Made by a program: the position numbers and the translations under genes
Notes under the pieces: model-generated
The model's input: only the letters and a program-made list of their open reading frames with translations
The model's database searches: none
Told to the model about the DNA's origin: nothing
Assembly: GCA_030426845.1 (NCBI GenBank)
Contig: JAUHXR010000051.1
Coordinates: 1 to 38,904, forward strand
Length of the DNA stretch: 38,904 bases
Reading direction: 5' to 3'
Source: Polyangia bacterium
GTDB taxonomy: Bacteria; Myxococcota_A; Polyangia; Polyangiales; Sandaracinaceae
Part shown: one piece after another, positions 1 through 38,904 of the stretch
How the letters are laid out: each line of letters begins with the position of its first letter
Position numbering within the stretch: the first letter of the stretch is position 1

Positions 1-1
1 C

Positions 2-562
2 TCGGCCGCGCGGGAGAACCACATCACGCGCGTCCTCCAGCAGGGCTTCGCGCCGATCTTCCCCGAGGACGTGATGTCGCTGACCCACGCGGGCCGCATC
101 GCGGCCGAGCAGCGCGGCGCCGCGATCGCGCAGCCCGTGTTCGACGTCAGCTACGTGATCCGGCCGAGCGGCTCCGTCTACACGAGCGACACCTCGAGCC
201 GAGGCTTCGTCGGCATCCACGTCGACTTCGAGATCGTCATGCGCATCCCCGACTCGGCCGAGAGCTGGTCGCTCCAGGTCCCCGTCGAGCCGCCCGAGCA
301 CTTCACCGTCACGAGCAGCTACGGCGACCCCGGCGGCGACAGCGCGTACCGCGACGGCCTCGTCTACAGCGTCATGGCGGACCGCGCCTTCGACAACCTC
401 GGCAGTCAGCTCAGCTTGCGATTCTTCCGGCTGGGGTCGCCCGCGTACCAGCGGGCCCAGCGGGCGGCGGAGCGCGACCAGGTCGGCTCGCAGACCCCGA
501 GCCCGGGGGGTATCCCGGGCCTGCCGCCGGGGCTGCTCGACAACCTCGGCGGCACCTACTGA
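2..562 (+). CDS. 3' part of an unknown protein (5' end outside window)
   Basis: The reading frame is open from base 2 to a TGA at 560-562, so this is probably the C-terminal 186 residues of a gene that begins upstream. A GTG at 71 and an ATG at 74 could serve as starts, but neither has a convincing ribosome binding site and coding character continues upstream. The visible protein has alternating hydrophobic and polar stretches suggestive of a beta-rich fold (about residues 45-115 of the visible part), then a charged segment rich in Arg and Gln. It ends in a Gly/Pro-rich tail (PGGIPGLPPGLLDNLGG). No membrane segment or recognisable motif is seen. Function unknown. The next gene starts 35 bases after the stop behind its own promoter-like motif. 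Confidence 0.6.
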   Translation, partial: SAARENHITRVLQQGFAPIFPEDVMSLTHAGRIAAEQRGAAIAQPVFDVSYVIRPSGSVYTSDTSSRGFVGIHVDFEIVMRIPDSAESWSLQVPVEPPEHFTVTSSYGDPGGDSAYRDGLVYSVMADRAFDNLGSQLSLRFFRLGSPAYQRAQRAAERDQVGSQTPSPGGIPGLPPGLLDNLGGTY

Positions 563-582
563 TCCCGCCCGCGCCGGGGGGC

Positions 583-591
583 TGCTACCTT
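583..591 (+). promoter_or_regulatory. Extended -10 promoter motif, nearly leaderless
   Basis: TGC TACCTT matches the extended -10 form TGn-TAnnnT. It ends 6 nt before the GTG at 598, so a transcript would begin at or next to the start codon. The same TGCTA word precedes four other genes in this window. No -35 element is apparent. Confidence 0.45.
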
Positions 592-597
592 CACCGC

Positions 598-765
598 GTG
601 GGCGAGCGCTTCGGGGCCAAGGGCGCGTTCCTCGGCGCGATCGCGCACGCAGCCCGCGCCGCGCTCGGTCTCGACCGGGTGCGCGCTCTGTTGCGGGCGC
701 CAGACACGCGGGGCGAGCCCGTTTGGCTCGAGCTGCGCTTCGACGCGCGGGGGGAGCTCGCTTGA
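598..765 (+). CDS. Small unknown protein (55 aa)
   Basis: A GTG-started 55-codon ORF lies directly behind the TGCTACCTT motif. It overlaps the next gene by 4 nt (TTGA, with the TGA at 763-765). The product is basic and Ala/Leu/Arg-rich. A helical stretch with Ala, Leu and Arg (about residues 11-34) is followed by a short segment VWLELRFDARGEL, which looks like a beta hairpin. No family is recognised. Evidence that it is real is its promoter position and its coupling to the gene behind it; an antisense frame also reads open here, so a regulatory leader is an alternative. Confidence 0.45.
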   Translation: MGERFGAKGAFLGAIAHAARAALGLDRVRALLRAPDTRGEPVWLELRFDARGELA

Positions 766-1349
766 GCGCCGAGCCGCCCGCCACCCCGCGCGCCGTCTAC
801 GCGGCCATCGGGTGCGGCGCGCTGCTGCTGCTCGGGCTCGTGGTCGTCCCGTTCGGGGTCGCGCTCGCGACGCTCGACGACCCGACGCCCGAGACGCGCC
901 CCCCTGTCGATCGCCCGGTCGACCCCGCGCTCGCGCCGCCCCCCACGCCCGCTCCCGGCCCCGCGCCCGGCCCCGCGCCCGCCGGGGACGCGCGCCGCGT
1001 CGAGGTCGTCGTCACGGAGTCGCAGGGGCTCGGTCGCGTGCCCGCGGGGACCGCCTGCACGATGGACGTCGAGCGCCACGACCGACCGGACGGCTCGTTC
1101 GTCTGCCGGACCGATCTCACCTGCGACGGGGTGCCGCTCTACGGCGGCGCGGACTCCGGCTACTTCGACTGCACGCTCTACCAGGGCTCCCCGCGCCACG
1201 TGGCGGGCGAAGACCGGCAGACGAGCCGTCAGGACGCCGACCCGGCGTTTCGCGTGGACACGATCCGCGGCGAGCTGGAGCTCTCCGACGACGCGACCGG
1301 TCGGCTCGGCGCCTTCGTCGTGCGCGGCCGCGTCACCCGCGTCGAGTGA
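762..1349 (+). CDS. Membrane-anchored protein of unknown function
   Basis: I chose the TTG at 762 because it overlaps the preceding stop (TTGA) and follows a purine-rich GGGGGAG about 5 nt upstream. The alternative TTG at 723 would cut into the 55-aa ORF. The product is 195 aa. A short cytoplasmic N-terminus is followed by one strongly hydrophobic segment (about residues 12-35, including GALLLLGLVVVPFGVALATL), then a Pro/Ala-rich linker with PAPGPAPG repeats (about 45-68). The C-terminal extracytoplasmic domain has four Cys (TACTMD, FVCRTDLTC, YFDCTLY), which could form two disulfides if exported. No family recognised. The gene is convergent with the next one, 25 bases away. Confidence 0.6.
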   Translation: MSAEPPATPRAVYAAIGCGALLLLGLVVVPFGVALATLDDPTPETRPPVDRPVDPALAPPPTPAPGPAPGPAPAGDARRVEVVVTESQGLGRVPAGTACTMDVERHDRPDGSFVCRTDLTCDGVPLYGGADSGYFDCTLYQGSPRHVAGEDRQTSRQDADPAFRVDTIRGELELSDDATGRLGAFVVRGRVTRVE

Positions 1350-1374
1350 ACGGGGCCGCGCGCCGCGAGGGCGC

Positions 1375-2037
1375 TCAGCCGGCCCAGCCGACGTAGATGT
1401 CGACCGCGAGGTAGGGGCTGCCGAAGTCCTCGCTCTCCTGGCCGTCGATCTCGGAGAGGTTGACCGTCTCGTACTGGCCGCCGATGCCCAGGCGGAGGTG
1501 GAAGTTGTCGAACAGCCACCCGTAGCCGAGGGTCATCCGCCCGCCGAGCATGTAGCCGTCGCGCGAGCCGATGTCGTCCTCGCGGAACACGTAGCCGGCG
1601 CGGAAGCCGGGCGACAGGTAGGCGCCCTCGAAGCCGCTCGCCGCGAAGTACCAGAACACCCGCACCTCGCCGCCGAAGCCGTAGGTGCCGCGCGCGTCCT
1701 CCTGGTACCAGGGCGAGTAGAACTGCGCCGCGATGTGGAACGAGAGGACCTGCTCGACGAGGTGCTCGAAGCCGACGCCGATCACGCCGAGGCTGAGGTC
1801 GCCGACGAAGGAGCTCGACGGCCCGACCGGATCCGGCAGGGCCGGCTCCTCCTCGGACTCCTCGGCCGCCTCCTCGATGGTCTCGGGGGCCGCCTCTCCC
1901 TCGTCGGACTCGGCGTCGCCGCTCGGCGAGTCGAGGCCGACCTCGGAGGTCTCCTCCTCCTCCTCCTGCGCCGCGCAGGGGACAGCCAGGCCGAGGGTCA
2001 GGGCGAGGACGAGGATCGCGGGGGTCGTCTGACGCAT
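1375..2037 (-). CDS. Acidic-linker outer-membrane beta-barrel candidate
   Basis: 220 aa starting at ATG 2037. A signal peptide occupies residues 1-23, with cleavage predicted after PCAA. A very acidic, low-complexity linker follows (about 24-69, mostly Glu, Asp, Ser and Pro). From about residue 75 there are alternating aromatic/glycine strands such as GTYGFGGEVRVFWYF and GYMLGGRMTLGYGW, and the chain ends in VDIYVGWAG. This fits a small outer-membrane barrel of the kind found in many predicted myxobacterial envelope proteins. No specific substrate can be assigned. The gene stands alone between convergent and co-oriented neighbours. Confidence 0.65.
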   Translation of the reverse strand: MRQTTPAILVLALTLGLAVPCAAQEEEEETSEVGLDSPSGDAESDEGEAAPETIEEAAEESEEEPALPDPVGPSSSFVGDLSLGVIGVGFEHLVEQVLSFHIAAQFYSPWYQEDARGTYGFGGEVRVFWYFAASGFEGAYLSPGFRAGYVFREDDIGSRDGYMLGGRMTLGYGWLFDNFHLRLGIGGQYETVNLSEIDGQESEDFGSPYLAVDIYVGWAG

Positions 2038-2121
2038 CGCCCTGCCATGAACCCAGACCGGCCCCGACGCAAGTCGCTCGGGGCCCCCGCGCGAGGGGCG
2101 CTCGACCCGGCGGCGCGCCCG

Positions 2122-2697
2122 TCAGGACCCGTAGCGGGCGACGATCGCCTCCACTCGGTCGCGGAACCCCGGCTCGTGGTGGCGGGCGAACTCCTTCCAG
2201 GTGGTGAAGGTGCTCGGGTCCTCGACCCGATCGACGAACAGGCGGCCGTCGAGGTGGTCGCACTCGTGCTGGTAGGTCCCGGCGGTGATGCCGCGCGCCA
2301 CGAAGTCGAGCCGGTGGCCGTCGCGGTCGAGGGCCTCGACCCGCAGCTCGGCGAAGCGCGGAACGACCCCGCGCAGATCGGGGACGCTGAGGCAGCCCTC
2401 GTAGTTGTCGAAGCGCTCGTCCCCGATCGGCGTGAGGACCGGGTTCACGAGCACGGTGAGCGGGATGTTGGGCTTGTACGGGTAGCGCGGGTTGTCCTTC
2501 ACCTCGAGCGCGCAGATCCGCAGCGGCGTGTACACCTGCGGCGCGGCGAGGCCGGCCCCGTTGGCGTCGCGCATCGTCTCGATGAGGTCGTCGATGAACC
2601 CCTGCACCTCGGCCCCCCCGAGCTCCTCGGGGGTCACCTCGCGCGCGCGCTGGCGCAGGATGGGGTGCCCGATCTGAGCGATCTTGCGGATGGTCAC
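2122..2697 (-). CDS. def: Peptide deformylase
   Basis: Peptide deformylase removes the formyl group from the N-terminal methionine of nascent proteins in the cytoplasm. All three family motifs are present: GAGLAAPQ (residues 47-54), EGCLS (100-104, with metal ligand Cys102) and HECDH (144-148, with His144, His148 and catalytic Glu145). The start is GTG 2697: GAGGAGG lies 7 nt before it, and it overlaps the upstream stop as GTGA. The alternative GTG at 2703 has only 1 nt between the Shine-Dalgarno and the start. The product is 191 aa, slightly longer than typical bacterial enzymes (about 165-190). It is translationally coupled to the Xaa-Pro aminopeptidase gene, another enzyme acting at protein N-termini. 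Confidence 0.95.
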   Translation of the reverse strand: MTIRKIAQIGHPILRQRAREVTPEELGGAEVQGFIDDLIETMRDANGAGLAAPQVYTPLRICALEVKDNPRYPYKPNIPLTVLVNPVLTPIGDERFDNYEGCLSVPDLRGVVPRFAELRVEALDRDGHRLDFVARGITAGTYQHECDHLDGRLFVDRVEDPSTFTTWKEFARHHEPGFRDRVEAIVARYGS

Positions 2698-4061
2698 GCG
2701 CACGCCTCCTCGACCGCGGCGGCGGTCTTCGGGATGGCCGCGGTGAGCACGTCGGCGCCGTCGGCGGTGACCACGATGTCGTCCTCGATGCGGATGCCGC
2801 GGACGTCGGCGAACTTCGCGAGGGTCGCGCGGTCGAGCCGGTCACCGGCCACCGCGGTGCGGGCCTCGTCGCCGAGGATCGCCGGGACCTGGTAGAAGCC
2901 GGGCTCGATCGTCACCGCCATCCGCTCGACCAGATCGCGGTCGAGGCGCAGGTAGCTGAGCCCGAACTGGGCGCTGCGGCGGCGCCCCGGCGCGTAGCCC
3001 GCGCGGTCGCCGAGGTCCTCCATGTCGTGGACGTCGAGGCCGAGCAGGTGCCCCACCCCGTGCGGGAAGAACAGCGCGTGCACGCCGTCGGCCACCAGCT
3101 CGTCCACGTCCCCCGACAGGATGCCGAGCTCGACGAGACCGACGGTGAGCCCGCGCGCGGCCGCGAGGTGCACGTCCCGGTAGCGGACCCCCGGGCGCAC
3201 CGCGTCGATCGCCGCGCGCTGCGACGCGAGGACCACGTCGTAGATCGCCCGTTGTGTCGGGCTGAACGCGCCGGAGACCGGCCAGGTGCGCGTGACGTCG
3301 CCCGCCCAGCCGCCCTCGCTCTCGGCCCCCACGTCGGCGAGGAGCAGATCGCCCGCCGCGAGCTCGTGGTGGTAGACGTTGTTGTGCAGCACCTCGCCGT
3401 GGACGGTGACGATCGGCGTGTAGGCCATCGCCATCCCGCGCTCCATCGCGGCGTGCTCCATCGCGGCGCGGACGACGTGCTCACGGACGCCAGGGCGCGA
3501 GGCGCGCATCCCCGCGAGGTGCGCGGCCGTCGTCCCCTCGGCCGCCGCGCGCAGCTCCGCGAGCGCGGCGTCGTCGTGGACGAGGCGCAGCGCGATCATC
3601 GCGTCGGCCAGCGCCTCGTCGCGCGGCGCGAGGGCGTCGAGGGCCCGGCCGAGGAGCTTCTTCTGGGTGACGCGCGTCGGCAGATCGACGGCGGGGAGCG
3701 TCGCCGCCTCGAGGCCCGCCACGCGCGCGGGCAGCGCGTCGAGCGGCTCGACCGCGCAGCCCGTCGCCTCGGCGAGCGCGGCCGGCCCCGGGGACGGCCC
3801 GTCCCAGAGCTCGTCGGCGGCGGTGTGCGGCGCCGCGAAGATCGTCGCCTCGGCGCCGTCGAGCAGCAGCGCCGCGTTCGGGATCGCCACCCCGGTCAGG
3901 TAGAGGAAATGGCTCGACGCGCGGAACGGGTACGTCGTGGCCGGGTAGTTGCGCGGGCGGGGAGCGCCGGCCATCAGGAGCGCGGGCGCGCCGCCGAGCT
4001 TGCCCGCGAGCCGCTCACGGCGGGCCCGCAGGGCGTCGGTGTTGAGGTTCGACAGCGTCAT
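2694..4061 (-). CDS. pepP: Xaa-Pro aminopeptidase (M24B family)
   Basis: Aminopeptidase P releases the N-terminal residue from peptides with Pro in position two, using a dinuclear metal centre. The 455-aa protein has an N-terminal creatinase/AMP_N domain (about 1-165, with FRASSHFLYLTG) and a C-terminal pita-bread catalytic domain. The five metal ligands are visible: Asp243 (LADVGAE), Asp255 (GDVTRTW), His338 (HGVGHLLGLDVHD), Glu386 (IEPGFY) and Glu426 (RIEDDIVV). Start is ATG 4061. The stop overlaps the def start by 4 nt, so the two are probably co-expressed. It is divergent from the kinase gene at 4158, with 96 bases between. Confidence 0.92.
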   Translation of the reverse strand: MTLSNLNTDALRARRERLAGKLGGAPALLMAGAPRPRNYPATTYPFRASSHFLYLTGVAIPNAALLLDGAEATIFAAPHTAADELWDGPSPGPAALAEATGCAVEPLDALPARVAGLEAATLPAVDLPTRVTQKKLLGRALDALAPRDEALADAMIALRLVHDDAALAELRAAAEGTTAAHLAGMRASRPGVREHVVRAAMEHAAMERGMAMAYTPIVTVHGEVLHNNVYHHELAAGDLLLADVGAESEGGWAGDVTRTWPVSGAFSPTQRAIYDVVLASQRAAIDAVRPGVRYRDVHLAAARGLTVGLVELGILSGDVDELVADGVHALFFPHGVGHLLGLDVHDMEDLGDRAGYAPGRRRSAQFGLSYLRLDRDLVERMAVTIEPGFYQVPAILGDEARTAVAGDRLDRATLAKFADVRGIRIEDDIVVTADGADVLTAAIPKTAAAVEEACA

Positions 4062-4137
4062 GCTCGGACTCGAGCATCTCGCGCGCGCCGCGGCAAGTGC
4101 GCGCCGGTGAACCGCGCGGAGTGCGCGACCGTCAGGC

Positions 4138-4146
4138 TGCTATCCT
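4138..4146 (+). promoter_or_regulatory. Extended -10 promoter motif of the kinase gene
   Basis: TGC TATCCT fits TGn-TAnnnT well and ends 11 nt before ATG 4158. No good -35 hexamer is seen at 17-nt spacing, as expected for an extended -10 promoter. It lies in the 96-base divergent region shared with pepP. Confidence 0.5.
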
Positions 4147-4157
4147 TGGCGCCGCGC

Positions 4158-5828
4158 ATGGACGTCGTGAACAGCCACCCGGACGGGGTCGACCCGCTCA
4201 TCGGGCAGATCCTCGACGAGCGCTACCGCATCGAGGCGCTGCTCGGCGAGGGCGGGATCGGGCGCGTGTACAAGGCGCGCCACGCGACGCTGGGCAAGCT
4301 CGTCGCGCTCAAGGTGCTGCTCACCCGCTACGAGAACATCCCGGTGCTCAAGCAGCGGTTCCAGCGCGAGGCGGAGGCGCTCGCCGCGCTCAGCCACCCG
4401 AACATCGTGACCGTCACGGACTACGGCGTCTCGGGGACGATGGCCTACATCGTCATGGAGCTGCTCGAGGGCGAGGACCTCAACACGATCCTCGATCGCG
4501 GCGAGTCGCTCCCGCCGCGCCAGGCGCTCTCGATCGTCCGGCAGATGCTGCGCGCGCTCGCCTACGCCCACGAGCAAGGGCTCGTGCACCGTGACCTCAA
4601 GCCCCACAACGTCTTCGTGCGCTCGCTCGGCGGCGGCGACGTGCACGTCGAGGTCCTCGACTTCGGCCTCGCGCGCTTCGTGACCGACGCCTACAAGGAC
4701 GCGCCCAAGCTCACGGCGCAAGGTGCGTTGCTTGGCACGCCGGCCTATATGGCGCCCGAGCAGGCGCGTGGCGAGGAGGCGGACGCCCGGGCCGACGTCT
4801 ACGCGGCCGGCTGCGTGCTGTTCGAGGCGCTCACCGGGCGGCGGGTCTTCGAGGCGCGCGACCCGGGCGAGATCCTGCGCTCGCACCTGCTGAGCCCGCC
4901 GCCCAAGCTCACCCAGGCGGACCCCGGGCTCGAGGTCACGCCGGAGCTCGAGGCGCTGGTCGCGCGGGCGCTCGAGAAGGCCAAGGAGGCGCGGTTCGCG
5001 GACGCGGGCGCGATGCTCGAGGCGCTCAACGCGCTCGGCGAGGAGCCCGCGCGCCGCGTGGACGCGCGCCCCACGGCCCCTCGCCCGATGTCCGGCGTCG
5101 CGCCCACCCAGGCGCCGCGCACCGCCGCGACGGCCATCGCCTCGCCCTCGGCGCGCCAGCGGGCGAGCGGCGGCGCCGACGACGTGGTCATCCCGCAGCG
5201 GCGCACCCCGATGCTGCTGGCGGCGGGCTGCGGCGCGATCCTGTTGATGGGCGTCGGCGCGGGCGCGGTCTACTACGTCGCTGGCCCCCCCTCGGAGGAC
5301 CCGGCCCCGCCGCCTCCGCCCGCACAGCCCGAGATCCCGCCGCCGCCCGCGCCCACCCACCCCGCGGAGCCGACCGCCCCGGCGGCCGTCGACCCGTTCA
5401 GCCAGGAGGACGTGCCGCAGCTCCTGCAGGACATCTACGAAGTCATCGAGTCGCGCGGCGGCGGCGCGGTGACGCGTCGTCAGCAATCGTCGTTGACCTC
5501 GTTCCAGGCGGACAACCCCGGCGACCCGCGGCCCCACGTGCTCCTCGGCCACATCCACGTGGACGGCGGGCGCTACGAGCTCGGGCTGCGGGAGTACGAG
5601 GCCGCGGTCGATCGAGACGCGCGCGTCCGCGGCGATCCGCTCATGCTCCCGCGCGCGCTGCGGCTGGCGCGTCAGGAGGCGACCGCCGAGGCGGCCGCGG
5701 CCTTCGTGACCGAGACGTGGGGCCCGGACGCGCGCGGCGCGCTCGAGGCCGCGCTCGAAGAGCGGATGCCGCGGGCCGAGCGGGAGCGGCTCGAGGCGCT
5801 CGCGGGGGCGCTCGGCGCGCCCGAGTAG
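4158..5828 (+). CDS. Transmembrane eukaryotic-type Ser/Thr protein kinase
   Basis: 556 aa. The frame is open far upstream, but ATG 4158 is the sensible start because the promoter motif lies just before it and the kinase domain begins at residue 23. The PknB-like domain (about 23-290) has a Gly-rich loop GEGGIGRVYKA, Lys52 (ALKVLL), HRDLKPHN (144-151, catalytic Asp146), DFG (168-170) and GTPAYMAPE (193-201). The HRD arginine is present, so an RD kinase regulated at the activation loop is expected. A Pro/Ala/Ser-rich juxtamembrane segment (about 295-348) is followed by one membrane helix (about 351-375). A Pro-rich stalk (379-408) and a helical, TPR-like extracytoplasmic domain follow. The signal sensed is unknown. 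Confidence 0.93.
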   Translation: MDVVNSHPDGVDPLIGQILDERYRIEALLGEGGIGRVYKARHATLGKLVALKVLLTRYENIPVLKQRFQREAEALAALSHPNIVTVTDYGVSGTMAYIVMELLEGEDLNTILDRGESLPPRQALSIVRQMLRALAYAHEQGLVHRDLKPHNVFVRSLGGGDVHVEVLDFGLARFVTDAYKDAPKLTAQGALLGTPAYMAPEQARGEEADARADVYAAGCVLFEALTGRRVFEARDPGEILRSHLLSPPPKLTQADPGLEVTPELEALVARALEKAKEARFADAGAMLEALNALGEEPARRVDARPTAPRPMSGVAPTQAPRTAATAIASPSARQRASGGADDVVIPQRRTPMLLAAGCGAILLMGVGAGAVYYVAGPPSEDPAPPPPPAQPEIPPPPAPTHPAEPTAPAAVDPFSQEDVPQLLQDIYEVIESRGGGAVTRRQQSSLTSFQADNPGDPRPHVLLGHIHVDGGRYELGLREYEAAVDRDARVRGDPLMLPRALRLARQEATAEAAAAFVTETWGPDARGALEAALEERMPRAERERLEALAGALGAPE

Positions 5829-5839
5829 GCGCCCTACTC
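5823..5839. other. Palindrome spanning two facing stop codons
   Basis: GAGTAGGCGCCCTACTC forms a 7-bp stem with a 3-nt loop. It contains the TAG of the kinase gene and the TAG of the facing lipoprotein gene; both proteins end Pro-Glu. It has no T-tract on either strand, so it is at most a weak bidirectional terminator. Confidence 0.3.
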
Positions 5840-6445
5840 CGGCTCGCCGTCGCGGCGCTCGACGTAGTAGGCGACCAGGAGCGGCAGCGCGTGCTCCCCG
5901 ATGGTGCGCTCGCCGACCACCCAGCCGTCGATCGTCGCGATCGCTCCGCCGTCGTGGGGGAGGAGCGGCGGGATGGGGCAGAGGACGTAGACCGGGTCGA
6001 GCCAGCGATCGCCGTCCTGGCGGGTGTGGAGCGCGAGGATCCAGAGGCGCGGCCCCGCGGAGCGCACGAGGCCGACCCGCCCGGTGAACGACACCCGCTC
6101 GCGGGCGTGGGCGTCCGCGTCCACGCGCAGCTCCGCGTAGCTCGGCGCCGGCTGAGCCCGGCGCGTCGCGAGGGTCTGCGCTCGGAGGGCGCGTGGGAGC
6201 TGGTAGAGCCCGGCCGCCTCGCGCCGCGCCCCGTGGATCTGCTCTGGGGGCACGTGCAGGCGGAGCGCCTCGCCCGCGGCCTCCTCGTCCGCCTGCCGCT
6301 CGTCCGCCTGCCGCTCGTCCGCCTGCTCGCCGGGCGCCGGCTCACCCGCGACCGGCCCGGGCTCCGGCTCGACGGGCGGCGCCGGGTCGCCGCAGGCCCC
6401 CAGCAGCGGGAGGAGCAGGAGAGCGCCGATCGGCCGGAGCGTCAC
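5834..6445 (-). CDS. Lipoprotein of unknown function with pentapeptide-repeat linker
   Basis: 203 aa from GTG 6445, which overlaps the upstream stop as GTGA. A lipoprotein signal peptide ends at LGAC (Cys18). A low-complexity linker follows (about 19-58), rich in Pro, Glu and Ala and including the repeated unit ADERQ. The globular part (about 65-203) has motifs VSFTGRVGLVRSAGPRLWILAL and IDGWVVGERTIGEHALPLLVAYYV, suggestive of an OB-like or other beta domain. I do not recognise the family. It is the last gene of a four-gene overlapping operon with another lipoprotein and two FadL-like barrels, so an envelope role linked to those barrels is likely. Confidence 0.75.
   Translation of the reverse strand: MTLRPIGALLLLPLLGACGDPAPPVEPEPGPVAGEPAPGEQADERQADERQADEEAAGEALRLHVPPEQIHGARREAAGLYQLPRALRAQTLATRRAQPAPSYAELRVDADAHARERVSFTGRVGLVRSAGPRLWILALHTRQDGDRWLDPVYVLCPIPPLLPHDGGAIATIDGWVVGERTIGEHALPLLVAYYVERRDGEPE
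6284..6328. repeat. 15-nt tandem repeat, three copies
   Basis: Unit CTCGTCCGCCTGCCG at 6284, 6299 and 6314 (the last copy diverges at its end). On the minus strand it encodes ADERQ repeats in the lipoprotein linker. Confidence 0.8.
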
Positions 6446-7509
6446 ATCGACTCGTCGACGGGCGGCGCGAAGCTCTCACCCGCGGGCGCCACCGCGACGG
6501 TCACCGCCCGCGTCTGAAACCCGCGGCTCACGAAGGGGAGATTCGCGTACAGAAACGTCACCCGGTCGTCCACGAGGTAGGGCGCCGGGAAACGCACGTC
6601 GCCTTGCTCCATGACGGGCCGCGGGAACCGGTCGAAGGCGAGCCCGTCCTCCGAGCCGAGGAGGTAGGCGAGGCGCGTCCCGTCGTCGCGCACCGACTCC
6701 ACGTAGAGCCGCACGAGCACCCGCCCGGCCCGCGTCTCCACCCGCACCGCGCCGGGGTTCGCGAGCCGCAGCTCGCCCGAGTCGTCGGTCTCGTCCTCGC
6801 CCTCGACGGTGAGGCCGTCGACCCGGGTGAAGCTCAGGCCGTCCTCGCTCCGCGCGACCCCGATCCCGTCGCCGGCGTCGAAGTACATCCAGAACGCGTC
6901 GTCGGGGCCGACCACGACGGTCGGTCGCCGGGGCGCGGCCCCTCCGTCGGGGCCGAGGACCGGCCCCGGCTCGCGGGTGAACGCCCCGTCGAGGGACGGC
7001 GCGCGGGCCACCCCGATGCCACCCTCCGCCGCGTAGTAGAGCAGCGCGCCGCCGCCCGGCAGGGCGATCGCCCAGGGATCGAAGACCGCGGCCCCCTCCC
7101 ACGGCTCGCTCGCGGCGAGGATCCTCGGCCCAGCGTCGAACGCCCCGACGCCTTCGTCGCGCAGCGCCGCGCGGTGGATCTCGCGGGGCCCGAACGCGGG
7201 CTGGTAGACCTCCTGCTCCGGGTGGTCGTCCGGCGGGGTCGCCTCCTCGTCGACCAGATCCTGGTGCGTGTAGAAGAGGTGATCGCCCGCGCGCATGGCG
7301 CTCTCGATCGCCACGCCGCGCAGCGCCATCGCCCGCCCGGGGAGCGAGCCCACGATGCCCGTCTCCTCGATCGACAGCAGCCGGAACACGCCGCTGCCCC
7401 CGTGCGGCAGGCCGTCGGGCGTGCCTCCCGGGTCGCCGATCACGGAGCAGCCGAGCGCGACCCCGCTCGCGAGGACGACGCAGCCGACGAGCGCGAGGCG
7501 GCGGCTCAC
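6442..7509 (-). CDS. Probable lipoprotein with beta-propeller-like repeats
   Basis: 355 aa from GTG 7509, which overlaps the upstream stop as GTGA. The signal peptide is followed by ALGC (Cys21), a near-canonical lipobox, so lipidation is likely but not certain. The mature protein has recurring segments of the type found in glycoside-hydrolase and sialidase-like propellers: ALLYYAAEGGIGVARAPSLD, FWMYFDAGDGIGVARSEDG, AYLLGSEDGLAFDRF and VTFLYANLPF. These pair a beta strand with a following SxDG turn, about 60-70 residues apart. Catalytic residues cannot be assigned, so an enzymatic role is not claimed. It is the third gene of the FadL/lipoprotein operon. Sugar binding or a structural surface role are both possible. 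Confidence 0.7.
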   Translation of the reverse strand: MSRRLALVGCVVLASGVALGCSVIGDPGGTPDGLPHGGSGVFRLLSIEETGIVGSLPGRAMALRGVAIESAMRAGDHLFYTHQDLVDEEATPPDDHPEQEVYQPAFGPREIHRAALRDEGVGAFDAGPRILAASEPWEGAAVFDPWAIALPGGGALLYYAAEGGIGVARAPSLDGAFTREPGPVLGPDGGAAPRRPTVVVGPDDAFWMYFDAGDGIGVARSEDGLSFTRVDGLTVEGEDETDDSGELRLANPGAVRVETRAGRVLVRLYVESVRDDGTRLAYLLGSEDGLAFDRFPRPVMEQGDVRFPAPYLVDDRVTFLYANLPFVSRGFQTRAVTVAVAPAGESFAPPVDESM

Positions 7510-8879
7510 TCGAACCTCGCCTCGACGGTGGCCCCGCCCGCGAAGATGTGGCCTCCCGCGACGTAGTCGCCCACCGCGTCCACCGTGAGGACCTTGCGAT
7601 GCGCGCGCTCTGGGAGGAAGGAGTATTGCAGGTAGAGATCGATCGAGAGCGAGCCCGGCAGCAGCGGCCGCAGCGCGAAGAGCTCGAGCCCGGCGCCGAG
7701 GTTGAACGCGTGCCGGTCGCTGTCGACCAGGTTGGTGTAGCCGCGCTGCTCGGGGATGGGGCTGTTCTCGTAGAAGTAGCCCGCGCGCACGTCGAGCCGC
7801 ACGTCGGGCTCGCGCAGCGCGGTCACCTCGACGCCGAAGCGGGGGACCACGCGGTCCTGGAAGAACGCGTCCACCGGCTCGCCCGGGGTGATGCTGTCGG
7901 GGACCATGATCATGTCGGCCAGCTCCGGCGGCACGATGATGTCGAGCTCGACGTTCGAGCGCCCGAGCGGGCTCTGGTAGAGGTTCCACAGCAGCCACGT
8001 CAGGTCGAACGAGAGGCGCAGCTCGGGGATCGGGCGAACGGATCCACCGAACACGAACTGGTGCGGGGAGTAGCTGTTGGTCGAGGCGGTCAGCAGCGAC
8101 AGGTAGCCCGGGATGGTCAGGTCGCCGGCGCGGATCACCACCGAGTCGGGGCTGCCGAGCTCGCGCGTCCCGACCGTCGCGGTCAGATCGTTGCTGAGCG
8201 CGTACTCGCCCCGGTAGACCACGCCGAAGTCGAGCCAGTCGGTCGGCTGGACCTGCACGCCGGCCTGCGGGAACCGGATCGTGATGAGCTCGCCGTCGAG
8301 CGAATGCTCGAGCCGGGAGCCGCGCTCGGGGCTCGTGATGTCGATCGCGCCGCGGATGGTGAGCTGGGTGGCGGTGTAGCTGAGGAAGCCGATCCCGCCG
8401 CCGATCCGCAGCCACGGCCACGGCTGGATCGCGAGGTGGGTCGACAGGTAGGTGCGCTGCGGGCGGTTGTCGTAGAACTCCCAGCGCGGGCGCTGCCGGG
8501 GCAGCGAGCGGGTGCGGGAGACGCGCTGGTCGTTGAGGTGGACCCCGAGCCCGAAGCCGAAGCGGAAGTCGTCGATCTGGCCGGGCACGTTGAGCCCGAC
8601 GACGATCCCGTGGACCGGGTCGACGTTGCTCGCGACGTCGTTCATCGACAGGTCGTGGTGCGCGCCGAACCACCCGGCACCCACCCGGAGCTGACCGCTG
8701 CGCACGATGCCCGCGGGGTTGTAGTAGTTGGCGCTGAAGTCCTCGACGTCGGCGGCCACCGCGCCGCCGAGCGCGGTCGAGCGCGCGCCCATGCCGTAGG
8801 TGTCCATCGCCTGGGCGCCGGCGAGCGACGGCGCGAGCAGCGCGAGCAGCGCGAGCAGCGCGGGGACGAGCGCGCGCAT
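7506..8879 (-). CDS. FadL/OmpP1/TodX-family outer-membrane transport protein
   Basis: 457 aa from ATG 8879; the A of the start is shared with the upstream stop (TGATG). A signal peptide (1-24, ending GAQA) is followed by the FadL-type N-terminus: GARSTALGGA and then NYYNPAGI. In this family these form the hatch and the NPA kink. Many aromatic-rich beta strands follow, and the C-terminal residue is Glu after VEARFE, close to the terminal aromatic expected of a barrel. FadL proteins pass hydrophobic molecules such as fatty acids or aromatics across the outer membrane. The substrate here is unknown. The gene next to it is a second, divergent FadL-like protein. Confidence 0.83.
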   Translation of the reverse strand: MRALVPALLALLALLAPSLAGAQAMDTYGMGARSTALGGAVAADVEDFSANYYNPAGIVRSGQLRVGAGWFGAHHDLSMNDVASNVDPVHGIVVGLNVPGQIDDFRFGFGLGVHLNDQRVSRTRSLPRQRPRWEFYDNRPQRTYLSTHLAIQPWPWLRIGGGIGFLSYTATQLTIRGAIDITSPERGSRLEHSLDGELITIRFPQAGVQVQPTDWLDFGVVYRGEYALSNDLTATVGTRELGSPDSVVIRAGDLTIPGYLSLLTASTNSYSPHQFVFGGSVRPIPELRLSFDLTWLLWNLYQSPLGRSNVELDIIVPPELADMIMVPDSITPGEPVDAFFQDRVVPRFGVEVTALREPDVRLDVRAGYFYENSPIPEQRGYTNLVDSDRHAFNLGAGLELFALRPLLPGSLSIDLYLQYSFLPERAHRKVLTVDAVGDYVAGGHIFAGGATVEARFE

Positions 8880-10222
8880 CAGAAGTGCGCTCCGATCGTC
8901 CAGCCGGCCTGTCCGAGGTAGCCGCCGGTCGTCATCGGGGGCGCGCCGTCGGTCTGGCCGATCTCGTGGGTGCGATCCATCAGCACGTGGAGCTGGCCGT
9001 TGACGTCGATGACGATCGCCTCGCCGTGCTCGCCGAGCTTGATCGTCCAGCCGAGCCCCGCGGTCATCACGTGCCGGTGGTTGTCGAGGATGCGGAACGG
9101 GACGGTGTCGCCGGGCACGTCCTGGCCGGCCGAGGTGCGGCGGTTGGCGATGCGCGCGGGCGGCGCGGGCGACGCCTCGAAGCCGTAGCCGAGCCGCAGG
9201 TCGAGCGCGAAGCGCGCGTCCTCGAGGTGGTACTCCGCCGCGACGCGCGGGCTCGGGATGATCGAGAAGCCCGGATCGGGCGCGTCGAGCCCCATGGCCG
9301 TCGTCGGGATCTGCACCCCGTTGAACGCGCTCCAGAAGCGCGTCGTCAGGTTGAGCACGAGCATCAGCTCGGGCACCGGCCGCCAGAAGCCCTCCGCGAG
9401 CAGCGTCGGCGGGTCGTACTGCACGAGGCCGCCGACCGTGAGCACGGGCAGAGTGATGGGCAGGTCGCTCGTCGCGACGTTCAGCTCGAAGCTCGAGGTG
9501 ACCTCGTGCCGGTAGCTGAGCCCGACGCCCCACTCCGAGCGCGCGCCGTCCTCGGCGGGATGCTCGTAGCGGACCCCGACGATCGGCGCGAAGCTCGTCA
9601 CGAGCTGCGTCTCGACCACCGAGCTGAAGGAGTTGGTCTCGTCGAGGCGCACCGCGAGCTCACCGAACACGTTGGCCAGCGCGTTGACGCCGATCCCGAT
9701 CTGCAGGCCGTCCACGACCCCGTGCAGATCGATCCCGAGGCCGACCAGGATCGCCACGACCTGTGCGCGCTCGAGCACGGTCCACTGCAGCGCCTGGGGG
9801 AAGCGGATGTTCCCCCGCAGGAGCACCTCGGCCGGGGTGTAGAAGCCGCCGCCGAAGACCAGCCGGTCCTCGAGGATGTCGCCGAAGGGCAGCGGCAGGG
9901 CGAAGCCGATCGTGATCCCGCGCGGCGGAGTGAGCGGCGCGTCCATCCCGTCGAGCCGGAGCTGGTAGCCGCCACCCGTGAAGCCGATCGTGAGGTTGCG
10001 GGTGCGCGCGGCCCCGAGACCGGCCGGGTTGGCGTAGACCGCCTCATAGCCGGTCTCGTAGCTCGTCCCGGTCATCGCCAGGCCCTGGGTGCGCCCGCCG
10101 AACCCGAACAGATCGGGCGGCGACGCGGACGCGCTCGCGACGAGGCTCACCCACGCGAGGGACGTCACGACGGCGAGGCGGAGGGCCGGCACGCAGCGAC
10201 GATACACGCTGGCGCGCGACAT
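8879..10222 (-). CDS. Second FadL-like outer-membrane protein
   Basis: 447 aa from ATG 10222. The open frame extends upstream, but the signal peptide (about 1-34, ending ASASA) sets the start here. The N-terminus has GFGGRTQGLAMTGTS followed by YANPAGLG, the same arrangement as in the neighbouring FadL homologue. About fourteen strand-like segments follow, and the chain ends in WTIGAHF, with a terminal Phe typical of outer-membrane barrels. Identity with the neighbour is low by eye, so the two are ancient paralogues and not a recent duplication. It is the first gene of a four-gene operon with overlaps of 1, 4 and 4 nt. Confidence 0.78.
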   Translation of the reverse strand: MSRASVYRRCVPALRLAVVTSLAWVSLVASASASPPDLFGFGGRTQGLAMTGTSYETGYEAVYANPAGLGAARTRNLTIGFTGGGYQLRLDGMDAPLTPPRGITIGFALPLPFGDILEDRLVFGGGFYTPAEVLLRGNIRFPQALQWTVLERAQVVAILVGLGIDLHGVVDGLQIGIGVNALANVFGELAVRLDETNSFSSVVETQLVTSFAPIVGVRYEHPAEDGARSEWGVGLSYRHEVTSSFELNVATSDLPITLPVLTVGGLVQYDPPTLLAEGFWRPVPELMLVLNLTTRFWSAFNGVQIPTTAMGLDAPDPGFSIIPSPRVAAEYHLEDARFALDLRLGYGFEASPAPPARIANRRTSAGQDVPGDTVPFRILDNHRHVMTAGLGWTIKLGEHGEAIVIDVNGQLHVLMDRTHEIGQTDGAPPMTTGGYLGQAGWTIGAHF

Positions 10223-10313
10223 GGGGACCGGATCGACGCCACCCGCCGGTCGCCCGACCTCCGAGGCCTCATCGCGCGCGGGGAGCGAGCGCGGACCTCC
10301 GGGCCCAAACGCG

Positions 10314-10348
10314 ACGACGCCCCGAGGCCGAGGGCCCCGAGGCGTCGT
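10314..10348 (-). terminator. Imperfect GC-rich hairpin after the PPC-like lipoprotein gene
   Basis: Arms 10314-10327 and 10335-10348 pair over 14 bp with two mismatches around a 7-nt loop. It lies 33 nt beyond the minus-strand stop at 10381. It has no T-tract, so termination is plausible but unproven. It also separates this gene from the FadL operon downstream. Confidence 0.4.
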
Positions 10349-10380
10349 GAGCGGTCGGGCGCAGCGCGCCCGAAACGCCG

Positions 10381-11196
10381 TCAGCCCTGGTTGCAGGTGA
10401 CGGTGATGCGCATGTCGCCGCGGCGGATCCAGTCCCACACGCGGATGACGTAGTTGCCGGGCTGGAGCTGACGGGTGATCTGGGCGTTGTTGCCCTCGCC
10501 GCTGTCGTCGTCCTCCTCGAGCATCTGGCCGTTCTGGATGAGGGCCATCTTCGGGTCACGGCCGTTGTCCGCCGAGGCGGTGCAGGTGTACTGGCCGGCG
10601 GCCGCGACGTTGAAGGTGATCGCCTTGGCGGCCGCGCGGTCGTTGCGCGGACGCTGAAGGAGCGGGAAGTCCTCGAAGGTCACCACGGTGGGCTGACCGA
10701 CGGTGATCGCGCCGACCGGGGTGAGCGGCTGGAGCTGCTGCGCCTGGACCTGCGCCGTGAAGGGGCGGGCCCGGTGCTCGACCACGCGCACCGAGTAGGT
10801 GCCCGCGTCCATGAAGCGCACGATGCGCGAGTTGAGGCCGTCGCCGCCGTCGTCGTTCTGCTCGATGAGCTCGTCGCCCTGGTAGACGAAGAGCTCGGGG
10901 TCCATCGGCGAGCCGGTCGCGTCGATCTGGTACTCACCCGCGGTCGCGATGGTGAGGTTGAAGCTCGGGGGGATCGGCACCTGCATCGACGCCGGGGGCT
11001 GCCCGAGCTGCAGGGTCTGGGGGGCGCCGCCGGCCGCCGCGCCCGGCTGCGCCGCCGCGGTGCCCTCCGCCGTGGTGGTCGCGCCGGTGGTCTCGCCACC
11101 GCTCGAGTCGTCGTCGCTGCCGCCGCACGCGATGATCGCCCCGAGGAGCGCGAACGCCGCGAGGATGCGGGTGATCTTCTTCCAGTTGGTGCTCAT
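10381..11196 (-). CDS. Lipoprotein with two PPC-like beta-sandwich modules
   Basis: 271 aa from ATG 11196, with GGAG 8 nt upstream. The signal peptide ends at IIAC (Cys24). A Ser/Thr/Gly/Ala-rich linker follows (about 25-60). Two similar domains come next. The first has AGEYQIDATGSPMDPELFVYQ, then NDDGGDGLNSRI and AGTYSVRVVEH; the second has AGQYTCTASADNGRDPKMALIQ, then DDDSGEGNNAQI and PGNYVIRVWD. This pattern (a strand, a DPxxxLxxxG turn, DDsGxGxN acidic loop, then G-x-Y-x-hydrophobic-R-V) matches bacterial pre-peptidase C-terminal (PPC) domains, which often bind calcium. Here there is no attached peptidase. It is preceded by a candidate sigma-54 promoter. Confidence 0.75.
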   Translation of the reverse strand: MSTNWKKITRILAAFALLGAIIACGGSDDDSSGGETTGATTTAEGTAAAQPGAAAGGAPQTLQLGQPPASMQVPIPPSFNLTIATAGEYQIDATGSPMDPELFVYQGDELIEQNDDGGDGLNSRIVRFMDAGTYSVRVVEHRARPFTAQVQAQQLQPLTPVGAITVGQPTVVTFEDFPLLQRPRNDRAAAKAITFNVAAAGQYTCTASADNGRDPKMALIQNGQMLEEDDDSGEGNNAQITRQLQPGNYVIRVWDWIRRGDMRITVTCNQG

Positions 11197-11315
11197 CGAA
11201 TCAACTCCATCTCTGTCCGTTCGCGGCCCTCAGGGACCGTGCGCCTTCACGCGGAGGGCCCGGAGACTACCAGCTCGAGGCGCTCCGCGTACCCCCCATG
11301 TCGGCTACCCGGGTT

Positions 11316-11331
11316 TGCATCTCGGGTGCCA
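11316..11331 (-). promoter_or_regulatory. Candidate sigma-54 (-24/-12) promoter
   Basis: On the minus strand the site reads TGGCACCCGAGATGCA. Compared with TGGCACGnnnnTTGCA it has the GG and GC at exact spacing and two mismatches. A transcript would start near 11304, giving a leader of about 108 nt before ATG 11196. Direction and distance both suit the lipoprotein gene. Confidence 0.45.
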
Positions 11332-11478
11332 GAGCTGCGGTGTGCGCGAGATCGGGCGACGCTCGCCGCGAGGACGCTCACAGTCTCACTCGGAGGACCT
11401 CCGCGCACGGTCCACGAGAGCCGGTGTCACACCCCGCTCGGCGCAGTGCGACAGCTCTCAACTCCAGCCGGCGACCTC

Positions 11479-11487
11479 TGCTAGATC
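11479..11487 (+). promoter_or_regulatory. Extended -10 promoter motif of icmF
   Basis: TGC TAGATC lies 12 nt before ATG 11500, and a GAGG Shine-Dalgarno lies between at 11491-11494. The last hexamer base deviates from T. It shares the TGCTA word with four other starts in the window. Confidence 0.45.
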
Positions 11488-11499
11488 ACTGAGGAATCC

Positions 11500-14400
11500 A
11501 TGGCCGATGAAGACCGCTACCGCCTCGTGAACCCCGTCCGACTCGTCACCGCGGCCGCGCTCTTCGACGGCCACGACGCGTCGATCAACATCATGCGCCG
11601 GATCCTCCAGGCCTCCGGCGCGGAGGTGATCCACCTCGGCCACAACCGATCGGTAGAGGAGGTCGCGCTCGCCGCGGTCCAGGAGGACGCCCAGGGCATC
11701 GCCCTGACGAGCTACCAGGGCGGCCACGTCGAGTACTTCAAGTACCTGCGCCAGCGCCTCGACGAGCTCGGCGCGACCCACGTGCGGATCTTCGGCGGCG
11801 GCGGCGGCGTGATCGTCCAGCGCGAGATCGACGAGCTCCACGCCGCGGGCATCGACCGCATCTTCAGCCCCGAGGACGGCCGCAACATGGGCCTGCAGGG
11901 GATGATCAACGTCGTCCTCGAGGGCTGCGACACCTCGGTCGAGGAGCCGATCGCGGCCGGCGACGGCTGGCTCCCGCTGGCGCGCGCGATCAGCCGGGCC
12001 GAGCTCGGGCTCGAGCGGCCGACGGGCGAGGCCCCGCGCGTGCCCGTCATCGGCCTCACCGGCACGGGCGGGGCCGGCAAGAGCAGCCTCACCGACGAGC
12101 TGGTGCGGCGCTTCCTCGCGGACTTCCCGGACAAGCGCGTCGCGGTCCTCAGCATCGACCCGACCAAGCGCAAGACGGGCGGCGCGCTCCTCGGCGATCG
12201 CATCCGGATGAACAGCCTCCGCCACGGCGCGGGGCGCGCCTACATGCGCTCGCTCGCGACCCGCGGCTCGCGCTCGGAGGTCAGCGACGCGGCCAGGGAC
12301 GTGATCGGCGTGCTCAAGCGGCACGGCTTCGATCTCGTGCTCGTCGAGACCGCGGGCATCGGCCAGGGCGACTCCTCCATCACCGAGCTCGCCGATCTGA
12401 GCCTCTACGTGATGACCGCGGAGTACGGCGCGCCGAGCCAGCTCGAGAAGATCGAGATGCTCGACTACGCGGACTTCGTCGCGATCAACAAGTTCACGCG
12501 GCGCGGCAGCCTCGACGCGCTCCGCGACGTGCGCAAGCAGTACCAGCGCAACCACCAGGCCTTCGACGCGGACCCCACGACGCTGCCGGTCTTCGGCACG
12601 AGCGCGGCCCACTTCAACGATCGAGGCGTCAACGCGCTCTACGCGCACCTCGTCGCGCGCGTGAACCGGGACTTCGAGGTCGGCTGGCAGAGCCGCTACG
12701 AGGTCGACGCGACCCGCACCACCGACACCGCCGCGCAGATCATCGCGCCCGGGCGCGAGCGCTACCTCTCCGAGATCAGCGCGGCCTGCCGGGAGCACCG
12801 CGGGTGGGCCGAGGAGCAGGCGGAGGTCGCGGCCGACGTCGACGCGCTCGCGCGGACGATCGCGCTGCTCGGCGGTCCCGCGCACCCCGGCTTCGCGCCC
12901 CTCGGCCCGCTCGACGCGGGCAACGCGGCGGTCGGCGATCTGGCGCGCGAGCACGACGCGCGCCTCGAGCGGCTCCACCCCCGCTGCCGCGCGATCCTCG
13001 CGGGCTGGGACGACTGGAGCGCGGCCTACCGCGCGGACGAGTTCCGCTACCAGGTGCGCGGCCGTGAGATCGTGGTGCAGAGCCACCGCGAGTCCCTCAG
13101 CGAGACGCGCATCCCCAAGGTCGCGCCGCCGCGGCTCCTCGGCGCGGCGGACCGTCTGCGCTGGCGCCTGCTGGAGAACGTGCCGGGCGAGTTCCCGTAC
13201 ACGGCCGGCACCTTCCCGTTCAAGCGAACGGGCGAGGACCCGACCCGCATGTTCGCGGGCGAGGGGCCGGCGACGCGGACGAACGCGCGCTTCCACTACC
13301 TCGCGGACGGCCAGCCCGCCGCGCGGCTCTCGACCGCGTTCGACAGCATCACGCTCTACGGCGAGGACCCGGACTGGCGCCCGGACATCTACGGCAAGAT
13401 CGGCGAGAGCGGGGTCAGCGTCTTCACCGTCGAAGAGGCCGAGCACCTCTACGCGGGCTTCGATCTGTGCGACCCGAAGACGAGCGTCTCGATGACGATC
13501 AACGGGCCGGCGCCGACCGTCCTCGCGTTCTTCATGAACGCGGCCATCCGCCAGCGCTGCCGGCGGCTCCTCAAGGACGCGGGCCGGCTCGACATCAGCG
13601 ACGCCGAGGTCCTCCAGCCCGACGCGGCGCGGGGCGCGACGTGGGCACAGACGCGCGCGCTGCTCGAGCCGGGCGAGTACGACCGGTGCCGGGCCGAGGC
13701 GCTGAGGCTCGTCCGCGGGACCGTCCAGGCCGACATCCTCAAGGAGGATCAGGGCCAGAACACGTGCATCTTCAGCACGGAGTTCGCGCTGCGCGCGATG
13801 GGCGACGTCCAGCAGTTCTTCATCGACCACGACGTCCGCAACTTCTACAGCGTCTCGATCAGCGGCTACCACATCGCCGAGGCGGGGGCGAACCCGATCC
13901 ATCAGCTCGCCTACACGCTCGCCAACGGGTTCACCTACGTCGAGTACTACCGGGCGCGCGGCATGGACGTGAACCGCTTCGCGCCCAACCTGAGCTTCTT
14001 CTTCAGCAACGGGATGGACCCGGAGTACACGGTCATCGGCCGGGTCGCGCGGCGCATCTGGGCGGTCGCGATGGATCGCGTCTACGGCGCCGACGCACGC
14101 TCGCAGATGCTGAAGTACCACATCCAGACGAGCGGCCGTTCGCTCCACGCGATGGAGATCGAGTTCAACGACATCCGCACCACCCTCCAGGCGCTCCTCG
14201 CCACCTACGACAACGCGCAGAGCCTGCACACGAACGCCTACGACGAGGCGATCACGACCCCGACCGAGGAGTCGGTGCGCCGCGCGATGGCGATCCAGCT
14301 CATCATCAACAAGGAGTTCGGCCTGACGATGTGCGAGAACGCCACGCAGGGGAGCTTCGTGGTCGAGGAGCTGACCGACCTCGTCGAGGAGGCGGTGCTC

Positions 14401-14820
14401 GCGGAGTTCGACCGGCTCACCGAGCGGGGAGGCGTGCTCGGCGCGATGGAGCGTCAGTACCAGCGCGGGATGATCCAGGACGACTCGCTCAAGTACGAGC
14501 GGCTCAAGCACTCGGGCGAGCTGCCCATCGTGGGGGTGAACACGTTCCTGCCGCGCACCGCGGCCGAGGCGTCGACCCCGGCCGACGTGGCCCTCACCCG
14601 CGCGAGCAAGGAGGAGAAGGAGGGCTGCATCGCGCGGCTCGAGGCCTTCCACCGCGCGCACGACGCCGCCGGCACCGAAGCGCTCGCGTCGCTGCAGCGG
14701 GCCGCGCTGGCCGGCGAGAACCTCTTCGAGGCGCTCCTCCACGCCACCGAGCACTGCAGCCTCGGCCAGATCACGGGCGCCCTCTACGAGGTCGGCGGCG
14801 AGTACCGCCGCAACCTCTGA
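11500..14820 (+). CDS. icmF: Fused isobutyryl-CoA mutase (IcmF), adenosylcobalamin-dependent
   Basis: 1106 aa, close to known IcmF proteins (about 1090). IcmF interconverts isobutyryl-CoA and n-butyryl-CoA, with a built-in G-protein chaperone. Domains in order: B12-binding (about 10-145, DGHD with base-off ligand His25, then HLGHNRSVEEV); MeaB-like GTPase (about 180-430, P-loop GTGGAGKSS 188-196, ETAGIGQG from 283, NK 330-331); and a mutase TIM barrel (about 560-1106, with GTFPFKRTGEDPTRMF and SISGYHIAEAGANP). Gln753 in GQNTCIF occupies the position that is Arg in methylmalonyl-CoA mutase, which supports ICM specificity. Start ATG has a GAGG 5 nt upstream. It appears monocistronic and ends at a hairpin terminator. 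Confidence 0.95.
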   Translation: MADEDRYRLVNPVRLVTAAALFDGHDASINIMRRILQASGAEVIHLGHNRSVEEVALAAVQEDAQGIALTSYQGGHVEYFKYLRQRLDELGATHVRIFGGGGGVIVQREIDELHAAGIDRIFSPEDGRNMGLQGMINVVLEGCDTSVEEPIAAGDGWLPLARAISRAELGLERPTGEAPRVPVIGLTGTGGAGKSSLTDELVRRFLADFPDKRVAVLSIDPTKRKTGGALLGDRIRMNSLRHGAGRAYMRSLATRGSRSEVSDAARDVIGVLKRHGFDLVLVETAGIGQGDSSITELADLSLYVMTAEYGAPSQLEKIEMLDYADFVAINKFTRRGSLDALRDVRKQYQRNHQAFDADPTTLPVFGTSAAHFNDRGVNALYAHLVARVNRDFEVGWQSRYEVDATRTTDTAAQIIAPGRERYLSEISAACREHRGWAEEQAEVAADVDALARTIALLGGPAHPGFAPLGPLDAGNAAVGDLAREHDARLERLHPRCRAILAGWDDWSAAYRADEFRYQVRGREIVVQSHRESLSETRIPKVAPPRLLGAADRLRWRLLENVPGEFPYTAGTFPFKRTGEDPTRMFAGEGPATRTNARFHYLADGQPAARLSTAFDSITLYGEDPDWRPDIYGKIGESGVSVFTVEEAEHLYAGFDLCDPKTSVSMTINGPAPTVLAFFMNAAIRQRCRRLLKDAGRLDISDAEVLQPDAARGATWAQTRALLEPGEYDRCRAEALRLVRGTVQADILKEDQGQNTCIFSTEFALRAMGDVQQFFIDHDVRNFYSVSISGYHIAEAGANPIHQLAYTLANGFTYVEYYRARGMDVNRFAPNLSFFFSNGMDPEYTVIGRVARRIWAVAMDRVYGADARSQMLKYHIQTSGRSLHAMEIEFNDIRTTLQALLATYDNAQSLHTNAYDEAITTPTEESVRRAMAIQLIINKEFGLTMCENATQGSFVVEELTDLVEEAVLAEFDRLTERGGVLGAMERQYQRGMIQDDSLKYERLKHSGELPIVGVNTFLPRTAAEASTPADVALTRASKEEKEGCIARLEAFHRAHDAAGTEALASLQRAALAGENLFEALLHATEHCSLGQITGALYEVGGEYRRNL

Positions 14821-14831
14821 CGAGAAAATCG

Positions 14832-14870
14832 CCGCGCGCCGCCGCCGCGGTGAATGCGCGCGGTCTTTGT
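14832..14870 (+). terminator. Intrinsic terminator after icmF
   Basis: CCGCGCGC (14832-14839) pairs perfectly with GCGCGCGG (14856-14863) around a 16-nt loop, and TCTTTGT follows. It starts 12 nt after the icmF stop. Confidence 0.55.
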
Positions 14871-14996
14871 GTCGTCGACCGCCCTCAGGGGATACTCCGT
14901 CGGGGAGCGTCCTCGGGGAGCCGGGGCGCAGCCTCGGGACGAGTCAGGGAGTCGGGGCGAGGGGCCCCGGGTCCGCGAGCAACAAGGGGAGGAACG

Positions 14997-15719
14997 ATGT
15001 CGATTCGCTGGACGATCGGCCTGAGCGCGCTGGTCTGCGCGTGGACGGCCGGGATGGACACTGCGGCCGCGCAGTCGTGCACCACCAACGCGGAGTGCGC
15101 CTCCGGGTACGTGTGCGGCGCGCAGGGCCTGTGCGAAGCCGGAGCCGCGGTCACCGTGCAGGGGAGCGCGGGCGACGGTCAGGTCACGGGGCAGGTCGTG
15201 GTGCAGCAGCCGCAGCCTCAGCCGCAGCCTCAGCCTCAGAGCGTGCCGCCGCCCGGGTACGCGCCGCAGCCGGTCTACGCGCAGCCCCAGCCCGCGCCGC
15301 CGCCGCCGCGCTACGAGGAGCGCCCGATCTGGGGCCTGATCATCCCCGGCATCTCGATGCTCGCCGCGGGCTACGTCGTGAACGTGCTCGTGAGCCTGAT
15401 CGGCGGCGCGGTCATCGGCTTCGACACCGCGGTCACCGGCACGGGCTACTCCGGCAACGACTTCTTCTACACCGGGCTCATCCCGGCGGCCGGGCCGTTC
15501 GTGCAGATGGCCGTGACCCGCGGCGACGAGGGCTGGCTGCCCTACCTGCTCGTCGACGGCCTCATCCAGACCGCGGGCCTCACGATGATCATCCTCGGCG
15601 CGGTGCTCCGCACCTCGGAGCGCGTGGCCGCGATCGAGCTCGACGACGGCGTGCGCCTCACGTTCGCCCCCGCGCCCACCCAGGGCGGCATGGCGATCGC
15701 CAGCTCGCTCACCTTCTGA
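14997..15719 (+). CDS. Exported Cys-rich protein with PQ linker and two or more membrane segments
   Basis: 240 aa. ATG 14997 was chosen because AGGGGAGGA lies 5 nt upstream and a signal peptide follows (1-25, ending AAA|QS). Residues 28-46 form a compact module with Cys spaced C-x5-C-x5-C-x5-C (SC..AEC..GYVC..QGLC), similar to Dickkopf-N-like modules seen in myxobacterial surface proteins. A Gln/Pro-rich tract follows (about 68-105, PQ repeats). Hydrophobic segments then occur at about 115-140 and 185-205. The tail is polar. A GATACT at 14891 with TTTGTG 19 nt upstream is a weak promoter candidate. The function is unknown. It ends at a strong terminator. Confidence 0.75.
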   Translation: MSIRWTIGLSALVCAWTAGMDTAAAQSCTTNAECASGYVCGAQGLCEAGAAVTVQGSAGDGQVTGQVVVQQPQPQPQPQPQSVPPPGYAPQPVYAQPQPAPPPPRYEERPIWGLIIPGISMLAAGYVVNVLVSLIGGAVIGFDTAVTGTGYSGNDFFYTGLIPAAGPFVQMAVTRGDEGWLPYLLVDGLIQTAGLTMIILGAVLRTSERVAAIELDDGVRLTFAPAPTQGGMAIASSLTF

Positions 15720-15738
15720 TCGAGCGATCCGACCAAGC

Positions 15739-15780
15739 GAGGCGCCGGCCGTTGGGGGATGGTCGGCGCCTCTGTTCGTT
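15739..15780 (+). terminator. Strong intrinsic terminator
   Basis: GAGGCGCCGGCC (15739-15750) pairs with GGTCGGCGCCTC (15761-15772) in a 12-bp stem containing one G-T wobble, with a 10-nt loop. The tail TGTTCGTT is T-rich. It starts 20 nt after the preceding stop. Confidence 0.8.
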
Positions 15781-15805
15781 CGCCGAGCGACGACGCCGAG
15801 CGTCC

Positions 15806-15814
15806 TGCTACCCT
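15806..15814 (+). promoter_or_regulatory. Extended -10 promoter motif of the EF-hand gene
   Basis: TGC TACCCT ends 20 nt before ATG 15835. A purine-rich GAGGAGGGCGAG lies between it and the start codon. No -35 hexamer is obvious. Confidence 0.5.
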
Positions 15815-15834
15815 GTCGGCCGAGGAGGGCGAGC

Positions 15835-16110
15835 ATGGCGAGCGAATCCCAGAAAAGAGAGCTAGTCCGGAAGATCAGCAAGCACGTCAACGAACGTTTC
15901 GGAGGCAGCTACCGGCGCGCGTTCGACCACTACGCTGGGCCGGGCGACAACACGGTGGACTCCGACGAGCTCGGCAAGCTGCTCAAGGCGGCGGGCGTCG
16001 GCAGCGCCCTGACCCGCGGCATGTGGGTCGACGGCGTGATGAAGGAGGTCGACTCCAACAAGGACGGCCGCATCACCTGGGACGAGTTCAACCGGGTGAT
16101 GGGTCGCTAG
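15835..16110 (+). CDS. Small EF-hand protein (calmodulin-like calcium sensor)
   Basis: 91 aa, with no signal peptide, so probably cytoplasmic. It has a paired EF-hand arrangement. The C-terminal loop is canonical over residues 73-84 (DSNKDGRITWDE): Asp73, Asn75, Asp77, Gly78, Ile80 and Glu84 are all in place. The N-terminal loop (34-45) keeps the central Asp38, Val41 and Glu45 but has Ala at position 1 and Pro at 3, so it probably does not bind calcium. Start ATG follows GAGGAGGGCGAG and an extended -10 motif. The gene lies between two terminators or promoters and seems to be its own transcription unit. A calcium-dependent regulatory or buffering role is inferred from the fold only. Confidence 0.85.
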   Translation: MASESQKRELVRKISKHVNERFGGSYRRAFDHYAGPGDNTVDSDELGKLLKAAGVGSALTRGMWVDGVMKEVDSNKDGRITWDEFNRVMGR

Positions 16111-16135
16111 GAGCTCCTAGAGTAGAGCGACGCGA

Positions 16136-16996
16136 TTGCCCGCTGTGACCACGCGCTATGCAGGGGTCGCCCCCGTCGTCTGGCTGTGCGCCGTCGGCGT
16201 CGGGGGCGCGCTCCTCGCGGCCTGCGATGGCGAAGGGCCCCGCGACGCCGGGGCGGGCCTCGACGCGGCGACCCTGGACGCGGCCGGCGTGGACGCCGCG
16301 ATGCTCGACGCCGCGATGCTCGACGCCGCGATGCTCGACGCGGGGCATCTCGACGCGGCGCGGCTCGATGGCGCGGTCCTCGACGCCGGGCCACTCGACG
16401 GCGGCCCGCCCGACGCGGGGGTCGGGTTCGCCGGGAGCTTCGAGGTCCTGCCCGCCTCCGTCCGCGCGCGCATGGACGGCGTCTCGTGGCGCGCGGGGTG
16501 CCCCGTCGGCCTCGACGGGCTGGCGTACCTGCGCCTGCGCCACTGGGGGCTCGACGGATCGGTCCACGACGGCGAGATGGTCGTCGCCATGGAGGTCGCG
16601 CCCGACGTCGTCGCGGTGTTCGAGGAGCTCTTCGACGCGCGCTTCCCCATCGCGCGGATGCAGCTCGTGGACGACTACGGGGCCGACGACGATCGCTCGA
16701 TGGAGGCGAACAACACCTCGGCCTTCAACTGCCGCCGCGTCACCGGGGGGAGCAGCTTCTCGCAGCACAGCTACGGCGACGCGATCGACATCAACCCGAT
16801 CCAGAACCCGTACGTGCGCGGCGGCACCGTGCTCCCGCCCGCGGGTACGAGCTACACCGACCGGGCGGACGTGCGGCCGGCGATGATCGTGGCCGGCGAC
16901 GACGTGACGGCGGCCTTCGACGCGATCGGCTGGCGCTGGGGCGGGGACTTCACCACCCTCAAGGACTACCAGCACTTCTCTCGCAACGGTCGTTGA
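16136..16996 (+). CDS. Lipoprotein M15-family peptidase (VanY/D-Ala-D-Ala carboxypeptidase-like)
   Basis: 286 aa from TTG 16136; a GTG at 16145 is an equally possible start. The lipobox is LAAC (Cys30). Eleven tandem five-residue units of the type LDAAx follow (about 42-96). The C-terminal domain has the M15 zinc motif SQHSYGDAIDINP with ligands His211 and Asp218, and His280 in DYQHFS is the third ligand. This arrangement (SxHxxGxAxD plus HxH-like end) marks peptidases that cut D-Ala containing stem peptides or peptidoglycan cross-links. The domain begins after FEVLPASVRARM. The lipid anchor suggests cell-wall processing at a membrane. Substrate, and whether it is active, cannot be read from sequence. 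Confidence 0.8.
   Translation: MPAVTTRYAGVAPVVWLCAVGVGGALLAACDGEGPRDAGAGLDAATLDAAGVDAAMLDAAMLDAAMLDAGHLDAARLDGAVLDAGPLDGGPPDAGVGFAGSFEVLPASVRARMDGVSWRAGCPVGLDGLAYLRLRHWGLDGSVHDGEMVVAMEVAPDVVAVFEELFDARFPIARMQLVDDYGADDDRSMEANNTSAFNCRRVTGGSSFSQHSYGDAIDINPIQNPYVRGGTVLPPAGTSYTDRADVRPAMIVAGDDVTAAFDAIGWRWGGDFTTLKDYQHFSRNGR
16259..16423. repeat. Eleven in-frame 15-nt units encoding LDAAx pentads
   Basis: Tandem 15-nt repeats in the peptidase lipoprotein. The central units encode VDAAM LDAAM LDAAM and are nearly identical at DNA level; the outer ones have drifted (LDAGH, LDAAR, LDGAV, LDAGP, LDGGP, PDAGV). They form a spacer between the lipid anchor and the peptidase domain. Confidence 0.85.
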
Positions 16997-17008
16997 CCGC
17001 GCCTCAGG

Positions 17009-17093
17009 ATGCTCAGTCCGCGGATGGCTCAGTCTGCGGGAGGCTCAGCGGCGGACGGGTCAGCCGCGGACGGCTCAGCGGCGGACGGCTCAC
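17009..17093. repeat. Degenerate 15-nt tandem repeat across the permease stop codon
   Basis: About five to six copies of a unit like GGCTCAGCGGCGGAC. Inside the permease gene they encode SAAEP/SAADP units. Related copies continue past the stop codon at 17029 into the intergenic gap, so change in copy number or a point mutation can alter the C-terminus. Confidence 0.7.
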
Positions 17094-18537
17094 CCGCCTC
17101 GTCGGCGAACGTCTCCTCGGGCGCGAGGACGAGGCGGTGGCGCGCGTAGAGCGCGAAGTAGAGCAGCCCTGCCGCGTACCAGACGGCCGCGCCGAGGACG
17201 ACGTCGCGGTAGCTCTCGTCGACCACGAAGAGCGCGACGAGCGTCACGGCCGCGATGACCATCGCGACGATCGCCCCGGGCACCCCCAGGGGGCTGCGGT
17301 ACGGGCGCGGCAGCCGCGGGAAGCGCACCCGCAGGAGCACGTAGGACAGCATCTGCAGGATGTAGGAGATCACCGCGCCGAAGACGGCCATGTTGAGCAG
17401 CACGGCGCCGACCGGGTGCTCGCTCCCGAGGAAGTGAATCGCGAGGGCCACCGCGTAGCCGATCCCGGCCCCGACGAGGAGCGCGACGTGAGGCGTCTTG
17501 CGCGTCGGGTGGGTGACGCTGAGCACGCGCGGGAAGTACCCGGCGCGAGAGAGCGAGTAGATCTGCCGCCCATAGGCGAAGACGATCGAGTGGAAGCTCG
17601 CCACCAGCCCCGTGACCGCGATCAGCGCGAGCGCCCGGGCCCCGATGCCGTCGCCGAAGATCGTGCGGAAGCCCTCGAAGAGCGGCTCCTCGCTCGCCGC
17701 CATCGCGGCCGCGCCGGGCGCGATCGCGGTGTTCAGGACCAACGTGAGGAACGCGGTCACCACGAGCGTGAGCAGCCCGAAGAGGATGCCCCTCGGCATG
17801 TCGCGCGCCGGGTCGTGCGCCTCCTCGGCGGCCAGGGGCAGCTCCTCGATCGCGAGGTAGAACCACATCGCGAACGGCAGCGCGCCGAACACCCCGCGCG
17901 CCCCCCGCGGCAGCCAAACGCTCGCCCCCTCGGTCGGCGCGATGTCGAGCGCGCGCTCGAGCGAGAGGTGCGGCAGCGCGCCGACGAAGAACACCGCGAG
18001 GACGCCGAGCGCGAGGAAGGTGATCACCACCGTGAACCGGAAGCTCGCCTCGACGCCGTAGACATTGAGGCCGACGAAGACCCCGTAGGCGAGCAGCCAC
18101 CAGAGCGGCTCGAGGTGCTCCGGCGTGTCGAAGATCGCGGCGAGGTAGCTCCCGATCGCGACCACGATCACGGCCGGCGTCAGGACGTACTCCATGTTCT
18201 CGGCGAGGCCGGTGACGTAGGCGCCCCACGGGCCCATCGCGGTGCGCGCGAACGAGTACGCGCCGCCGGTGTGCGGCAGCGCGGGCGACATCTCGGCGAT
18301 CGAGAAGCAGAGGCCCGCGTACATGACGGTGATGACGCCGGTCGCGAGGAGCATCCCGCCGAAGCCGCCCGCCGCGAGGCCGAAGTTCCAGCCGAAGAAG
18401 TCGCCGCTGATGACCGCGCCCACCCCGAGCGCCCAGAGCGACCACACCCGCGCGTAGCGCTTCAGCCCGCGACGCTCGAAGTAGCCGGCGTCGACGTCGT
18501 CGTAGCGCACCCCGCGCTCGTCCTTCGGCGCGCTCAT
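17029..18537 (-). CDS. APC-superfamily amino acid/ethanolamine permease
   Basis: 502 aa from ATG 18537. The frame is open upstream, but the protein family starts here. The N-terminus GYFERRGLKRYARVWSLWALG followed by VGAVISGDFFGWNFGLAAGGFGGML is characteristic of ethanolamine permeases (APC family 2.A.3.5). About twelve hydrophobic helices follow, including SIAEMSPALPHTGGAYSFAR, the substrate-loop motif of APC transporters. The cytoplasmic tail has SAAEP repeats. It would import ethanolamine or a related amine by proton symport. No ethanolamine ammonia-lyase genes are in the window. Only 2 nt separate it from the upstream lipoprotein gene, so co-transcription is likely. Confidence 0.8.
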   Translation of the reverse strand: MSAPKDERGVRYDDVDAGYFERRGLKRYARVWSLWALGVGAVISGDFFGWNFGLAAGGFGGMLLATGVITVMYAGLCFSIAEMSPALPHTGGAYSFARTAMGPWGAYVTGLAENMEYVLTPAVIVVAIGSYLAAIFDTPEHLEPLWWLLAYGVFVGLNVYGVEASFRFTVVITFLALGVLAVFFVGALPHLSLERALDIAPTEGASVWLPRGARGVFGALPFAMWFYLAIEELPLAAEEAHDPARDMPRGILFGLLTLVVTAFLTLVLNTAIAPGAAAMAASEEPLFEGFRTIFGDGIGARALALIAVTGLVASFHSIVFAYGRQIYSLSRAGYFPRVLSVTHPTRKTPHVALLVGAGIGYAVALAIHFLGSEHPVGAVLLNMAVFGAVISYILQMLSYVLLRVRFPRLPRPYRSPLGVPGAIVAMVIAAVTLVALFVVDESYRDVVLGAAVWYAAGLLYFALYARHRLVLAPEETFADEAGEPSAAEPSAADPSAAEPPAD

Positions 18538-18539
18538 CG

Positions 18540-19343
18540 CTACATCGAGGTGGCGAAGCGGACGTAGATGTCCTGGCTGCGGGTGAGGCGGATGGCGCAG
18601 GGGTCGGTCACCCCGCAGGCGCCGGTGATGCCGACGAGGGTCGCGCCCGAGTCCGGCTCGGCGTCGATCTCGAGGGTGAAGCCGACGGACGCCTCGAGCA
18701 CGCGGATCCGAGGCTCGCGGAACGGCTGCAGCGTGCCGAGGAAGGTTCGTTCCGGGAGCCGGCGCAGGTACACCGCGCCCGGTCCCTGGGGGATGAAGCG
18801 CACCACGACAGGGTCGCCGACCGAGAGGCCGCCGTCCTGGCGCGGGCCCGCGTCGGTGGGCGCCCCCGCGTCGAAGCCGACCAGCGGGCCCGCGTCCGTG
18901 CCGGGGCCCGCGTCGAACGGCGGGCCCGCGTCCGCGACGTCGGAGGCGCAGCGCCGGGTGATGACCCGCTCGGCGTCGATGCGCGCGAGCGTGACCTCGA
19001 TCGGGCCACCCTGCCCGACCTCGACCACGTCGCAGCCGATCGCGTAGGCCGCGCCGTCCGCGTCGAGCGCGGTGCCGACGAAGCAGTAGGTCGCGCCGTC
19101 CTCCAGGTCGTCGGGCCGCGCCCCTGCGGTCGCGCCGGAGATCGTCTCGCAGTACCGCCGCGCGCCCCGCGGCTCGCAGGCGCCACACTCGCCCTCGTAG
19201 ATCTCGGCGAGGATCGACGGCGGGCGCTCGGGGCCGGTGGTCGGCCCGTTGCGGAACGTCCACGGCTGCGACCGATCGCAGCCGCCCGCGAGGGCGACGA
19301 GCAACGCGAGGAGGGCGAGGTCAGAGGGGCGCGAAGACGACAC
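18540..19343 (-). CDS. Lipoprotein A: DAG linker plus InlB-B-repeat-like domain
   Basis: 267 aa from GTG 19343, overlapping the upstream gene by 23 nt. The signal peptide ends at AGGC (Cys22). The mature N-terminus has several Cys (YEGECGACEPRGARRYC, TYCFVG, IGCDVV, RRCAS). A linker rich in Asp-Ala-Gly-Pro follows (about 136-168). The C-terminal domain ends GITGACGVTDPCAIRLTRSQ, resembling the divergent InlB B-repeat/Flg_new module with its Cys pair. It is a paralogue of the next gene, sharing CDR-QPW after the lipid Cys, the IYEGE-CGxCEP motif and domain order. Function unknown; a surface-exposed role is inferred. Confidence 0.78.
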   Translation of the reverse strand: MSSSRPSDLALLALLVALAGGCDRSQPWTFRNGPTTGPERPPSILAEIYEGECGACEPRGARRYCETISGATAGARPDDLEDGATYCFVGTALDADGAAYAIGCDVVEVGQGGPIEVTLARIDAERVITRRCASDVADAGPPFDAGPGTDAGPLVGFDAGAPTDAGPRQDGGLSVGDPVVVRFIPQGPGAVYLRRLPERTFLGTLQPFREPRIRVLEASVGFTLEIDAEPDSGATLVGITGACGVTDPCAIRLTRSQDIYVRFATSM

Positions 19344-20139
19344 GGACGGACTCGGAGCGGGTGATCGCGATGGTACACGGGCTCACCGCGCCGCACCCCC
19401 CGCCCTGGATCGTGTCGAGCCGCCAGCCGGCCGCGGGGCTCGCCTCGAGCCGCACCTGATCGCCGACGCTCGTCGTGAGCTGCGCGGCCTGGGGCGCGCG
19501 GGGCACCTGGCCGATCAGCCCGCCGGTCCGCGCGTCGAAGACCAGCGCGGTGCCCTCGCCCTCCTGCTGGAAGAAGACCCGCACCGTCCCCGTCGGAGGC
19601 CCCGCGTCGCCGCTCGGCGGCCCCGCGTCGACCCCGGGCGGGCCCGCGTCCGCGCCGCCCGCGTCGCGGAGCCCGCCGTCGAGGCCCGCGTCCTCGAGGC
19701 CCGCGTCCCGCCGAGGCCCCGCGTCGACCATCACCCGGGGTGTGTCGCACGACGGCACGAGGAAGCGACCCGGGGTCAGCGGCGCGAGGGTCACCCGGAC
19801 CGGCTCCTGCCCCGCGCGCGCGTCCGCGCAGCCGATCGCGAAGGCCTCCCCGTTGGCGTCGAGCGCGGTCGCCATGAAGCAGTAGGGCGCGCCGTCGACG
19901 AGCGCGTCGGGATCGGGCCCGACCGACCCGCGGGCGAGGCTCGCGCAGTAGACCCGCCGCCCCGCCGGCTCGCAGGGCCCGCACTCCGCGCCCTCGTAGA
20001 CCTCGGCCACCAGCATCGGCGGCCGGGCCGACGGCACGCCCGCGCCGTGGGTGATCTCCCACGGCTGACGCCGATCGCAGCCGACGACCGCGAGCGACGC
20101 GGCCAGCCCGAGCAGCCCCCACCGCGCGCGACCTTGCAC
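19321..20139 (-). CDS. Lipoprotein B: paralogue of lipoprotein A
   Basis: 272 aa. GTG 20139 is preferred over TTG 20190: it gives a normal lipoprotein signal (ending VVGC, Cys21), and a TTTACT -10-like hexamer lies 6 nt upstream. Shares with lipoprotein A the start CDRRQPW, the VYEGAECGPCEP Cys motif, PYCFMATALDA, and IGCAD. The linker is longer (about 138-185) and made of DAG units such as RDAGLEDAGLDGG. The C-terminal InlB-like domain ends GGGCGAVSPCTIAITRSE. Tandem duplication followed by divergence is inferred. First gene of a three-gene unit with lipoprotein A and the permease. Confidence 0.76.
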   Translation of the reverse strand: MQGRARWGLLGLAASLAVVGCDRRQPWEITHGAGVPSARPPMLVAEVYEGAECGPCEPAGRRVYCASLARGSVGPDPDALVDGAPYCFMATALDANGEAFAIGCADARAGQEPVRVTLAPLTPGRFLVPSCDTPRVMVDAGPRRDAGLEDAGLDGGLRDAGGADAGPPGVDAGPPSGDAGPPTGTVRVFFQQEGEGTALVFDARTGGLIGQVPRAPQAAQLTTSVGDQVRLEASPAAGWRLDTIQGGGCGAVSPCTIAITRSESVRVVFAPL

Positions 20140-20145
20140 ACCCCG

Positions 20146-20151
20146 AGTAAA
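20146..20151 (-). promoter_or_regulatory. -10-like hexamer of lipoprotein B
   Basis: TTTACT on the minus strand, 6 nt before GTG 20139. The spacing resembles the nearly leaderless promoter at 583. It supports the shorter start of this gene. Confidence 0.35.
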
Positions 20152-20167
20152 GGCCGACTCCCCCGGT

Positions 20168-20193
20168 GAGGGCAAGCGAGCCGAGGGCAAGCG
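20168..20193. repeat. Two direct copies of an 11-bp word in the divergent promoter region
   Basis: GAGGGCAAGCG at 20168-20178 and 20183-20193, offset by 15 nt. Both lie between the lipoprotein B and yggX promoters, so they could be a tandem regulator site or a short repeat remnant. Confidence 0.5.
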
Positions 20194-20202
20194 CGGTCGC
20201 TG

Positions 20203-20231
20203 TTGCGGTTCGCGGGGACGCGCCCTAGGCT
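20203..20231 (+). promoter_or_regulatory. Sigma-70-type promoter of yggX
   Basis: TTGCGG (20203-20208), a 17-nt spacer, and TAGGCT (20226-20231). The spacing is ideal. A GGAG Shine-Dalgarno lies at 20247-20250 ahead of ATG 20262. Confidence 0.6.
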
Positions 20232-20261
20232 CGGCTCCTCTCCAGCGGAGGCGCGACCCCC

Positions 20262-20543
20262 ATGTCCGAGTCCGAGACCGTGTTCTGCGTGAAGACCCAG
20301 CGAGAGGGCGAGAAGCTCGAGAGGCAGCCGTTCCCCAACGAGCTGGGCAAGCGGATCCACGAGAGCGTCTCGAAGGAGGGCTGGGCCGCCTGGATCGCGC
20401 ACTCGACGATGCTGATCAACGAGTTCCGGATCGACCTCAGCAGCAAGCAGGGCACCGAGTTCCTCCTCAAGCAGTGCGAGGAGTTCTTCTTCGGTGAGGG
20501 GTCCGAGCTTCCGCCCGACTTCAAGCCGGCCGACGAAGGGTGA
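20262..20543 (+). CDS. yggX: YggX family Fe(II)-trafficking/oxidative protection protein
   Basis: 93 aa, almost the family length of about 90. The signature TVFCVKTQREGEKLE with conserved Cys9, then PFPNELGKRIHESVSKEGW and TMLINEFRIDL, and FFFGEG near the C-terminus are typical of YggX. In enterobacteria YggX protects iron-sulfur clusters and is linked to repair of DNA damaged by oxidation. The protein is cytoplasmic. It is followed by a membrane MutS-like gene whose GTG overlaps this stop (GTGA), so the two are translationally coupled. The family is best known from gammaproteobacteria, so acquisition by transfer is possible, although codon use here matches the neighbours. Confidence 0.92.
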   Translation: MSESETVFCVKTQREGEKLERQPFPNELGKRIHESVSKEGWAAWIAHSTMLINEFRIDLSSKQGTEFLLKQCEEFFFGEGSELPPDFKPADEG

Positions 20544-22417
20544 GCGAGCCCGACGGCGGCGACGCGCCGCGAGGCCCCCTCGGCCAGCACCAAGAGCAGC
20601 GCGACGCGTTCGAGGCCGCGCGCGAGCGTCACGACGCGATCGACGCGCGCTTCGGGATGGCGGTCCTCGCGATCGCCGGGCTCGCCGTCGTGCTCCTCGG
20701 CTCGGGCCTGTTCGGTGGACCGCGCGAGAGCCTCTGGGGCGGGGCCGCGGTGGTGGTCCTGTTCTTCGTCGTCCGGGCCTTCCAGACGCGGACCATCAAC
20801 GCCCGCGCCGCGGCCGAGGTGCGGCGCGACATCCACGACCGGCACGTCAAGCGCATGACCGGTCGGCTCGCAGACCTGCCGCCCCCGGCCGCGATCATCC
20901 CGCCCGGCCACCCGTTCGCGTCGGACCTCGACCTCACCGGCCAGGCGTCGATCCAGCAGCGGCTCGACACGACCCACACCACCACCGGCGCCAAGACCCT
21001 CGCCGCGTGGCTCGGCTCACCCGCGACCCGCCCGGTCATCGAGAAGCGCCAGGCCGCGGTCGAGGAGCTCGCCCCCCGCGTCGAGCTGCGCCAGGAGCTC
21101 GAGGGCGCGGTGCTCGACACCGGCCGCGACCGCCTCGACGGCAACCCCTTCGTCGAGATCATGGGCAAGAAGGGCCCGCACGCCGAGCGCCCGTGGCTCC
21201 GGTGGGTCTGCCCGATCCTCCCCGTGATCACCGTGGGCCTCGGGCTCGCCGGGAGCGCGGGGATCGTGCCCGCGTGGGTGTTCCTCCTGCCGCTCGCCGT
21301 CCAGATCGGCATCGTCCGACAGACCGAGCCGCAGTCGCGCGAGATCTACGCGGCCTTCGGAGCCAAGAAGGGCTTCGTCGACGCCTTCGCGCGTCTGTTC
21401 CGGACGGTGGAGGAGGCGCGCTTCGAGGCTCCCCTCCTCGTCGACCTCCAGGAGCGGCTCGCGGTGGACGGGCTCGTGCCGAGCCAGCAGATGCGCCGGC
21501 TCGAGCGCTGGGTCTCCTGGTACGAGGTGCGCGAGTCGGGGATCGTCCACGTCGTCCTCAACCCGCTGCTGCTCTGGGACCTCAACTGCCTCATCGGCAT
21601 CGAGCGCTGGATGAAGAACGTCGGCCAGCGCTGCGGGATGTGGTTCGTCATCCTCGGCGAGATCGAGGCGCTCGCGAGCCTCGCGGTCCTGCGCCACCAG
21701 GAGCTCGGCGCGACGATGCCCGAGATCGTCGACCCGTCCGAGGGCCTGCACGCGGAGGGCATCGCCCACCCGCTGCTCCCGGTCGACACGCGGGTCGCCA
21801 ACGACGTCGCGCTCGAGGGGCCCGGCCGCTGCCTGATCGTCACCGGCTCCAACATGGCCGGCAAGAGCACGCTGCTGCGCGCGGTGGGCGTCAACGTGGC
21901 GCTCGCTCTCGCGGGTGGCCCGGTGCTCGCCGACGCGATGCGCGTCCCGCGCCTCCGCATCCGCGCCAGCATGCGCATCGCGGACTCCCTGCAGAGCGGC
22001 GCCAGCTACTTCCAGGCCGAGCTCGCGCGGCTCCGCACCGTGGTCCACCGCGCCGAGGAGGACCCGCCGATCCTGTTCCTCCTCGACGAGCTGCTCCGCG
22101 GCACCAACGCGCGGGCCCGCCACATCGGCGCGCGCGCGGTCGTCCAGCACCTCCTCGACCGCGGCGCGATGGGCTTCGTCGCGACCCACGACATCGCGCT
22201 CAGCAAGCTCGAGGACGAGCGCCCCGAGCAGGTCCACAACGTCCACTTCACTGACGTCATCGAGGACGGCGTGATGACCTTCGACTACCACCTCCGCGAG
22301 GGCGTGGTGAAGACCTCCAACGCGCTGCGGCTCCTGGCCGAGGTAGGCATCGACGTGCCGGACGACGGTCGCCTCGAGGACGGGGTCGCGCCGGCGCCCC
22401 AGGCGATCCGCAGCTGA
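20540..22417 (+). CDS. Membrane-associated MutS-like ATPase
   Basis: 625 aa from GTG 20540. Two hydrophobic segments (about 39-58 and 64-82) near the N-terminus and a second pair (about 222-258) make it membrane-bound, unlike canonical MutS, which lacks any. The C-terminal ATPase domain has Walker A TGSNMAGKST (435-444, Lys442) and Walker B FLLDELLRGTN (Asp516, Glu517). It also has the MutS-type SMRIADSLQSGASYFQAE and ATHDIAL motifs. There is no mismatch-recognition domain with the Phe-x-Glu motif and no clamp typical of MutS1. It belongs to the MutS-related families of unknown role. Coupling to yggX suggests a link to oxidative or DNA stress, but this is inference. Confidence 0.85.
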   Translation: MSEPDGGDAPRGPLGQHQEQRDAFEAARERHDAIDARFGMAVLAIAGLAVVLLGSGLFGGPRESLWGGAAVVVLFFVVRAFQTRTINARAAAEVRRDIHDRHVKRMTGRLADLPPPAAIIPPGHPFASDLDLTGQASIQQRLDTTHTTTGAKTLAAWLGSPATRPVIEKRQAAVEELAPRVELRQELEGAVLDTGRDRLDGNPFVEIMGKKGPHAERPWLRWVCPILPVITVGLGLAGSAGIVPAWVFLLPLAVQIGIVRQTEPQSREIYAAFGAKKGFVDAFARLFRTVEEARFEAPLLVDLQERLAVDGLVPSQQMRRLERWVSWYEVRESGIVHVVLNPLLLWDLNCLIGIERWMKNVGQRCGMWFVILGEIEALASLAVLRHQELGATMPEIVDPSEGLHAEGIAHPLLPVDTRVANDVALEGPGRCLIVTGSNMAGKSTLLRAVGVNVALALAGGPVLADAMRVPRLRIRASMRIADSLQSGASYFQAELARLRTVVHRAEEDPPILFLLDELLRGTNARARHIGARAVVQHLLDRGAMGFVATHDIALSKLEDERPEQVHNVHFTDVIEDGVMTFDYHLREGVVKTSNALRLLAEVGIDVPDDGRLEDGVAPAPQAIRS

Positions 22418-22423
22418 TCACGG

Positions 22424-22437
22424 GGCGCCTAGGCGCC
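22424..22437. promoter_or_regulatory. Perfect 14-bp palindrome upstream of the large kinase gene
   Basis: GGCGCCTAGGCGCC lies between the MutS-like stop and the kinase -10. A further GCGCCT copy follows at 22449-22454. The site overlaps the expected -35 region, so it could be an operator; it could also be a short terminator stem, but no T-tract follows. Confidence 0.4.
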
Positions 22438-22460
22438 TGGGATCCGAGCGCCTCACCGCG

Positions 22461-22466
22461 TAGAAT
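22461..22466 (+). promoter_or_regulatory. -10 hexamer of the large kinase gene
   Basis: TAGAAT, 11 nt before ATG 22478. It matches the -10 consensus at five of six bases. No clear -35 is seen. Confidence 0.55.
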
Positions 22467-22477
22467 CGGCGGACTGG

Positions 22478-25400
22478 ATGGACTCGGATCGCGAATACCT
22501 GGACGGCCTCGCCCGCCTCCACCTCGTCGACGATCTCGAAGAGCGCCGCGCGACCTGGCGCCAGAGCATGGCCACGCTCGCGGCCGAGGCGGCCGAGCAG
22601 CGCCCCGTCCCCCTCGAGGGGTTGGATCCGGCCGAGGTGCTGCTGAGCACGCGCACCGCGATCGCGACCGGGCTGATCGAGGACCTCGACTTTCTCTCGG
22701 CCTCGGCCGCCGCGGGGGCGCTGTACGAGCTGGCGGCGATCCTCCCGACCGGCGAGGAGCGGCGCGAGCTCGGGCGGCGCGTCGCGAAGCGGCTCCACGA
22801 GGGCGACGCCCGTACGTTCGTGGCGCTCGCGACCCGGCTCGCGATGGGGTCCACGCGCGCGCTGAGCGGGCCCGGGGTGCGCGCCCGCGTCGCCCTCGCG
22901 CTCGACCTCCCCATCGGGAGCGGCACCCGGGCCGACGCGCTCGCCCTCGCGCTGATCTCCCGGCGCGAGCTCGCGCAGGACTGGCTCGTGACGCCGTCGA
23001 CCGGCTCGCTCCCCTCGCGCCGGCTCGCGGCCCGGCTCCTCGAGCGGGCGGCCCGCGAGGCCGCGCGGCGCTGCGATCAGGGCGACGACTCCGTGCTCGA
23101 GGTCTTCGCGCAGGAGAGCACCAAGGCCGCGTGGCGGCGGCTCCTCGGGGATCGCGAGCCGCTCGTCTGGCGGCACGTCGCGACCGCGCGCGGGCTCCTC
23201 AGCGAGCACTCGGCGCCGCTCGCCGACGCGATCGGCTCCGAGCTCGACCCGAGCCTCACCCCGACCGAGTGGCGGCGCGCGGCGACCTCCCTCGCCGCGT
23301 CGATCGCGGTGGCGCCGAGCAAGTCGCTCACCCGCGCGCTGCGCCTGCTCGAGGGCGAGCTGCCGATGCGCGACCGCGGCCTGCCCGGCGCGATGCTCCT
23401 GGGCCTGCCCCGCGCGGCCGAGGTCGAGCCCGAGGCGGCCGAGGAGCTCTGCACCGCGCTCGTCCGGGCCGGCGGCATCGACGCGGCCGAGGCCCTGCTC
23501 TCGCTGCGGCAAGAGCGGGTGGGCGGCGAGTTCGGCGCGTGGGCCTGCCAGATGGCGCGCGCCAAGCTGCGCGAGCGCGAGCTGATCGGCTCCGACGACG
23601 ACGGCGTCGCGGCGCTCGCCTCGATCCTCGACGAGGAGCTCCGACCCGAGGAGGAGCGCGACGCCGCGCCGAGCCTCCGCATGGTCCTCGAGGGCGCCCT
23701 CGCCGCCTTCGCGGAGGACGGCGCGCGGGCCGCCTACGGCCGCGCCTTCGGCGTGCTGCACCGGGTGGACGCGACGCTGCGGCGCCTCGAGTCCGCGTCG
23801 CTCGACACGCGCGAGGGGCGGCGCGAGTCCTACCACGCGCTGCGCGAGCTCGACTCCGTGCTCACCGAGACGAGCACGCTGGCCGATCTGCTCACCCTCG
23901 GCGCCAAGCCCGGGGTGGAGTCGCCCTCCCCGCTCGAGGCGTTCTTCGCGCGGCTGACCCGCTGGCTCCTCGCCCACGAGCGCGAGCCGATCCGGGAGCC
24001 CCGCCGCATCCACCACCGCGCGCTGCGCCTGCACCGCGTGCGGACGCTGCTGCACGTGGTCGACGCGGACGGCGGCTGGGGCGGCGGCGTCACCGACGAG
24101 CTGCGGGCGCGCCGCATCGAGACGGTCCGTGTGCTCCTGCGCCGCGTCCGCGACGACACCCCCTCGGTCCTCAAGCGGGTCGTCACCGCGTCGTGCGCGC
24201 GCGCCTCCGACGCGCTCCTGCGCGAGGAGGTCGGCGAGATCTCCGACGTCTTCCTCGCCGCCGTGCGCCACATCGAGACGCACGACGGGCTCGTGACGAT
24301 GGCCGAGGCGTCGATGGTCCCGGAGATGGTCGAGGTGTTCCGCGCCTACGCGAACCTCGTCACGCGCACCGAGACGACGACGCGCACCACCGCGACCCGC
24401 GGCCGCGCGAGCCTCGACGCCCTCCGCGCCTTGATCCGCAGCTTCCCCGCCGCGCTCTCCCCGCGCGTCGACGCGCTCCACGCGGCGCTGTTCGCGTTCG
24501 GTCGCGGGGTGGAGGGCGTGATGGCGGCGCGCTCGCTGGGCGAGCTCTGCGGCGAGGCCGACGGCGGGGCGTCGCGGATCGGTGAGCTCGAGCGCGCGAC
24601 TCGCCTCCTCGCCCGGCTGGTGGTCGGCGCGCGCCGGCGCCTCGGCGATCCACCCGACGATCTCGTCGGCGTCGGTGGCCCCGCCCTCCGCCTCCTCGAT
24701 CTCGCGGTCGAGCGCGCCTACCGCGGCGACCCCGGCCCCCTCGGCGAGGCGCTGGCGAGCGCGCTCGGCGCGCTCCACGAGGATCTGCCGACCCACCTCG
24801 CCGAGGTCGCGTCGGCCGCGCTGATCCGCAGCACGCGCCTGCCACGCGACGTCCCCGCCGACGCGCCGCCGCGCGACAGCTTCCTCCCGGCGGCGCCCAA
24901 GGAGAGCCCGCTGCCGCCGTGGCTGCCGCCCAGCCGGACGATCGGCGGCTTCTACGTCCTGCGGGCGCTCGGCTCGGGCGCGGTCGGCTCGGTGTTCGTC
25001 GCGCGGCGCTCCGAGCAGAAGAAGGTCGAGGACGCGCCGCGGTTCGCGCTCAAGGTCCCCGAGTACACCGGCGCGGCCGCGCGCACGCTCAGCGAGGCCG
25101 AGTTCTTGCGCCTCTTCCGCGAGGAGGCCGGCGCGCTCCTCGCCATCCCCGAGCACGAGCACCTCGCGCGCCTCGTGACCTTCGACGCGGGCGCGCAACC
25201 CAAGCCGATCCTCGTGATGGAGCTCGTCGAGGGGCCGACGCTCGAGCGCGTGGTGGAGACGGGCGCGCTCGACATCAACTCCACCTTCGCGATGCTCGAC
25301 GGCATCGCGGCCGGGCTCGAGGCGATGCACGCGGTGGGCGTCGGGCACCTCGACCTCAAGCCGTCCAACGTGATCGTCCGCGACCTCGACCCCCTGATGG

Positions 25401-25837
25401 GCGCCACGGGCAAGCCGGTGCTCGTCGACTTCGGCCTCGCCGGCCGCAACCTGCGCCCCGGGTGCGCGACCGCGAGCTACGGCGCGCCGGAGATCTGGGG
25501 CCTGACGCCCAAGGGGGTCAATCCCGAGCCGATGAGCGCGGACGTCTACGCGTTCGGCTGCCTCGCGTTCGAGGTGCTGACGGGGCGCGAGCTCGTCTTC
25601 GGCCCGAGCGAGGTCGCGATCATCACCTCCCACCTGTCGCACGACGGCGACTTCCAGGGGCTCGCCTGGCTCTCGCGCGACCCGATGCTCGCACCGATCG
25701 CCGACGTGATCGCGAGCGCCGTGCGGCAGGATCCACGAGCCCGCGCCTCGATCGCCGAGGTCCGCGCCCAGCTCGCGGAGCTCGGGCCGGGCCTGAGCGC
25801 GCGCCGCTGGCCGCTCAACATCGACGCGGCGGCCTGA
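22478..25837 (+). CDS. Large helical protein with a C-terminal non-RD Ser/Thr kinase domain
   Basis: 1119 aa. The first about 820 residues are Ala/Leu/Arg/Glu-rich and almost wholly helical, with no membrane segment and no motif that I recognise; HEAT- or TPR-like repeats are possible. The kinase domain starts at Ile822: G-loop LGSGAVGSVF (831-840), Lys859 (FALKV), HLDLKPSN (957-964, catalytic Asp959), DFG (984-986), GAPEIW and DVYAFGCLAFEVLTG. The Arg of HRD is Leu, so this is a non-RD kinase, probably not controlled by activation-loop phosphorylation. A kinase at the very C-terminus behind such a long domain reverses the usual PknB order. The next kinase gene starts 8 nt later, so the two are one operon. 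Confidence 0.87.
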   Translation: MDSDREYLDGLARLHLVDDLEERRATWRQSMATLAAEAAEQRPVPLEGLDPAEVLLSTRTAIATGLIEDLDFLSASAAAGALYELAAILPTGEERRELGRRVAKRLHEGDARTFVALATRLAMGSTRALSGPGVRARVALALDLPIGSGTRADALALALISRRELAQDWLVTPSTGSLPSRRLAARLLERAAREAARRCDQGDDSVLEVFAQESTKAAWRRLLGDREPLVWRHVATARGLLSEHSAPLADAIGSELDPSLTPTEWRRAATSLAASIAVAPSKSLTRALRLLEGELPMRDRGLPGAMLLGLPRAAEVEPEAAEELCTALVRAGGIDAAEALLSLRQERVGGEFGAWACQMARAKLRERELIGSDDDGVAALASILDEELRPEEERDAAPSLRMVLEGALAAFAEDGARAAYGRAFGVLHRVDATLRRLESASLDTREGRRESYHALRELDSVLTETSTLADLLTLGAKPGVESPSPLEAFFARLTRWLLAHEREPIREPRRIHHRALRLHRVRTLLHVVDADGGWGGGVTDELRARRIETVRVLLRRVRDDTPSVLKRVVTASCARASDALLREEVGEISDVFLAAVRHIETHDGLVTMAEASMVPEMVEVFRAYANLVTRTETTTRTTATRGRASLDALRALIRSFPAALSPRVDALHAALFAFGRGVEGVMAARSLGELCGEADGGASRIGELERATRLLARLVVGARRRLGDPPDDLVGVGGPALRLLDLAVERAYRGDPGPLGEALASALGALHEDLPTHLAEVASAALIRSTRLPRDVPADAPPRDSFLPAAPKESPLPPWLPPSRTIGGFYVLRALGSGAVGSVFVARRSEQKKVEDAPRFALKVPEYTGAAARTLSEAEFLRLFREEAGALLAIPEHEHLARLVTFDAGAQPKPILVMELVEGPTLERVVETGALDINSTFAMLDGIAAGLEAMHAVGVGHLDLKPSNVIVRDLDPLMGATGKPVLVDFGLAGRNLRPGCATASYGAPEIWGLTPKGVNPEPMSADVYAFGCLAFEVLTGRELVFGPSEVAIITSHLSHDGDFQGLAWLSRDPMLAPIADVIASAVRQDPRARASIAEVRAQLAELGPGLSARRWPLNIDAAA

Positions 25838-25845
25838 GCGCCGCC

Positions 25846-27714
25846 ATGCCGGCCACCTCGCGCGACCGCAAGACGTTCCGCGACACCCTCGAGGCCGCTC
25901 ACATCGATCCTCGCTCGCTCGAGCTGCGCGCCGACGGAACGGTGGGGCCGCCCGCCGCCGACGACGACGCGGCGGACCTGGCCGCGCTGCTGCCGCAGCT
26001 CGGGCTCGCGCCGGGCGGCGGCGACGTCCAGCTCGGCGAGCGGATCGGCGAGGGCGGCATGGGAGTGGTCCGCGCCGCGCGGCAGACGTCGCTCGGCCGC
26101 ACGGTCGCGGTGAAGGTGCTCCAGGACGACGCGCGCACCGCCAAGCGCGTGCGCGACTTCGTGCGTGAAGCCCGCGTCACGGGGCTCCTCGAGCACCCCA
26201 ACGTCGTGCCGATCCACGGGCTCGCGGCCGGCGACGACGGCAGCCCGTGGATGATCATGAAACGGGTGGTCGGCCAGAGCTGGCTCGAGCGGATCGAGCA
26301 GACCTTCGGCGCGCCCGATCACCTCGCGCCGCACCTCGAGGTCTTGCGCGCGGTGTGCCGCGCGGTCGAGGCCGCGCACGCGCAAGGGATCCTGCACCGC
26401 GACATCAAGCCGGACAACGTCCTCGTGGGCGACTTCGGCGAGGTGCTGGTCGTCGACTGGGGCCTCGCGATCGCGTTCGGTGACCCGCCCTTCGACGACA
26501 TGCCGCGCGTGACGGAGACCACCCTCGTCGTCGGCACACCGCGCTACATGGCGCCCGAGATGGCGGTCGGCGACGGACGGGCGCTCGGGCCGGCGACCGA
26601 CGTGTACCTCCTCGGCGCGACCCTGCACCACGTGCTCACCGGCGACTCGCGGCACCAGGGCGAGCACCTGATGGAGCTGCTTTACGAGGCCTACGCATCG
26701 GAGCCCTTCGCCTACGACGCGGCGGTGCCGGAGGAGCTCGCGCGCATCGCGAACCGTGCGTGCGCGCCGCTGCCGGAGGAGCGCTTCGAGGACGTCGCGG
26801 CGTTCCGGCGCGCGCTCGAGGAGTACGAGCGCCACGCGGGCTCGATCCAGCTCGCCGCCCAGGCGCGCGCCCGCCTGGACGCGGGGGACGAGGCCGATCT
26901 CACCGCGTGCCGCTTCGGCTTCGAGCAGGCGCTCGCGATGTGGTCGGACAACCCGGTCGCCGAAGCGGGCCTCGTCGACACGCTGGAGCGCGAGGCCACC
27001 CGGGCGCTCGATCAGGACGCCTTCGACCAGGCCCGGGGGCTGATCGCGCGGCTCGAGGAGGTCCACGCCGCAGTCCCTTCGACGCGACCGCAGGGCGCGG
27101 GTGAGCGTTCGCTGCGCGAGCGCCTCGCAGAGCTCTCCGCGCGCATGGAGCGCCGCCAGGCCCGGGTGGCCGAGCTCGAGCGCACCGCCCACGAGCAAGA
27201 CCTCGGGGTGGGGATCGAGGGTCGCCGCGCCTACGGCGTCGCCTTTGGCCTGATGTTCGGCCTCTACAACGTCGGCGCGGGCCTCGCGAGCGAGCTCGGC
27301 GTGTGGGCCCCGAGCCACCTCGGCTACGTGGTCGGCGCGTTCCTCGTCGCGGCGACGGTCGGCCTGGTAGCCCTCACGCGCCTGCCGCGGCTCACCCCCA
27401 ACCGCGCGGCCCGCCGGCTCCTCATCGGGCTCGCGGTGATCCTGAGCGCCCAGGTGCCGGTGTTCCTCGCGCTCGGCGCGTTCGACGTCGACATCGAGCG
27501 CTCGCTCGCGGTGAGCCTGCTGCAGCTCGGCGGGAGCTTCACGATCAAGACCCTCACGGTGGACGAGCGCATGATCTGGGTCGGCGCGCTCACCGCTCTG
27601 CTCGGAGGGCTCGGCCTGCTCGTGCCGGCGCTGAGCTGGTACCTCGTCGGCCTCGCCTACGCCGCGTTCTTCATCGGCGGCGCGTTCCTTCGCTTCGAGC
27701 CCACCGAGCCCTGA
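25846..27714 (+). CDS. DWG-type Ser/Thr kinase with C-terminal membrane domain
   Basis: 622 aa from ATG 25846, 8 nt after the previous stop. The kinase domain (about 61-330) has GEGGMGVVRAA (68-78), Lys90 (VAVKVL), HRDIKPDN (184-191), DWG in place of DFG (204-206) and GTPRYMAPE (230-238). DWG occurs in an uncharacterised subset of bacterial kinases often seen in Myxococcota and Planctomycetes. A helical segment follows (about 333-455), then five hydrophobic helices (about 463-483, 493-511, 523-545, 577-596, 599-616) form an unusual polytopic C-terminus. Most PknB-like kinases have one helix only. It lacks a clear extracytoplasmic sensor domain, so short loops or lipids may be sensed. Confidence 0.9.
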   Translation: MPATSRDRKTFRDTLEAAHIDPRSLELRADGTVGPPAADDDAADLAALLPQLGLAPGGGDVQLGERIGEGGMGVVRAARQTSLGRTVAVKVLQDDARTAKRVRDFVREARVTGLLEHPNVVPIHGLAAGDDGSPWMIMKRVVGQSWLERIEQTFGAPDHLAPHLEVLRAVCRAVEAAHAQGILHRDIKPDNVLVGDFGEVLVVDWGLAIAFGDPPFDDMPRVTETTLVVGTPRYMAPEMAVGDGRALGPATDVYLLGATLHHVLTGDSRHQGEHLMELLYEAYASEPFAYDAAVPEELARIANRACAPLPEERFEDVAAFRRALEEYERHAGSIQLAAQARARLDAGDEADLTACRFGFEQALAMWSDNPVAEAGLVDTLEREATRALDQDAFDQARGLIARLEEVHAAVPSTRPQGAGERSLRERLAELSARMERRQARVAELERTAHEQDLGVGIEGRRAYGVAFGLMFGLYNVGAGLASELGVWAPSHLGYVVGAFLVAATVGLVALTRLPRLTPNRAARRLLIGLAVILSAQVPVFLALGAFDVDIERSLAVSLLQLGGSFTIKTLTVDERMIWVGALTALLGGLGLLVPALSWYLVGLAYAAFFIGGAFLRFEPTEP

Positions 27715-27745
27715 CGGCCAGCCGGTCTGGGTCGCGACGCCTGGC

Positions 27746-29017
27746 TCAGGGCGTCGGGCTCGCGGCGCCCTCGTCGTCGGTCGGGAGCACTCCCCCGTGC
27801 GGAGACGCGCCCTGCGGAGACGCCCCGTGCGGAGACGCGCCGTGCGGAGGCGCCCCGTGCGGAGACGCGCCGTGCGGAGGCACGCCCGGCGGCGGCGCAT
27901 CGTCGGCGCTCCCCTCGGGCGCCGGGACCGCGTCGCCCTCGGCCGACTCGCCCTCGGCCGACTCGCCCTCGGCCGCGGATCCGTCGTCCGCCGCGGCGGT
28001 CCCCTCGGGCGCCGCCTCCGGGGTGCGATCGATCGGGTCGAGCCCGAGCACCGGCCGCGCGTCGTCCTCGAACGCCTGCGCGACGGAAGGCGGCACCCGC
28101 ACCCAGCCGCGCGTCGTCTCCGTGCGCGCGTAGTAGGCGGCCGGGCTCGCGTCCACGCGCGACAGCTCGAGCCGACCGAGCTCCTCGCCGCCCTCGCCCT
28201 CGAAGGTCAGGCGCATCACCGAGGTCGGGGCCGGCGCGTCGCCTTCGAGATCCGAGCCGGGCTCGCCCTCGAGGTAGCGCTGGACGCGGAGCCGCGGGTA
28301 GGCGCCGAGCCAGTTGCCGAACAGCTCGTTGCGCGTGTCGGGGCGCTCCGCGTCGACCCACTGCGCGCTCGCCTCGTCGAGGCGGTTGCGCTGAAGGAGT
28401 CGCTTGTGGCGCTCGAAGGCGTCGACCTCCACCGCCGCGATCTCGGTCCACTCGAAGGTGTGGAGCCGGCGCTCCATGAGGCGCAGCTCCGCCGACTCGA
28501 TCGGCTCAAGACGCTCGTCGCCGATCAGGTAGACCGCGTCGCCCGCGCGTGCGTAGCGGTCCCCCGAGCCGTAGGCCCGCCCGCCGATCGTGAAGGACTC
28601 CTCGCGGTCGCCGCAGCGCAGCGTCAGCGTGCCCTCCGGCTCATCGAGGCCGATCTCCGCGAGCTGCTCGGGCCCGAGCTCGCCGAGCGAGCGGCGCGCC
28701 CGCAGCGGCGCGAGCTGCTCGAGGACCTGGTCGATCGCGTCGGTCGCGGCGAAGCGCTCTCGGCTGCCCTCGCCGCGCTCGGGGTGGCGCTCGATCACCA
28801 CCCACGCGTCGAGCTCGTCGCCGTCGCGCGTCAGCTCGACGTGGATGTCTTTGTCGTCGAGCGCGAGGCTCACCGCGCTGAGGTCGCGCGGGCGGCACTC
28901 GAAGACCGTCACCTCGTCGACCGCCGCGCTCGTCCCCTCGTCGGTCCAGACGAGGTAGGCGAGGAGGAGCGACCCGAGCGCGAGGATCGCGTGGGCCATG
29001 ACGCTGCGCGCGTTCAC
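27746..29017 (-). CDS. DUF4340-like membrane-anchored protein of an ABC operon
   Basis: 423 aa from GTG 29017. It has a strong Shine-Dalgarno GAGGAAGAGGA and GTGA overlap with the upstream gene. One N-terminal membrane helix (about 7-25) is followed by a large extracytoplasmic region (about 30-340). Alternating short strands and helices contain repeated segments such as LTLRCGDREESFTIGGRAYG, YLIGDERLEPIESAELRLMERR and a second LGELELSRV half, matching the DUF4340 pattern. The tail (about 350-423) is low complexity with EGESA and ASPHG pentads. In several phyla DUF4340 proteins are encoded beside GldG-like proteins and ABC permeases, as here. The molecular role is unknown; the protein might form a periplasmic arm of the ABC complex. 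Confidence 0.75.
   Translation of the reverse strand: MNARSVMAHAILALGSLLLAYLVWTDEGTSAAVDEVTVFECRPRDLSAVSLALDDKDIHVELTRDGDELDAWVVIERHPERGEGSRERFAATDAIDQVLEQLAPLRARRSLGELGPEQLAEIGLDEPEGTLTLRCGDREESFTIGGRAYGSGDRYARAGDAVYLIGDERLEPIESAELRLMERRLHTFEWTEIAAVEVDAFERHKRLLQRNRLDEASAQWVDAERPDTRNELFGNWLGAYPRLRVQRYLEGEPGSDLEGDAPAPTSVMRLTFEGEGGEELGRLELSRVDASPAAYYARTETTRGWVRVPPSVAQAFEDDARPVLGLDPIDRTPEAAPEGTAAADDGSAAEGESAEGESAEGDAVPAPEGSADDAPPPGVPPHGASPHGAPPHGASPHGASPQGASPHGGVLPTDDEGAASPTP
27796..27885. repeat. Six-copy 15-nt tandem repeat
   Basis: Units such as CGTGCGGAGACGCGC at 27796, 27811, 27826, 27841, 27856 and 27871, with one to four differences. On the minus strand they encode five-residue units of the ASPHG/APPHG type in the DUF4340-like protein tail. 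A shorter run of a different 15-nt unit (EGESA) lies nearby at about 27932-27975. Confidence 0.9.
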
Positions 29018-31146
29018 TCCTCTTCCTCCTCGCGGGCCGGCTCCTCGGCCGGCTTCTCCGTCACCGCCTCCTTGGCGGGCGCCTGAGGCGCGCGGGGGCC
29101 TCGCGGGCGGCGCGAGCGTCCCCCGCCGCCGCGGGTCTGCAGCCACACCCCGAGCACGATGAGCGGGAGCGGCAGCCCGAACGCGCTCCCGTAGAACCAG
29201 ACCGCGTCGTCCTCGGCGCGGATCTCGATCGGGACGTCCTCCTCGGACTGCGTGGGCCCGAGGACGGTCTCCTCGCCGACGAGCCAGTTGACCGAGTCCA
29301 TGAGGACGAACGCGTTGCCGCGGTTGCCGATCCATCCGTCGGTGATGAAGTCGCCGTCGGCGACCACCACCGCGCGGCCCTCCTCGGAGCCCTCGGTCGG
29401 CACGGTGACGGCCGCGATCATGTTGAACGCCTCGGCCGGCTCGCTCGCGCCCTGCTCGTGGTCGCCGTCGACGTCGAGCCAGTAGCCGCTGGTCGCGCGC
29501 AGCGGGAACGTCACGCTCGCGCCCTCGAGCGCGCCCGCCTCGTCGCGGACCAGCGCGCCGCCGGCCATGAAGACGGTCGCGACCCGGCTGCGGAACCGGT
29601 TGGCGAGGGTGACCGTCGGGTGGGCGGAGTAGGTGTTCGAGTAGACGATTCGGCGGTTCGCCGGCGGCGCGCCGCGGCGCACGAAGCTCGTCTCGCTGTG
29701 GAGCACGCCGTCGCGGAGCCGCACGCCGAGGCGCGAGAGCAAAGGCCCGAGCCCGTGGTCGACGTCCGGATCCACGAAGACGAGCAGGCGCCCGCCCTCG
29801 CCGACGTAGCGCGCGAGGCTCTCCGCCTCTTCGGGGAGGAACGGCTCGCGCGGGCCGATGACCGCCACCGCCGGCGCCCCCTCGGGCACGCGGTTGCCGA
29901 GGCCCTGGGCCGGGCCGAGGTCGCGGTGCTGGATGTTCGCGCGCGAGAGCGCGTCGATGAGCTCGCCGAGGCGCTGGTCCGACGGGTCGCCCTCGAGCGG
30001 GGTCGCCGCGCGCTCGCGGTGCCCCGTCGTCAGGTAGAGCTCGCGCGGCCGCGTCGTGAGCTGCGCGAAGTGCTGCTGGAACAGGCCGTCGAGCGTCCGC
30101 AGCCGCCGCCGCGCCGTGTCGAGCTCGAGGCCGACCTCGAAGCTCTCCGCCTGCTGCCCCTCACCCTCACCGCGCGTGAGCAGGACGAAGCCGTTGCCGC
30201 GCACCCGGTGCTCGCGCGCGAGCTCAGCCGCGAGCGCGTGGTCGTGCTGCACCACCGTGAGCGCGTCGCTCGCCTCGTCCAGCGTCTCGAAGTAGGGCCG
30301 CAGCGCGTCGAGGACCTCGTTGACGTCCGGGTAGAACAGGTGGACCTGCACCGGCTCGTCGACGTCGCGCACCATCCGCAGCGTCGTCTCGCTCGGCTCG
30401 GTCGTGCGGAAGTAGCTGAGGTCGCGCTTCACGTCGCGCTCGTTGGCCACGTAGCTGAGCGCGGCGACCGTCACGAGGCTGAGGCCGATCGCGAGCCCGG
30501 TGCTCGCCGCGCTGGCGACGCGCCGCAGCTCGATCGCCTCCTCCACCGGCATCCGCCGGTAGGCCATCTCCATGTAGAGGAGCGCCGAGAGCGAGACCAC
30601 GAGCACGCTCGGGAACGCGACCTTGAACACCCCGCCCGCGCGCTCGGAGCCCTCGAGCCCAAGCGCCTCGAGCCCGGCGTCCGTGCCGAGCGCGTAGAGG
30701 AGGAGCGACAGGAACACGCCGCCGGTGGCGACCGCGAGCCACGTCTCCACCGTGCGCTGCTCTCCCTTGGCCCGGGAGAGCGACCAGCCGCGCCAGCCGG
30801 CCGCGAGCGCGAGCGTGGTGAGCGCGAGGCCGCGCCAGACGGTGATCTGCTCGCTCGCGTCGCCCACCACGCGCTCGCTGATGAACAGCAGGATCAGACC
30901 GAGCGGCAGGATCAGACCGACCCAGAAGCCGCGCCGGCCCTCGACCTGCCCCTCGCCACCCGCGACCGTCTCGAACGCCGCGAAGCCGATCGCGCCGAGC
31001 GCGATCCCGATGGCCGCGCCGATCAACCCGAAGGTCAGCCCGAGCGCCACCGCGAGCGCGATCCAGCCGAGCCCGAGCCCCAGCCACCGGACCAGGCGCC
31101 CGCCCGCCTTCGGCTCCGCGCGGTTTGGGTCCGGGGTCATCGCCAT
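29014..31146 (-). CDS. GldG-like ABC transporter auxiliary protein with polytopic N-terminus
   Basis: 710 aa from ATG 31146. GGAGAG lies 6 nt upstream of this ATG; a second ATG at 31140 overlaps the upstream stop but is 12 nt from the Shine-Dalgarno. About seven hydrophobic helices lie in residues 20-234, followed by a large domain (about 240-650). It contains VQVHLFYPDVNEVLDALRPY and YLTTGHRE, with segments such as AVAVIGPREPFLPEEAESL and RLLVFVDPDVDHG, matching the GldG/ABC_transp_aux pattern. One C-terminal helix precedes a charged tail. Canonical GldG has a single N-terminal helix, so the extra membrane part is unusual. Overlaps of 4-10 nt on both sides show co-expression with the ABC permease and DUF4340 genes. 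Confidence 0.82.
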   Translation of the reverse strand: MAMTPDPNRAEPKAGGRLVRWLGLGLGWIALAVALGLTFGLIGAAIGIALGAIGFAAFETVAGGEGQVEGRRGFWVGLILPLGLILLFISERVVGDASEQITVWRGLALTTLALAAGWRGWSLSRAKGEQRTVETWLAVATGGVFLSLLLYALGTDAGLEALGLEGSERAGGVFKVAFPSVLVVSLSALLYMEMAYRRMPVEEAIELRRVASAASTGLAIGLSLVTVAALSYVANERDVKRDLSYFRTTEPSETTLRMVRDVDEPVQVHLFYPDVNEVLDALRPYFETLDEASDALTVVQHDHALAAELAREHRVRGNGFVLLTRGEGEGQQAESFEVGLELDTARRRLRTLDGLFQQHFAQLTTRPRELYLTTGHRERAATPLEGDPSDQRLGELIDALSRANIQHRDLGPAQGLGNRVPEGAPAVAVIGPREPFLPEEAESLARYVGEGGRLLVFVDPDVDHGLGPLLSRLGVRLRDGVLHSETSFVRRGAPPANRRIVYSNTYSAHPTVTLANRFRSRVATVFMAGGALVRDEAGALEGASVTFPLRATSGYWLDVDGDHEQGASEPAEAFNMIAAVTVPTEGSEEGRAVVVADGDFITDGWIGNRGNAFVLMDSVNWLVGEETVLGPTQSEEDVPIEIRAEDDAVWFYGSAFGLPLPLIVLGVWLQTRGGGGRSRRPRGPRAPQAPAKEAVTEKPAEEPAREEEEE

Positions 31147-31862
31147 CGCTGGCTCTCCAGGACCTTGGTCGCCGCGAGGAGCGAGAAGTAGATGACGCCG
31201 CCAAAGAACACGAGGTCGCTGAGCTGCACGAGCCCGTTCTGGAACGGGGTGAAGTGGCTCGTGTGGAGCGCGAGGTAGCCGAGGAGCTCGCGGAACGGCG
31301 GGTCCACCGTCTGGCTCAGCGGGTAGCAGAGCTCGAGGAGGACCACGATGGCGCCGGTGAGCACCACCGCGAGGAACGGGTTCTTGGTGAGCGAGGACGC
31401 GAGCGCGCCCAGGGCGAGGGTCGTCGCGCCGAGGAGGATCATCCCGATGTAGCCGGCCGCGATGTGGCCACCGCTGACCTTGCCGTTCAGGAGGATCAGC
31501 GCGGGCAGGTACAGCGAGCAGAGCGTCACGAGGCTCATGAAGAGCAGCGTCGCGAGGTACTTGCCGACGACGATCTCGCCCTCGCGGATCGGCGAGGTGA
31601 ACAGGAGCACGTCCGTCCCGGCGGCGCGCTCCTCCGCGAGCAGGCGCATCGAGAAGAGGACGCCGCCGATCATGGTGACCGCGCCGCCGAAGTAGAAGAA
31701 GATGCGGAGCACCTCGGAGCTGACCTGCCGCTCGTCGCCGATCGCGAAGGCGTTGAACAGGAGCCCGTCGAGGAGCAGCAGGACGGCCGCGATGTAGTAG
31801 CCGCTCGGGCGGCGCAGGTAGCCGCCGAGCTCGCGCATCACGAGGAGCCCGATGTTCCTCAC
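31137..31862 (-). CDS. ABC-2 permease (GldF-like)
   Basis: 241 aa from GTG 31862, overlapping the upstream ATPase stop as GTGA. The protein begins MRNIGLLVMRELGGYLRRP, a typical ABC-2 amphipathic N-terminus, and has about six hydrophobic helices. The central motif LLAEERAAGTDVLLFTSPIRE matches the conserved RxxGTxxxLLxxPixx motif of ABC-2 permeases, including GldF and NosY. It would form the membrane pore with the ATPase encoded upstream. The GldG-like gene overlaps its 3' end. No substrate can be assigned; homologous systems in Bacteroidetes are tied to gliding and secretion, but that role is not proven for this phylum. Confidence 0.88.
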   Translation of the reverse strand: MRNIGLLVMRELGGYLRRPSGYYIAAVLLLLDGLLFNAFAIGDERQVSSEVLRIFFYFGGAVTMIGGVLFSMRLLAEERAAGTDVLLFTSPIREGEIVVGKYLATLLFMSLVTLCSLYLPALILLNGKVSGGHIAAGYIGMILLGATTLALGALASSLTKNPFLAVVLTGAIVVLLELCYPLSQTVDPPFRELLGYLALHTSHFTPFQNGLVQLSDLVFFGGVIYFSLLAATKVLESQRWR

Positions 31863-32812
31863 GCGTCCTCCCCGCTCATCTGCACGAAGGCGTCCTCGAG
31901 CGAGCTCGAGGTGCGCGCGAGGGTGAGCAGCTCGAGGTCGGCCTCGACGACGCGCCGGGCGATCGCGCCGCGCGGGTCCTCGGCGGCCCGCACCTGGGCG
32001 AAGGTGACCCCGCGGCTCGCGGTGAGCTCGACGATCTCGAGGCCGTCGATCGCGAGCGCCGCGCGGACGGCGTCCTCCGCCCCGCGGACCTCGACCTTGA
32101 CGAGGTGACTGACCCGGGCGCCCTTGTCGGCCGACGCGCGCGCCGAGAGCTGCGAGAGCAGCTCCTCCTCCGAGCCCATCCCGACGATGCGCCCCTCGCG
32201 GAGCATGAGCAGCCGGTCGCAGGTGCGCTCGACCTCCGAGAGGATGTGCGAGCTGAGGAGGATCGTGTGCTCGCCGCGCAGGCCGCGGATGAGCTCGCGC
32301 ATCTCGATGATCTGCACCGGGTCGAGGCCCTGGATGGGCTCGTCGAGGATGAGCAGCGCGGGCCGGTGGATGATCGCCTGGGCGATCCCGACGCGCTGCT
32401 TGTACCCGTGGCTGAGCGTCTCGATCGTCTGGTCCTGGACCTCGACGAGGCCGGCGCGCTCGAGCACCTCGGGGAGCCGCTTGGCGACCTCGCCGCGGCT
32501 CATCCGTCGGAGCTGCCCCGCGAAGCGCAGGAACTCCGCGACCCGCATCTCCGGGTAGAGCGGCGGCGTGTCCGGCAGGTAGCCGATGAGCTTGCGGATC
32601 TCGTGCGGGCTCTCCTCGGCGTCGAAGCCGCCGATCGTGATGCGCCCGCTGGTCGGGAGCGAGAGGCAGCTCAGGAGCCGAAGCGTCGTCGTCTTGCCCG
32701 CGCCGTTGAGGCCCAGAAAGCCGATGCACTCGCCCTCCTCGATCGTGAAATCGAGGCCCTCGACGGCTGCGCTCCGCCCGTAGAACTTCGAGACCTTGTC
32801 GACGCTGATCAC
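31859..32812 (-). CDS. ABC transporter ATPase (GldA-like)
   Basis: 317 aa. The frame extends further upstream; I chose GTG 32812 because GGCGGGG lies 9 nt before it and the ABC fold starts at once (ISVDKVSKFYG). Visible motifs: Walker A GLNGAGKTTT, Q-loop region LPDTPPLYPEM, signature LSHGYKQRVGIAQAI with the S-x-G form LSHG, Walker B LLILDEP and switch His in LLSSHILSEVE. A C-terminal extension of about 80 residues follows, as in GldA, NosF and similar ABC-2 ATPases. It is the first gene of the four-gene unit and would power the permease encoded 4 nt downstream. A TTG at 32821 is a less likely start. Confidence 0.92.
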   Translation of the reverse strand: MISVDKVSKFYGRSAAVEGLDFTIEEGECIGFLGLNGAGKTTTLRLLSCLSLPTSGRITIGGFDAEESPHEIRKLIGYLPDTPPLYPEMRVAEFLRFAGQLRRMSRGEVAKRLPEVLERAGLVEVQDQTIETLSHGYKQRVGIAQAIIHRPALLILDEPIQGLDPVQIIEMRELIRGLRGEHTILLSSHILSEVERTCDRLLMLREGRIVGMGSEEELLSQLSARASADKGARVSHLVKVEVRGAEDAVRAALAIDGLEIVELTASRGVTFAQVRAAEDPRGAIARRVVEADLELLTLARTSSSLEDAFVQMSGEDA

Positions 32813-32840
32813 TATCGACAACCCCGCCGGATCAGGCGTG

Positions 32841-32846
32841 TAATCA
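32841..32846 (+). promoter_or_regulatory. -10-like hexamer in the short divergent region
   Basis: TAATCA lies 6 nt before GTG 32853, and there is no Shine-Dalgarno, so the transcript may be leaderless. The reverse strand carries TGATTACAC here, so the ABC operon promoter may overlap it. Confidence 0.35.
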
Positions 32847-32852
32847 GCCCTC

Positions 32853-33650
32853 GTGCGGACGTCAAGCCTCGCGCTGCTGTTGCTCCTCGTCAGCCCGCTG
32901 GCGACGGCGCACGCGTACCTCATCGACACCAACGACGCGCGGGTGGTCGAGCACGGGACGATGGAGCTGGAGCTGCAGCCGATCGGCTACCTCCAGACGC
33001 TGATCGGCGACGAGGAGCACTACCTCGTGGTCCCCTCGGCCCAGCTCTACTGGGGGTTCGGCGAGGGCTTCGACCTGCTGTGGCTGACGCGCGGCTTCGG
33101 GCTCCTCGACGACGCGATGGGCGAGAGCCCCTACGCGATCGCGGAACAGATGCTCTTGGTCCGCGCGATGCTCCGCGACGGCCGCTACTCCGACGACGAG
33201 GCAGAAGGGCCGAGCGTCACCCTCCAGGCCGGGGTCCTGCTCCCCGGCATCGGGGCCGAGGTCGGCGCGGGCGCCTCGATCGCGCTCCTCTTCGCGCAGC
33301 GCTGGGACGAGGGGACGCTCCACCTCAACGTCTGGGCCAACTTCACGCAGGACCGCACCTTCGAGCTCTTCACGTCCGCCGTGATCGAGGGCCCGATCGC
33401 CTGGCCGGTGCGCCCGACGATCGAGGTCTACTTCGACCTCGACGACGGCGAGCCCTACCTGAGCGGGCTGGTCGGCGCGGTCGGCGACGTGTCGGACGAG
33501 TTCGCCCTCCAGGCCGGCGCCCGCGTCGGCGGCTGGGAGGGCTACCTCGAGCTCGAGGTCCGCGTCTCGAGCTGGATCTACTGGGACGTCTGGGACCCGG
33601 CCACGGTCAACCGCCCCGACCGGGTCCGACGACGCGCCGGCGACACCTGA
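32853..33650 (+). CDS. Outer-membrane protein of unknown function
   Basis: 265 aa from GTG 32853. A signal peptide (about 1-21, ending TAHA) is followed by DTNDARVVEHGTMELELQPIGY, an opening like that of transporter-type outer-membrane proteins. Alternating strands follow: YLVVPSAQLYWGFGEG, SVTLQAGVLLPGIGAEVGAG, LHLNVWANFTQ, and LSGLVGAVGDV-ALQAGARVG. Barrel-like aromatic girdles are visible. The last 20 residues are basic and lack a terminal aromatic residue, which is odd for a barrel. The function is unknown. The stop is 4 nt from the stop of the facing VWA gene. Confidence 0.7.
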   Translation: MRTSSLALLLLLVSPLATAHAYLIDTNDARVVEHGTMELELQPIGYLQTLIGDEEHYLVVPSAQLYWGFGEGFDLLWLTRGFGLLDDAMGESPYAIAEQMLLVRAMLRDGRYSDDEAEGPSVTLQAGVLLPGIGAEVGAGASIALLFAQRWDEGTLHLNVWANFTQDRTFELFTSAVIEGPIAWPVRPTIEVYFDLDDGEPYLSGLVGAVGDVSDEFALQAGARVGGWEGYLELEVRVSSWIYWDVWDPATVNRPDRVRRRAGDT

Positions 33651-33654
33651 CGCG

Positions 33655-34908
33655 TCACTGGCAGGTGGGCATCGATCGCTCGCCGAGCTCGCGCATGATC
33701 GCGACCCAGGTCGGCTCGAAGCTCGGCCGGCAGATCGAGTGGACGACGACCCCGGCGCCCGCCGTGTCGAGGCCCCGGGCGACCTCCACGTAGCGGCGGC
33801 CCGGATCGGCCCGACTCGAGGTCCCCTCGCCGCAGGCGGGGCGGACGCGTGAGGCGTCCGTCGGGTCGATCCGGTACTGCATCTCGGGGTTGCCCAGGAT
33901 GTCGGCGTACGACTCGCCCTCGAGGCTCGGCGGGAGGCCGACGAGCGAAGCGAAGACCAGCCGCTCCGGGGGGTGCGCCATCGTGAGGCCGGCCACGTAG
34001 CGGCCGATGGGCCGGAGCTGATCGGCGTGCTGGGTGCAACGCAGATTGAGGTTCGTCCCGACGAACGGGCCGCTCGTCGGCTCGAAGAGCTGCGGGTTGT
34101 CGGTGCTGCAGTCGTCCTCATCGCTGATCAGCAAGGTGACCAGGACCGAGTCGGCCCGCAGAAACTCGGCGTTCGCGCCGTCCGCGTGCCCGGTCGTGTT
34201 GTTGAAGAAGCGCACCGGGCTGCTCGACGGGGTCACCGCCTTGAGCACCGCCTCGAGCTGCTGCTCGAAGCCGCACCCGTTGGTCCGGTTGGTCGTGAGA
34301 CACGCCATGCTCTGGGTGAGCTGGAGCTGACCGCCGGGCGCCATGTAGTCGAGGAAGCTCGGATAGGTGGGCATGCACGCGCCGATCATCGGGTTGCCGT
34401 CCGTCCGCAGGACGCCGTCGTCGCCGTGCATCGCGTTCGGGCAGGTCGCCACGGAGACCCCGAGGGTGCCCATGTCGGCGGTGATGACCCCGACGTGGAG
34501 CGACTCGAGGGGCGCGACGTCGGCGATCCCGTCGCCGGTGTAGTCGCCCGTCACGAGCATCTCGACGAGCCTCGGGAAGCTCATCGCGAGCTGGGCCTGC
34601 TCCTCGATCATCGAGCCGGAGCTGTCGATCATCAGCAGCAGGTCCACGTCGGTGGTGGCCGGCAGGCAGCCGCCGCCGTCGAGGCCGGCATCCACGCTCG
34701 CGTCCGGCGTCGACCCGTCGGGCTCCCCCGCGTCGAGCCCGCCGTCGGCGTCCCCGCCCGGCGTCGCGTAGCAGAGCCCGTCGGCGCGGCAGCTCCAGCC
34801 GTCGGGGCACTCGGAGTCCAGCGCGCACGAGAAGTGGCCCTCGAGGGGCGTCGGCGCGCAGCCCGCGAGCGCGAGCGCGAGCGTGAGCGTGAGCGTCGCG
34901 CGCCTCAC
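33655..34908 (-). CDS. VWA-domain lipoprotein
   Basis: 417 aa from GTG 34908, overlapping the upstream stop as GTGA. The lipobox is LAGC (Cys17). A Cys module with C-x5-C-x5-C-x5-C spacing (residues 28-46) is followed by a DAG-rich linker (about 50-80). The von Willebrand A domain starts about residue 86: MIDSSGSM gives the MIDAS residues Asp95, Ser97 and Ser99. Further conserved parts are HVGVITADMGTLG, VLVTLLISDEDDC and, near the end, VHSICRPSFEPTW. Metal-dependent ligand binding at the cell surface is expected. The second half is rich in Cys. It is coupled to the TPR gene upstream. Confidence 0.85.
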   Translation of the reverse strand: MRRATLTLTLALALAGCAPTPLEGHFSCALDSECPDGWSCRADGLCYATPGGDADGGLDAGEPDGSTPDASVDAGLDGGGCLPATTDVDLLLMIDSSGSMIEEQAQLAMSFPRLVEMLVTGDYTGDGIADVAPLESLHVGVITADMGTLGVSVATCPNAMHGDDGVLRTDGNPMIGACMPTYPSFLDYMAPGGQLQLTQSMACLTTNRTNGCGFEQQLEAVLKAVTPSSSPVRFFNNTTGHADGANAEFLRADSVLVTLLISDEDDCSTDNPQLFEPTSGPFVGTNLNLRCTQHADQLRPIGRYVAGLTMAHPPERLVFASLVGLPPSLEGESYADILGNPEMQYRIDPTDASRVRPACGEGTSSRADPGRRYVEVARGLDTAGAGVVVHSICRPSFEPTWVAIMRELGERSMPTCQ

Positions 34909-35696
34909 AGCCGCCCCTGGATCAGCACGTGAGACGCGCCGAACGCGACCTCGGCGTCGGCGTCGCCCGGCAGCTCGATCACGCCCCAGATGAGGCCGGC
35001 CACCAGCGCGGCTCCGCCGACACCGAGGAGCACCGCGCCGGCGATCCCGAAGGTGTCCGCGTCGGCGTGCGCGCCGGCCACGTCGGACCACGGCGTGTTG
35101 GCCGGCGCGTCGCGGACCACCGCGGCCTGCGACTCGGCGAGCCCGAGGAGCACCGCCCCGGCGATCGCGGCCGCGCCGCCGATCCCGGCCACCACCCAGC
35201 CCCCGATCCCCGCCTCCGAGGAGGCCTGCGACTCCGACTCCGTCGCGGCCACGGCCGCGGCGGCCCGCTCGCGCTCGGCGGCGGCCTCGCGCTCGGCCTC
35301 CTCCCGCGCCGCGTCGCTCGCTTCGCGCTCCGCTACCGCGGCCCGCATGTTGGCGATCCGCACCTCGATCGCCGCCCGCCCCTCCGCGTCGGGGCGCGCC
35401 TCGAGGAACCGCTCGAAGGCCTCGATGGCGCGCTCGTCGCGCCGCAGGCGCTCGGCGGTGTGGCCGATGTTGTAGAGCAGCTCGGGCGCCTCGGAGAGCT
35501 CGTAGGACCGCTCGAAGTAGCCGAGGGCCTCCTCGTAGCGGCCCGCGTCGAACGCCGCCCGGCCGGCCTCGAACAGCCCGCGCGCCTCCTCGACCGGCGC
35601 GTCCTGCGCGCTGGCCGTCCGTGTCAGCCCGAGCCCGAGCGGGGCGAGCACGGCCAAGCCCAGCGCGACGCGCCAGACCAAGAAAAACCTCGTCAT
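34905..35696 (-). CDS. Exported TPR protein with coiled coil and membrane segments
   Basis: 263 aa. The frame is open far upstream, but ATG 35696 has GGAGG 6 nt before it and a signal peptide follows (1-30, ending TASA). Two to three TPR units (about 37-100) read GRAAFDAGRYEEALGYFERSYEL and LYNIGHTAERLRRDERAIEAFERFLE. A charged coiled coil (about 112-155, EREASDAAREEAEREAA) comes next. Two hydrophobic segments (about 162-188 and 208-235) place the C-terminus at a membrane. This layout recurs in myxobacterial gene clusters but has no known function that I can name. It is translationally coupled to the VWA lipoprotein gene. Confidence 0.82.
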   Translation of the reverse strand: MTRFFLVWRVALGLAVLAPLGLGLTRTASAQDAPVEEARGLFEAGRAAFDAGRYEEALGYFERSYELSEAPELLYNIGHTAERLRRDERAIEAFERFLEARPDAEGRAAIEVRIANMRAAVAEREASDAAREEAEREAAAERERAAAAVAATESESQASSEAGIGGWVVAGIGGAAAIAGAVLLGLAESQAAVVRDAPANTPWSDVAGAHADADTFGIAGAVLLGVGGAALVAGLIWGVIELPGDADAEVAFGASHVLIQGRL

Positions 35697-35728
35697 TTCA
35701 AGCCTCCGCGTGCTCCTCCACCCAGGAG

Positions 35729-35751
35729 CCCACTTCCGGTACACCGGTGGG
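35729..35751. promoter_or_regulatory. Imperfect inverted repeat in divergent region
   Basis: CCGGT-AC-ACCGG (35736-35747) is flanked by CCCA and TGGG arms with a small bulge. It sits 33 nt upstream of the TPR start and 100 nt before the pruA -10. It could be an operator for the TPR/VWA unit. Confidence 0.35.
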
Positions 35752-35846
35752 TCGGTCGCCCGCGCACGAAATTCCAAGGCACACGCCAGAGCGTCTGCCG
35801 AAGCAGGTCGCGGACGAGTTCCATCACGGTCGGGGCGGCCACAGGC

Positions 35847-35855
35847 TGCTAGGTT
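35847..35855 (+). promoter_or_regulatory. Extended -10 promoter motif of pruA
   Basis: TGC TAGGTT ends 30 nt before ATG 35886, and GAGGAGAG lies at 35872-35879 as Shine-Dalgarno. No -35 element is apparent. Confidence 0.5.
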
Positions 35856-35885
35856 CCGCGTCCATCTCAGCGAGGAGAGGCAGCG

Positions 35886-37493
35886 ATGGTCAAGATCCCG
35901 ACCCCCGTCAACGAGCCGGTCCACGGCTACGCCCCCGGCTCGACCGAGCGCGCGGAGCTCGTCGAGGCGCTCGGCGCGATCCGCGGCGAGACGGTGGAGA
36001 TCCCCATCGTGGCCGGCGCCGAGGAGATCCGCTCGGGTGACCTGGTCGACGTCGTCGAGCCGCACCGCCACGCGAGCGTCCTCGCGCGAGCCCACCAGGC
36101 CAAGCCCGCCCACGTCCAGTCGGCGATCGACGCCGCGATGGCCGCCGCGCCCGCCTGGGCCGCCACGTCGTTCGAGGATCGCGCGGCGATCTTCCTCCGC
36201 GCGGCCGAGCTGCTGACCACCAAGCACCGCCGCCATGTGAGCGCGACGTGCATGCTCGGCCAGGGCAAGACCGCGCACCAGTCGGAGATCGACTCCATCT
36301 GCGAGCTCGCCGACTTCTGGCGGTTCAACGTCGCGTTCACCGAGCAGCTGATCCACGAGCAGCCGATCAGCTCGCGCGGGCTCTGGAACCGCATCGACTA
36401 CCGCCCGCTCGAGGGCTTCGTCTTCGCGGTGACGCCGTTCAACTTCCTCGCGATCGCGGCCAACCTGCCGACCGCGCCCATCCTCGCGGGCAACGTCTGC
36501 GTCTGGAAGCCGGCGACCACCTCGCTGCGCGGCTGCTGGGCGATCGTCGAGCTGCTCCGCGAGGCGGGCCTGCCGCCCGGCGTGCTCAACATGGTCCCCG
36601 GCGCGGGCCCCGAGCAGGGCCAGGTCGCGCTCGACAGCGAGCACCTGGCGGCGATCCACTTCACCGGCAGCACGCCGACCTTCAAGGCGCTCTGGCGCGG
36701 GGTCGCCGAGCGGCTCGATCGCTACCGCACCTACCCCCGGCTCGTCGGCGAGACGGGCGGCAAGGACTTCATCGTCGCCCACGAGAGCGCCGACGTCGCC
36801 GCGCTGATCACCGCGATGACCCGCGGCGGCTTCGAGTACCAGGGCCAGAAGTGCTCGGCCGCGAGCCGCGTCTACGTCCCTCGCGCGATGTGGAACGCGG
36901 TCAGGGACGGCGTCGTGGCCGACCTCGAGACGATCCGCTTCGGCGACGTGACCGACTTCTCGAACTTCGGCGGCGCGGTGATCGACGAGCGCGCGTTCGA
37001 CAAGATCGCGGGCTACGTCGACCTCGCCAAGGCCACGGCGAAGATCGTCGCCGGGGGCACCTACGACAAGTCCGAGGGCTACTTCGTCCAGCCGACCGTG
37101 GTGGAGGTCGACGACCCGAAGCACCGCCTGATGCAGGAGGAGATCTTCGGCCCGGTGCTCACGGTGTACCCCTACGACGAGAGCTGGGCCGACGTGCTCG
37201 AGCTGGTCGACACCACCTCGCCCTACGGCCTGACCGGCGCGGTCTTCGCCAACGACCGCGTGGCCGTGCGCCAGGCGCAGGATCGCCTGCGGCAGTCGGC
37301 GGGCAACTTCTACATCAACGACAAGCCCACCGGGGCGGTCGTCGGCCAGCAGCCCTTCGGCGGCGCGCGCCAGAGCGGCACCAACGACAAGGCCGGCTTC
37401 CACTACAACATGCTCCGGTGGATGAGCCCGCGCTCCATCAAGGAGACGTTCAGCCCGCCCACCGACTACCGCTACCCCTTCTTGGACCGCTGA
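35886..37493 (+). CDS. pruA: 1-pyrroline-5-carboxylate dehydrogenase
   Basis: 535 aa. This aldehyde dehydrogenase oxidises glutamate-gamma-semialdehyde to glutamate with NAD+, the second step of proline catabolism. Catalytic residues are Glu289 (VGETGGKD) and Cys323 (GQKCSAASR). The segments PFNFLAIAANLPTAPILAGN, FTGSTPTFKALWR and PTGAVVGQQPFGGARQSGTNDK are typical of the stand-alone P5CDH (ALDH4A1/RocA-like) group, and the length fits. It is not fused to proline dehydrogenase, and no putA/prodh gene is seen in the window. ATG has a GAGGAGAG 6 nt upstream. An ArsC-family gene follows after 29 bases and is probably co-transcribed. Confidence 0.93.
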   Translation: MVKIPTPVNEPVHGYAPGSTERAELVEALGAIRGETVEIPIVAGAEEIRSGDLVDVVEPHRHASVLARAHQAKPAHVQSAIDAAMAAAPAWAATSFEDRAAIFLRAAELLTTKHRRHVSATCMLGQGKTAHQSEIDSICELADFWRFNVAFTEQLIHEQPISSRGLWNRIDYRPLEGFVFAVTPFNFLAIAANLPTAPILAGNVCVWKPATTSLRGCWAIVELLREAGLPPGVLNMVPGAGPEQGQVALDSEHLAAIHFTGSTPTFKALWRGVAERLDRYRTYPRLVGETGGKDFIVAHESADVAALITAMTRGGFEYQGQKCSAASRVYVPRAMWNAVRDGVVADLETIRFGDVTDFSNFGGAVIDERAFDKIAGYVDLAKATAKIVAGGTYDKSEGYFVQPTVVEVDDPKHRLMQEEIFGPVLTVYPYDESWADVLELVDTTSPYGLTGAVFANDRVAVRQAQDRLRQSAGNFYINDKPTGAVVGQQPFGGARQSGTNDKAGFHYNMLRWMSPRSIKETFSPPTDYRYPFLDR

Positions 37494-37522
37494 GCCCGAA
37501 CCGCGCAGCCGAAGGAACCGTC

Positions 37523-37867
37523 ATGGACGTCGTCATCTGGCACAACCCGTCGTGCTCCAAGTCGCGCCAGGCCCTCGAGCTCCTCGAGGAGCGCGGCCTC
37601 GAGCCGACCGTGCGCCGCTACCTCGCCGACCCGCCCAACGCCAAGGAGCTGCGGGCGGTGCTCAAGCAGATGGGCACCAAGGATCCGCACGACCTCGTGC
37701 GCAAGCGCGAGAAGCTCTACGGCGAGCTGGGCGTCGCCGACCTCGAGGGCCCGGACGTGATCGCGGCGATGGCCGAGAACCCCAAGCTGATCGAGCGGCC
37801 GGTGGTGATCACGAAGAAGGGCGCGCGGATTGGCCGGCCGACCGAGGCGATCCTCGAGATCCTCTGA
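37523..37867 (+). CDS. arsC: ArsC/Spx-family thioredoxin-fold protein (arsenate reductase-like)
   Basis: 114 aa, the family length. The protein opens MDVVIWHNPSCSKSRQALEL, with catalytic Cys11 in the NPSCSKSR motif. Later motifs LVRKREKLYGEL, NPKLIERPVVI and ARIGRPTEAI keep the three Arg residues used by glutaredoxin-dependent arsenate reductases (Arg60, 94 and 107 in the plasmid R773 enzyme). Arsenate reduction is therefore plausible, but many such single genes away from ars operons have other roles. No arsR, arsB or acr3 is nearby. It follows pruA by 29 nt with GAAGGA as Shine-Dalgarno. Confidence 0.8.
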   Translation: MDVVIWHNPSCSKSRQALELLEERGLEPTVRRYLADPPNAKELRAVLKQMGTKDPHDLVRKREKLYGELGVADLEGPDVIAAMAENPKLIERPVVITKKGARIGRPTEAILEIL

Positions 37868-37894
37868 GTCGGGCCGCGGGGCGTCCGGCGGCGG

Positions 37895-38146
37895 TCAGAG
37901 CAGCGACAGCAGCGTGAGGCTCGCGGCCGCCGTGCTGCCGAGCACCGCGATCACCACCCCGGCCATCGCGTAGACCGCGCGGGCCCGCGGCAGGCCCTGC
38001 TTGTCGACGGGGCAGGGCATCCAGCGGCCGAGCGGCAGGCCGAGGCGGCGCTCGAGGGCGAGCATGCTCTCCACGTCCGTCCGCGCGATCGCGACCCCCA
38101 CCGCGTAGCAGATCAGGCCGAGCAAGGGGGCGAGCCAGAGGGTCAT
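37895..38146 (-). CDS. Small membrane protein of unknown function
   Basis: 83 aa from ATG 38146. Two hydrophobic segments (about 3-20 and 60-82) flank a cytoplasmic or periplasmic loop with CPVDKQ and basic residues. This would be a hairpin membrane protein. No family is recognised. A sigma-54-like site and a TTAGCC -10-like hexamer both lie just upstream, so its promoter is uncertain. No Shine-Dalgarno is obvious. It is convergent with the ArsC-family gene (27 bases between stops). Confidence 0.55.
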   Translation of the reverse strand: MTLWLAPLLGLICYAVGVAIARTDVESMLALERRLGLPLGRWMPCPVDKQGLPRARAVYAMAGVVIAVLGSTAAASLTLLSLL

Positions 38147-38158
38147 GACCAGGCTAAG

Positions 38159-38174
38159 AGCAGGCCCCGTGCCA
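38159..38174 (-). promoter_or_regulatory. Candidate sigma-54 (-24/-12) site
   Basis: Minus strand TGGCACGGGGCCTGCT differs from TGGCACGnnnnTTGCW at one base. GG and GC are exactly spaced. The implied start near 38148 is almost on the ATG at 38146, which leaves no room for a Shine-Dalgarno, so the site may be fortuitous or the true start may lie further in. Confidence 0.35.
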
Positions 38175-38254
38175 GGACCTTGGGTCGGTCCGTTCGGAGA
38201 TCGGCGAGCGGCGCGTGTGGCTCGGGCGACGCGGCCGCGTGTCGCGGGGTCACC

Positions 38255-38281
38255 GACCCGGCGGTCGGGTCTGGACCCGAC
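38255..38281. promoter_or_regulatory. Overlapping palindromes, candidate operator
   Basis: GTCGGGTC-TG-GACCCGAC is an 18-nt perfect palindrome (38264-38281). An extra GACCCG half-site at 38255-38260 pairs with CGGGTC at 38266. It lies just upstream of a TAAGGCT -10-like word (38296-38302), in the place of a -35 element, ahead of GTG 38308. Confidence 0.5.
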
Positions 38282-38307
38282 GGGGCCAAACCGGGTAAGG
38301 CTCGGGC

Positions 38308-38904
38308 GTGGCCCAGCGCGCGCGGTTCCCGATCGGCCTGAAGCTCGGGCTGATGGCGACCCTCCTGACGGTGATCCCCCTCACCGCGGTCGGCGTCGCG
38401 CTCGTCGGCATCAACGCCCGGGCGATCGAGGAGCTCAGCCGCGAGGCCCAGCTCCTCGCGCTCGACGACCTCGCCCGCACGATCGACCAGGAGTTCGTCG
38501 AGGCCCAGGACGCGCTCGACACCGTCGGCTCGCTCTTCGCCGAGTCGGGCCTCGACGACGCGACCCGACTCGACGTCGTCCGCGCGATGGTCCAGGGCCA
38601 GGAGTCGATCGACCACGTCGCGCTCTACGATCTCGAGGGCCAGCAGATCCTCGTGGTCGAGGAGGAGGGCCGCCGGGCGGTCGTGCCCGAGGTCTTGCCG
38701 GCGCCGATGCGGGCCGAGATCGAGCAGCTCCACGTCTCGACCGGCGAGGTCACGGTCCAGGACGGCGAGAGCCGCGCGCTGGTCGCGGTGCGCATCCGGG
38801 TCGGCGAGCGCACGACCGGCTACGTCGCGTCGAACATCAGCCTCGAGGACGTCCAGCAGCGGGTCGAGCGCCTCGCGGACGGCCACTTCCACGGCATCGA
38901 GGAC
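38308..38904 (+). CDS. 5' part of a membrane sensor protein (3' end outside window)
   Basis: GTG 38308 opens 199 codons that run off the window end without a stop. The product starts with a short basic segment, then one membrane helix (about 11-36, containing LGLMATLLTVIPLTAVGVAL). Extracytoplasmic helices follow (ARAIEELSREAQLLALDDLARTI split over about 39-58), then a Cache/PAS-like sensor region with HVALYDLEGQQILVVEEEG, a strand-rich central part and VAVRIRVGERTTGYVASNIS. This is the usual front end of sensor kinases, adenylate/guanylate cyclases, or chemoreceptors; the output domain lies beyond the window. The helix is followed by a second region consistent with a dCache fold. Confidence 0.7.
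   Translation, partial: MAQRARFPIGLKLGLMATLLTVIPLTAVGVALVGINARAIEELSREAQLLALDDLARTIDQEFVEAQDALDTVGSLFAESGLDDATRLDVVRAMVQGQESIDHVALYDLEGQQILVVEEEGRRAVVPEVLPAPMRAEIEQLHVSTGEVTVQDGESRALVAVRIRVGERTTGYVASNISLEDVQQRVERLADGHFHGIED

Follow-up and report, generated by a model that had tools for sequence, protein, structure and literature searches.

A conserved family of Hanks-type kinases with a predicted N-terminal alpha-solenoid in Polyangia, and its neighbour gene at one locus

Bacterial kinases of the PknB type place the kinase domain at the N-terminus, followed by one transmembrane (TM) segment, and have an HRD motif and a phosphorylated loop. Kinases number in the hundreds in myxobacterial genomes; most are lineage-specific duplicates, and the important ones are hard to pick out among them. 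Our literature search found no description of a kinase from bacteria whose N-terminus is an alpha-solenoid or of the HEAT kind. We have analysed a 38,904-nt contig of a Sandaracinaceae genome (the window), in which two kinase genes follow one another on the same strand. An earlier note on this DNA, made from the sequence alone, had read the two as an operon of unusual architectures and a possible two-step phosphorelay at the membrane. Our main finding is instead about gene 1, which represents a so far undescribed, conserved solenoid-kinase family.

Layout of the locus

Gene 1 runs from an ATG at 22478 to a stop at 25835-25837 (+) and encodes a protein of 1119 aa (P0001); gene 2 runs from an ATG at 25846 to a stop at 27714 (+) and encodes 622 aa (P0002). 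The gap between the gene 1 stop and the gene 2 start is 8 nt, the spacing that had been claimed. Gene 1 is a real gene, because its coding GC3 is 0.97 and it is conserved in 67 orthologs, at about 39-70% identity. The features discussed here are as follows.

20262..20543 (+): YggX-like small protein, upstream; identity read from sequence
20540..22417 (+): MutS-like ATPase with N-terminal TM helices, upstream of gene 1; identity read from sequence
22478..24913 (+): gene 1 N-terminal domain, aa 1-812; AlphaFold2, fold search, Pfam and PDB sequence nulls, conservation profile
24941..25777 (+): gene 1 C-terminal Hanks-type kinase domain, aa 822-1100; Pfam PF00069 and invariance in 68 sequences
25427..25492 (+): gene 1 activation segment, aa 984-1005, DFGLAGRNLRPGCATASYGAPE; 68-sequence alignment, with other kinases of the genome compared
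25846..27714 (+): gene 2, with an RD kinase (aa 62-330), a helical linker and about five C-terminal TM segments

A third Ser/Thr kinase domain, with HRD and DFG, lies in the same 39-kb window at 4224-5000 (+). The window also holds a 1106-aa frame at 11500-14820 (+) whose start resembles the cobalamin-binding, IcmF-type fused acyl-CoA mutases, a putative assignment read by eye.

The gene 1 family: solenoid, kinase and distribution

With 68 sequences as input, AlphaFold2 modelled residues 1-812 of the gene 1 protein as about 41 helices and no strand, at a mean pLDDT of 92.6 and a pTM of 0.92. The full-length model reached a pTM of 0.79, as compared to 0.92 for the solenoid alone, so that the placement of the two parts with respect to each other is less certain. 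By sequence, these residues of the window protein matched no Pfam family at E 0.1, and a search of 41 family members against Pfam gave no consistent N-terminal family, only isolated weak matches that included one LRV_2 at 0.025. Together, searches of Pfam, NCBIfam, PADLOC and PDB sequences returned nothing besides the kinase; the best PDB profile match to the N-terminus, ZnO7 at E 0.027, was not accepted as a relative. Because no HEAT, ARM or TPR repeat is recognisable by sequence profile, we describe the domain as solenoid-like and do not file it under the HEAT or ARM families. Fold searches with Foldseek and VIA-align found CAND1, karyopherins, SF3b, cohesin SA2 and the solenoids of ATM and mTOR as PDB neighbours, all of them generic matches whose TM scores are low and whose rmsd is large. 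The VIA Z values of many unrelated solenoids are tied at about 9-11, which for helical proteins is near or under the background, and no specific fold family stands out. Residues 1-812 are thus best described as a confidently predicted HEAT/ARM-like alpha-solenoid without a specific family.

These results sustain much of what had been proposed for gene 1: a long helical N-terminus (812 residues as modelled) ahead of a C-terminal HLD kinase, in an unusual architecture, conserved as a family, whose helical domain matches no known sequence family. The structure prediction and profile search suggested at the time as a check returned no well-known domain by sequence, and a solenoid model at high confidence. 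Conservation across the 68 sequences is highest at aa 81-275 of the solenoid, and of the 84 positions in the N-terminal domain that are nearly invariant, 20 are arginine. A search of the window genome gave no paralog of this domain, and hydropathy gave no TM segment anywhere in the gene 1 protein.

The kinase domain matches PF00069 at residues 827-1096 with an E-value of 7e-23 (81.7 bits, against a curated cut-off of 31.7). It carries HLDLKPSN at 957, DFG at 984 and APE, and its catalytic set is complete (K, alpha-C E, HxDxKPxN, DFG and APE). The residues K859, E883, H957, L958, D959, K961, N964, D984-F-G, C996, T998 and E1005 do not vary among the 68 sequences. Leu958 precedes the catalytic Asp in every one of them, placing the family among the non-RD kinases, and this identity in all 68 marks HLD as a fixed family trait and not as decay. 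Two tandem gene 2-family kinases at another locus (L216, 3254-6918) combine HLD with DWG, so that HLD arises outside the gene 1 family too. The departures from HRD and DFG that had been pointed out in the two genes, HLD and DWG, are present but are not defects, with gene 1 keeping every catalytic residue. From this complete, invariant set, gene 1 is most likely catalytically competent. If the kinase fold served for partner binding only, gene 1 would be a pseudokinase scaffold, a reading in keeping with the replacement of HRD by HLD and with the low in vitro activity that is common among non-RD kinases (PMC8463890); yet relaxed pseudokinases rarely keep their ATP-binding and catalytic residues, all of which are invariant here, and we consider this explanation improbable.

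The activation segment is 22 residues long in all 68 sequences, and no Ser or Thr is conserved ahead of Cys996 within it. By comparison, 39 other kinases of the window genome, a sample that favours the strongest Pfam matches, all have HRD and nearly all have longer activation segments. Non-RD kinases are thought to be able to do without activation-loop phosphorylation, although some plant members remain under its control (PMC8463890). Cys996 stands two positions ahead of the conserved P+1-loop Thr and corresponds to Cys199 of PKA, a kinase that is inhibited when this residue is oxidised (PMC8146537). By analogy, gene 1 might be a redox switch that reversible oxidation of Cys996 turns off, perhaps in connection with the YggX-like oxidative-damage gene. 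The cysteine is found in 68 of 68 family members yet at the same position in just one of the 24 other kinases of the genome that could be resolved. In the host family, a YggX-like gene is also located upstream; at each of the seven loci examined from that family it precedes the MutS-like gene. Against this, the YggX-like adjacency is limited to that one family, and an invariant cysteine may instead be structural or aid binding of the substrate P+1 residue; we judge the switch unlikely.

Of 96 genomes, comprising that of the window and 95 from relatives, 79 contained the N-terminal 801 residues, mostly in full-length frames. When 371 genomes from the phylum were searched with a profile, 127 proved to be carriers: 114 belong to the same order, which contributed 132 genomes to the sample, and the other 13 to two further families of the class. 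The rest of the phylum sample gave no match. Of the 18 absences within the order, 10 fall in a single family. The gene is mostly single-copy, with a few second copies (e.g. in G017 and G046), and it is retained even where the genome measures 3-4 Mb and yields only 27-43 kinase matches. Among the named carriers are Sorangium cellulosum So ce26 and So0157-2, Minicystis rosea and Polyangium fumosum; many Sandaracinaceae and Polyangiaceae MAGs carry it as well. A scan of genome contigs with the single gene 1 protein as query gave no relatives, while an alignment-based scan gave 146, of which 80 were kept, their records being myxobacterial, deltaproteobacterial or unclassified bacteria. Since it is nearly universal and mostly single-copy in the order, and is kept in genomes with about 30 kinases, gene 1 is a candidate core regulator. 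Its mode of control would be unusual, combining a solenoid scaffold with a catalytic loop that lacks the HRD arginine and an activation segment that has an invariant cysteine.

Gene 2 and the neighbourhood of gene 1

Pfam places the gene 2 kinase domain at residues 62-277, with the motifs HRDIKPDN and VVDWG, and hydropathy places five TM segments after it, near 465, 495, 525, 577 and 599, bearing out the description of a DWG kinase followed by about five membrane helices. DWG is found in 20 of the 21 gene 2 relatives sampled, and all 21 have four to six C-terminal TM segments, mostly five or six. The best relatives (39-44% identity) are found on contigs separate from those that carry a gene 1 ortholog, and the window genome has further members of the family on other contigs. 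The family to which gene 2 belongs is a multicopy one of DWG kinases with a polytopic C-terminus, and gene 2 is unremarkable within it; of the claim that both architectures are unusual, the part concerning gene 1 stands, whereas the DWG motif and polytopic tail of gene 2 are the norm for its family.

A gene 2 relative adjoins gene 1 in none of the 40 orthologous neighbourhoods; at two of the loci (L079 and L081), a more distant kinase lies divergently upstream. A close relative is found at locus L067 (genome G005), where gene 1 is 71% identical to that of the window and the order YggX-like, MutS-like, gene 1, then DUF4340-like and ABC genes is kept. The DNA alignment between the two covers window positions 22489-25840 and 28044-32811, the gene 2 interval having no counterpart, and the interval downstream of gene 1 measures 839 bp in L067 versus 2203 bp in the window. 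The presence of gene 2 beside gene 1 is therefore particular to this lineage, through gain here or loss in the relative. At the same junction L067 holds a different, 219-codon frame with a hydrophobic stretch (11334-11990, -), and the junction thus seems to be a variable site. The DUF4340-like protein next to it in the window (27746-28100, -) has a C-terminal tail with tandem repeats (GASPHGAPPHGASPHG...), and its L067 equivalent has a different low-complexity tail.

Adjacent kinases are to be expected in this genome, given that its 9.4 Mb yield at least 151 kinase matches. Kinases make up roughly 2% of its genes and, if it has about 8,500 genes, we estimate that one or two adjacent co-directional kinase pairs would occur by chance. 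A study of the Sorangium phosphatome warns against reading gene proximity in such kinase-rich genomes (PMC2887360). On synteny, then, we reject the two-gene operon, given the 0 of 40 neighbourhoods and the relative with the same flanks and no gene 2; the co-occurrence check that had been put forward for the pair likewise shows that the pairing is not conserved in related genomes. As the pair is absent from all the other neighbourhoods examined, one with conserved flanks among them, the two-step relay is not supported either, and the term phosphorelay belongs to His-Asp systems, whereas two Ser/Thr kinases would form a cascade. A dedicated membrane cascade, in which sensing falls to the polytopic gene 2 protein and relaying to the solenoid kinase, or vice versa, could draw on the 8-nt spacing, shared strand and probable co-transcription in the window genome, but it is hard to reconcile with the missing pair, the separate contigs of the best gene 2 relatives and the likelihood of chance adjacency, and we regard it as very improbable.

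A better candidate for functional linkage with gene 1 than gene 2 is the MutS-like gene, which lies directly upstream and co-oriented in 15 of 41 loci, in several families. Apart from this partial association and the YggX-like gene in one family, the loci revealed no order-wide conserved neighbourhood that would point to the function of gene 1.

Proposed role and comparison with known kinases

In our preferred reading, to which we give a probability of roughly 0.6, gene 1 encodes an active, soluble (cytosolic) non-RD Hanks-type Ser/Thr kinase directed by its solenoid, with gene 2 as an unrelated chance neighbour. The kinase domain would be carried at the C-terminus of an 800-residue alpha-solenoid that, judging by its predicted fold, may bind a partner or substrate, probably through the conserved, arginine-rich N-terminal third (aa 81-275), and such binding would aim or switch the kinase. 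Because the HRD arginine is missing, the activation segment is short and there is no conserved phosphosite, loop phosphorylation should be dispensable and kinase activity independent of it; the invariant Cys996 could, by analogy with PKA, add thiol control. Gene 2, from a separate multicopy RD-kinase family, would have become the neighbour of gene 1 in this lineage.

Among known systems, gene 1 shares the catalytic fold and motifs (PF00069) of the bacterial Hanks-type, PknB-like kinases, but differs from the PknB type in its C-terminal kinase, its 812-aa N-terminal solenoid, its lack of a TM segment, its HLD motif and its short, Cys-bearing activation segment. Gene 2, by contrast, agrees in architecture, length and DWG motif with most relatives in the multicopy family that has five or six C-terminal TM helices in the same order. 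Kinase-domain profiles of the PADLOC defence kinases PD-T4-6 and MAD6 also gave matches; these span the kinase domain only, NCBIfam MAD6 reaches a score of 77 where the cut-off is 460, and a defence role was rejected. The general plan of a long N-terminal alpha-solenoid followed by a C-terminal kinase recalls the PIKKs (mTOR, ATM and DNA-PK), yet the gene 1 kinase is of the PF00069 Hanks type and not PI3K-like, which places it outside that family; the fold match is generic to solenoids, and the likeness is an analogy in how the proteins may work. A bolder and rather doubtful extension would make gene 1 the bacterial version of the solenoid-plus-kinase design: a regulatory kinase of the Polyangia core, present in single copy, in which the 800-residue scaffold would recognise a cellular complex that is itself conserved and would gate a kinase domain independent of phosphorylation and sensitive to thiols.
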